Assembly (NCBI GenBank): GCA_022627495.1
Contig: JAKEGJ010000005.1
Location: 1 to 40,227, forward strand
Length of the DNA: 40,227 bases
Reading direction: 5' to 3'
From: Microcaldota archaeon
GTDB lineage: Archaea; Micrarchaeota; Micrarchaeia; Anstonellales; Bilamarchaeaceae
Shown here in pieces: positions 1 to 40,227 of this stretch. Position 1 is the first letter of the stretch. Each line of letters opens with the position of its first letter. Position numbers and translations under genes: made by a program. The notes beneath the pieces were generated by a model, which made no database searches, was not told the origin of the DNA, and worked only from the letters and a program-made list of their open reading frames with translations.

Positions 1-209
1 GCTCCACCACAATGCCAAGGTTGTGATGGAATGCTCCGAGGTGGGCTGATATGAAATCTGATGCGAACCTTCGAGGTGTCACATTTATAAGGAATCACAC
101 CTGTCGTAGGGCGTAAAAAAACGAATTTCCCGCGAGCGCCCCGCTTCATGGTTTTGCTGCGGAAAAGCGGTGGTGAAACCTAGTTAAACCTTCATCCCGA
201 GGAAAACCC

Positions 210-1595
210 ATGGTCGCGCTCACCTGCTATGGCGGAATCGAGGAAATCGGGGGGAACAAGTTCCTTATAGAAGACGGCAAAACGCGCGTCTTCTTCGATT
301 TCGGCCAGGCGTTCGGCCACCTGGACGACTATTTCGTGGACTGGCTCCAGCCCAGGGACCGATTCGGCTTGCGTGACTATTTCGCCCTCGACCTCATGCC
401 GAAAGTGGAGGGCCTCTACAACGACAACGCGCTGAAGCCGACCGCCATCAAGCCCTCCGAACCCAGATTCGACGCGGTATTCATCTCCCACGCGCACTAC
501 GACCATGTCGCGCACCTCCGGTACCTCCACGAAAAAATCCCCATCTACATGGGCGAGACGTGCAAAACCATCCTCGAATCCCACATGCAGACATCCGGTT
601 CTTTTTTCTTCACAGAACGCGGGTTCGAGCGCCCGTACGCGAAGACGTTCGTCCCTCCGAACAAGGTGGTGACGTTCCGAACCGGGGATAAAATCAAGCT
701 CGATTCAATGGAAATCATCCCAATCCATGTGGACCATTCGGTTCCCGGCGCCTACGGCTTCATAATCCACGGAAGCGAGGGCACGGCGGTCTACACTGGC
801 GACCTCCGCAGCCATGGGGCCAAGCCCGAGCTGAGCATGGAATTTTTGGAAAAAGCGAAGGAAGCCAAACCGGACGCCCTGATTATCGAAGGCACGCGCG
901 TCGCTCCGACCGAAACAAGGAAAAACCACACGGAGCAGTCCGTCTATACGCAGAGCCTTGAGGTGGCGAAGACCGAAAAGCTCATCCTTGCCATGCGCTA
1001 CCCCAAGGACCTCGACCGCTTCAGGACGTTCCACGACATCGCGAAGGCGACGGGAAAGACGCTTGTCATAACCATAAAGACCGCGCACCTTCTCATGAGC
1101 CTGCAGGGGGACATCCATCTCGACGCCCCGCACCCATTCGAAGACGAGCACATCAAGGTCTACGCGAGGGAGATGCTGAAGCCCCGGCCGTACGAGGCGG
1201 AAATCAAGGAGACGTTCCAGTGCGTTGATTTCGACTGGGTGAAAAATAACCAAAAAAAGATCATCTGGGAACTCGACTTTTCCCAGCTCCAGGAATTAAT
1301 CGATGTCAATCCCGAGCCGGGAGGCGCGTGCATCCATTCCATGAGCGAGCCCTTCGAGGAAGACCCGCTGTCCCAGCTCCAGGACGAGGTCCTGCACAAC
1401 TGGCTGAACCGCTTTTCCATGAACCACTACCAGTTCCATGCGTCAGGGCATGCATCGGGCCAGGAAATCTTCGGCATCTGCAACGCAATCGGTGCTAAGG
1501 CCACGATTCCGGTCCATACCGCGTACCCCGAGCTTTTCGAAAGCGCAGTCGCATCGGCGAGGCTTGTGAAGAAAGGGGAGCGCACCAGTTTCTGA
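210..1595 (+). CDS. Metallo-beta-lactamase fold hydrolase, RNase J/beta-CASP-like
   Basis: A 461-residue soluble hydrolase. Near residue 95 it has the HAHYDHV form of the HxHxDH zinc motif, after an N-terminal strand with GGIEEIGGNKF typical of metallo-beta-lactamase folds. Further metal or active-site positions are visible as HVDHS near residue 175 and TGDLRSHG near 197. The C-terminal part has SGHASGQE followed by IPVHT, the arrangement seen in RNase J and other beta-CASP nucleases, so an RNA- or nucleic-acid-cutting role is the best guess; I cannot define the substrate. The start is supported by GAGG at 199-202, and a weak TATA-like AGTTAAAC lies about 25 nt upstream. It stands alone, converging on a toxin-antitoxin pair. 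Confidence 0.8.
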   Translation: MVALTCYGGIEEIGGNKFLIEDGKTRVFFDFGQAFGHLDDYFVDWLQPRDRFGLRDYFALDLMPKVEGLYNDNALKPTAIKPSEPRFDAVFISHAHYDHVAHLRYLHEKIPIYMGETCKTILESHMQTSGSFFFTERGFERPYAKTFVPPNKVVTFRTGDKIKLDSMEIIPIHVDHSVPGAYGFIIHGSEGTAVYTGDLRSHGAKPELSMEFLEKAKEAKPDALIIEGTRVAPTETRKNHTEQSVYTQSLEVAKTEKLILAMRYPKDLDRFRTFHDIAKATGKTLVITIKTAHLLMSLQGDIHLDAPHPFEDEHIKVYAREMLKPRPYEAEIKETFQCVDFDWVKNNQKKIIWELDFSQLQELIDVNPEPGGACIHSMSEPFEEDPLSQLQDEVLHNWLNRFSMNHYQFHASGHASGQEIFGICNAIGAKATIPVHTAYPELFESAVASARLVKKGERTSF

Positions 1596-1602
1596 TGCTT
1601 AA

Positions 1603-1923
1603 TCATCTGAGAACCGAAATTATCCTTTCCACCAGTTTCGAATGGAATTCCGGTCTCACGCGGCCGATGCCGCGGGCAATCTGCTTTTTGTGCAGTTTCA
1701 CAATCCCGTCGAACCGGGCGCCACTGCCTTGCTCAAGCGGGCAACTCACATCCTTGTCCGATATCATCAGGCAATAATCGTCTTTTGCGGTGGTTATTGC
1801 GGATGCGAGCACATATCCGCTCTCATTGTAAGCATCATCCGACAATACGATCGCGGGCCTGATCTTGCTCTCGTTGTAATCGGAGAAGAAAACCCGCGCG
1901 ACAATCACATCCCTTCTTCTCAT
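1603..1923 (-). CDS. MazF/PemK-family endoribonuclease toxin
   Basis: A 106-residue protein starting MRRRDVIVARVFFSDYNESKIRPAIVLSD; the RPAIVLS segment around residues 22-28 is the conserved MazF/PemK core strand, and the length fits the family. Members are ribosome-independent mRNA interferases neutralised by a small partner. It overlaps the upstream RHH gene by 4 nt (ATGA), so the two are translationally coupled with antitoxin first. The stop lies only a few bases from the convergent hydrolase gene. Toxin activity is known for the family; for this copy it is inferred. Confidence 0.8.
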   Translation of the reverse strand: MRRRDVIVARVFFSDYNESKIRPAIVLSDDAYNESGYVLASAITTAKDDYCLMISDKDVSCPLEQGSGARFDGIVKLHKKQIARGIGRVRPEFHSKLVERIISVLR

Positions 1924-2162
1924 TTCAGGTACCTCTTCCTATAGAACCCTGCGGCCTTCTCATCCGAGGGATTGTTCCAGGCCGCATCTATGGTCGAGCC
2001 ATCCAGGGGCTCTGCATTCACTTTCCTTGCGCGTTGGTGTTCCTCGTAATATCTTGTGATGGCGAGCCGGATTGCTTCGGTCTTGTTTGCCGCAAGCCCC
2101 CGCCGAACAAGGTCATTTACAAAAGATTCCAGCTCCCCGCATAAATGAAGGTTTACGTTCAT
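1920..2162 (-). CDS. Ribbon-helix-helix antitoxin
   Basis: An 80-residue protein with an N-terminal ribbon-helix-helix pattern (MNVNLHLCGELESFVNDLV then a turn and NKTEAIRLAITRYYEE, residues 1-42) and a charged C-terminal tail that would bind the toxin. It precedes and overlaps the MazF-like gene by 4 nt. A Shine-Dalgarno sequence (AAGGAG in the minus direction) lies just before the ATG, and a 10-bp-arm palindrome sits directly upstream, as expected for an autoregulated operon. Confidence 0.75.
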   Translation of the reverse strand: MNVNLHLCGELESFVNDLVRRGLAANKTEAIRLAITRYYEEHQRARKVNAEPLDGSTIDAAWNNPSDEKAAGFYRKRYLK

Positions 2163-2172
2163 TTTAATCTCC

Positions 2173-2206
2173 TTAGTGCATTATAATAACATTATAAATG
2201 CACTAA
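2173..2206 (-). promoter_or_regulatory. Palindromic operator overlapping the TATA box of the MazF/RHH operon
   Basis: Perfect 10-bp arms (TTAGTGCATT at 2173-2182 and its reverse complement at 2197-2206) flank an AT-rich centre that itself holds a shorter inverted repeat and the TATA-like ATTTATAA of the minus-strand operon. The right position for the RHH protein to repress its own promoter. The repeat is seen; binding is inferred. Confidence 0.7.
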
Positions 2207-2319
2207 ACATATATATTCATATGTTTTTTCACAGGCAAACAAACTCCGCCTTGATAATAATGTTTGCATGACGGGACGGTGGATTGGCACATCCTCGCGC
2301 GGCCGCCCGACTTCCATAA

Positions 2320-2326
2320 TATAAAT
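2320..2326 (+). promoter_or_regulatory. TATA box of secreted propeller protein
   Basis: TATAAAT centred 25 nt before the ATG at 2348. In archaea transcription starts about 25 nt after the box centre, so the mRNA is predicted to be leaderless. Confidence 0.6.
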
Positions 2327-2347
2327 TTTACCAGATAACCCTCTGCC

Positions 2348-4978
2348 ATGAAAAAGGTCCTTCTTTTCATCGGGCTTCTGGCTATCGTATCGGGCGTCTC
2401 GTTCGCCTACAACCAGACTGAAGTATGCGAGTCCCAGTGCCAGGCGTGGAAGTTCGTCTGGCAGGACGATTTCGCATTCGATTACGTAAAGACCATGTGC
2501 GCCAAGGACCCGACGGACGTAGGGCTCGAAATGGTCGGCTTCTGGGCGGATATCGTTGAGAAAGGCCTTCCGCTCCAGAATTTCATGGAGGCATATCTGT
2601 GCTACGATGTGGTCACGACCTACCTCCACCCCCAAATCGACGCGTGCAAGGCTACATGCAGGGCGGACAACCTGAGCTACGCACCGAACCTGTACCTGGA
2701 CGATTATTCCGTATACTACGATGACGACGAGGGCGAAATCCTAATCCGCATCCGCAACAACGGCAGGGCGTACATGCCCGGCGCTTTCGTTGCCGTCTAC
2801 GCAGGCGACAGCGCCAACACGTCCAAGCCGACGAATTTCAAGATGATAAAGAACGCGACGGTCGGAGGCACCCGGCCCTCCAGCGTGCGCTACCTTCCGG
2901 AAGGCTACGAAACGGCCGAGCGCACGCTTACAGTGCCTTACACCCCCAAGCCTGACCGGTACAACGTGGTGCAGGTCGTCGTGACGCCGGAGGACATCCG
3001 CTACCTGGAGATGGGCATGCGGGACAATGTTTACGAACTGACAATCAACGACCTCCCCCAGCCGGCGCGCCTTTGGATTGAATCCGCGAATTTCACCCGC
3101 TTCGAGGATACGACCGACACGTTCATTGTGAGCGCGCTTGTGACGAACGAAGGGGAGCTTCCTGCTGATGCTGAAGTCCGCTATTACCTGGGCTCCCCGC
3201 ATAAGAACGACCTTGCCGCTTCTGAAAACGTCCGTGTCCTTGCAGGAGGCGAGGTGGAATCCGAGCAGCCAGTCATTTTCCAGCCAGGCAGCAGCACTTA
3301 TATCACCGTCCAGCTTGTCAGCAACGGCACGGTCATAATGGACCGCACGCTCTATCCCAACCCGATATTCTATTATGTCGAAGGCAAGGTCATGGACGAG
3401 GAGGGCCGGGCGATACCTGGTGCGGCAGTCAAGGTAGGCTCGTTCACCCAAAGCGACTTCCCCCTGACCTCCGGGCAGGATATCATCACCATGGCGGATG
3501 AGACCGGCCACTACGATTTCTACGCGCCTTTTACCAAGGAGCAGGCGATCCGCATCCATGCGCGGAAGAACGGGTATTTCACGAACAGCACGCCTATCAA
3601 CCTCGAGTATGTGGATGATGACGAAACATTCTCCGTCTGGCAGGTCAAGCGGACCATCCGGGCCGACATAATCCTCACCCAGCATCCGCTCGAAGTTGGA
3701 GTGGACTACCCTGCCCCGGGAAGGTATATCATCGAGACCGACAAGGGGCGCTATACCGGAAACTACACCCCCGGCGTCCCGGTTCCGGTCCGCGGTGAAA
3801 ACGGCACGATATTCATCGCATCGAAGAACTGCTCGTTTTTCAGCGGAAAGTTCAACTCAACCTACCAGGACGGCTATCTTGAATACCGGCCCAATGTGAC
3901 GTGCCTCGCCCCGGATGCGAACGACGATTACATCCTTCTTTCCAAGGAGGCGCTCCTCTGGGACAAGCAATATTCCGGGGAGGAGCCCCGCCTCGCGGTC
4001 TTCGACAAGCGGGGGGACCACGTTTATGTTCTCACAAGCGATACGGAGACGAATTTCTGCAATGTCTATGGCTACGACCTTGTCAGCGGAAGCGAGCAAT
4101 TCAGATTCGAGACGAATTCCAACTGCATCCAGCGCTCGAAAATCTCGCCTGCATATGACGGCTCGCAGGTCTACATCGGAATGAACGCGGTAAGGTACGC
4201 AAGCAGCGGTGACAAGCGCGCCAGGGGACATATCCTCGCAGAAGACGGCGATGAGCTTTATTCATGGGATTTCCCCGAGCATGCCGAAACGCTTCTGTAT
4301 TCTTCGGCAGGAACCATGGCCGAGCTGGTTTATGGTGTTGGGAAGTTCTACGCTCCGGGCAACCTCACGCTCAAGGACTGCAACCTGGTGCATGATAGGC
4401 CCTGCGATTCGGGCGGCAAGGCAGCCACAATTGATGCCCTCGGCCTTTCCGGCAACCGCGTCATCGGAAGCTGCAACTCCACGGCGTGCATCTTCACCCC
4501 GGCCTATGACGGTGCGGTCATGCTCGACCGGCATTACACGAACCCAACCGGGTCCGGCAATTACGCCAATGACGACCTCTTCATCGCAGACTACAAAGGG
4601 GGCGCGTATTTCCATGAGGCTGATGAGGTTTGGGGCACCGGGCGTAAAACCGACTACGTTTCCATGTCTCCCGGCGGAAGCTATGTAGTCCTCGCATACG
4701 ACCCGTACGCGATTGAAGTCTTTTCCCCAACCGGGGAAAGCCTCATGAATTCGACCTCCTCATGCTCGGGCATCGAGGCGACGGAGAGGGGCATCTTCTT
4801 CGCATCGCACAAGGGCGCGAAGCTCAGCATCTTTCGCATGTCTACCATGGTGGAGCCTGGCTCCTCCACGACAACCGGAGGGGGTACATTGCACACGGAT
4901 TTCGTGTCCTGGGTCTGGGATGCGATTGTCAGTTTCTACAATGCGCTCGCCCAGGCAATCTCCTCCATGTTCGGATGA
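2348..4978 (+). CDS. Large secreted surface protein: CARDB-like, CarboxypepD_reg-like and beta-propeller regions
   Basis: An 876-residue exported protein. Residues 1-20 form a signal peptide (MKKVLLFIGLLAIVSGVSFA). A Cys-containing helical region follows, then Ig-like beta segments (about 120-330) resembling CARDB-type extracellular domains. At about 340-420 YVEGKVMDEEGRAIPGAAVKV and later DETGHYDFYAP match the carboxypeptidase-regulatory-like fold. From about 535 to 830 there are repeated blade-like segments (LAVFDKRGDHVYVLTSD, KISPAYDGSQVYIG, YVSMSPGGSYVVLAY), a WD40/PQQ-like propeller. Several N-x-S/T sites fit archaeal surface glycosylation. It ends in a hydrophobic amphipathic stretch (WVWDAIVSFYNALAQAISSMFG) that could anchor it. 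Ligand and role are unknown. Confidence 0.75.
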   Translation: MKKVLLFIGLLAIVSGVSFAYNQTEVCESQCQAWKFVWQDDFAFDYVKTMCAKDPTDVGLEMVGFWADIVEKGLPLQNFMEAYLCYDVVTTYLHPQIDACKATCRADNLSYAPNLYLDDYSVYYDDDEGEILIRIRNNGRAYMPGAFVAVYAGDSANTSKPTNFKMIKNATVGGTRPSSVRYLPEGYETAERTLTVPYTPKPDRYNVVQVVVTPEDIRYLEMGMRDNVYELTINDLPQPARLWIESANFTRFEDTTDTFIVSALVTNEGELPADAEVRYYLGSPHKNDLAASENVRVLAGGEVESEQPVIFQPGSSTYITVQLVSNGTVIMDRTLYPNPIFYYVEGKVMDEEGRAIPGAAVKVGSFTQSDFPLTSGQDIITMADETGHYDFYAPFTKEQAIRIHARKNGYFTNSTPINLEYVDDDETFSVWQVKRTIRADIILTQHPLEVGVDYPAPGRYIIETDKGRYTGNYTPGVPVPVRGENGTIFIASKNCSFFSGKFNSTYQDGYLEYRPNVTCLAPDANDDYILLSKEALLWDKQYSGEEPRLAVFDKRGDHVYVLTSDTETNFCNVYGYDLVSGSEQFRFETNSNCIQRSKISPAYDGSQVYIGMNAVRYASSGDKRARGHILAEDGDELYSWDFPEHAETLLYSSAGTMAELVYGVGKFYAPGNLTLKDCNLVHDRPCDSGGKAATIDALGLSGNRVIGSCNSTACIFTPAYDGAVMLDRHYTNPTGSGNYANDDLFIADYKGGAYFHEADEVWGTGRKTDYVSMSPGGSYVVLAYDPYAIEVFSPTGESLMNSTSSCSGIEATERGIFFASHKGAKLSIFRMSTMVEPGSSTTTGGGTLHTDFVSWVWDAIVSFYNALAQAISSMFG

Positions 4979-5073
4979 CGTACCGGCACTGACGTACCGG
5001 CAGGGGCAGTATATCCAGCTTCAGGTCGGTATGGGCAATCTGTTTAAATACTCGATTATACATTATATACAAC

Positions 5074-5871
5074 ATGAACGCGCTCCAAAGAGTTCCTGCC
5101 GATGTTAAGCCTTGTGCGCCTCAAAAAGCTCCATCAAAGGCCTGGAAAACCGCCAAAAGATATTTAGTGAAGCCCATCCTCTACGCATCGCTTCTGGCGA
5201 CGACTGCCATCGGCGGGGCAGCCCTCAACACCCATCTCAAAAGGCAGTATCATACCCATGATTATATCGCAGAAGGCGTCCCCCGGCCCAGGATGGCAGA
5301 TAATGAACGGGAACACCTCCGGGAAAGAATCCGCGCCCTGGGTTTAGGCCCTGTGTCTGAGGGCATCCTGCGCGAGGTGGAGCGCCCCAGGGTATACCTG
5401 TACGGGGCTGCAACGCCCAGCGAAGTCCGGCTCGAAATCAAAAGGGACGGGGAAAATTTGAGGATGACATACTGGGGCGTCTGGGGCAACAGCCATCTCA
5501 TTCCGAAGCAGGACTGGGAGCCCATAACGCTCACATACTCGATTACTGCCGACAGGCTGAACCTGGAAAGCATAACTGTGAGGCCCCACTATGCGCTTGG
5601 CGTCTATTCGCGCGAATCATGCGCTAGGTTAAGCCAGGAGACGATTCCTGTGGTGATAACCAATCCTGCGCACACGCCCGGGGTTCCAGGATGCCAATAC
5701 CGAATATCTGATTGGGGCGCAGCACAGGCGTTCACGCAGTTCTCCATGGAGGACTGGGCGGGGTTTTCGGTTTGGGCCGGGTTCCCCCAGAGCATGGCGC
5801 CGATGCAAATCACGCTGACTATCGGCGAGCCGCCTGCGCAAAGCAGGGCTAAAAGCACCCCGTATTACTGA
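5074..5871 (+). CDS. Membrane-anchored protein of unknown function
   Basis: 265 residues: a short basic cytoplasmic N-terminus, one hydrophobic segment at about 33-50 (VKPILYASLLATTAIGGAAL), then an external domain rich in beta-type sequence with two Cys (CARL and GCQY) that could form a disulfide. I do not recognise the family. TTTAAATA at 5042-5049 is about 28 nt before the ATG, so the start is likely right and nearly leaderless. It lies 10 nt before the HEIGH-motif lipoprotein gene and probably shares its transcript. Confidence 0.6.
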   Translation: MNALQRVPADVKPCAPQKAPSKAWKTAKRYLVKPILYASLLATTAIGGAALNTHLKRQYHTHDYIAEGVPRPRMADNEREHLRERIRALGLGPVSEGILREVERPRVYLYGAATPSEVRLEIKRDGENLRMTYWGVWGNSHLIPKQDWEPITLTYSITADRLNLESITVRPHYALGVYSRESCARLSQETIPVVITNPAHTPGVPGCQYRISDWGAAQAFTQFSMEDWAGFSVWAGFPQSMAPMQITLTIGEPPAQSRAKSTPYY

Positions 5872-5881
5872 TTGGTGTGAT

Positions 5882-6961
5882 ATGATGAAGAGGCTGACGT
5901 TCGAAGATGCGGGCAAGCACGAGCGCCAGACCGGACAATTCCAGTCCGTAAAACGCGCGATGGCGGCGGCCCCTCTTATCGCGGGCCTAATCACCGCAAT
6001 CGGATGCTCGGATGCGGAACTGCCGAACGACTGCAGGGCCTATAATGGTACCACGGTCACCCTCAACCAGGCAGTCGACGGACAGAGCGTGGACCTTAGG
6101 AGCCTTGAAAACATCCCGGCCGGCTCGTTCCTCACCCCAATCCACATCGATTTCATCAACGAGGCGTACGCAATCGCGAGCGAAGGGCTGCCGCAGGATA
6201 CGAAGGCGACGCAGTCGCCTTCATACTGCCTCATGAGCGGCCCAAACGGAAGACAGAGGTCGGCGTATGCCCAGCAAAACGATGCGGACGGCGCCCAGCG
6301 CGGGCTTTACGTTCCGGAAAACCAGTCGCTCGATTCAGTCACGCTCATCAACCTCACAAACCATGAAATCGGCCATTTACAGCCCGGGAACCCGGAACAT
6401 GGCTCTGAAGTCCTTTCACAACTCAATGAATTCGAGCAGAAGCTGGCGGGATTTGTCGTGCTTCAAAACCAGGGCGCCGATTCCGGCCAGCTCGTCCGCT
6501 GGGCATTCCACGAAGCGCATTCCGGGCTCTACCAGAAGCTCGCAAGGACCCTGGAATCCGGGCGGGGGCGGGTTGGGGGCGAGCCACTTGACGCATACGA
6601 CCAGGCGAACATGTTCCTCTTCATCCGGCTCGGCGAAACCCGGGGCGATATCCCGGCAATCCGGTCTGAATTCCGCGAGCGCGTTGCGGACGGCACGCTC
6701 GAGGCGGCACTGGACGAAGCATCCGCCGCGTTCATGGCTGGGCATGGCACGGAAAACCTCCCGGACCTGTTCATCGATGTGAGGATGCGCCTCATCATGG
6801 CCATGGAGAGGCAATACGGCCAGGGGGCGGCATATTCCGAAGCGCACGCCGGTTTCCTTGCAATTGGTCCAGCAATCGGCCTTGAAGGCATGAACTGCGC
6901 CCTGACTGCCCCGCTTGCCCCTGGCCGACTATTCGCCATGCAGCGGGGACATATGCGATGA
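5882..6961 (+). CDS. Putative lipoprotein with HExxH metalloprotease-like motif
   Basis: 359 residues. A hydrophobic stretch with a lipobox-like AIGC ends at Cys42; the 27 residues before Met27 are unusually long for a signal peptide, so translation may start at Met27 (ATG at 5960). The central motif NHEIGH (His161, Glu162, His165) is the HExxH zinc signature, followed by His173 and Glu176 as possible further ligands; this is not the metzincin spacing. The rest is helical. Peptidase activity is inferred from the motif only. The 3' end may be frameshifted, because coding-like sequence continues in another frame beyond the stop. Confidence 0.6.
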   Translation: MMKRLTFEDAGKHERQTGQFQSVKRAMAAAPLIAGLITAIGCSDAELPNDCRAYNGTTVTLNQAVDGQSVDLRSLENIPAGSFLTPIHIDFINEAYAIASEGLPQDTKATQSPSYCLMSGPNGRQRSAYAQQNDADGAQRGLYVPENQSLDSVTLINLTNHEIGHLQPGNPEHGSEVLSQLNEFEQKLAGFVVLQNQGADSGQLVRWAFHEAHSGLYQKLARTLESGRGRVGGEPLDAYDQANMFLFIRLGETRGDIPAIRSEFRERVADGTLEAALDEASAAFMAGHGTENLPDLFIDVRMRLIMAMERQYGQGAAYSEAHAGFLAIGPAIGLEGMNCALTAPLAPGRLFAMQRGHMR

Positions 6962-7184
6962 GGTAGGCGCGGACATCAGCCGCCCGGTCGCTGTCTCTTT
7001 GTGCTGCGTCAGCGCGGAAGTCACGGCGGGCGTGGTCGAATTTTCGAAATGGAGTGTTGAGGCGAGCGGCACGAGGTATGAGAAGGATGGCGGCACTGTC
7101 AATTCAGGCGGCTTCTCCTATGGTTCTGTTACCTCTCTTTCAGCGGTGAAAACAGCCATGGGCCCAGATGACCCGTGCATCTGA
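6915..7184 (+). CDS. Coding-like tail in another frame, possible C-terminus of the HEIGH lipoprotein
   Basis: Downstream of and overlapping the HEIGH-motif gene, frame 3 stays open to a TGA at 7182-7184 with GC-rich third positions like real genes here (for example the run of codons for ADISRPVAVSLCCVSAEVT). It has no convincing ATG/GTG start or ribosome site; the only start at the left edge is TTG at 6915. Four Cys are present. I read it either as the true C-terminal part of the upstream protein after a frameshift near 6900-6930, or as a separate coupled ORF. Confidence 0.35.
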   Translation: MPLADYSPCSGDICDEVGADISRPVAVSLCCVSAEVTAGVVEFSKWSVEASGTRYEKDGGTVNSGGFSYGSVTSLSAVKTAMGPDDPCI

Positions 7185-7228
7185 ATCACGGCGCATCCAT
7201 TAAATTTTTCGCATTCCAATCCCCTGCC

Positions 7229-8071
7229 ATGGGCACTGCCGACTCGGAATGGAAAAAGAAGCTCACACCAGAGCAGTACGAAATCCTGCGGAAGAAGGGG
7301 ACCGAACCGCCTTTTTCAGGAAAGCTCCTCCACAACAAGGAGAGCGGCGTTTACGCCTGCGCGGCCTGTGGCGCGAAGCTCTTCCTATCTGATGCAAAAT
7401 TCGACTCGAAAACCGGCTGGCCAAGTTTTACGTCGGCCACGGAAAATGTCGGGATGCGGGAGGACAAATCCCTCTGGGCTGTCCGAACCGAGGTCTACTG
7501 CATGAAATGCAACAGCCACCTCGGCCATGTTTTCGACGACGGACCCCTGCCATCAGGCAAACGTTATTGCATAAACTCCGTTGCGCTCGCTTTCAAAACG
7601 GGAAAGAGGAAAACCGATGCCGCCATCTTTTCAGCCGGGTGCTTCTGGCATGTGCAGGAGGAATTCGACAAGCTTGACGGCGTGGTTAAAACTACGGCGG
7701 GCTACGCGGGCGGCGCGACAAAGAACCCGACCTATGAACAGGTCTGCGGGGGCAAGACCGGCCATGCCGAATCGGTCCTTGTGGAATTCGACCCGGAAAA
7801 AATCTCATATGGGAAACTGCTCGAAGCGTTCTGGAAGATGCACGACCCGACGCAATTGAACCGCCAGGGCCCGGATTTCGGCGAGCAATACCGTTCCATC
7901 ATCTTCTACAATGGCAAGAAGCAGAAACAGATGGCCGAGAAATCCCTCAAAGGGGAGCAGAAAAAGCACATGTCCAGAATCGTAACTGAGATTCTGGAGG
8001 AAAAAGAATTCTACCCTGCAGAAGACCACCATCAGAAGTATTATGCGAAGAAGGGCTCCTGCAGGTTTTAA
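7229..8071 (+). CDS. msrBA: Peptide methionine sulfoxide reductase, MsrB-MsrA fusion
   Basis: A 280-residue bifunctional repair enzyme reducing both R (MsrB) and S (MsrA) methionine sulfoxides. The MsrB half (about 1-127) has two zinc CxxC pairs (CAAC, CMKC), HLGHVFDDG and the catalytic Cys in RYCINS. The MsrA half (about 130-280) has the catalytic GCFW, GYAGG, GHAESV, DPTQLNRQGPDFGEQYRS and EDHHQKYY; the Cys near the end (GSCRF) is a likely resolving residue. Order is B then A, reverse of the commoner A-B fusion. I choose ATG 7229 because ATTAAATTT at 7199-7207 lies about 26 nt upstream (leaderless) and homology begins there; a longer in-frame start at 7175 adds unrelated residues. Confidence 0.93.
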   Translation: MGTADSEWKKKLTPEQYEILRKKGTEPPFSGKLLHNKESGVYACAACGAKLFLSDAKFDSKTGWPSFTSATENVGMREDKSLWAVRTEVYCMKCNSHLGHVFDDGPLPSGKRYCINSVALAFKTGKRKTDAAIFSAGCFWHVQEEFDKLDGVVKTTAGYAGGATKNPTYEQVCGGKTGHAESVLVEFDPEKISYGKLLEAFWKMHDPTQLNRQGPDFGEQYRSIIFYNGKKQKQMAEKSLKGEQKKHMSRIVTEILEEKEFYPAEDHHQKYYAKKGSCRF

Positions 8072-8080
8072 GCCGGATTT

Positions 8081-8088
8081 AAAAAAAA
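8081..8088 (-). terminator. U-tract terminator after the zinc-ribbon gene
   Basis: Eight consecutive A on the plus strand, read as U8 immediately after the minus-strand stop codon at 8089. A run of U without a hairpin is the usual archaeal termination signal. Confidence 0.5.
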
Positions 8089-8283
8089 TTACTTCCTGGA
8101 TTTCTTCGGTGTCGGCGGAAGCGCTTTCGTCAATGAGCCCGCGCAGTCGTTGCTGCAGAAATACAGCTTGATATGGGTCCTGGCCCTCTGCATGCTTACC
8201 TCACCGATAACCTTATCCTTTCCGCATTTAGCGCATTTGAATGTCAATTTATCACCAATTATAACTACACAGCCCATATTCAT
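8089..8283 (-). CDS. Small zinc-ribbon protein
   Basis: A 64-residue protein with two Cys pairs, CAKC near residue 17 and CSNDC near 43, spaced as in treble-clef or zinc-ribbon domains, and a basic tail (PPTPKKSRK). It may bind nucleic acid or act as a small adaptor. Start could be ATG 8283 or ATG 8277; GAGGGG lies just upstream of both. It converges on msrBA. Confidence 0.6.
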   Translation of the reverse strand: MNMGCVVIIGDKLTFKCAKCGKDKVIGEVSMQRARTHIKLYFCSNDCAGSLTKALPPTPKKSRK

Positions 8284-8429
8284 ATACCCCTCGGTTTGGG
8301 GAAATGTGCTGTTTTTCGACGAAAAAATCTCAAAAATCCTAATTCAGCGACAAAAACCGGACTTAAATATGGCCAATTATACGAAAGGGGCTGGGGATGT
8401 TTTTCTAATAAAAAATATCTGCTGAAAGC

Positions 8430-8918
8430 CTATTCGCTCTTGAGGGCGTCCCGGCATTCGCCTATCGCTTTCTGGATGTTTTTTGCGGCCCCTTCCAGGG
8501 TGCCGCCCAAGAACCGCTCTGCCATCAAGCCGAGGGTTGCCGCGACTGTGGCGCCGCCTGCCATCAGCAGTGCGATGTCCATGTAGCTTCCCGTCCGCTT
8601 GAGCATGTCTGTTACCGAAAGGATTACCGAAATGTGCACAACTGTCTTGACCGCCTTTGAAATCCCGCGCATCTGCTCGATATGCCAGCGGTCCTCCTCG
8701 CCAATCTGCCCCATCTCGCGCTGAAAAGTCCTTTCCGTGTCTTCGAGTTTGGCAAGGGCCCACCTGCGCTTGATTTCCCTCTTATCCTGCGGTGCATCGT
8801 GGAATCGCTCCAGCTCCTTGCGCAAAATGTCGAGCCGGTCGGCTGTGCCCGGAAGCCTCATCCTCTGCGCGTCATATTGCGCAGAAGCTATTTTCGAAAG
8901 CGTCCGGTAATCTGTCAT
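8430..8918 (-). CDS. Two-TM membrane protein with long helical N-terminus, coupled to a nuclease-like gene
   Basis: 162 residues. Residues about 24-85 are strongly charged and helical (heptad-like, coiled coil likely); hydrophobic segments at about 88-105 and 112-134 give two membrane spans with a short loop; a short charged tail follows. No recognised family. Its ATG overlaps the stop of the upstream nuclease-like gene by 4 nt, so the two are made together. Pairing of a nuclease fold with a small membrane protein is reminiscent of defence or DNA-processing modules, but that is inference. Confidence 0.6.
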   Translation of the reverse strand: MTDYRTLSKIASAQYDAQRMRLPGTADRLDILRKELERFHDAPQDKREIKRRWALAKLEDTERTFQREMGQIGEEDRWHIEQMRGISKAVKTVVHISVILSVTDMLKRTGSYMDIALLMAGGATVAATLGLMAERFLGGTLEGAAKNIQKAIGECRDALKSE

Positions 8919-9727
8919 ATCCCCGCACCCGATGCCGCAGATGCGGCTGCCTGCAATCCTGCCTCCTTCGACATGTGCTCCTCCTCAATCAGCCTCAGGG
9001 CGATTTCCCGGATTGCTTCGTTTCTTGGGACGAGCAAGTCCCTCCAGAATCCGCGCTCCCTGCTGAACTGGATGGAGGCCCCCGGCTTCTCATCGTTATA
9101 CGCCGGCCTGATGACGCAGAAATACGGCTTGCGGCCGTAGAGCTCCCCAAGCAGCTCCCCTTTCCGCCTGCTCTTGAAATTCTTGCGGCAGCCGTTCATC
9201 AGCGTGATTTCGAATATGGCCGGGGCCGTGTCCCCGCTATCGTGGATTTCTCCGACAAGGTCAATCTCGGCTATCATCCGCGTGGTCCGTCCGCTGCCCG
9301 TGGGCTTATAGAAAACAGCCGAGCCTCGGGAATCCGTCATGAAGCGCCTGCCGCCATCCAGCTCGCCGGAGGTGTTCCTGAGCACCGACAAAAGCTCCGG
9401 ATTCTCCTGGGAAAACCTCAAAATTGACATCTGGACTGCTGTCTCGAATAGGAAGCCGAGGTAGTAGCTGAGGTGGCTTTTTTCGCCGCCGCTGCGCATG
9501 CGCTCGAAATTGCGGAATTTGGTGGCCCGGAAGTTCTTCTCTATCTCCTCCACCCTGCACCCGTCCCTGGCTATCGCTTCTGCAAGCGGCGCAAAAACCA
9601 TCCTGTCGGCCGGTTCCGTGCGGAAGGCCGGCTTATAGTCATCGTGCCTGTGCTTCTTCATCGTGCGGGCAAGCTCGTCAAGCTGCTTGCCGCTTAGCCT
9701 CGAGATATCGATTAGCCTGGCCGCCAT
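8915..9727 (-). CDS. PD-(D/E)xK nuclease-like protein, unknown system
   Basis: 270 residues, soluble. A restriction-nuclease-like pattern can be read: a helix with Glu95 (GFLFETAV), a strand with Asp156 (AEIDLVGEI), then Glu173 in IFEIT followed by NG and basic residues Lys182, Lys185, Lys189. This resembles the E-x-T-(x)n-K variants of PD-(D/E)xK nucleases, where the Lys is displaced to the next helix. The first 75 residues are helical and basic. No family name can be given. TATA-like TTTTTATATAC centred 25 nt upstream of the ATG supports the start. First gene of a two-gene operon with the two-TM protein. Confidence 0.5.
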   Translation of the reverse strand: MAARLIDISRLSGKQLDELARTMKKHRHDDYKPAFRTEPADRMVFAPLAEAIARDGCRVEEIEKNFRATKFRNFERMRSGGEKSHLSYYLGFLFETAVQMSILRFSQENPELLSVLRNTSGELDGGRRFMTDSRGSAVFYKPTGSGRTTRMIAEIDLVGEIHDSGDTAPAIFEITLMNGCRKNFKSRRKGELLGELYGRKPYFCVIRPAYNDEKPGASIQFSRERGFWRDLLVPRNEAIREIALRLIEEEHMSKEAGLQAAASAASGAGI

Positions 9728-9745
9728 AATCTTTTTATGGTTAAA

Positions 9746-9757
9746 AGTATATAAAAA
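9746..9757 (-). promoter_or_regulatory. TATA box of the nuclease/two-TM operon
   Basis: Minus-strand TTTTTATATAC, centred about 25 nt before the ATG at 9727, predicts a leaderless transcript for the two-gene operon. Confidence 0.55.
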
Positions 9758-9861
9758 TGTATTTATTTGCGGCTACCCTCGCGGCCGCCCGCTCGCACTG
9801 CATATGCTGAAACCGGTTGCAACAGCCTCAAGATTAGCCTTAATAAATCCGGGCCGGGAAA

Positions 9862-10839
9862 ATGCGCAGAATGGACGCGTTCATCGATCTTGCCGCGCGG
9901 GGCAAGGGGGGATTCTTGCGCTACGCCCTGTCGCTTGCGCTCGTCCTTTTCATGTGGCTTGCCGTGGGCTCGGTCCCGCTTGCGCTCGTTGTGCTGATAA
10001 ACCGCGGAATGCCCTTCGAGTGGCAGGGCGAGCCGGCAGTGCCCGGGCCCCTAAGCGGCATTGACCCGGTGCTCACATTCTATGTCCCGGTCGCATTCTC
10101 GTTCATCGCGCTCGCCGCCGGCCTTTTCGCATCGGTCCGCTACATCCATGGCAGGCCGCTCCTTTCCCTGATTACTCCCGCCGCCGGCATCAATTACGGG
10201 CGCGTTTTGACTGGCTTCTTGATTTTCCTCGCATTCAACGTCGTGGGAAACGTTGTATCATACCTCATCGAACCATCGTCGTTCGCGCTTTCGCTGGAAC
10301 CCTGGCGGCTACTTGTCTTCGCCCCCATTTACCTTCTGCTGACCGCAATCCAGACTACGACTGAAGAGATGCTTTTCCGAGGCTACCTGCTCCAGGGGCT
10401 GGGGCGGGCGGTCGGGAGGCCGGCGTTCGCGGCATTCCTCTCCTCCATCCTGTTCATGCTCGTGCACCTGGGCAATCCGGAGATGTCGAACGGATTTTTG
10501 CTGGCAGCCGCCTACTACTTCTGCGTCGGCTTGTGGCTCTCGCTCGTGACAGTTAGGGATGGGACGAGCGAGCTTGCAATCGGCGCGCACGCCGCGAACA
10601 ACATGTTCATCCTCATTGTCAATTACAAGTCATCCGCGCTGGAACTTGTGCCCTCGGTTTTCAAGATGACGCAAGCCGGCCCGGCTGATATGGCGCTGTC
10701 GCTGGGGCTTTTCATCGTCATGTCTGCGGCAGCCTACATCCTGCTCTTTAGCGGCAATAAGAAACGAATTCGTCAAGGCGCACCCGCAGCGTCGTCTGGG
10801 CAGGCGCCAGCCGCGAGCCGGCCTCCGGGTCGTAAGTGA
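9862..10839 (+). CDS. CPBP-family intramembrane metalloprotease
   Basis: 325 residues with about seven or eight hydrophobic segments. The CPBP (Abi/CAAX) motifs are present in order: TTEEMLFRG (Glu168-Glu169 and Arg173, motif 1), FMLVHLGN (motif 2 His) and GAHAANNMF (motif 3 His and Asn). Family members cleave substrates in the membrane, for example prenylated proteins or bacteriocin-related peptides; the substrate here is unknown. The Ala/Pro-rich tail after residue 300 is encoded in DNA shared with the convergent gene. TATA-like TTAATAAAT at about 9838-9846 fits a start at 9862 or the second ATG at 9871. Confidence 0.85.
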   Translation: MRRMDAFIDLAARGKGGFLRYALSLALVLFMWLAVGSVPLALVVLINRGMPFEWQGEPAVPGPLSGIDPVLTFYVPVAFSFIALAAGLFASVRYIHGRPLLSLITPAAGINYGRVLTGFLIFLAFNVVGNVVSYLIEPSSFALSLEPWRLLVFAPIYLLLTAIQTTTEEMLFRGYLLQGLGRAVGRPAFAAFLSSILFMLVHLGNPEMSNGFLLAAAYYFCVGLWLSLVTVRDGTSELAIGAHAANNMFILIVNYKSSALELVPSVFKMTQAGPADMALSLGLFIVMSAAAYILLFSGNKKRIRQGAPAASSGQAPAASRPPGRK

Positions 10840-11347
10840 TGCGGAAATACGCCCCGGCTTCATTTTGATGCCCGCCGAGCGACATCAGCTGGTGCGCAAT
10901 ATTCGTCCGTACGAATTCGGATATGTCGCATTCCGCGGTTTTTGCGCACAGGCCCACGAGTTTCCCTTTGGCGGTTTGGTAGCCGCCCTTGCTGTAGTAA
11001 AAATCGGCCTTCGGGTCCAGAATCACCCGCTCAAGCGTATCGTCAGGCCGGATGACGCTAAGGCGCGCTTCGATTACGCATCCGGGATAGATGCCTGCGT
11101 TGAGCACGGTGTCAGCCTGCTTGGCCGGAGGCGGCATTTTCCCGCGTTCCCATGGCGGTGCTTCCCCGGCATTCGCACTGCCGGTTGCGGCCGGGACTTC
11201 GACAACTACGGGAACTGGGGAGGGATGGGCGTCGTTCTTCGGCATGCCCCCGCATTCGACGAGGACCATCGGCGCGGCAATTGCGGCCGCTTTCGCAATC
11301 TTCCCTGCTTTATCCGATATCAGGCTTCTGGCGGCAAGAGTCTTCAT
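10748..11347 (-). CDS. Putative lipoprotein of unknown function
   Basis: 199 residues from the ATG at 11347 (a longer start at 11356 is possible). The N-terminus is basic then hydrophobic and ends at VECGG, a plausible lipidation Cys; a Pro/Ala-rich linker with PPWERGKMPPP leads to a beta-rich domain with four Cys (GCVIEA, GLCAKTAECD, SYCR). Unknown family. ATATAT at 11367-11372 is about 23 nt upstream of 11347, supporting this start as leaderless. Its 3' end overlaps the convergent CPBP gene by 92 nt. Confidence 0.55.
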   Translation of the reverse strand: MKTLAARSLISDKAGKIAKAAAIAAPMVLVECGGMPKNDAHPSPVPVVVEVPAATGSANAGEAPPWERGKMPPPAKQADTVLNAGIYPGCVIEARLSVIRPDDTLERVILDPKADFYYSKGGYQTAKGKLVGLCAKTAECDISEFVRTNIAHQLMSLGGHQNEAGAYFRITYDPEAGSRLAPAQTTLRVRLDEFVSYCR

Positions 11348-11459
11348 GAATAGCACCTTCGCATGAATATATCTGGCGTGAAGCCATTTTAAATGTTGTT
11401 ATTTTTTGTAATTTATGATAATTAGCGCGGATGCGGCCCCTTATCAGCCCGGGCGCAAA

Positions 11460-12002
11460 TCAGCCGCCGTAATATGCGCGGAGCTCGTCGAAACCTACGC
11501 TTGCCGTCCCGTAGTTGGTTTCAACGGAGCACGAGCGGGCCGCTAGCGAGCAGTCGATATTGGCGAAATATTTCGTTATGGGATCTGCAGTGCGTATGTC
11601 GCATTCGTAGCTTTTTTTCGTGGCTGTAGCGCTTTCATCGCACGTGCAGCTGTAAACCATGGCCGCGCTGGAGCCGGCCTCCTCCTTCGCCCTGGCCAGG
11701 CATGCCGTCTGGACATTTGCCGTATCTATGCTGTTCCATAGCGACATGTCCTCCGCGCTGATATTGCCCGTGGTGGTATTGTGATATATTGGTCCGCCTT
11801 CCCCTCCGTTTGGGGTGCTTCCGCTGGAGGCGCCGCCGGTCCCGTTCTGGGGACCTCCGGCGCCGAGAATGGGGGGCGACGAGCCGAAAAAGAGTATCGC
11901 AACCAATCCGCAGGAAAAAACAAACAGGAGAAGGATTGCCGCCGCACCGAGCAGGTAGAACATGCGCGCAGAACCCTTCTTCGCTTTGCTCACTTCATCC
12001 AT
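11460..12002 (-). CDS. Membrane-anchored Cys-rich protein downstream of the dehydrogenase
   Basis: 180 residues: a basic cytoplasmic start, one strong membrane segment at about 15-40 (MFYLLGAAAILLLFVFSCGL), a Gly/Ser/Asn-rich linker, then a small external domain with six Cys (CLARAK, CTCDES, YECD, DCSLAARSCS). Unknown family. It overlaps the end of the dehydrogenase gene by 13 nt and must be co-transcribed with it. Confidence 0.6.
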   Translation of the reverse strand: MDEVSKAKKGSARMFYLLGAAAILLLFVFSCGLVAILFFGSSPPILGAGGPQNGTGGASSGSTPNGGEGGPIYHNTTTGNISAEDMSLWNSIDTANVQTACLARAKEEAGSSAAMVYSCTCDESATATKKSYECDIRTADPITKYFANIDCSLAARSCSVETNYGTASVGFDELRAYYGG

Positions 12003-13093
12003 CCCCGGTTGCGCATGGCGTCGGCCACGCGTTCCCTGGCGATTTCCATGGCCGCCTTGCGAGTGTCGTGGTCCTTCGTCCGTTCAAGCATCACTTTGGT
12101 GTTGTGCTTCAGCTTGCCCTCTACGACCTTGAACATGGTTTCGCTGTCCCAGCCCATGGTCTCGCAGTAGCTTGAAATCACGCCCCCGGCATTCGCCACG
12201 AAGTCCGGGAGCACCACGACGCCCTTCTTCATTAGCACCTGCTCTATTTCGTATTTGGCCGGCAAATTCGCGGCTTCCGCGACCATCTTCGCCTTGACGT
12301 TGGCGACGTTGTTCTTGTTGATGACATCCGGCCTAGCACCCGGCACCAGTATGTCGACAGGCATCTCGAACAGCTTGGCGGCGTCGAGCTTCTCGCCGTG
12401 CGCAGCTGTTACCGTTCCTTTTTCGGCCTTTATTTTCATCAGGTCCGCGTACTTGAGCCCGTTTTTGTCGTAAATGGTTCCCTTGGAATCCGATACCGCC
12501 ACCACCTTCGCCCCCCATTCGGTCAGGAATTTCATGGTGAAAGTGCCGACGTTGCCGAAGCCTTCTATGGCAACGGTCATGCCATGCAGGTCCTTGCCCG
12601 CGAACTCAGTCGCTGTCCTTGCGGAAACCGCGACGCCGAATCCCGTGGAGCCTAATTCGTGCGGAAGGCCGCCGACACTGTGCGGCTTGCCGGTGCAGGC
12701 CATCGGGGTGCCGATTTCGTCTGCGAACTGCGCCATCTCCCTCTCGGTCGTGTTCATGTCCGGCCCGGCGATGTACGAGTCCGGTATGACTTCCCTGATT
12801 TTCCTGGCAAAGGCGCGCATGTGCGCCTCCTTCTGCTCCGGAGTGAGCTTCCTGGGGTCGGCACGGATGCCGCTTTTTGCCCCGCCGAACGGCAGGTCGG
12901 CCATCGCGTTCTTCCACGTCATGGCGCGTGCGAGCCCCATCACTTCCTCGGTCGTGACGTCAGGAACCATCCTGATGCCGCCCTTCCCCGGGCCGCGCGC
13001 CGTGTTATGGATGGCGCAAACGCCTTGCATCCCGGTCTTCTGGTCGTACACCTCAATGATCTTCTCAAACCCGAATTCGTCTTCCCTTCGCAT
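11990..13093 (-). CDS. Glutamate/leucine-type amino acid dehydrogenase (short form)
   Basis: 367 residues of the Glu/Leu/Phe/Val dehydrogenase family, catalysing NAD(P)-dependent oxidative deamination or the reverse. N-terminal domain: GPGKGGIRMVPD, Lys61 in MTWKNA, catalytic Lys73 in LPFGGAKSGI, and Asp112 in GPDMNTTERE. The nucleotide-binding domain carries GFGNVG at 178-183. The PDMNT context is more like glutamate than leucine dehydrogenases, but the protein is about 50 residues shorter than a usual archaeal GDH, mainly at the N-terminus, and is nearer the leucine-dehydrogenase length; substrate is left open. A TATA-rich stretch lies at 13139-13153 and GAGG precedes the ATG. Confidence 0.88.
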   Translation of the reverse strand: MRREDEFGFEKIIEVYDQKTGMQGVCAIHNTARGPGKGGIRMVPDVTTEEVMGLARAMTWKNAMADLPFGGAKSGIRADPRKLTPEQKEAHMRAFARKIREVIPDSYIAGPDMNTTEREMAQFADEIGTPMACTGKPHSVGGLPHELGSTGFGVAVSARTATEFAGKDLHGMTVAIEGFGNVGTFTMKFLTEWGAKVVAVSDSKGTIYDKNGLKYADLMKIKAEKGTVTAAHGEKLDAAKLFEMPVDILVPGARPDVINKNNVANVKAKMVAEAANLPAKYEIEQVLMKKGVVVLPDFVANAGGVISSYCETMGWDSETMFKVVEGKLKHNTKVMLERTKDHDTRKAAMEIARERVADAMRNRGWMK

Positions 13094-13190
13094 AGCAATT
13101 GACCTCGTGGTAATTTTTGTTCTCTATCCATAGCAGGTTTTAAAAATATATACCGGGGGGCATCGTCATTCGACGCACCGCCCGAAACGG

Positions 13191-14810
13191 TCATAGCGGC
13201 ACGCATCTCCTTCCCGCGGCGTCGCACCCTGCCGGGCAGGGGTAATCCTCGTATCCGACCGTGTTCCCGTCGCAGTGCCATTCGCGCAGGACCGTACTGT
13301 TCCGGCACATGTCCTCCTCGAAACGCAATCCCTTGGTCACATTGCCGGCCGTGATGTGGTCCAGTCCGCCGTCCGAATCCGAGCACGCCGAATCGACGCA
13401 TTTGCTCATGAAGCAGTACTGCTCGTCGCTGCATGCGATTTTGTCTGCGGCAAGCCAGTTGCTGTCGCAGTAATACTCGACCACCGTCCGGTTGTTTTGG
13501 CAGTAGTCCGAGACGTCGCTGGCGTACCCGGTTGCGCTCGTCATGGAGGCTGAACCCGATTCGTTCTCGTCCCTTCCGCCATCGCTGTCGGCGCAGTAGG
13601 CCTGGGCGCACCTGCCCATCCAGCACACGGCCCGCACGCTTCCTCCGTAATATGAATAGCAGTCGACGTTTATTGATGCGTAGTCGCCGGAATCGCAGTA
13701 ATACTCCTTCAGGTTGGTCAGGTTGGTGCATTCGTCGTTCCGGATTAGCGAGCCGATTGTGACAGAGCCCGAAGTGACAGGCACTTCGCCCAGGTCGCTG
13801 TCGAAGCATCCGGCCGGGACGCACCTGCCGGATAAGCACGTCTCGTCGCTTCCGCATTCCATGGCCGCGCCCGCGGGAGTCCCTTCCTCGCAATAATACT
13901 CCATCACGCTGGCGTTTCCCGTGCATGTGTCATTATACGTATCCGGTCCCTTCCTGACTGTGCCCGCCTCTCCCTTCACCCTGCCGCCGTCGCTGTCCAA
14001 GCATAGGACTGGCTCGCAGGCGCCATTGTTGCATTCGAAACCCGAGCCGCAGAGGACGTCCGCCGCCGCCATCTCTTCCCCGATGCACCGGTATTCCCTG
14101 AGGATGGCCGCGTTCGTGCAGTAGTCTGCATACGCTCCATGCTCGGTGGCAAGAGTGCCTTTCTCGTAAATGTCGTTTTCCCCATCGCTTTCATTGCAGC
14201 GCGGCTGCGCTGCGCAGGCGCCTCCGGAGCAGTATTCGCCCGCCGGGCATTCCAATGACGCGCTCATGATGGCGTTTCCCGGACCGCAGTAATATTCCGT
14301 CACCGATACGGTCCCATTGCAAATGTCCGCATATGCGCCGCCCTCTTTCCGGACCGTGCCCTTTGTATGGATGTCAGTTCCATCGTCGCTGTCGCTGCAG
14401 AGGTCGCCGATGCAGGCGCCGTTTTCGCACAGCGTCCCTGCCGGGCATGCCGCCGTCTCGACTTTAAGCTCCCCGCTTTCGCAGTAGTTCTCCTGCACGC
14501 TTCCATTGCCGATGCAGAAATCCTCCATTGCAGGCTGGCCGCGCTTCTGGGATGTTCCGCGGATAAGCAGGTTCTTCCCCCCGTCCGAATCCGAGCAGAG
14601 CGTCTCTGGCTTTGTGGCATTGCTCTGGCACATTCCACGATAATCCATTTTCACCCCGGACTGCGCCGCCAGGCATGGGTTCTGGTATGTTACCGCGTCC
14701 TCGCCGCATACATAATCGACTTCGGTTCCGCACTGCTGCTGCGATGCGCACCCTGCCAGGAAAATCACTGCCGCCAGAAGCTGGGCTACCCAGATAATGC
14801 TCCCTCTCAT
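13191..14810 (-). CDS. Surface lipoprotein with a Kazal-like domain and seven DSDGG cysteine repeats
   Basis: 539 residues. Lipobox LAGC with Cys21 after a hydrophobic signal. Residues 27-61 (CGTEVDYVCGEDAVTYQNPC...GMC) match the Kazal pattern C-x-VCG-D-TY-N-C. From 72 to the end are seven units of about 63-70 residues, each beginning C-x-DSDGG, then a Gly-rich stretch, a D-x-C, an (V/L)xEYYC step and two closing Cys (CxxGxC). Units 3, 5 and 7 deviate (NESDG, DSDLG, EWHC). Likely an external binding or protease-inhibitor-type protein; function is unknown. Such repeats recur in uncultured archaeal surface proteins as far as I recall. Confidence 0.75.
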   Translation of the reverse strand: MRGSIIWVAQLLAAVIFLAGCASQQQCGTEVDYVCGEDAVTYQNPCLAAQSGVKMDYRGMCQSNATKPETLCSDSDGGKNLLIRGTSQKRGQPAMEDFCIGNGSVQENYCESGELKVETAACPAGTLCENGACIGDLCSDSDDGTDIHTKGTVRKEGGAYADICNGTVSVTEYYCGPGNAIMSASLECPAGEYCSGGACAAQPRCNESDGENDIYEKGTLATEHGAYADYCTNAAILREYRCIGEEMAAADVLCGSGFECNNGACEPVLCLDSDGGRVKGEAGTVRKGPDTYNDTCTGNASVMEYYCEEGTPAGAAMECGSDETCLSGRCVPAGCFDSDLGEVPVTSGSVTIGSLIRNDECTNLTNLKEYYCDSGDYASINVDCYSYYGGSVRAVCWMGRCAQAYCADSDGGRDENESGSASMTSATGYASDVSDYCQNNRTVVEYYCDSNWLAADKIACSDEQYCFMSKCVDSACSDSDGGLDHITAGNVTKGLRFEEDMCRNSTVLREWHCDGNTVGYEDYPCPAGCDAAGRRCVPL

Positions 14811-14882
14811 GAGCGGAATACGGAGAATAGGATTAAGATGATATCGAATGGCGGTTTTGGGGGGGAGCGTTGCCCTTCGCCA

Positions 14883-15641
14883 TCATGGCCGCGCCAGCGC
14901 TTTCCTCGCCCGCTCCATCAGCGCGCCGCGCCATTCCCCATCTCCGATTTTCCCTATCGCCGAATCGAGGAAGCCCCCGACAATCAGGCCTGATGCGTCC
15001 TCCCGCCCCACGCCCCTCGACATCAGATAAAACAGCTTGGCCTCGTCAATCTGGGAGACCGATGCCGCATGCCGGGACGATACGTCGTTGTTCTCTATCT
15101 CCAGCTCCGGGTTCGCGCTGGCTCTGGCTTCCGGCCCAAGGAGCATCACATGCTCTGCCAGGAAAGATTCCGCTCCGGCTCCCCCTTTGCCGACCTTTAT
15201 CCTGCCCCCCAGCCTTGCTGAGGCCGACTCCCCCACGACGCCCTTCACGAGCACATCGCCTTTCGTGCCCTTCGCCTCATGGCAGAGGAGGGTGTCCAGG
15301 CCAAGCTCGCACTCATCCCTGCTGATGAACGCGTGGATGTCGTACGCTTCCGCCCCCGTCCCCTCCAGTATGCTGCTGACCGAGGCCTTCGCTCCGGAGA
15401 GCCAGAGGAACGAGCTATGGACGATAGCGCCCGGCCCTACGTGGTTCGTCAGCGCGAACGTTGCACCGGTATCGCTGACCATGCAGCAATGGACGCGGCT
15501 TTTTTCACCGGCATAAAGCTCGATTTTGGCGTCCCCTGCGGGTTTGAAGACTATCCTCGCCTCCGCCCCCGCCTCGACCCTGACTTCGGAGCCGCCAATG
15601 ACTATCGCCGACTGCCCGTTCCCCACTTCCAGTTTCCTCAT
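14883..15641 (-). CDS. sufD: SufD-like Fe-S cluster assembly protein (short)
   Basis: 252 residues of the SufB/SufD beta-helix family: repeated short beta turns through the middle (GAIVHSSFLWLSGAKA), ending in the diagnostic EIENNDVSSRHAASVSQIDEAKLFYLMSRGV...LIVGGFLD block. It lacks the N-terminal extension of bacterial SufD, as many archaeal forms do. With SufB and the ATPase SufC it would form the scaffold complex. TTTATAAT at 15665-15672 centres 27 nt before the ATG, so leaderless. It lies on the minus strand with one unrelated plus-strand gene between it and sufB. Confidence 0.82.
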   Translation of the reverse strand: MRKLEVGNGQSAIVIGGSEVRVEAGAEARIVFKPAGDAKIELYAGEKSRVHCCMVSDTGATFALTNHVGPGAIVHSSFLWLSGAKASVSSILEGTGAEAYDIHAFISRDECELGLDTLLCHEAKGTKGDVLVKGVVGESASARLGGRIKVGKGGAGAESFLAEHVMLLGPEARASANPELEIENNDVSSRHAASVSQIDEAKLFYLMSRGVGREDASGLIVGGFLDSAIGKIGDGEWRGALMERARKALARP

Positions 15642-15663
15642 CAGACCTTTTTTAGCCGGCCAT

Positions 15664-15672
15664 CTTTATAAT
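15664..15672. promoter_or_regulatory. TATA element at sufD promoter
   Basis: The minus-strand ATTATAAAG box sits 27 nt before sufD. The same bases read as CTTTATAAT on the plus strand, so the site could fire both ways, though the plus-strand gene has its own box at 15754-15762. Confidence 0.5.
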
Positions 15673-15783
15673 CCGCCCCCCGCGTCCCCCGCCCGCATAC
15701 GGGCCGGAGGGCTGCGGCTTATGGAAAATGTGTTTGAAAAAGTAAAGAAAAGGATTATAAAACAATTCGGGCATGAGTGTATC

Positions 15784-16638
15784 ATGGCGGGAAACAGGAT
15801 GGAAGGCGCGCCCGGGGCGCAATCAGATGCGAAGGCGCAGCACGACTCTTCATCCACCTTGGCATTCGATGCCGTCAGGCTCCGTGTCGAAGGGCCTTCA
15901 GGGCCGATGCCCGCGACGCCCGCGCGCATCCTTGAGGCGCTCCGGGAAAAAATCGCAAAATGCCGCGTCATGGTGAACGAATCGGGCATAGCATCCGAGA
16001 TGAACCCTGACGGGACCATGTCGGTGTACCGGAACCTGCACAAGAACCTTAAGGGGGCGTGGGTGCTGAACATCCAGAATTCCGGAAAAGACGGCGGGGA
16101 CCTGCGTTTCATTGTCGGGCGCACCCGCTCCACCTGGGTTCTTCTTTACGACCAGTCCCCCGAGTCTATTTACGAGAACCCGAAATTCATGAGCATCGAC
16201 CTTAAGAAGCGGGACGTTGTCGTGCTGGAAAACGGGAAGACGATGTACCTTTCGCGCATCTCGCGGCACGAGTTAGACGCGCTGAACGGAGTCGCGGCGG
16301 TGTGCTGCGGGAAGAAGCCGGCTTTGAAAAAAGACACGCTCGCGCCCGGCCATGAGGATGTCCCGTCGTATTCCGATCTGGCCGCGAAGCTGCGCGCCTC
16401 CGGCGAAGTGCACAGCGAGGACCTCTTATTCGACATGAAGGAATTCGCCGACGGCATCCGGTTCATAACCGCGCTGCAGGATGCAAGCGGCAATGCGCAC
16501 TACTACATCGTGTCCGGGGAAGAGGAGCATGCGTTCTGGCTCTATGTGAATGCGGATGGGGGGGCGCCCGAAGGCGCTATTTTCAAGACGACATTCCGGT
16601 ACATGGACGACTCGTGCGTCCTCTATCGGGAAGGATGA
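15784..16638 (+). CDS. Unknown soluble protein inside the suf region
   Basis: 284 residues from ATG 15784, chosen because ATTATAAAA at 15754-15762 is 26 nt upstream; an in-frame ATG at 15721 would add 21 basic residues. No signal peptide or membrane span. The sequence alternates helix (PATPARILEALREKIAKCRVMV) and beta segments, with paired Cys (AAVCCGKK). No family recognised. It is transcribed opposite to sufD and converges on sufB with 25 nt between the stops. Conserved placement within suf loci of relatives would be needed to link it to Fe-S assembly. Confidence 0.6.
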   Translation: MAGNRMEGAPGAQSDAKAQHDSSSTLAFDAVRLRVEGPSGPMPATPARILEALREKIAKCRVMVNESGIASEMNPDGTMSVYRNLHKNLKGAWVLNIQNSGKDGGDLRFIVGRTRSTWVLLYDQSPESIYENPKFMSIDLKKRDVVVLENGKTMYLSRISRHELDALNGVAAVCCGKKPALKKDTLAPGHEDVPSYSDLAAKLRASGEVHSEDLLFDMKEFADGIRFITALQDASGNAHYYIVSGEEEHAFWLYVNADGGAPEGAIFKTTFRYMDDSCVLYREG

Positions 16639-16663
16639 ATTGCGCCTGCCCGCATGAGCGCTG

Positions 16664-18067
16664 TCAGCCGACCGCTTTAACGAGCTGCATCTCGACTAGC
16701 CGGTTCAATTCTACTGCATACTCCATCGGAAGCTCCTTCGTGAACGAATCTATGAATCCCAGGACGACCATCGCGAGGGCGTCTTTCTCCGGAATCCCCC
16801 TGCTCATGAGGTAATGCAGCTTCTCCTGGGATATCCTCCCCACCTTGGCCTCATGGCCGACAGTCGCGGTCTTCTCGTCTATCTTCATGAGGGGGTATGT
16901 GTCCGACCGGGATTTGCGGTCAAGAATGTAAGCGTCGCACTGGACGAACGACTTGGCGCCTTTCGCGCCCTTCTCCACGCGCACAAGCCCCCTGTACGAT
17001 GTCCGCCCGCCGTCCTGGGAGATGCTCTTGGAGACGATCCGTGAGGTCGTGCCTGGCGCGGAATGGATCATCTTCGCGCCCGCGTCCTGCGTCTGGCCCT
17101 TTCCCGCGAATGCCACGGATATCACCTCCCCCCTCGCCCCTTCGCCCTTGAGCATGATGCACGGGTATTTCATTGTTACCTTCGAGCCGATATTCCCGTC
17201 CAGCCATTCGACGACCGAGTTCTCGTATGCGGCCGCCCGCTTGGTCACGAGGTTGTAGACGTTGTCCGACCAGTTCTGGATGGTCGTGTAGCGGATGTAG
17301 GATTCCCTGTGCGCGGTGACCTCCACGACTGCGGCGTGGAGCGAGGCCGCGGAATAAATCGGCGCGCTGCACCCTTCGACATAATGGACCGATGCGCCCT
17401 CTTCGGCGATAATCATCGTCCGTTCGAACTGGCCGGCGTTTTTCGTGTTTATCCTGAAATACGCCTGGAGGGGAATCCTGACCTTCACCCCCTTTGGCAC
17501 GTAGACGAAGCTCCCGCCGCTCCAGACCGCCGTGTTCAGCGCGGCAAACTTGTTGTCCCCGGCCGGGACAATCGACCCGAAATGCCTCTTCACGATTTCC
17601 GGGTATTCCCGCAGGCCGCTGTCCATGTCCAGGAAAACCACCCCCTGGCTCTCCCACTCCTTCTTCAGGTTATGGTATACCACTTCGGAATCGTACTGCG
17701 CGGTGGCGCCGCCGAGGAACTTCCTTTCCGCCTCCGGGATGCCGATCCTGTCGAACGTTTTTTTGATTTTCTCCGGCACCTTGTCCCAGGCGTCCGCCGC
17801 CCCGCCTTCTTCGATGGGGCTCGCGTAATAGCGTATCCTGCCGAAATCTATCGCCGAGAGGTCCGGGCCAAAGCGGGGCATCGCCTTTTTCCTGAATACC
17901 GAAAACGCCTTCAGCCGGATATCCGTCATCCACTCCGGCTCGTTTTTCAGTTCGGAGATGCCCCGGACCACCTTCTCGCTTAAGCCCATCGCGGACAGGT
18001 GCCTGTAGCGTATCACGTCGCGAAAGCCGTACCTGCCGTATCCCACATCCACGCCCCTGCCGGTCAT
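16664..18067 (-). CDS. sufB: SufB, Fe-S cluster scaffold
   Basis: 467 residues, full length. Hallmarks: KVPEKIKKTFDRIGIPEAERK near the N-terminus, FVYVPKGVKVRIPLQAYFRIN, EGCSAPIYSAASLHAAVVEV, NWSDNVYNLVTKRA and the C-terminal DEKTATVGHEAKVGRISQEKLHYLMSRGI. SufB accepts sulfur and builds the nascent cluster together with SufC and SufD. It is divergent from sufC, sharing a 100-bp intergenic region with a palindromic TATA element and a second palindrome at its predicted transcription start. Confidence 0.95.
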   Translation of the reverse strand: MTGRGVDVGYGRYGFRDVIRYRHLSAMGLSEKVVRGISELKNEPEWMTDIRLKAFSVFRKKAMPRFGPDLSAIDFGRIRYYASPIEEGGAADAWDKVPEKIKKTFDRIGIPEAERKFLGGATAQYDSEVVYHNLKKEWESQGVVFLDMDSGLREYPEIVKRHFGSIVPAGDNKFAALNTAVWSGGSFVYVPKGVKVRIPLQAYFRINTKNAGQFERTMIIAEEGASVHYVEGCSAPIYSAASLHAAVVEVTAHRESYIRYTTIQNWSDNVYNLVTKRAAAYENSVVEWLDGNIGSKVTMKYPCIMLKGEGARGEVISVAFAGKGQTQDAGAKMIHSAPGTTSRIVSKSISQDGGRTSYRGLVRVEKGAKGAKSFVQCDAYILDRKSRSDTYPLMKIDEKTATVGHEAKVGRISQEKLHYLMSRGIPEKDALAMVVLGFIDSFTKELPMEYAVELNRLVEMQLVKAVG

Positions 18068-18079
18068 CCCATCACAATT

Positions 18080-18091
18080 AGCGTTAACGCT
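18080..18091. promoter_or_regulatory. Perfect 12-bp palindrome at predicted sufB transcription start
   Basis: AGCGTTAACGCT, a perfect 12-bp inverted repeat. Counting 25 nt from the centre of the TATA-like palindrome at 18102-18115 on the minus strand puts the sufB start inside it, an ideal place for a repressor. No regulator gene is identified in the window. Confidence 0.5.
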
Positions 18092-18101
18092 TCGCCTAAG
18101 A

Positions 18102-18115
18102 AATATTTAAATATT
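18102..18115. promoter_or_regulatory. Divergent TATA element between sufB and sufC
   Basis: AATATTTAAATATT is a perfect 14-bp palindrome that serves as a TATA box on either strand, lying 42 nt from the sufB start and about 60 nt from the sufC ATG. Confidence 0.55.
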
Positions 18116-18168
18116 CGTAATGGCCCAGATGGGATTGTTACTTGATTGCCATTTTTATCGGGTGCAGC

Positions 18169-18933
18169 ATGTTCACAATATCCGGACTCCATGTCTCTGT
18201 CAAGGGCAAAGAGCTGGTCCGCGGCCTGGACCTCACCCTCAGGCCTGGGGAGATGCATGCGATAATGGGCCCCAACGGCGCAGGGAAGAGCAGCCTCGCA
18301 GGCGCCCTGATGGGGAATCCCGCATTCAAGGCCAGCGGCAGCGTCAGGCTGGGGGGCACGGAGCTTTTGGGGCTGCCGGCGGACGTGCGCGCAAGGGCCG
18401 GCCTGTTCCTGGCTTTCCAGAACCCCGAGGAAGTAGAAGGCGTGAAGGTGAGCGGCCTGGTGCGCAAGGCGCTGGCGGCGCGCCATGGCGGCGTGCAGGA
18501 TCTGGACGGGATGGTTGCGATGCACGAGAAACTGCTGGGCATCGCGCAGATGCTGGGGATGGATAAGGAAGCCGTCAGCCGCGATCTCAACGTGGGCTTC
18601 TCCGGCGGCGAGAAGAAGCGTCTGGAGGCGCTGCAGATGGTGGCCCTGAAACCGAGCGTCATAATCCTCGACGAAATCGATTCGGGCCTGGACGTGGACG
18701 GCCTCAGGCTGATTTCAAAGGCGGTATCCGGCATGAAAGACGGCAAGCGCTGTTTCCTGATCATCACCCATTACCCGAGGCTCCTCAAATTCCTGAAGCC
18801 GGACCGCGTCCACATCCTGCTTGGGGGGAGAATCGTGAAATCCGGCGATGCGGGCCTCGCGCACGAAATCGAGGAAAGCGGATATTCCCAGTATGTCGGG
18901 GGCGCGGCGGATAAAACCGGGGATAAGAAATGA
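18169..18933 (+). CDS. sufC: SufC, ABC-type ATPase of SUF complex
   Basis: 254 residues. Walker A GPNGAGKSS near residue 36, Q-loop FLAFQNPEEVEGV, ABC signature FSGGEKKR, Walker B VIILDEIDSGLD and switch His in ITHYPRLL. The QNP-E-V and SGGEKKR forms are typical of SufC rather than of transporters. I start at ATG 18169, preceded by GGGTG, because family members begin at this strand; an upstream in-frame TTG at 18142 would add nine residues. It overlaps sufS by 4 nt. Confidence 0.93.
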   Translation: MFTISGLHVSVKGKELVRGLDLTLRPGEMHAIMGPNGAGKSSLAGALMGNPAFKASGSVRLGGTELLGLPADVRARAGLFLAFQNPEEVEGVKVSGLVRKALAARHGGVQDLDGMVAMHEKLLGIAQMLGMDKEAVSRDLNVGFSGGEKKRLEALQMVALKPSVIILDEIDSGLDVDGLRLISKAVSGMKDGKRCFLIITHYPRLLKFLKPDRVHILLGGRIVKSGDAGLAHEIEESGYSQYVGGAADKTGDKK

Positions 18934-20141
18934 TTGACTTCAGCCGGATACGGGCGGAATTCCCCATTTTCGCGGCGAATCCGCGCATGGTCTACCTGGA
19001 CTCAGCCGCGACGTCCCAGAGGCCGGAAGAAGTGATTGGCGCGGTCGCAGGGTTCTACCGCAGATACAACGCCAATGTGGCGCGCGGCCTCTATGAAATC
19101 GCGGAGGAAGCCACGCTCGCATACGAGGCGGTGCGGAAGAAGGCCGGCCGCTTCATCAGCTCAAAAGACGAGGGCGAAATCGTGTTCACGAAGAACACCA
19201 CCGAAAGCGCGAACGTCCTGATGCGCGGCTTCGGGGAGAAATTCATCAAGAAAGGGGACCGGATTGTCGCGACATTGATGGACCACCACAGCAATTTCGT
19301 CCCCTGGCAGCAGCTGGCCCTGATGAAGGGCGCGCGGTTCGAAGTCGCAGGCCTCAATCCGGACGGGACCCTGGACCTGGAGGACCTCGGGCGGAAGCTG
19401 AAGGGCGCAAAGCTCTTCGCTTTCCCGGCCGCATCCAATGTCCTTGGCACTCTGAACGATTCCCGGGGCCTCTGCGCCATGGCGCGGGATTCGGGGGCGG
19501 TCAGCATCGTGGATGGCGCACAGAGCGTCCCTTCGATGCCGACCGACGTTAAAAAAATGGGGTGCGACTTCCTGATGTTCTCGGGGCACAAGATGCTCGC
19601 CCCTTTCGGCTCCGGCGTGCTGTACGGGCGGAGGGAATTGCTCGAGAAAATGGACCCCTTCCTCTACGGCAGCGCCATGATACGGAGCGTCGGGATGAAG
19701 GAATCCGAATGGAACGACGTGCCGCACCGCTTCGAAGCAGGGACGCCCCTGGTGGATGCGGTGATAGGCCTCGGCGCGGCCATCGATTACCTGAACCGCA
19801 TCGGCATGGGCGCGGTGCGGGACCACGAGGAAGCGCTCGTTGCCCGCATGCTCAAGCGCCTGGGCGAAGTGCGGGGCCTCCGCGTCCTCGGCCCGTGCAA
19901 TGAGCGCAAGCGCGCCGGGCTGGTGTCATTCAGCATGGACGGCATCCATCCGCACGACGTATCGGCCATGCTCGCCGAGGACGGCGTGTGCGTCCGGAGC
20001 GGGCACCACTGCGCCATGCCCCTGCATGCGCACCTGGACATCCCTGCAAGCACGCGCGCGAGCGTTTATATCTACAACGGCATGGACGATATTGACGCGC
20101 TCGCCGCATCGCTCGAGAAAGTCAGGAAGGTGTTCGGATGA
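18930..20141 (+). CDS. sufS: SufS-type cysteine desulfurase
   Basis: 403 residues, group II cysteine desulfurase. PLP-binding Lys221 in FSGHKMLAPFGSG, substrate and cofactor region DGAQSVPSMPTDV, and the catalytic Cys361 in RSGHHCAMPLH. It removes sulfur from cysteine as an enzyme persulfide for transfer to SufU or SufB. Start overlaps sufC (ATGA) and its stop overlaps the next small membrane gene in the same way, so the operon is tightly coupled. Confidence 0.95.
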   Translation: MIDFSRIRAEFPIFAANPRMVYLDSAATSQRPEEVIGAVAGFYRRYNANVARGLYEIAEEATLAYEAVRKKAGRFISSKDEGEIVFTKNTTESANVLMRGFGEKFIKKGDRIVATLMDHHSNFVPWQQLALMKGARFEVAGLNPDGTLDLEDLGRKLKGAKLFAFPAASNVLGTLNDSRGLCAMARDSGAVSIVDGAQSVPSMPTDVKKMGCDFLMFSGHKMLAPFGSGVLYGRRELLEKMDPFLYGSAMIRSVGMKESEWNDVPHRFEAGTPLVDAVIGLGAAIDYLNRIGMGAVRDHEEALVARMLKRLGEVRGLRVLGPCNERKRAGLVSFSMDGIHPHDVSAMLAEDGVCVRSGHHCAMPLHAHLDIPASTRASVYIYNGMDDIDALAASLEKVRKVFG

Positions 20142-20482
20142 TTGGATTGAAAAAAACAGTGTTCGCGGGAATGGCTCTCCCGGCCGCATACGCGCAGAGC
20201 CCGAACCTTCAGGGTGCCATCAGCAGCCTCGAGGACACGAGCCGGACGGTCCTGCTCGTCTTAAGCTCGCTGTTCCTTCTCGCAGGAATCGCGCTGTCTG
20301 CCGCAGGCGGCTTCATATACTTCAAAAAAATCAAGGGAGCATACAAGCCAGCGACCGTCATGAAGGCGGCGGCGTTCGGGCTGGGCGGACTTGGCCTGAT
20401 CGCTTTGCTGGCCGGAATCCTGGGTTTCGCGATGTTCCTGCTCGCCCAGGCCTTAATCCGCGGGCTGATAAGCGGCGGTTGA
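20138..20482 (+). CDS. Small two-TM membrane protein embedded in the suf operon
   Basis: 114 residues. N-terminal signal-like segment ending AAYAQ (residues 1-20), then hydrophobic spans at about 37-60 and 70-98 separated by a short basic loop (FKKIKGAYK). No Cys and no recognisable catalytic motif. Its ATG overlaps sufS and sufU follows after 6 nt, so it is certainly co-expressed. I do not know a SUF component of this type; it might tether the assembly machinery or belong to an unrelated function. Confidence 0.7.
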   Translation: MIGLKKTVFAGMALPAAYAQSPNLQGAISSLEDTSRTVLLVLSSLFLLAGIALSAAGGFIYFKKIKGAYKPATVMKAAAFGLGGLGLIALLAGILGFAMFLLAQALIRGLISGG

Positions 20483-20488
20483 CTGGCG

Positions 20489-20863
20489 ATGGCATCTGAA
20501 GACGTGTACAGGGACTTCATCATCGAACTGTACAAGAACCCTCAGAACTTCGGCAAAATCGAAGGCGCGGATTTCCATGCCAAGATGCACAACACCGCCT
20601 GCGGGGATGTCATCGAGCTTTTCCTGAAAGTCGCAGGTGGGACTATCGAGGACGCGAAGTTCTTGGGAAAAGGCTGCGCCATAAGCCAGGCGAGCGCATC
20701 GCTCTTCACCGGCTATCTCAAAGGCCGAAAAGCGGATGCGCTGGAAAAAATCCGGAAGGAGGACGTCCTCGCACTGCTGAAGATCGACCTTTCGAGAAAC
20801 CCGACACGGATGAAATGCGCCCTGCTGCCCCTCGATGCTCTGCGGAAGGCGATAAAGAAATAG
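20489..20863 (+). CDS. sufU: SufU/IscU-type scaffold or sulfur-transfer protein
   Basis: 124 residues with the three conserved Cys of the U-type family in context: NTACGD, GKGCAISQAS and RMKCALLPL. The short insertion before the third Cys and the SufS neighbour favour SufU over IscU. In SufU this set binds zinc and accepts persulfide sulfur from SufS. Last gene of the plus-strand suf operon. Confidence 0.9.
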   Translation: MASEDVYRDFIIELYKNPQNFGKIEGADFHAKMHNTACGDVIELFLKVAGGTIEDAKFLGKGCAISQASASLFTGYLKGRKADALEKIRKEDVLALLKIDLSRNPTRMKCALLPLDALRKAIKK

Positions 20864-20874
20864 TTCCGGGCCCC

Positions 20875-21492
20875 TTAGCCTGCGGGGCGGGGCATCATGC
20901 TTTTGGCGTATTGCCGAGTGTCATCGTATTCGGAACTCCTGGCGATGACATTCAGCGCGTTCGCTTTTCCGGCAAGCCGATTGACGGCCGCGGACCTGTC
21001 TACCTTGTGCTTAGAGCAAAGGGCTATGTGGACCAGTATGAACGCGGTCTTCATGTCGTCCGCCATGCCCCCCAAAATCGTTATGGCTTCCTGCCGCGCT
21101 GTCCGGTCGTCGCTGTTTAGTGCTATCGCTTCAAGGACGGCGGGATTTTTTATCTGCGGCATCCTGGCCGAGAGCTTGTTCATGGCCGTCATCCTCTGCC
21201 CGTCGTTCATGCAATACAGGGCAATGCCGCCGAGGGCGTCGATGTCGTCTATGCGGTCCACCCTCCTGCCCAGCTCCTCGGCCGCTATCAATGCCCCCTG
21301 CCAGTCCGCATTCCGATAAAGCAGTTTCTTCAGCGCGTCCGTGCTTATCTGCGTCGCGTCGGTCCTGAGGCCCTCGAGCGCAGGGGCGGGCGATTCGCGC
21401 CTGGGGAATGCCTCGCCTATCCCGGAGCTGAGGCTGGACCCGATGTACTGCTTTCCGTATTCGAACCCCGCGCCACGCTTATGCCCGCGCAG
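20875..21492 (-). CDS. Helical-repeat (HEAT-like) protein with unclear start
   Basis: The reading frame is coding-like from the stop back to about 21490. Segments such as NPAVLEAIALNSDDRTARQEAITILGGMADD resemble paired helices of HEAT/ARM-type repeats. There is no ATG or GTG in frame above 21291, where the only option is TTG; the protein-like sequence clearly extends upstream (FEYGKQYIGSSLSSG). CTG at 21492-21490 is the first plausible codon after a TATA-like stretch at 21526-21536. Either a non-ATG start or a 5' frameshift. Binding partner unknown. Confidence 0.5.
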   Translation of the reverse strand: MRGHKRGAGFEYGKQYIGSSLSSGIGEAFPRRESPAPALEGLRTDATQISTDALKKLLYRNADWQGALIAAEELGRRVDRIDDIDALGGIALYCMNDGQRMTAMNKLSARMPQIKNPAVLEAIALNSDDRTARQEAITILGGMADDMKTAFILVHIALCSKHKVDRSAAVNRLAGKANALNVIARSSEYDDTRQYAKSMMPRPAG

Positions 21493-21553
21493 TGAATCGC
21501 CTCGTGATGGCTGGCATGATGGTATGATATATAAATGAACATATTTTTAATTG

Positions 21554-21625
21554 TTTTATAACACATAAATCGCTTGGCATGGCCACTTTCGGCCATATCG
21601 CAGCCCGACTGCCGGAATGTCCGGC
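21554..21625 (+). promoter_or_regulatory. TATA-like box and two short hairpins upstream of RuBisCO
   Basis: TTTATAAC at 21554-21561 is followed by ATGGCC-6 nt-GGCCAT (21579-21596) and GCCGG-5 nt-CCGGC (21611-21625), both perfect stems. They would be in the transcript only if this outer promoter is used; the inner box at 21708 would omit them. Confidence 0.35.
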
Positions 21626-21707
21626 GGCTTCAAAGGGCATGAGTTCCGAGGATTCCGAGATGCGTCCCCTTCTTGCGGCGCCGAAACCGCCTTCCCGCAA
21701 GCGTCGC

Positions 21708-21716
21708 TTTTATATT
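21708..21716 (+). promoter_or_regulatory. TATA box of RuBisCO gene
   Basis: TTTATATTT centred about 27 nt before the ATG at 21739, predicting a leaderless RuBisCO mRNA. Confidence 0.6.
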
Positions 21717-21738
21717 TTTTCGCTGGCCTTCCAAAAAC

Positions 21739-23037
21739 ATGTCAGGAAAAATCGACTGGTACCTGGAATTCGTGGACCTCGGATACAAGCCTGCGAAAGA
21801 CGACCTTGTATGCCTGTTCTATTTCGAGCCAGAAAAAGGGATAAGCGCCAAGGAGGCTGCCGGGCGCATCGCTTCCGAAAGCTCCACTGGGACCTGGACG
21901 ACCCTGTTCAAGCTTCCCCCCCGCATGAAGAAGCTTCAGGCGACGGCATTCGAAATCAATGGGAACCATGTGAAGATTGCTTACCCGAAGGGCCTTTGGG
22001 AGGAAGGCAATGCGGTCCAGCTCCTCTCCGGCATCGCGGGGAACATTTTCGGAATGAAGGCGCTCAAGAACCTGAGGCTGATTGACGCGGCGCTTCCGCA
22101 CGATTATATCCGGCACTTCAAAGGGCCGCACCACGGCATCGACGGCGTGCGCAGGATGATGAAGGTGGCCAAGCGCCCCCTCACCGGAGCGGTCCCGAAG
22201 CCGAAAATCGGATTCAGCGCGGCAGAGCATGCCCAAATCGGGTTCGAGACCTGGATGGGCGGGTTCGATTTCGTGAAAGACGACGAGAACCTGACCTCCC
22301 TTGCTTTCAACCGGTTCGATGAGCGGGTGAGGCTGATGTCCCGGCTTAGGGACAAGGCCGAGGGGCTTACGGGCGAGCGCAAGGGCGCTTTCCTGAATAT
22401 TACCGCCGATACTGAGACGATGAAAAAGCGGGCGGACCTGCTTCATGACAACGGGTGGAACTACTGCATGATAGATGTCGTGGTGGCCGGCACCGCATCG
22501 GTGATGACCATGCGCGACTACTGTTCGGACCTCGGCCTTGCGATACATGCCCACCGTGCGATGCATGCGGCTTTCGGAAGGAACCCGAAGCACGGCATAA
22601 CGATGCAATTTTTGGCCAAGATTATGCGCCTTATCGGCGTAACCAGCCTTCATTCGGGCACCGCTGTCGGCAAGCTGGTCGGTAGCAGGCGTGACGTGAC
22701 TGCAGTGGCAGACGTCCTTCGGGAGGCGAAGACAAACGAGCTTCAGGGCACCCTCCTCGGCCAGGACTGGGGCAGGATAAAGCCCGCGTTTCCGGTATCT
22801 TCCGGAGGGCTCCATCCCGGACTTGTGCCGGACGTAGTCGACATCTACGGGGACGAGATGATCCTCCTTGTCAGCGGCGGAATCCACGGCCATCCGAAAG
22901 GGACGCGGGCCGGGGCGAAAGCGACCATGCAGGCGCTTGAGGCCGCGATGGAAGGCGAAGCTCTTGCCGACAAGGCGAGGCGCCATCCCGAGCTGCACGA
23001 AGCGCTTGAAAAATGGGGCTATATGAAAACGAAGTAG
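21739..23037 (+). CDS. rbcL: Form III-type ribulose-bisphosphate carboxylase large chain
   Basis: 432 residues from ATG 21739, where homology begins. Active-site residues are all present by pattern: ESSTGTWTT at the N-terminus, GNIFGMKAL (Asn), catalytic Lys154 and Lys156 in GAVPKPKIG, the carbamylated Lys180 with Asp182 and Glu183 in GGFDFVKDDE, HRAMHAAF, loop-6 Lys312 in SGTAVGKLVG, and SSGGLHPG. GAV rather than GTI before the KPK is a small departure. Archaeal form III enzymes act in the AMP/nucleoside degradation route, turning ribulose-1,5-bisphosphate and CO2 into 3-phosphoglycerate. No AMP phosphorylase or ribose-1,5-bisphosphate isomerase gene is in the window. A zinc-ribbon gene follows by 5 nt. 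Confidence 0.93.
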   Translation: MSGKIDWYLEFVDLGYKPAKDDLVCLFYFEPEKGISAKEAAGRIASESSTGTWTTLFKLPPRMKKLQATAFEINGNHVKIAYPKGLWEEGNAVQLLSGIAGNIFGMKALKNLRLIDAALPHDYIRHFKGPHHGIDGVRRMMKVAKRPLTGAVPKPKIGFSAAEHAQIGFETWMGGFDFVKDDENLTSLAFNRFDERVRLMSRLRDKAEGLTGERKGAFLNITADTETMKKRADLLHDNGWNYCMIDVVVAGTASVMTMRDYCSDLGLAIHAHRAMHAAFGRNPKHGITMQFLAKIMRLIGVTSLHSGTAVGKLVGSRRDVTAVADVLREAKTNELQGTLLGQDWGRIKPAFPVSSGGLHPGLVPDVVDIYGDEMILLVSGGIHGHPKGTRAGAKATMQALEAAMEGEALADKARRHPELHEALEKWGYMKTK

Positions 23038-23042
23038 ATGCC

Positions 23043-23243
23043 ATGACGCAGGTCAAATTCTGCCCCAGATGCAAGAAACCGGTCGAGGCAAAGGACTTCA
23101 TGGACCCTTTCTATCTGGGGGCGCTGGACTCCATGCTGCCGCAGATGCATTGCAGCTGCGGCTATGTCGGCCTGCCCCTTTCACTGCCCAGGAAAGACTA
23201 CGTAGAATGGGCTAAGGGTTCAGCAAGGCGACCGCGAGAGTGA
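23043..23243 (+). CDS. Small zinc-ribbon protein coupled to RuBisCO
   Basis: 66 residues from the ATG 5 nt after the RuBisCO stop. Two Cys pairs, CPRC and CSC (FCPRCKKPVEAKD and HCSCGYVG), form a ribbon about 30 residues apart. The spacing implies translation with RuBisCO. No known RuBisCO partner of this kind comes to mind; the link is positional only. Its last 32 nt overlap the convergent TspO gene. Confidence 0.6.
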   Translation: MTQVKFCPRCKKPVEAKDFMDPFYLGALDSMLPQMHCSCGYVGLPLSLPRKDYVEWAKGSARRPRE

Positions 23244-23706
23244 GCAATGCCGCGAAGCTGACCCACATGATATACGGGATTAGCAGGTAAGCCGCAGTCC
23301 TGGAGACGCCCCAGAATGACCTTATGGTCGCCGCTATGGCCAGCCAGAGCAGGATGATTACCGCCACGCCTGCCCAGGGGAAGCGGAAGCCGAAGAATGC
23401 AATCGACCAGATGGTGTTGAGGGCGAGCTGGATGCCGAAGATGGCTAGGGGAGCGCGGATTTTCCCAATCTCGGGCTTCTTTTCCCAGACCAGGTATGCG
23501 GCTACGCCCATCATCAGGTATAGCGTTGTCCACACCGGGCCGAATACCCAAGATGGAGGGGTGAAAAAAGGCTTTTCGAGGCCCGCATACCACTCAGGTA
23601 TCGCCTGGAAAGTGAACGCCGAGCCGATTATCCCTGCAAGTTGCGCAAGCACGACAAAAGAGAGCAGGACCGCCCAGTTAATGCCTTTACTAACATTCTT
23701 CGCCAT
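23212..23706 (-). CDS. tspO: TspO/MBR family membrane protein
   Basis: 164 residues and five hydrophobic segments. Family marks: EWYAGLEKPFFTPPSWVFGPVWTTLY, MGVAAYLVW, and FGIQLALNTIWSIAFFGF. TspO proteins bind porphyrins and other ligands and are tied to tetrapyrrole and stress signalling in bacteria and eukaryotes; the role in archaea is poorly known. Alone on the minus strand. Confidence 0.9.
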   Translation of the reverse strand: MAKNVSKGINWAVLLSFVVLAQLAGIIGSAFTFQAIPEWYAGLEKPFFTPPSWVFGPVWTTLYLMMGVAAYLVWEKKPEIGKIRAPLAIFGIQLALNTIWSIAFFGFRFPWAGVAVIILLWLAIAATIRSFWGVSRTAAYLLIPYIMWVSFAALLTLAVALLNP

Positions 23707-23751
23707 GGCTGGATAACCATGCGAACGCTTAAATCACGATGGTTTTATTAA

Positions 23752-23768
23752 TGTAATACATGTAATAC
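23752..23768 (+). promoter_or_regulatory. Tandem 8-bp operator-like repeat before the RHH/PIN pair
   Basis: TGTAATAC occurs twice with one base between (23752-23759, 23761-23768), right after a TATA-like TTTTATTA at 23743-23750 and before the antitoxin ATG. Short tandem half-sites are typical for RHH regulators. Confidence 0.5.
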
Positions 23769-23783
23769 GCATAAGCGATAAAA

Positions 23784-23981
23784 ATGACCTATACCATCCG
23801 CAATGTCGATGCCCGGACGAAAGAGGCGCTGGGCCGCTACGCCAGTGCCAATGGCATTACTGCCGGCGAAGCCATGCGGCAACTGGTCGAATTCGGGCTC
23901 GAGTATTGCAGGCGGCAGGGGAAGATCCGGAAGAAGTATTCCGGGGCTCGGGATGCCCTTGAAGCGCTTCCGAAGTGGTGA
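23784..23981 (+). CDS. Ribbon-helix-helix antitoxin (VapB-like)
   Basis: 65 residues with an RHH pattern (MTYTIRNVDARTKEALGRYASANGITAGEAMRQLVEFGLEY) and a basic C-terminal tail. Located 9 nt before a PIN-like gene. An antitoxin and autorepressor role is inferred from fold and context. Confidence 0.7.
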   Translation: MTYTIRNVDARTKEALGRYASANGITAGEAMRQLVEFGLEYCRRQGKIRKKYSGARDALEALPKW

Positions 23982-23990
23982 TGCGTCAGG

Positions 23991-24335
23991 ATGATGGCAA
24001 CGACCGTAGGTTTCTGGAAGGCGTTCTTCGACCCTGAAAACCGGGACCACGAGAGGGCGAGGACAGACCTCCTCGTATTCGACCGTGACAAAATCCTGAT
24101 AAGCCAGCTGGTCCTTTCGGAAGTCGTCTCATGGCTCGTGTCTTGCGGGAAATCCGCGCAGAGGGACTGGCTCCTTGACTATGCCGCGAACACCGATAAT
24201 GTCCGCGTCTTCAGCTTCGGGGAAGAGGAACTGCCCGTTCTTGCGGAGCTGTCCGTCTACGAGAATTCGGATTTGGCGGGCGCCAGCTTGAAATACCTCA
24301 AGCGATACCTTAATTGCGCCGTGACCGAGTATTAG
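23991..24335 (+). CDS. PIN-domain-like protein, probably degenerate toxin
   Basis: 114 residues. The layout follows PIN toxins: a first strand (TTVGFWKAFFDPENRDHERAR), ILISQLVLSEVVSWL with the conserved Glu, and NSDLAGASL where the third acid sits. However the first-strand Asp of the D-T/S motif is missing and the protein stops where TxDxxF should be (CAVTEY). At least two metal ligands are lost, so it may be inactive, or a divergent family I do not know. Confidence 0.5.
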   Translation: MMATTVGFWKAFFDPENRDHERARTDLLVFDRDKILISQLVLSEVVSWLVSCGKSAQRDWLLDYAANTDNVRVFSFGEEELPVLAELSVYENSDLAGASLKYLKRYLNCAVTEY

Positions 24336-24368
24336 CGGGCCCGGATTGCGCTGGCTGCCGGCCTGCGG

Positions 24369-24812
24369 TCAAGTCCTTATCGAATTGATTATCTTCCTGC
24401 GCCTTTTTTCCGGAATAAGGTTCCGTACCTTCTTCTCGGCCTCGTCATAATGCCCCAGTCCGATGGTGAAACCGGCGTACCTGGCTATGACCGGCCGCCC
24501 CTTTCCGCCCAGATCCATCCCGCCCAGGCCGCGCCCGACTGCGAATTCCTTCGCCTTCCTCTCGTCCAGTTCGACGACGTTCTTCGTTGCGAGGTGGCCG
24601 AAGTTCTGGATAAACGAATTCGTCGGGTTGAACCCCGCATCGCACGCGGCGTATCCCTTCTCGCCCCGTATGTCGCTTTTCGTTATGGCGGCATTTCCCG
24701 CGCGGACGCCCTCGGAATAGAAAAGCACCGTGCTTTGCGGCAGGACTATCCCGAAGTGGTTCTCTATGAATTTTTTGAAATTCCTCTCCTTGTTAGCGAT
24801 GAATGCCATCAT
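24369..24812 (-). CDS. PUA-like RNA-binding protein (Methyltranf_PUA type)
   Basis: 147 residues; the ATG overlaps the stop of the upstream methyltransferase by 4 nt. The C-terminal stretch NVVELDERKAKEFAVGRGL...GFTIGLGHYDEAEKKVRNLIPEKRRRKI matches the PUA-like RNA-binding module normally fused to the C-terminus of NOL1/NOP2/RsmF methyltransferases, here a separate gene. It probably binds the methyltransferase and guides it to RNA. Earlier frames that extend further upstream are not credible because they lie within the methyltransferase. Confidence 0.75.
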   Translation of the reverse strand: MMAFIANKERNFKKFIENHFGIVLPQSTVLFYSEGVRAGNAAITKSDIRGEKGYAACDAGFNPTNSFIQNFGHLATKNVVELDERKAKEFAVGRGLGGMDLGGKGRPVIARYAGFTIGLGHYDEAEKKVRNLIPEKRRRKIINSIRT

Positions 24813-25687
24813 TCTCCCTTCCTGATTTTCGATATGAAGAAACCTTCGCTTCCGAGGTGCTGGGGGTAAATCCTCAGGCATTTCCCGAACTCTTTGCCGT
24901 AATCGGCAATGCCCGGCTCGTGCGGGACGTCCAGCCCGGTGTCCGCCAGGCTCGCGGCGGGAACGTTGTCGAGCAGGTTCTTCACGACCTCCTCGTTCTC
25001 TTCCTTCGCATACGTGCATGTCGAATATACGAGCGTCCCCCCGGGCCGTAGCGCATCGAAGGCGGCAAAAAGCATGCGCTTCTGCAAACCCGATATGCGG
25101 ACGGAATGCTCCGGCTCCCAGCGGCCGTACGCGGCCATGCCGCTCCCAAGCGCGGTGCATGGGGCGTCCAGGAGGATGCGGTCGAAGCGGGATTTCCAGG
25201 GCAGCCTGCTGCCGTCCAGCGTGGTGATGATGCAGTTACGCACGTCGAGCCTGTTGATTGTGGAGTAGAGCGCGGAGATTTTCTCGCCCTTGAGGTCGTT
25301 TCCGACAAGCACGCCTTCGTTTTGCATGAGCGCTGCCATGTGCGAGAATTTTGAGCCCGGCGCCGATGCCACGTCCAGCACCGTTTCGCCTGGCTTCGGG
25401 CCCAGGGCCAGGGATGCGAGGATGGATGGCATGCTCTGCGGATGGATAAGGCCGAGGAAGTACTCCCATGTCTTTCCGATCTGGAACGATTCGCGCTCCC
25501 CCAGCTCGAACGCGTCCCCGTAATATGGCGTCGGGGCGCATTTCAGCCGCGTCTTCTTCATGAACTCCGGCACGCTGATTTTGATGGTGTTGACGCGGAA
25601 GAACTGCTTCTGGGAGCGGAAGGCGGACAGGCAGCGCTCGCAGTCGGTGTAGTTTGAGAGCCAGCCGCAAAATGCCTTCTCTTCCAT
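24809..25687 (-). CDS. RNA (cytosine-C5)-methyltransferase, NOL1/NOP2/Sun family
   Basis: 292 residues. SAM-binding motif VLDVASAPGSKFSHMAAL, motif IV LLDAPCTALGSG with its Cys, and motif VI VYSTCTYAKEENE with the catalytic Cys. The N-terminal part FRVNTIKIS is the RNA-binding RFM motif. It makes m5C in rRNA or tRNA; the target cannot be read off. Four-nt overlap with the PUA gene means the two subunits are made in balance. Confidence 0.9.
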   Translation of the reverse strand: MEEKAFCGWLSNYTDCERCLSAFRSQKQFFRVNTIKISVPEFMKKTRLKCAPTPYYGDAFELGERESFQIGKTWEYFLGLIHPQSMPSILASLALGPKPGETVLDVASAPGSKFSHMAALMQNEGVLVGNDLKGEKISALYSTINRLDVRNCIITTLDGSRLPWKSRFDRILLDAPCTALGSGMAAYGRWEPEHSVRISGLQKRMLFAAFDALRPGGTLVYSTCTYAKEENEEVVKNLLDNVPAASLADTGLDVPHEPGIADYGKEFGKCLRIYPQHLGSEGFFISKIRKGE

Positions 25688-25715
25688 AAGCGATCCCCCT
25701 GTCAGCGCGCCTCGC

Positions 25716-26345
25716 TCATCCCCTCAATTGGCGGTAGAAATTGAGCGCATTCAGGGCGAACATCAGCACGGCGAGCATCGAGCCTAGCAGGAGCCCGAGC
25801 CGGACGGTGCCATGGATGCCGTCTATCTGCCTTTTCGTTTCATCCAGCGACGCTATGCTTTCCGCGATATCCTCTTCCATCGCGGCAACCCCGCTCGCCG
25901 TGGCAAGCGCGCTGTCTGTGACATTCGACATGGATGCCGCGGTATCCTTCATATCCATTGCGGTCCCTGAAAGCCCCTCCGCGGCCGAAGCAAGCGTACC
26001 TGTCGCCTCCTCGGGCATGTACGGCACCTGGCTTAGCGAGACGGCCAGGAAAGCTACGGCCGAACCCATCGAAGATAGGGAGTCGGCGGACTGGTTCAGG
26101 GTGCCGGAAGAATTCTTCGCGAACGCCGTGAGGGAATCCATCGAACCGGCAGTTGCGGCGACTATCCCGTGCGCGTCCTGCATGATGCCGATTACCGAAT
26201 CGACCTGGCTTATGGAGGATGCGCGGATTGCGTCCACCGCATCGCCGAGAACCAGGAACATGTAAATCGTAAAAGCAATCCCGAAAACCCCTGCGAGGAT
26301 GCCCGTATAAGCGATAATCCGATCCAGCATTCCGGGTTTGGCCAT
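25716..26345 (-). CDS. Membrane protein with long helical extracytoplasmic loop
   Basis: 209 residues from ATG 26345. Hydrophobic segments at about 11-33 and 180-203 flank about 145 residues of Ala/Ser/Asp-rich helix with repeated SM, SLS and ASM motifs, which suggests a coiled coil facing one side of the membrane, a layout like receptor ectodomains. No known family. TTAAATATTT at 26368-26377 is 27 nt upstream, supporting this ATG over upstream in-frame starts. Confidence 0.6.
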   Translation of the reverse strand: MAKPGMLDRIIAYTGILAGVFGIAFTIYMFLVLGDAVDAIRASSISQVDSVIGIMQDAHGIVAATAGSMDSLTAFAKNSSGTLNQSADSLSSMGSAVAFLAVSLSQVPYMPEEATGTLASAAEGLSGTAMDMKDTAASMSNVTDSALATASGVAAMEEDIAESIASLDETKRQIDGIHGTVRLGLLLGSMLAVLMFALNALNFYRQLRG

Positions 26346-26417
26346 GGCATTTTTTCGCAGGGAGAAATATTTAAGGCCTTGCTGCATATTCAACCCACCG
26401 TAAAAGGGGGCATCGGA

Positions 26418-26651
26418 ATGAAATTTCTTGAAAAGAACGTCGGAAAAACAGACAGGATTGTGCGCGTGGTGCTTGGCGTCGTAGTCGCGGCCCTGGGTTT
26501 CACCTATCTCGCAGCGCCGCTCAGCTACGTCGCGTATCTCATCGCGCTCATACTGCTTTTCACAGGGGCATATGGGACCTGCGGCCTGTATACCCTGGTG
26601 GGCATCAACACATCGGAAAAGCCCGCCGAGAAGCCGGCAGAGAAGAAATAA
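26418..26651 (+). CDS. DUF2892/YgaP-type small membrane protein
   Basis: 77 residues: MKFLEKNVGKTDRIVRVVLGVVVAALGF is the family N-terminus, then a second hydrophobic span with the Cys of YGTCGLYTLVGI, then a Lys/Glu tail. Family proteins are small membrane components often linked to rhodanese or thiol chemistry; function is not known. AGGGGG lies before the ATG. Confidence 0.8.
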   Translation: MKFLEKNVGKTDRIVRVVLGVVVAALGFTYLAAPLSYVAYLIALILLFTGAYGTCGLYTLVGINTSEKPAEKPAEKK

Positions 26652-26681
26652 GCCCATTTTAAAGCTGTTATCCGGCAAAGA

Positions 26682-27251
26682 ATGCTGATGGGCGGATGCG
26701 CACGATGCGGCAGGTGCTGCACGAATTTCGGAGTCTGTGTAACGCCGGCAGATATCCTCAGGCTCAGCCGCGCCACCGGCCTCAAGCCATCCGAAATCTG
26801 TATGGCCATCGATGAGCCGCCGGAGCGAGAGAGGGGCGAGCCGGCAATACTGATTGACGGAAAACCGTCCCTACTCGTCCTTCGCTGGAAGGGCAATGCC
26901 GGGCGCCGCTGTTTCTTCTATTCTGAAAACGGCTGCATGGCGTACGAATCCCGCCCGATGCTCTGCCGCACATACCCTTTCAGGCTTAAGGCCGGCAGTC
27001 TGAAGGACATGGCCTCGCGCGCTTGTCCGCGGCTTTGGTTGCCTGCGGATAAGGGCCGGTACCTTTCCGATTTGGCACAGTACGAAGAAGATGTAAGAGG
27101 ATACCGGGCTATTGCAAAGGATTGGAACCGGGCCCGGGGCGGAAGCTTGGAAAAGTTCCTTTCCTTCGCGTTGGGGCGGGATGCGAAATCGCAGGGCGGG
27201 CAGAAGCAAGAGGGTAAACGCCCGCCAGATGCGCGTAAAAAACTTCCCTGA
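26682..27251 (+). CDS. YkgJ-type CxxCxxCC protein, putative metal-cluster protein
   Basis: 189 residues. N-terminal CARCGRCCTNFGVCV is the CxxCxxCC motif, followed by RRCFFYSENGCMAYESRPMLCRTYPF; these Cys probably bind zinc or an Fe-S cluster. The last 40 residues are basic and look disordered. TTTTAAAG at 26656-26663 is about 24 nt before ATG 26682, with a second ATG two codons on. Between the two small membrane genes, possibly one functional group. Confidence 0.8.
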   Translation: MLMGGCARCGRCCTNFGVCVTPADILRLSRATGLKPSEICMAIDEPPERERGEPAILIDGKPSLLVLRWKGNAGRRCFFYSENGCMAYESRPMLCRTYPFRLKAGSLKDMASRACPRLWLPADKGRYLSDLAQYEEDVRGYRAIAKDWNRARGGSLEKFLSFALGRDAKSQGGQKQEGKRPPDARKKLP

Positions 27252-27310
27252 TGTGCAAATAAACAGGTATTTATTCTTTTACTGTTATATCTTATCGCAA
27301 CTAAGGGGAC

Positions 27311-27577
27311 ATGCTTATGAAAACCACAAGACAAGAACAATTGGCGAGGGTCGTGATGGGCCTTGGCGTCATGTTCGTCGGCAGTTTCTCGTTCGTGCAG
27401 ATTGCCATTGCCGGCTACCTGTTCGGCCTGCTGCTCATCGGCATCGGTTTGTATCCGAAATCCACCGAATACCCTGAGAATTTCGAGAAGAAAAGGGACG
27501 CCGCTCCAGCTGCAGCATCATCCGCAAAAACGCAAAAGAAATCCCCTGCGCGCCGCAGGAAGGCTTCCGCAAAGTGA
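27311..27577 (+). CDS. Small membrane protein with basic tail
   Basis: 88 residues, two hydrophobic segments (about 13-28 and 31-48), then an Ala/Lys/Arg-rich tail (SPARRRKASAK) that might bind nucleic acid or membrane. It resembles DUF2892 proteins in layout. Start is ATG 27311 or ATG 27317; AAGGGG precedes them. Confidence 0.6.
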   Translation: MLMKTTRQEQLARVVMGLGVMFVGSFSFVQIAIAGYLFGLLLIGIGLYPKSTEYPENFEKKRDAAPAAASSAKTQKKSPARRRKASAK

Positions 27578-27749
27578 TGGGGCCGGCACTTTTCCCGCAT
27601 TTTTCCTGCGCTTTTCGCTAATCCGCTGGTCGCCCTCTCCTCCAGCCCGTGCGGCTGGATGCGCCTGATGCTCCGGATTATTTCAGTTCAAACCGCATGT
27701 TTTCTCAAACTTTATTAATTGCGCCGTTGTTCTCATCTGAGGTGATGCA

Positions 27750-28571
27750 ATGAGATTGTTATTCACGGCCATATTGGCCCTATTGGTTATCTCAGCCGGA
27801 TGCGCGCAGCAGGCTCCGGCCGGCAATAATACGACAGCCTGCACGGAGGAGGCGAAAATATGCCCGGACGGGAGCGCGGTCGGAAGGATTGGGCCGGACT
27901 GCGAGTTCGCCCCGTGTCCACAGATTGTCGGTAATGATTCCGATGCGCACGGATGCAAGCCTTCGGCCGGATATTCATGGTGCGAGGCGAAGCAGAAGTG
28001 CCTAAGGCCCTTCGAGGAGGCGTGCGAAGGGGGCTTGACTGAAAGCGATGTCAGGCAGATAGCCCAGGCCGCATGCGGCGCCACCGGCAACCTGTCAGAT
28101 GAAATGACGTATAATCCGAACTCGAAAACGTACTGGATAGGCCTCGACGCGGTGAAGCCCGGCTGCAGCCCTGCATGCGTGGTTTCAGAACTGGACCGCA
28201 CGGCAGAAATAAACTGGAGATGCACCGGTGCGATACCGCCATATACCGTCAAGACCGCGAATTCAAGCCTTGGCGAGATACTGGTGAACGGCGATGGGTT
28301 CACACTGTACACGTTCAGCGATGATTCCGCGAACAAGACGACGTGCTACGGAGCATGCGCAGTGAACTGGCCGCCGCTCCTGATTTCCGACACGATTGCA
28401 GTGCCGAAAGGCCTTCCGGGGACGTTCGGGGCAATACTCCGGAACGACAGCTCCCTGCAGGTGACATACAACGGCATGCCGCTCTATGCCTACGCCTCGG
28501 ATATGGCGGCAGGCGATACTAACGGCCAGGGCGCCGGCGGCAAGTGGTACGTCGTAGAACCCACGGACTGA
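27750..28571 (+). CDS. Lipoprotein with secreted-repeat (Y-x4-D type) domain
   Basis: 273 residues. Lipobox ISAGC near residue 20, then a Cys-rich segment with CPDGSAVGRIGPDCEFAPCP and GYSWCEAKQKCLRP, a middle domain, and a C-terminal part (VNGDGFTLYTFSDDSANKTTCYGACAVNWPPLL and VTYNGMPLYAYASD) typical of the secreted repeat lipoprotein family (Lipoprotein_15). Role unknown; related proteins sit with electron-transfer or oxidative functions. GAGGTGA at 27739-27745 defines the start. Confidence 0.8.
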   Translation: MRLLFTAILALLVISAGCAQQAPAGNNTTACTEEAKICPDGSAVGRIGPDCEFAPCPQIVGNDSDAHGCKPSAGYSWCEAKQKCLRPFEEACEGGLTESDVRQIAQAACGATGNLSDEMTYNPNSKTYWIGLDAVKPGCSPACVVSELDRTAEINWRCTGAIPPYTVKTANSSLGEILVNGDGFTLYTFSDDSANKTTCYGACAVNWPPLLISDTIAVPKGLPGTFGAILRNDSSLQVTYNGMPLYAYASDMAAGDTNGQGAGGKWYVVEPTD

Positions 28572-28576
28572 CCAGG

Positions 28577-28601
28577 TTTTTTTCTTTGCTTTTTCCTTTT
28601 T
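28577..28601 (+). terminator. U-rich terminator after lipoprotein
   Basis: Runs of T (T7, T5, T5) just after the stop at 28571, the usual archaeal U-rich termination signal. Confidence 0.5.
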
Positions 28602-28705
28602 GGATGGGCCGATTGGGGATTCTTCCCCGCACACACCCATTTAATAGGCAATGTGAAAATATAAAATCAGGATAAAATCGTGAAATCGAAATTAATGGTG
28701 TAATT

Positions 28706-28849
28706 ATGGGATTCGGAGACAACAGCGACAGGGAAATGTTTGATGCAGTTTGCGCGAAATGCGGGCAGCCATGCCAGGTACCATTCAAGCCGACTGAAGG
28801 CAGGCCGGTTTACTGCAGGAACTGCTACAAGCCGAAATCCAGGTTCTAA
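28706..28849 (+). CDS. Tiny CxxC zinc-binding protein
   Basis: 47 residues beginning MGFGDNSDREMFDAVCAKCG, then QPCQVPFKPTEGRPVYCRNC and a basic end. Two Cys pairs flank VPFKPTEGRPVY, the pattern of the small probable zinc-ribbon family common in bacteria and archaea. Function unknown. GGTG precedes the ATG. Confidence 0.7.
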   Translation: MGFGDNSDREMFDAVCAKCGQPCQVPFKPTEGRPVYCRNCYKPKSRF

Positions 28850-28876
28850 GCCGAGCCGGGATTTATGCGTTAATTC

Positions 28877-28884
28877 TTTTTTTT
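28877..28884 (+). terminator. U8 terminator after tiny zinc protein
   Basis: Eight T in a row, 27 nt after the stop at 28849. Confidence 0.45.
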
Positions 28885-29001
28885 GTATAGTCTTATCCTT
28901 GTGCCCTCGTGATTTGGGCCCGTTTGGCATCTGGAAACCGGTTTTTTTGGCAAACCATGGAAAAGTGCACATCTAAATACAAGGTCTGTCACAATCTTAT
29001 T

Positions 29002-29517
29002 ATGAAGAAACTCAATCCGACCTATGCCGAGTCATCCAATTACCGTGGAATCACCCAGAATACCCGCAAACTGGCCGGCAAGGATATGGATGCGCTTCGG
29101 ACATCCGTTCTGGAACGCGACAAGTACAAATGCTCCTACTGCGATTTCCATGCCGAGGAATATCAGACCATCTGGTTCATCGACGGCGATTCAGACAATA
29201 ATAAAATGAGCAACCTGACCACGGTCTGCCCGATGTGCAATCTCATCCTCAATACGCGAGTAGGGTGCCAGATTGAAGGCATCGTGGAGCTTTATGAGGA
29301 GTCGGACTACAGCCAGAACCAGATTGTCCAGATGACGCGGAAGCTGAGGCGCGAGGGAAAAAGCGACAACGAAATCCGGACCAGGCTGGGCCTGAAATCC
29401 AAAGTCCCGTTCAAGCTGAACCGGGAGTATCTCAGCGTCCTTTTCGCGTTCGTTACGTCCTGGAAAGGCTCATATGGCGAATGCGAAGAGGCCCTTGCGT
29501 ACGGCTACCGGGAATGA
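29002..29517 (+). CDS. HNH-like zinc protein (IcmJ/DotN-like) with helical C-terminus
   Basis: 171 residues from ATG 29002, with ATCTAAATAC about 26 nt upstream. RDKYKCSYCDFHAEEYQTIWFIDGDSDNNKMSNLTTVCPMCNLIL is a treble-clef HNH arrangement, but where a nuclease has DHxxP or HHxxP this has FIDGD, so catalysis is doubtful. The C-terminal part has helix-turn-helix-like KLRREGKSDNEIRTRLGLK. The overall look recalls IcmJ/DotN of Dot/Icm systems, which lost nuclease activity. Confidence 0.6.
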   Translation: MKKLNPTYAESSNYRGITQNTRKLAGKDMDALRTSVLERDKYKCSYCDFHAEEYQTIWFIDGDSDNNKMSNLTTVCPMCNLILNTRVGCQIEGIVELYEESDYSQNQIVQMTRKLRREGKSDNEIRTRLGLKSKVPFKLNREYLSVLFAFVTSWKGSYGECEEALAYGYRE

Positions 29518-29825
29518 CCTGTATTTTTTCTTTGATTTTATGAATATGCCGTTGATTGCGAGGCGGGCTCCGATTCTTATTATGCTATAGCCAACTGGCA
29601 TATCCTGGCCAAAAACAATTCAGGCGATAAAAAAAATGAAAATCCCGCCAGCCCGGATAACTGTTTTCCCGTCTGTTTCGATGAACGAAAAATGCGTGAA
29701 TGGGGGGTGGCGGCCAGAATGTCTAGGGCCGGCAAAACGTAAACCTGCGGGGCGTCCATTATTTTCACTAATCCATGGGGCATATATATGCATGCCGGAA
29801 AAAGAATAATTGGCAGGGGATTACA
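29518..29825. other. Non-coding interval of about 300 bases
   Basis: A T-rich terminator at 29524-29539 follows the HNH-like gene, and a TATA-like CATATATATG at 29779-29788 precedes the next gene. Between them I see no gene with convincing codon use, no tRNA and no strong repeat. Confidence 0.5.
29524..29539 (+). terminator. U-rich terminator after the HNH-like gene
   Basis: T6, then CTTTGATTTT, a few bases after the stop at 29517. Confidence 0.45.
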
Positions 29826-30239
29826 ATGCTTATAGACAAGTCCATTGCTTCTAAATTGAGGGCATTGAAGCCTGGGGATGCTATTGAGATAAACGGCGAG
29901 ATGTTCGAGGTGGAAAACTCGCGGGAATGGCGGGACACGCGCGTATTGTCGGGCATCCGGGAAACAAGGTGCGAAGGGATGGAATTCGACCTGCTCGGCA
30001 AGGAGTCGTCTCGCCGTACCCTGACGCTTGAGGATGGCGAAGCCGAATATGAGCGCGTCGCAGAATTCGACGGGCCGGCGCCCCTTAACCCTTTCCCTGA
30101 CATCTTATTCGTGCAGGATGGGGGCAGGACTTACAAATACCGAATCATAAGGCGCGGGAAAGGGATGGTCAGCGTCAGATTCCATAATGGGGATGCGGAG
30201 ATTGAACTGAAATCCGTCGCCCTCCCAAATAGCATTTAA
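29826..30239 (+). CDS. Unknown beta-rich protein
   Basis: 137 residues from ATG 29826. Strand-turn sequences (GDAIEINGEMFEVENS, DGGRTYKYRIIRRGKGMVSVRF) and charged surface; no signal peptide, membrane span or known motif. Isolated between terminators and a short gene pair. Looks like a real soluble protein but I do not recognise it. Confidence 0.6.
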   Translation: MLIDKSIASKLRALKPGDAIEINGEMFEVENSREWRDTRVLSGIRETRCEGMEFDLLGKESSRRTLTLEDGEAEYERVAEFDGPAPLNPFPDILFVQDGGRTYKYRIIRRGKGMVSVRFHNGDAEIELKSVALPNSI

Positions 30240-30289
30240 TAATCAAGGATGGGATAAGATACGTTGTCATTGACACAATTTGAAAGGCG

Positions 30290-30583
30290 ATGATTATGGG
30301 AATGGTCATGTCGGTTTTGGAAGGGGAACTGCCTCCGGATAAGGCGGCTAAGCTCGAGGCGAATTTCGCGGATGGCGCCAAGGCGCTTGAATCCGGGATT
30401 GTCCAGACGTTCTTCATAAAGAACGCGAACAAATGCCGCATAATCACCCTGTGGGAGAGCAAGGAGGCATACGCTGCGATGAAAAGCAAGGGCACGCCGA
30501 AACAGGTCCTGATGTTCAGGTATGCCGGAGTGGAAGCGTCGGCATTGGTTTATGACGTCGTCAATTCGTCTTCAAGAAAGTGA
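30290..30583 (+). CDS. Dimeric alpha-beta barrel protein, ABM-like
   Basis: About 95-97 residues; starts at 30290 or the ATG at 30296, with AAAGGCG just before. IVQTFFIKNANKCRIITLWESKEAYAAMKS resembles the antibiotic-biosynthesis monooxygenase-like fold, in which a small barrel dimer acts on quinones or heme or has no known reaction. The sdpI gene follows 6 nt later. Confidence 0.5.
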   Translation: MIMGMVMSVLEGELPPDKAAKLEANFADGAKALESGIVQTFFIKNANKCRIITLWESKEAYAAMKSKGTPKQVLMFRYAGVEASALVYDVVNSSSRK

Positions 30584-30589
30584 CCCGCC

Positions 30590-31273
30590 ATGGAAACCGA
30601 AAAAATCGCCTCCATCAGCCTGATAATCATCTCATTTGCCCTTGGTTTGTACGCCTATCCGATGCTGCCTGAGAGCGTGGCGTCGCATTGGGGACTGGAA
30701 GGGGAAGTGAACGGCTACCTGCCGGCGTTCTGGGGAGCGTTCCTAATCCCGCTGCTTTCGGCCGGGCTTTTCACCCTGTTCCTCGTGATTCCCATCATCG
30801 ACCCCCTTCGGGCCAATATCGAGGGCTTCAGGGCGGATTACCACAGGTTCATCCTCGTGATGGCCTTGTTCCTGTCCCTCGTGCACATCCAGATGCTTCT
30901 CTGGAATCTGGGGACCCAGATAAGCTTCAACCTTACAATGCCCATTCTGATGGGCGGGCTGTTCCTTTTGCTAGGCGACATGCTGGGGAGGGTGAAGCGC
31001 AACTGGTTCATCGGCATAAGGACACCGTGGACCATGAGCAATGACATCGTCTGGGAGAAGACGCATAAATTCGGAGGGAAGGCATTCAAGGCCGCGGGAA
31101 TCTTGGCTGTCGTTTCGGTGATCCTCCCCGCATACGCGTTCATCATCGTAATCGGGCTTGTTATTGTTGCGGCCCTGGGAGCGTCTGCGTATTCCTATTT
31201 CGCGTATGCAGAACTGATGAAATCCGGTAAGAAACCGCTCCGGATACAAAAAGAAAAATCGATGGCGGAATAA
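30590..31273 (+). CDS. SdpI/DUF1648-family membrane protein
   Basis: 227 residues, about six hydrophobic segments. The N-terminal DUF1648 motif PESVASHWGLEGEVNGYLPAF and the C-terminal SdpI motif FIGIRTPWTMSNDIVWEKTHKFGGKAF are clear. Family members include the Bacillus immunity protein to the SdpC killing factor; no toxin gene is nearby, so a role here is open. Coupled to the preceding small protein. Confidence 0.85.
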   Translation: METEKIASISLIIISFALGLYAYPMLPESVASHWGLEGEVNGYLPAFWGAFLIPLLSAGLFTLFLVIPIIDPLRANIEGFRADYHRFILVMALFLSLVHIQMLLWNLGTQISFNLTMPILMGGLFLLLGDMLGRVKRNWFIGIRTPWTMSNDIVWEKTHKFGGKAFKAAGILAVVSVILPAYAFIIVIGLVIVAALGASAYSYFAYAELMKSGKKPLRIQKEKSMAE

Positions 31274-31318
31274 TTTAAAAAAAACCGTCTAACATCGGTT
31301 TAATAAGCAGGTATTTGC

Positions 31319-31414
31319 ATGGATAAGCCAGGTGAAATCTATATGGGCGACGACGAAGACGAAGAAAATGACGAGGATGATGGAGACGAGGAAGAATCAG
31401 AAGAGGAAGACTGA
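31319..31414 (+). CDS. Highly acidic microprotein
   Basis: A 31-residue ORF with 20 Asp/Glu residues after a short start (MDKPGEIYMG). A TTTAATAA box lies at 31299-31306, slightly closer than usual. Short acidic ORFs can arise by chance, so coding is uncertain, but it has a promoter-like region and a T-rich stretch downstream. Confidence 0.35.
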   Translation: MDKPGEIYMGDDEDEENDEDDGDEEESEEED

Positions 31415-31528
31415 ACCCTCCAGCATTCATCAATACGGCTAATTCTAATCGTTTCTTTTTCACGAATGCGGAAGAGGCGCAGATATCGGCAAATCAAAGG
31501 GAAATGGAGGCTGGAAAGATTATTCGGG

Positions 31529-31774
31529 CTATTCCCGCCCTCTTCCCCGTGATGCTTCCTGCGTCGTACCTTTCAGGGAATCTGAGAAGCTGAAAAACTC
31601 CCGGACCGCGGTCACGGCATTGCTTATTCTTTGCCCCAATGTGACCTCTGCCGGCTGCTGGGGGCGCTGGAACGCGGGAATCTCCCTGGGGCGATGCTCA
31701 TGCTCCTGGGGCTGCAGCTGCCTTCTGTCCAACGGCGTCACGGGGCTGGCCTGGTCTCTTTGGGCTTGCGACAT
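31529..31774 (-). CDS. Small polar protein, second gene of a two-gene unit
   Basis: 81 residues rich in Gln, Arg and Pro in the first half (RRQLQPQEHEHRPREIP), then a helix (ISNAVTAVREFFSFSDSL). Its ATG shares one base with the stop of the upstream gene (TGATG), so translation is coupled. Unknown. Confidence 0.5.
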   Translation of the reverse strand: MSQAQRDQASPVTPLDRRQLQPQEHEHRPREIPAFQRPQQPAEVTLGQRISNAVTAVREFFSFSDSLKGTTQEASRGRGRE

Positions 31775-32043
31775 CAGAAATCACCTTTTGAGGAATCGGC
31801 TATTGTGATGAGGTCATTCAGGCTCTTTTTCTTGGATTCGGTCGGGGCCCTTGAGTTTTTTAGCGAATTTTTCTCCCATGCCTCCAGCCTGGAGAGGAGC
31901 TTTTTCATGCTGGCGATTGTGTCCGCGTACTGTTCGGGCTTGTTCTGCATGCCGTCATAAGTGGCTATGGCAGATTCGAGCGCGGTTATCGTCGAGCTTA
32001 CCTTGGATTGGGCGCTGATTATCAGCGCTTCCGTGTCCTCCAT
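31774..32043 (-). CDS. Small coiled-coil-like protein
   Basis: 89 residues, nearly all helix (SAQSKVSSTITALESAIATYDGM and MKKLLSRLEAWEKNSLKN), no membrane span. A TTTAAATC box at 32063-32072 is about 24 nt before the ATG. First gene of a two-gene unit with the Gln/Pro-rich protein; the pair may form a small complex. Confidence 0.55.
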   Translation of the reverse strand: MEDTEALIISAQSKVSSTITALESAIATYDGMQNKPEQYADTIASMKKLLSRLEAWEKNSLKNSRAPTESKKKSLNDLITIADSSKGDF

Positions 32044-32182
32044 AATTCCATATCCCGGTTATGATTTAAAGCCGTTCCGCTGCGATGGGGACGGCCTCCT
32101 CCATTTATTGAGTCATTCTTCAAAGGCGTGGGGGGTGTGTTTTAATAATTCGCATCCGATAGCCGCAATCCGGGTGATTTGA

Positions 32183-32590
32183 GTGGGAAACATAGCGTAT
32201 TTCGAAATACCGGCCGAGGATATCGAGAGGGCGAAGAAGTTCTACATGAAAGTCTTCGGATGGGATATCCAAAACTATCCTGTAGAAGGCGTGGCTCCAG
32301 GCTACCAGGCGGTCATGACCGGCAAACCTGAGAATGTGAAGGGCCCGAATTATGAGATGAGCCAGCTCAATGCCGGCGGGATGACGAAGAGGATGTTTCC
32401 CGGCCAGCCCATCACGAGCTATGTCCAGGTCGAGGATGTCGACAAGTCGCTCGCGCTCGTTAAGATGAGCGGCGGGAAGCAGCACGGCGAGAAGATCAAG
32501 ATTCCGAATATCGGGACGATTGCGTTCATCACGGACACCGAGGGCAATATTTTGGGCCTCTGGCAGCCGTTCCGGATGGCTCAAAAGTAA
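32183..32590 (+). CDS. VOC-family (glyoxalase/bleomycin-resistance fold) protein
   Basis: 135 residues from a GTG with GGGTGA upstream. Begins GNIAYFEIPAEDIERAKKFYMKVFGWDI and ends DTEGNILGLWQPF, the two halves of a VOC fold. This subgroup (with FGWDI and LGLWQ) is widespread; metal ligands are only partly visible and the reaction is unknown. Confidence 0.85.
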   Translation: MGNIAYFEIPAEDIERAKKFYMKVFGWDIQNYPVEGVAPGYQAVMTGKPENVKGPNYEMSQLNAGGMTKRMFPGQPITSYVQVEDVDKSLALVKMSGGKQHGEKIKIPNIGTIAFITDTEGNILGLWQPFRMAQK

Positions 32591-32617
32591 GTTTGAAAGA
32601 TAGTAATAGAAAATCCA

Positions 32618-32633
32618 AAAGAGATTGAGAAAA
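32618..32633 (+). repeat. 16-bp repeat copy 1
   Basis: AAAGAGATTGAGAAAA, identical to copies at 33378 and 34081; upstream of the first VapBC cassette. Similarity extends leftwards to about 32607 (ATAGAAAATCC, shared with copy 3). Confidence 0.8.
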
Positions 32634-32701
32634 AAGGTAAGTGGATAATTATTTATTCTGGTATTTACATCTAGATATGGTCAAACGAAAGGATTAAATA
32701 T

Positions 32702-32713
32702 GTATAATTATAC
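32702..32713 (+). promoter_or_regulatory. Palindromic operator-like site before VapB1
   Basis: GTATAATTATAC is a perfect 12-bp palindrome lying directly before the GTG start of the antitoxin and partly repeated just downstream (GTATAAT). It follows the TATA-like ATTAAATA at 32693-32700. Confidence 0.5.
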
Positions 32714-32971
32714 GTGTATAATCAAGGTGATCGCCTGGAAACCGTCTCGATAACTGCAAAGGCCAAGCAGGTGGGCAATTCAATCGCGCTATTCATACCG
32801 GCAGAGATATGCAATTCCCTTGGAATCACAATCAACACCGATGTCGTTGCCCATATACACAAGAAAAAGAAGAAAGAGGTGAAGAAACTGATTTCACTTT
32901 TCGGCTCGTTGAAAGGCAAGAACCTGGGCTGGACCTGCAAGGAGGATAGGTTGGATGTCTGGGGAGTCTAG
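32714..32971 (+). CDS. AbrB/MazE-type antitoxin (VapB1)
   Basis: 85 residues from GTG 32714 or fewer if it starts downstream. VSITAKAKQVGNSIALFIPAEICNSLGI is the AbrB/SpoVT swapped-hairpin DNA-binding pattern. The tail (HKKKKKEVKKLIS...GWTCKEDRLDVWGV) would bind the toxin. Overlaps vapC1 by 17 nt. Confidence 0.65.
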   Translation: MYNQGDRLETVSITAKAKQVGNSIALFIPAEICNSLGITINTDVVAHIHKKKKKEVKKLISLFGSLKGKNLGWTCKEDRLDVWGV

Positions 32972-33353
32972 CGTAGTCTATGACACATCCGCGCTCATTG
33001 AGTTTTTCCAGGGGACAAAGTCGGGCGCTGAAGTGCGGAAACTGTTCGAAAACGACGATTTAGAGAATAACGTGCCTTCCGTCGTCATCTGCGAGCTTGT
33101 AAGCAAGCTGAAACGGGCGAGGATAGAACCCTCGGAATTCGTTTCTGTAATTGAGAAAAATGCGATTATGCTTGAGCTTGACCTGGCGATAGCAAAACAG
33201 GCAGGAGCGCTGCACGCAGAACTGAAAGCGAAGGAGCCCGGCATCTCGATGGTCGATTGCATAATCATGGCCCATGCCGAAACCGTTGGCGGGATGATTG
33301 TGAGCAAGGATTTGCATTTCAGGCATTACGGCAATACTAAGATTTTAGAATAA
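32955..33353 (+). CDS. vapC: VapC1, PIN-domain toxin
   Basis: 132 residues. Metal-binding acids are in place: Asp in VVYDTSALIEF, Glu in SVVICELVSKL, Asp in ISMVDCIIMAHA and Asp in SKDLHFRHYG. PIN toxins of this type cut tRNA or rRNA. Overlap with the antitoxin gene couples translation. Confidence 0.87.
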   Translation: MSGESSVVYDTSALIEFFQGTKSGAEVRKLFENDDLENNVPSVVICELVSKLKRARIEPSEFVSVIEKNAIMLELDLAIAKQAGALHAELKAKEPGISMVDCIIMAHAETVGGMIVSKDLHFRHYGNTKILE

Positions 33354-33377
33354 TCTATAAGTTATTAAGAAATACTA

Positions 33378-33393
33378 AAAGAGATTGAGAAAA
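33378..33393 (+). repeat. 16-bp repeat copy 2
   Basis: Same 16-mer as at 32618 and 34081, between the two VapBC cassettes. Confidence 0.8.
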
Positions 33394-33431
33394 TATTATT
33401 AATCGATAATAATAAGTTATAATTAAAAACC

Positions 33432-33450
33432 CATTATAATACATTATAAT
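33432..33450 (+). promoter_or_regulatory. Tandem 9-bp operator-like repeat before VapB2
   Basis: CATTATAAT twice with a single base between, a few bases before the GGTGAT ribosome site and the ATG at 33464. The same one-base spacing as at 23752-23768 before another antitoxin. Confidence 0.5.
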
Positions 33451-33463
33451 GTGGTGATAGCTC

Positions 33464-33682
33464 ATGGGTGAAGTGTTCGAATCGACAATACGGCCATTGG
33501 GGTCTTCTGCATGCGTACTCATACCAAAAGAGCAGCTCGAAGAAAAGGGGTTGAAGATAGGAGATAAAATCGAAGTAGCGCTCATACGGCACCGGGATCC
33601 TGCTGAGATAGAACAGGCATTCGGTATGGCGAAAGATTTCACCGAGCCCTTCGCCCGTGACAAGAAAACAAGGGAGTTCTGA
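33464..33682 (+). CDS. AbrB-type antitoxin (VapB2)
   Basis: 72 residues. STIRPLGSSACVLIPKEQLEEKGLKIGDKIEVALI is an AbrB-fold hairpin; the tail is charged. Stop and vapC2 start share one base (TGATG). Confidence 0.75.
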   Translation: MGEVFESTIRPLGSSACVLIPKEQLEEKGLKIGDKIEVALIRHRDPAEIEQAFGMAKDFTEPFARDKKTREF

Positions 33683-34056
33683 TGCTTTTTGACACATCAG
33701 TATGGGTCGAATACCTGGCCGGGACTGAGGCAGGAAAAAAGGCCAGGGATATACTCAAACAGGACGGCCTGGTATGCACCTGCCCGCTCACTCTCGCTGA
33801 GATATCAGTGTGGTGTCATAAGAACAACAAAAATCCGCAACTATACATCCGGGAAGTCAAGGCATTATCGAAAATGCTCGATTTGAGTGAGGACATACTA
33901 ATAGCCAGCGGAAGGATATATTCTGAAGAGCGAAAGAAGAACGGGAAAATCAGCCTTGCAGACTCGATAATATATGCCTGCGCCAGATTCCACGATATGG
34001 AGCTGATGACATCGGATAACGATTTCCGTGGTCTGGTCGGTGTGAAGATGCTATAA
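33682..34056 (+). CDS. vapC: VapC2, PIN-domain toxin
   Basis: 124 residues. All four acidic positions are visible: MLFDTSVWVEYL, CPLTLAEISVW, GKISLADSIIYACA and TSDNDFRGL. RNA-cutting toxin by family. Distinct in sequence from VapC1, so not a recent duplicate. Confidence 0.88.
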   Translation: MLFDTSVWVEYLAGTEAGKKARDILKQDGLVCTCPLTLAEISVWCHKNNKNPQLYIREVKALSKMLDLSEDILIASGRIYSEERKKNGKISLADSIIYACARFHDMELMTSDNDFRGLVGVKML

Positions 34057-34080
34057 ACAAACAGATTGATAGAAAATCCT

Positions 34081-34096
34081 AAAGAGATTGAGAAAA
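34081..34096 (+). repeat. 16-bp repeat copy 3
   Basis: Third identical 16-mer; its last A is the first base of the following lipoprotein ATG, so the repeat adjoins the new gene exactly. Confidence 0.8.
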
Positions 34097-34563
34097 TGAA
34101 AATATTTACACGAATGCGTAACGTAGGATTGGTTTTGGCAATTATATTAATCGCAGGGTGTAGTTCAACAAACGAACAAGCGTATACAACTGAAGTCCCA
34201 GCGACATTAGATGGCCCACCACTACTCTGTAAAATTATCCTTGCCCATTCCGGCAATTTTTCGTATGATCTAAGTTCATCATCACCATTTGAATATTTAT
34301 TAATTGACCTCGAACGGCTTGAAGAAAAAGGAAAAGACCAAGAATGGGTTGATGAATTAAACCAAAGTGCTCTCAACCCGGAAAATGAACTTGAAGGGCA
34401 ATACCTGGGCACAGTTATAACTGGAATCATAATCGAAAAAGGCCAGGCACATTACAATGATACCATTAACATAAATTACATAGGTAAGAACGGTGTGTTA
34501 GGAATTTCAAACAGCAATTCAACCGTTATAATTAAATCCAATAGAAAAATTGAATGCACATGA
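34096..34563 (+). CDS. AT-rich putative lipoprotein, unknown
   Basis: 155 residues. Lipobox IAGC near residue 20 after MKIFTRMRNVGLVLAIILIAGCSS; the mature part is unlike its neighbours (AT-rich codons, Asn- and Ser-rich). No family recognised. It begins right at the third repeat copy, and with the VapBC cassettes suggests an acquired segment. Confidence 0.55.
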   Translation: MKIFTRMRNVGLVLAIILIAGCSSTNEQAYTTEVPATLDGPPLLCKIILAHSGNFSYDLSSSSPFEYLLIDLERLEEKGKDQEWVDELNQSALNPENELEGQYLGTVITGIIIEKGQAHYNDTININYIGKNGVLGISNSNSTVIIKSNRKIECT

Positions 34564-34819
34564 TAACATCCTTTTGGTAAACCAACATTATCTACATACT
34601 ACTATGGTATACTATAAATGGCTCAAAAGAATCACTTTCCATTCTTTTGGCCTGTTTAAGAGCTGGAAGCCTTGTTCCACCATCCATGTTCTCCAATCAA
34701 TATTGATACGGTGAACCATGGGGTAGAAATAGTCAAAACATATGAAATGGTGGTTTACTGATATTGTTAAAAACAGAAAAATGGTTTACTTAGATGGGGT
34801 AGAAACCAGTTAGAAAAAT
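34564..34819. other. Interval with short direct and inverted repeats
   Basis: ATGGGGTAGAAA occurs at 34718-34729 and 34794-34805; TGGTTTAC at 34751-34758 and 34782-34789, with the inverse GTAAACCA at 34577-34584. No gene is supported. Might be a decayed mobile element, but no ends or transposase are seen. Confidence 0.4.
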
Positions 34820-35173
34820 TTATTGCTTAGGTAATCTTAAAGATTCCAAAAATTCCATATAACCATCCTCACATGCTTCTTGAAGTATCTCCGTCCATAT
34901 GTTTTTCCGGCTTTCATACATAAAACGCCGGCCCTCAATTAAACTAAAACAAAATCGGAGAAGTTTTTCTACTTTTTCTTGTGAGGTGCAATTGATCTCA
35001 ATAGGGATAACATCATCCAGCCTTTGAACGCCCGTGGTTGTCAGAGACGTGAATCTAAAACACTTGCATATGGATTCCAAACCTTTATTTGATAATGACT
35101 CGGGAATTCTGAACCTAATTAATTTTCCAGTTTTAAGGTTTATCGCTTCGCCATGGAAAATATGTCTGGTCAT
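34820..35173 (-). CDS. Unknown protein, AT-rich
   Basis: 117 residues, soluble, mixed charged and hydrophobic (RLDDVIPIEINCTSQEKVEKLLRFCFSLIEG and IWTEILQEACEDGYMEFLESL), AT-rich codons as in the surrounding island. No known family and no neighbour on the same strand close by. A real gene is likely but not certain. Confidence 0.5.
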   Translation of the reverse strand: MTRHIFHGEAINLKTGKLIRFRIPESLSNKGLESICKCFRFTSLTTTGVQRLDDVIPIEINCTSQEKVEKLLRFCFSLIEGRRFMYESRKNIWTEILQEACEDGYMEFLESLRLPKQ

Positions 35174-35374
35174 AGATATACTAGATACGAAATTCTCATA
35201 ATACTATTTTTTCCGTATTATAACACAAAATTAATTCCTCTCAATTATTTGTTTAGGTTAGCCTCTTTGGACGAAAAAGCCCTGAAAAATGGATTTAACG
35301 TCGATGGTTATGCCTGGAAAATTAATTTAGTAAAAGACTATTAGAATTTCTAAATAAATAAGGGAATGTTAAAA

Positions 35375-36049
35375 TTATATGGAATTCGTTGTGTTGGCTT
35401 CAGGTTTAATATCATCAGCGGTTTTCATGAATTTCATGCCAGCCAGGATGGCAACAGTAACCCCAATCGCAGCTGCTCCGAAATCAACCGCAGCCATTTG
35501 CCATACTTTTAGGTTGATATTGAAAAGGCCATGGTAACCCCCGCTGCTCAAACCGACAGTAGCCGCTAGAATGCCGGACATGACCGCTGCCCCACAGGAT
35601 AACAATTGAATCTTCTGTTTCACAGTGGCTGTAGCATGGTTGATAATCTCTTTCACCGGTTTATAGAGTACGGAGGCCAGTATCGAAGCAGAACCGAGCA
35701 CTGCCCCTGCCATCGAGTGTTTTGTTTGCATAATGACAGCCGATGCTATAAAACCCACATTAGCTACAACGCTCGTTGCTATCCGATCCGCTTTTGTAAA
35801 TGATTTTTTCAGGAATTCTTCCCGGATAAACGCGAATGTTCCGGCCATCATGCTGAATAGGCTGACACCAGCCGCTCCCGTGGGAATGGATGTCGGGAAG
35901 TTGCTAAACGTGACTGCGGTTGATGCAATGAATGTCGCCGCATAGGCAGTAGTTTCGGGGTGCTTTTTGACAGCATCTTTAAATTTGGACCATCTTGTCT
36001 TCTGGGTTGAAGGCTCCCTCTGGCTGATGCTACCGTGTTTGAGCTCCAT
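35375..36049 (-). CDS. Multi-TM membrane protein, unknown
   Basis: 224 residues; about six hydrophobic segments, beginning after a basic N-terminus (MELKHGSISQREPSTQKTRW). Segments such as GAVLGSASILASVLY and AAVDFGAAAIGVTVAILAG. No transport signature. A TATA-like ATATTTAAATA lies at 36078-36088. Confidence 0.6.
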   Translation of the reverse strand: MELKHGSISQREPSTQKTRWSKFKDAVKKHPETTAYAATFIASTAVTFSNFPTSIPTGAAGVSLFSMMAGTFAFIREEFLKKSFTKADRIATSVVANVGFIASAVIMQTKHSMAGAVLGSASILASVLYKPVKEIINHATATVKQKIQLLSCGAAVMSGILAATVGLSSGGYHGLFNINLKVWQMAAVDFGAAAIGVTVAILAGMKFMKTADDIKPEANTTNSI

Positions 36050-36159
36050 AACAGGTATTATGTTCAGTAGCTTATTTAAATATTGCTTTTAATTCCATTT
36101 ATTATAACATAATATAACGGAGAATATGCCTGTATTATATTAGACTTTCTTAATTACTA

Positions 36160-36795
36160 TTAGAATTCACAAAGAACAGCCCTTGCCTTTTCTTTTATGG
36201 ATTCGTGCGGGCTGAAGCTGGCCACATGCGCGAGAACGCTCGCCACTTCGCCATCCTTGTCGTATTTGAGGACCTCGATTGCCTGCGCAAGCTCTGTTTC
36301 TGGTATTCCGGCTCGCTTGCCCTCCACATGAGACCGCAGCAAGTCTAGAGCCTTTATCCGTGGAGGCAGTTCGCTGAACCCCGGGAAGTTCGCCCGAAGC
36401 GGAAATGCCTGCGCAAAGCCCTCCTTCCTGGTCCCGGCTACTGAAGTGCCGGATTGAATTACGATGATCTCGGTTTCCAGAATGCGGCACGCGGCACGCC
36501 GAACCGGATCGTGAATCGACTTGCATGCAAGGTGCTCGATGCGCCAGCGGATAGAGTAATCCCTGCCAGGCACCTGGGCATTCACATGCTCGGGAAGGAT
36601 GGCGGAAAGCAGGCGGAGGAACCGTTTTTCGGAGTTCGGATTCTCGCCAATCCGGCATGCGATGTCCAAATCAAGTATCGCTCCCTCTTTGCCCAGGGCC
36701 GGGGAATCGTCTTTTTTCCAGCCCGTTCTGGGGGGCCGGTCCAGAACCTGCCGAACCGTAGCCAGCGCTCGTGGTTCTGGGAGTTTGGGAGCCAT
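36160..36795 (-). CDS. Helical, HEAT-like protein of unknown function
   Basis: 211 residues, helical throughout, with paired-helix segments at the end (ELAQAIEVLKYDKDGEVASVLAHVASFSPHESIKEKARAVL) that look like HEAT-type repeats. TTTAAATATTT at 36815-36825 sits 25 nt upstream of the ATG (leaderless). Function unknown. Confidence 0.6.
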   Translation of the reverse strand: MAPKLPEPRALATVRQVLDRPPRTGWKKDDSPALGKEGAILDLDIACRIGENPNSEKRFLRLLSAILPEHVNAQVPGRDYSIRWRIEHLACKSIHDPVRRAACRILETEIIVIQSGTSVAGTRKEGFAQAFPLRANFPGFSELPPRIKALDLLRSHVEGKRAGIPETELAQAIEVLKYDKDGEVASVLAHVASFSPHESIKEKARAVLCEF

Positions 36796-36832
36796 GTGAT
36801 AAATGATAGTGAGAAATATTTAAATCAATGCG

Positions 36833-37849
36833 TCAATGGACTGCCCGTGCCCTGGGTGGCGGCGCGGCCTGCAGCGGAATGTCCACGCCACGGTAAAGCT
36901 GGCTCGTATCAACGCGGCAATTGCTCACAAGCCGGTAGAGCTGGGGATCGTTGAGGATGTCCGAATAGCGCCGCGTTTCAGTATGCACGGAGCCGTTCGC
37001 CTCGGTAATCCTCAGGGTGACGTCCTGGTCGACTAAGCGTATGCCGTGGCTGTAATCGAGGTAGCCGACGTTATGCCAGTTGCTGAGGCCCTGGATGCCG
37101 CGGTGGTATATCACTACTGGCTGGCCGCCTTCTTTGGCCTCGAAGAAATTAAGCTGGTCGTATACCACGTCTTTCTTATGGCCCGAGCGTATGCCCTGGG
37201 GGTTTCCGGCACGCCCGCGGGCTTCGGTTATGCGCCGGTTCTGCTCACCTATGAATTCACCCGAGAGCATCCACCTGCCCTCATAGTGGCCGTATTTCTG
37301 GAAGTTCCACCTGTGGCCTGCCTCGCCATCTATGACCGGCCGGTTCGTATGCGGGTTCGTAATCTGCTCTGCAAGCTGCGGAGCGGCTACGAATGGGAGG
37401 TACCCGCCCGTGCGTTTCGCCTCGTCATCGAGCACGTCGACTAGCATCTGCGTCGGGAGCGCCAGGCCGTAGCGGCTCGCTATCCGCTGGGCCATGCCGG
37501 CGCTGACCGGCATCAGCACGTAGTCGTCATTGCTCCCTATCGCGATGTAATCCGGGCATACGCGCACAGTCGCCTGAATCCTCCTTCCGCCTATGGTCCG
37601 TTCGACAGTAACCGGCACGAAGTTCTCAGGCCGCATGAAATCCGGGACATTGCCGCTCCGAAACTGGGCATAAACCATCTCCTCGACTTGCGCGCTCCTG
37701 CGCGCAAGCTCTTCGCGTGAAACAGTCAGCGTATCGCCGAGGGTGTTCCGGACTTCCGCAAGGAAACGGCTTCCGCCCATCATTCCGATTTGACGATCAG
37801 GTATTATGAGGGTGGTTGTCCCCATCCTAACATGTTCCGGTCCTGCCAT
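36833..37849 (-). CDS. Protein of the YxDYSHGIRLV family, unknown function
   Basis: 338 residues. Motif blocks: PDYIAIGS (99-106), LPTQMLVD (131-138), HKKDVV (224-229), VVIYHRG (246-251) and YLDYSHGIRLV (263-273), closing with ILNDPQLYRLV. From memory, bacterial secreted proteins of unknown function carry the same blocks in this order (PDYLAIG, LPT..MVD, HKDVV, YxDYSHGIRLV, DPELAPLL); this has no clear signal peptide. His-rich conserved spots hint at an enzyme. AATATAAAC at 37872-37880 centres 27 nt from the ATG. Confidence 0.6.
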   Translation of the reverse strand: MAGPEHVRMGTTTLIIPDRQIGMMGGSRFLAEVRNTLGDTLTVSREELARRSAQVEEMVYAQFRSGNVPDFMRPENFVPVTVERTIGGRRIQATVRVCPDYIAIGSNDDYVLMPVSAGMAQRIASRYGLALPTQMLVDVLDDEAKRTGGYLPFVAAPQLAEQITNPHTNRPVIDGEAGHRWNFQKYGHYEGRWMLSGEFIGEQNRRITEARGRAGNPQGIRSGHKKDVVYDQLNFFEAKEGGQPVVIYHRGIQGLSNWHNVGYLDYSHGIRLVDQDVTLRITEANGSVHTETRRYSDILNDPQLYRLVSNCRVDTSQLYRGVDIPLQAAPPPRARAVH

Positions 37850-37890
37850 GATAACCTAAGGAGCCCGAGGTTTATATTATTTTATGAAAT

Positions 37891-38253
37891 TCACTTCCGT
37901 TCCGGCAGGAAGCGCCCTGCCGGGGCGAATTCCAATTCGACAAGGCCGGCTGCCGAGGCGGCCTCGAAAAGGGCGCGCAGCTTCGGGCCGTCTGCAATGG
38001 GGTCTGCGCGGGGCAATGGCCCCCCGTTGAGGTATGCCTGGCAGAATAGAAGGAGCTTGTCGGCGCTTACGCCTTCCAGCAAGCGAACGTAATGCCTGTC
38101 ACGGCTGACGTTGCCATAGTTCTCCGCCACGCCGAAGCCGTTAGCCAGGATGACGCTGAGCCGTGCCGCGTCGTTTCTTTCGGGCGGCAATATGTCAGCG
38201 TTCTTGTGGCGCGGCATCTCCCGCCGGTTATTGTCCTTTCTCTGCCTCTGCAT
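37891..38253 (-). CDS. Unknown small protein
   Basis: 120 residues; a basic first dozen residues (MQRQRKDNNRREMPRHKN), then a helical part (SADKLLLFCQAYLNGG and LRALFEAASAAGLVELEF). ATATAAGA at about 38278-38285 lies about 28 nt before ATG 38253, though ATG at 38217 is also possible. Just upstream of the YxDYSHGIRLV gene on the same strand. Confidence 0.5.
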   Translation of the reverse strand: MQRQRKDNNRREMPRHKNADILPPERNDAARLSVILANGFGVAENYGNVSRDRHYVRLLEGVSADKLLLFCQAYLNGGPLPRADPIADGPKLRALFEAASAAGLVELEFAPAGRFLPERK

Positions 38254-38358
38254 GAGAATCAGTTAAGCATGGAAAATCTTATATTTGTGTATTTTTGTTA
38301 AAAATTGTCGAATATCCGGCCTGGGGATTCGCTAAAGCGAAAAAGCCGGCCATTGCGG

Positions 38359-38673
38359 CTACTTCCTCCCCTTCGCCTTGGCTTTCGGTTTCGCCTTCGC
38401 AGTCTTTTTTACGGCTGCCTTGGGCTTCGCTTTAGCCCTGGGAGGCTTGCGGGACGCTTCGACTTGGGCTGATGCCGCCGCTTCCATCCGGCTTTTCTGG
38501 ACCCCCATGTGGAATTTACGGTCCAGCTCTGTGACGACCGTCTCGTAATTCTCGGCCGTCACATGCATCGTAGTGCGGTTCCCGCACCTCGTGCAGGTGA
38601 ACATTCCGCCGATGCTGTCGATTGCGCGGGGCATCTTCCCACAACCGGAGCATATCTCGATTGTGTCATCCAT
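38359..38673 (-). CDS. Zinc-ribbon protein with Lys/Ala-rich tail
   Basis: 104 residues. CSGCGKMPRAIDSIGGMFTCTRCG makes a zinc ribbon; after residue 75 the tail is Ala/Lys/Pro-rich (AKPKAAVKKTAKAKPKAKAK), like histone-H1-type or RNA-binding tails. A nucleic-acid role is likely. ATATTTATACC at 38693-38703 is about 25 nt upstream of the ATG. Confidence 0.75.
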   Translation of the reverse strand: MDDTIEICSGCGKMPRAIDSIGGMFTCTRCGNRTTMHVTAENYETVVTELDRKFHMGVQKSRMEAAASAQVEASRKPPRAKAKPKAAVKKTAKAKPKAKAKGRK

Positions 38674-38734
38674 GCGCCCATAATCGGCGCGATGGTATAA
38701 ATATCTTTCTGACGCCCGCCAGATTCGGCGTGGG

Positions 38735-38890
38735 CTACTCCTTCGCCAGGCCGCTTTTCACCATCTGCCTGAACATGGCGATGGGGATGACTACCGAAAC
38801 GTTCGAGCCGCATTCGGGGCACAGGAAGTCCTCCGTGTGCTCCTTTGAAATCTTGCCGCAATTCGCGCAAATCTCGACAGCGTTCTTCAG
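38735..38890 (-). CDS. Tiny zinc-ribbon protein, likely non-ATG start
   Basis: 51 residues ending MFRQMVKSGLAKE with two Cys pairs (CANCGKIS and CPECGSNV). There is no ATG in frame; CTG at 38890 follows GGTG by five bases and comes about 30 nt after the stop of the aminotransferase, so translation from CTG is my best reading. A TATA-like CATATAG is at 38931-38937. Not certain. Confidence 0.5.
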   Translation of the reverse strand: MKNAVEICANCGKISKEHTEDFLCPECGSNVSVVIPIAMFRQMVKSGLAKE

Positions 38891-38921
38891 GGATTCACCT
38901 TGTCGCCTAATCTTGCCCTAA

Positions 38922-40208
38922 TCATGCTATATGCCTTCCGCAGCGGATGAATTCGCATACCGCCCCGCTGTGGCGGAAACCCCCGGCCGAGCACCGCATC
39001 AGGGCGCGCTCGAGAATGTCGAAAGCGCGGTCCGCATCGTCCTCCTGCGTCACGTACGGGGGAATCAGACGGATGCTCCTCTGCCCGCACCCCAGGACCA
39101 GGAGGCCGTTTCGCGCGCATTCCATGACCAAATCATCCCTCATTGAAACGTCTTTGACATCAAATGCAAGCATCAGTCCGAGACCCCGCTGGCCGCTGAC
39201 GCCTTTCATGTCTTTGAGGCGTCCGAGCATGTAATCGCCAAGAAGCCTATTCTTCCTCAGCATGCCATGTTTTTTCATGATTTCGATGGTTTTGATGCCG
39301 ATTGCCAGATCCAGCATATGGCCCCCGCCCCAGGTGCTCGATATCGCTCCCGGTTCGCCCGGGAACATGGACTTCCGTGCAACCACCGCCCCGACCTGGA
39401 GGGCTTTTGCGCTGCAGTACACGTCGGGCTCGATGCCATAGTGCTCGAAGGCCCACCAGCGCCCGGTCCGCCCCATCCCCGCCTGGACTTCATCCGAGAT
39501 GTAGGGGATTCCGTTCTTTTTCGTGATGCGCCGGATGTCCTCGACCATCCGTTTAGGCGCGATGTTATACCCGCCTTCCCCCTGCACATGCTCAATCATC
39601 ACAAACCCTATCTCGTCAGCAGAGGCCTCGGAGCGCAGAATCCGCTCCAGCTCCTCACCCGCGTTGTCATTGAAGGGAAGGCGCATCATGGGGAAGCGCA
39701 GGTAGTTCATCTTATGGGCCTTGTTTGAATTTGTGAGCGACAGCGCACCGAGGGTGCGGCCGTGCCAGCCGCCCGTCATGGAGATGCCGAATTTGGTTCC
39801 GGGCCTTTTCCTCATGCATATTTTTATCGCGTTCTCTACCGCCTCAGCGCCGGAATTGATTAGGAAAGCGGAGTCCATGGAAAATGGCGAGATTGAAAGC
39901 AGCTCCTCTATCATGCCGAGGTGCTCTGGGCATATGAAATCCTGGCCTGCCAGCTTGATGGGAAAGCGGCGGGAAAAAGCGCCAACCACCTTCAGCAGCT
40001 CCGGATGGTTGTATCCAAGCGGGTTCGATGCTATCTGGCTTGCGAAATCAAGGAACCGGTTGCCGTCGATATCCTCGCAGTACGGGCCATCGCCCTTTCC
40101 GGAAAACACGAGCGGATACGCAATCGACCAGCCGCCGTTCTTCTGCTTGAGGCCGCGCAGGATTCGAAGCGATTTTGGTCCCGGAATCTGTGTTTTCTGC
40201 CTTATCAT
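38922..40208 (-). CDS. Class III PLP-dependent aminotransferase (acetylornithine/GABA family)
   Basis: 428 residues, complete. Marks: GYNHPELL, LINSGAEAVENAIK, GWHGRTLGALSLT, DEVQAGMGRTGRWWAFEHYGIEPD and the PLP Lys in YCSAKALQVGA. Family members transfer amino groups from omega-amino acids or ornithine, and archaeal relatives include amino acid racemases; the substrate cannot be told. The ATG is 19 nt from the window edge, so the promoter is not visible. Confidence 0.9.
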   Translation of the reverse strand: MIRQKTQIPGPKSLRILRGLKQKNGGWSIAYPLVFSGKGDGPYCEDIDGNRFLDFASQIASNPLGYNHPELLKVVGAFSRRFPIKLAGQDFICPEHLGMIEELLSISPFSMDSAFLINSGAEAVENAIKICMRKRPGTKFGISMTGGWHGRTLGALSLTNSNKAHKMNYLRFPMMRLPFNDNAGEELERILRSEASADEIGFVMIEHVQGEGGYNIAPKRMVEDIRRITKKNGIPYISDEVQAGMGRTGRWWAFEHYGIEPDVYCSAKALQVGAVVARKSMFPGEPGAISSTWGGGHMLDLAIGIKTIEIMKKHGMLRKNRLLGDYMLGRLKDMKGVSGQRGLGLMLAFDVKDVSMRDDLVMECARNGLLVLGCGQRSIRLIPPYVTQEDDADRAFDILERALMRCSAGGFRHSGAVCEFIRCGRHIA

Positions 40209-40227
40209 GCAGTGAGAAACCCGTGCA

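Follow-up and report, generated by a model that had tools for sequence, protein, structure and literature searches.

Kazal inhibitors act on serine proteases, and in their classical form they hold six cysteines in three disulfides, C1 and C5 pairing with each other. Two solved inhibitors lie closest to the domain described here, the leech-derived tryptase inhibitor (LDTI; PDB 1an1 and 2kmo) and the insect inhibitor GmSPI-2 (silk protease inhibitor 2 of Galleria mellonella; PDB 4hgu and 2m5x). GmSPI-2 has four cysteines, with seven residues between Cys5 and Cys13 and Thr7 at P1, and inhibits subtilisin and proteinase K (PMC4169406). Among archaea, a kazal-type inhibitor (arCOG10350) has been annotated in a sponge thaumarchaeote (PMC6697440), so that a Kazal domain in an archaeon is not new in itself. 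This was the one archaeal Kazal annotation among the open-access papers listed, and in the open-access collection searched no paper names Kazal together with Micrarchaeota or with Woesearchaeota. What is new at the present locus is that a GmSPI-2-type Kazal domain is linked to a repeat belonging to no named family, together with how widely that repeat occurs.

We analyzed a stretch of 40,227 nucleotides, referred to in its full length as the window, from a Microcaldota archaeon (assembly GCA_022627495.1, contig JAKEGJ010000005.1, positions 1 to 40,227). The source genome comprises 1.45 Mb in 29 contigs and is judged 82% complete. A minus-strand ORF of the window (14810-13191) encodes a predicted lipoprotein of 539 residues in which a Kazal domain is followed by seven six-Cys repeats. 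Its features and two of its neighbors are as follows.

13191..14810, minus strand: predicted lipoprotein, 539 aa, Kazal domain and seven six-Cys repeats (ORF, sequence, alignment)
14748..14810, minus strand: signal peptide and lipobox ...FLAGC, predicted lipidated Cys21 (sequence)
14628..14732, minus strand: non-classical four-Cys Kazal domain, residues 27-61, C-x7-C-x10-C-x14-C (profiles, alignment, model)
14721..14726, minus strand: predicted reactive bond, P1 Thr29 - P1' Glu30 (inferred from the GmSPI-2 alignment)
14400..14597, minus strand: repeat 1, residues 72-137, 66 aa (sequence)
14199..14399, minus strand: repeat 2, residues 138-204, 67 aa (sequence)
14004..14198, minus strand: repeat 3, residues 205-269, 65 aa (sequence)
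13809..14003, minus strand: repeat 4, residues 270-334, 65 aa (sequence)
13596..13808, minus strand: repeat 5, residues 335-405, 71 aa, longer C4-C5 loop (sequence)
13386..13595, minus strand: repeat 6, residues 406-475, 70 aa, insert ahead of the second Cys (sequence)
13194..13385, minus strand: repeat 7, residues 476-539, 64 aa (sequence)
11990..13093, minus strand: Glu/Leu/Phe/Val dehydrogenase, neighbor kept at two orthologous loci; no functional link is claimed
14883..15641, minus strand: SufB/D-core protein, upstream neighbor kept at one orthologous locus

The N terminus is hydrophobic and ends in the lipobox FLAGC at Cys21, the sequence signal expected of an archaeal lipoprotein. An earlier note, made from the DNA alone, had described a lipoprotein with a lipobox that joins a Kazal-like domain to seven repeats of about six cysteines. 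That observation is confirmed, and each of the seven repeats holds exactly six cysteines; the repeat length was given there as 63-70 residues, and the measured limits are 64-71. The interpretation placed on it is partly supported, as set out below.

Judged from its sequence, the N-terminal domain is a non-classical Kazal domain of the GmSPI-2 type, with four cysteines (Cys27, 35, 46, and 61) and seven residues between the first two. C1 and C5 are both absent, which sets it apart from the classical form. By analogy with GmSPI-2 its cysteines would pair as C27-C46 and C35-C61, and each repeat would hold three pairs. A search with Kazal profiles, the check proposed in the earlier note, gave a divided answer: in a Pfam scan of the single protein both models fell just below their cut-offs (PF00050, 20.6 bits vs. 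21; PF07648, 20.1 vs. 22.8), whereas the Kazal_1 stretch rose above the cut-off in the genome-wide search (28.6 bits). A paralogue (L008) is clearly above the Kazal cut-off at 32.7 bits, and the best PDB sequence match of the window protein is Silk protease inhibitor 2 of Galleria (E 9.9e-5). Residues 34-46 fit the Kazal core VCG-x-D-x2-TY-x-N-x-C, with Ala39 where Gly is usual. Across the 22 rows of alignment A2, Cys5, 13, 24, and 39, Gly14, Asp16, and Tyr20 are invariant, part of these residues being required by the motif with which the rows were chosen. From 22 rows, AlphaFold2 confidently predicted a Kazal fold: the model of the Kazal domain with repeats 1 and 2 had a mean pLDDT of 90.3 and a pTM of 0.53, and its Kazal part contains a strand (12-14), a helix (23-28), and a second strand (33-36), in keeping with a beta2-alpha-beta fold. 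Foldseek placed Kazal inhibitors on top, namely 4hgu (probability 1.00, rmsd 0.7 over 36 columns, E 0.03) and the leech tryptase inhibitor 1an1 (rmsd 0.5 over 36 columns); no match to this model reached E 0.001 or better, as is expected of a 40-residue part, although it still limits the comparison. VIA alignment to 4hgu gave Z 7.4 and rmsd 1.8 over 40 residues, where a Z below 8 is weak in general, and the best 50 rows comprised Kazal inhibitors, follistatin-family or related proteins (Fstl1, hevin), and complement factor I or complement-complex entries. The models thus gave no sign of the non-Kazal fold that would have spoken against the earlier assignment.

The modeled domain has its fold in common with LDTI, which has one further disulfide and is a stand-alone inhibitor, unlike the repeat-linked domain of the window. 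With GmSPI-2 it shares the count and spacing of the cysteines, a Thr at P1, a Glu at P1', and the lack of the classical C1 and C5; the fold of the model is also the same, with strands and helix in the same positions (PMC4169406). The two differ at P2, which is Thr in GmSPI-2 and Gly in the window domain, and in setting, since GmSPI-2 is a free 36-residue insect inhibitor whereas the window domain lies close to the membrane in a predicted seven-repeat lipoprotein. The thaumarchaeal arCOG10350 comes from a different phylum and has in common with the window protein that it is a Kazal annotation in an archaeon (PMC6697440). Multi-Kazal proteins of Woeseiaceae and other bacteria (among L064-L103) also contain small non-eukaryotic Kazal modules, but as tandem arrays, and the six-Cys repeat profile had no match in them among the matches listed. 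Such arrays were seen in Woeseiaceae, other proteobacteria, Myxococcota, and Bacteroidota, with more than 20 domains in L102, again among the matches listed.

The position of the Kazal domain is a common one among proteins of this kind. A lipobox-like motif lies upstream of 32 of the 38 Kazal domains in repeat-bearing proteins, the window protein included, and in 22 of these 32 cases with a detectable lipobox 3-11 residues separate the lipobox Cys from the first Kazal Cys (five in the window protein). In proteins without repeats, spacing as short as this was found in 4 of 33, counting later Kazal domains of the same protein. This short spacing implies that the Kazal domain would sit at the membrane with the repeats pointing outward. 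We propose tentatively, at a probability of about 0.42, that the window protein inhibits serine proteases close to the membrane, from the base of a stalk braced by disulfides, and is aimed at foreign proteases. The protein would be exported, trimmed to Cys21, and held at the membrane by lipid. After five residues would follow the GmSPI-2-type Kazal domain, at the base of the molecule and adjoining the membrane, from which seven beta repeats, presumably braced by disulfides, would reach outward as a stalk. The loop Cys27-Gly-Thr29-Glu30, if exposed, could slot like a substrate into the active site of a secreted subtilisin- or proteinase K-class serine protease and block it by the standard Kazal mechanism. 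Both the base near the membrane and the cell surface might in this way be guarded from proteases released by surrounding microbes. Support for this proposal comes from the loop, the fold, the selection on the protein, a Kazal-DUF333-serpin protein of the same order, two DsbA-like proteins, and the failure to find a subtilase in the source genome; counting against it are the loss of the loop in paralogues, the Gly at P2, the failure to find VKOR, and the membrane-proximal position, since so short a spacer to the lipid anchor might make it hard for a protease to dock. Little is known about the survival of DPANN archaea on or between other microbes, of which many secrete proteases, and a protease inhibitor anchored at the surface, if true, would be a testable defense trait. 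The parts are small (about 40 aa for the Kazal domain and 65 aa for one repeat), which makes direct expression and assay feasible.

The orthologue group of the window protein is seen in six of the 43 genomes of its family (G000, G009, G008, G036, G035, and G025), a judgment made from scores and the alignment of repeats rather than from a tree. The G025 copy is cut short, its Kazal part missing, and that of G035 has eight repeats. The closest relatives in named genomes belong to records labeled Micrarchaeota, 'Candidatus ainarchaeum', or 'archaeon', which makes a micrarchaeote, a DPANN archaeon, the most likely host. In alignment A1, which sets the window protein beside four relatives at 67, 55, 38, and 37% identity, all 47 of its cysteines are invariant. 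The mature protein is under purifying selection, with dN/dS of 0.20, 0.20, and 0.23 in three pairs, ratios that are rough because dS is about 1.2 to 2.0; the 37 codons of the Kazal part gave 0.20, 0.20, and 0.48. The invariant cysteines and the mature-protein ratios lead us to reject a chance origin. Gene order from the dehydrogenase onward to the CPBP gene is kept at two orthologous loci (L043 and L040), and the Suf genes stay beside the orthologue at L043, while L040 is cut on that side. At the more distant orthologous loci L041 and L042, no neighbor in common was found at E 1e-6 in the available DNA. The source genome encodes at least three further proteins of the same kind, hence at least four in all. 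A second group (L008, L016-L019, L021-L023, and L027) combines a Kazal domain and about four repeats with a similar C-terminal region of about 200 aa, which had no Pfam match in L008, the one member scanned.

Within the orthologue group (five rows of A1, window included), P1 is a small polar residue (T, T, N, S, and S), P1' is Glu in all five, and P2 is Gly or Ser. Strong Kazal inhibitors have Thr at P2. A motif search returned 22 distinct Kazal domains with four cysteines in repeat-bearing proteins; since the motif requires four cysteines and no extra Cys between them, the number four holds by construction. The reactive loop is shortened from C-x7-C to C-x4-C in six of the 22 (L009, L022, L024, L039, L047, and L050) and so cannot form a normal reactive site there; not every member can therefore be an inhibitor. 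Outside the orthologue group, the remaining 11 full-length loops carry Asp at P1 in five cases and Ala, Gln, Lys, Gly, Pro, and Glu once each, so that eight of the 11 have Asp, Glu, Pro, or Gly, which at P1 are poor for most serine proteases and count against inhibition. A wider parse of repeat-bearing proteins gave 30 seven-residue loops out of 35 (L012 and L154 included), one of six residues, and four of four residues, with two further four-residue loops (L047 and L050) counted apart. Loops of the textbook form T-x-E, which speak for inhibition, number four in repeat-bearing proteins and 16 among the 54 seven-residue loops of class Kazal proteins without the repeat; these loop counts are drawn from retrieved loci, a subset of the class-wide Kazal_1 matches. 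Six-Cys Kazal domains with repeats also exist (L106, L117, L135, and L138). From its loop sequences, the family likely holds both inhibitors and non-inhibitors, the window protein falling on the inhibitor side with the Gly at P2 as a reservation.

The main rival to an inhibitor is a binding or adhesin stalk. Here the repeats would do the work, making contact with a matrix or with a partner cell, while the Kazal domain would serve as a non-inhibiting structural cap or spacer, as Kazal-like modules do in follistatin or agrin. A Kazal domain kept in six of 22 cases despite a deleted reactive loop is what such a stalk would lead one to expect, and the membrane-adjoining position, the varying number of repeats (3 to 14 in the proteins examined), and the appearance of follistatin and Fstl1 modules among the structural matches agree with it. 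So does the finding that 50 of the 80 repeat-bearing genomes of the class have no Kazal_1 match, a number to be read as an upper bound, since Kazal_1 misses divergent domains. This explanation sits poorly with the full-length loop and invariant P1' Glu of the protein's own orthologues, its partner is hypothetical, and the repeat matches no described family in 16 proteins; we regard it as quite possible, though we would not expect it to prevail.

The repeat itself follows the approximate pattern C-x-D-[ST]-D-x-G ... G-[TS] ... D-x-C ... EYYC ... C ... C-x2-G-x-C. Pfam and NCBIfam scans of 16 proteins matched it to no family, and the known adhesin domain that the earlier note had considered as an objection was not encountered there; a sequence search of solved chains found no convincing relative (best E 0.7). 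It is present in 80 of the 246 genomes of the class, and also in contigs labeled Woesearchaeota, Pacearchaeota, Aenigmatarchaeota, and Nanoarchaeota and in CPR contigs (Peribacteria, Paceibacterota, and Staskawiczbacteria). The domain is widespread, looks extracellular, and lacks a Pfam or NCBIfam model; in DPANN and CPR cells it could serve to recognize partners. In single cases the repeat is combined with a DsbA-like domain (L091) or with a subtilase, the latter a Woesearchaeote ORF (L052:2049-5834, plus strand) that contains an I9 propeptide and four DSDGG repeats. When the full protein was modeled (pLDDT 85.7, pTM 0.39), the repeats were predicted to be all-beta, with uncertain packing against each other. 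In VIA the three rows of this model above Z 5 were Kazal inhibitors and the best row within the repeats reached Z 3.3; as the repeats were modeled with the rest of the protein, the lack of a structural match is not proof of a new fold. A Foldseek likeness of the full model to DDB1 propellers (15 matches pass E 0.001) was set aside at TM of about 0.1 and rmsd of about 25-30.

Among 304 full-length distinct repeats, the six cysteines are missing in 12, 0, 0, 4, 8, and 10 cases, by position. Losses are too few for disulfide pairing to be read from joint loss, the lowest of 15 uncorrected p-values being 0.025 (Cys5-Cys6). Cysteines so rarely lost, in a multigene family with at least four members in the source genome, would also suit a passive disulfide-rich coat that toughens the surface while neither domain binds anything specific. 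Orthologues, in contrast, correspond repeat by repeat, including the position-specific inserts in repeats 5 and 6, which suggests specific contacts and makes a mere coat improbable.

Regarding the cell in which an anchored inhibitor would act, the source genome encodes two DsbA-like proteins (PF13462), so that oxidative folding is plausible from gene content; no VKOR was found in this 82%-complete genome. A search of the same genome for the subtilisin family (S8 only) gave no match, which is consistent with a foreign target; the target, if there is one, is probably foreign. The earlier note had also brought nearby HEIGH and CPBP proteases to bear on a surface inhibitor or adhesin role. The CPBP protein (9862-10839), 2.4 kb away, is a member of the Rce1-like intramembrane protease family, and the HEIGH ORF (5882-6961, plus strand), for which no Pfam family was found, has a metalloprotease-type motif. 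Neither is presumably a serine protease of a Kazal-sensitive kind, and because Kazal inhibitors act on serine proteases, these neighbors say nothing on function. Regulation of a surface protease of the cell's own, for which the CPBP gene staying nearby at L043 and L040 might speak, is accordingly very improbable and was dropped as a leading idea, given neighbors of the wrong protease classes, the lack of such neighbors at L041 and L042 at E 1e-6 in the available DNA, and the S8 result.

The earlier note had called Kazal domains unusual in archaea; in this archaeal class they are common, Kazal_1 being found in at least 42 of 246 genomes. The count is a lower bound because G036 has no Kazal_1 match and yet encodes an orthologue of the window protein. 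Kazal_1 and the repeat occur together in 30 class genomes vs. 13.7 expected (Fisher p 2e-8, uncorrected for relatedness). A serpin is present in 22 of the 246 genomes, and in one of the 42 with Kazal_1 (3.8 expected, lower-tail p 0.08); within the family of 43 genomes, 16 have Kazal_1, six have a serpin, and none has both (p 0.049). Since related genomes are not independent and these statistics are too weak, we make no claim that serpin and Kazal are alternatives in different genomes. A genome of the same order (G048) encodes a predicted lipoprotein (L110:1201-3051, plus strand) in which a Kazal domain and two DUF333 stretches are joined to a full-length serpin whose Ala-rich hinge looks inhibitory; this genome has 6% contamination. 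By its domain content, the Kazal-serpin lipoprotein suggests that these archaea use their surface for protease inhibition. One may extend the proposed inhibitor to an anti-proteolysis system of Micrarchaeota, in which a lipid-anchored Kazal domain (serpins in other genomes) at the foot of the stalk would block foreign proteases that shed stalks, duplicates without the loop would have turned into pure binding stalks, and the stalk would be a new disulfide-rich domain common to DPANN and CPR; taken as a whole, this is unlikely.

Another protein with Kazal domains and DUF333 (L108:1369-2280, plus strand) has three Kazal domains with K, D, and T at P1, fused to DUF333 and a cytochrome b5-like domain. 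Elsewhere in the window, a RuBisCO large-chain homologue (21673-23037, plus strand) is encoded in this small archaeal genome, and a fused methionine sulfoxide reductase with SelR and PMSR domains lies at 7175-8071 (plus strand).
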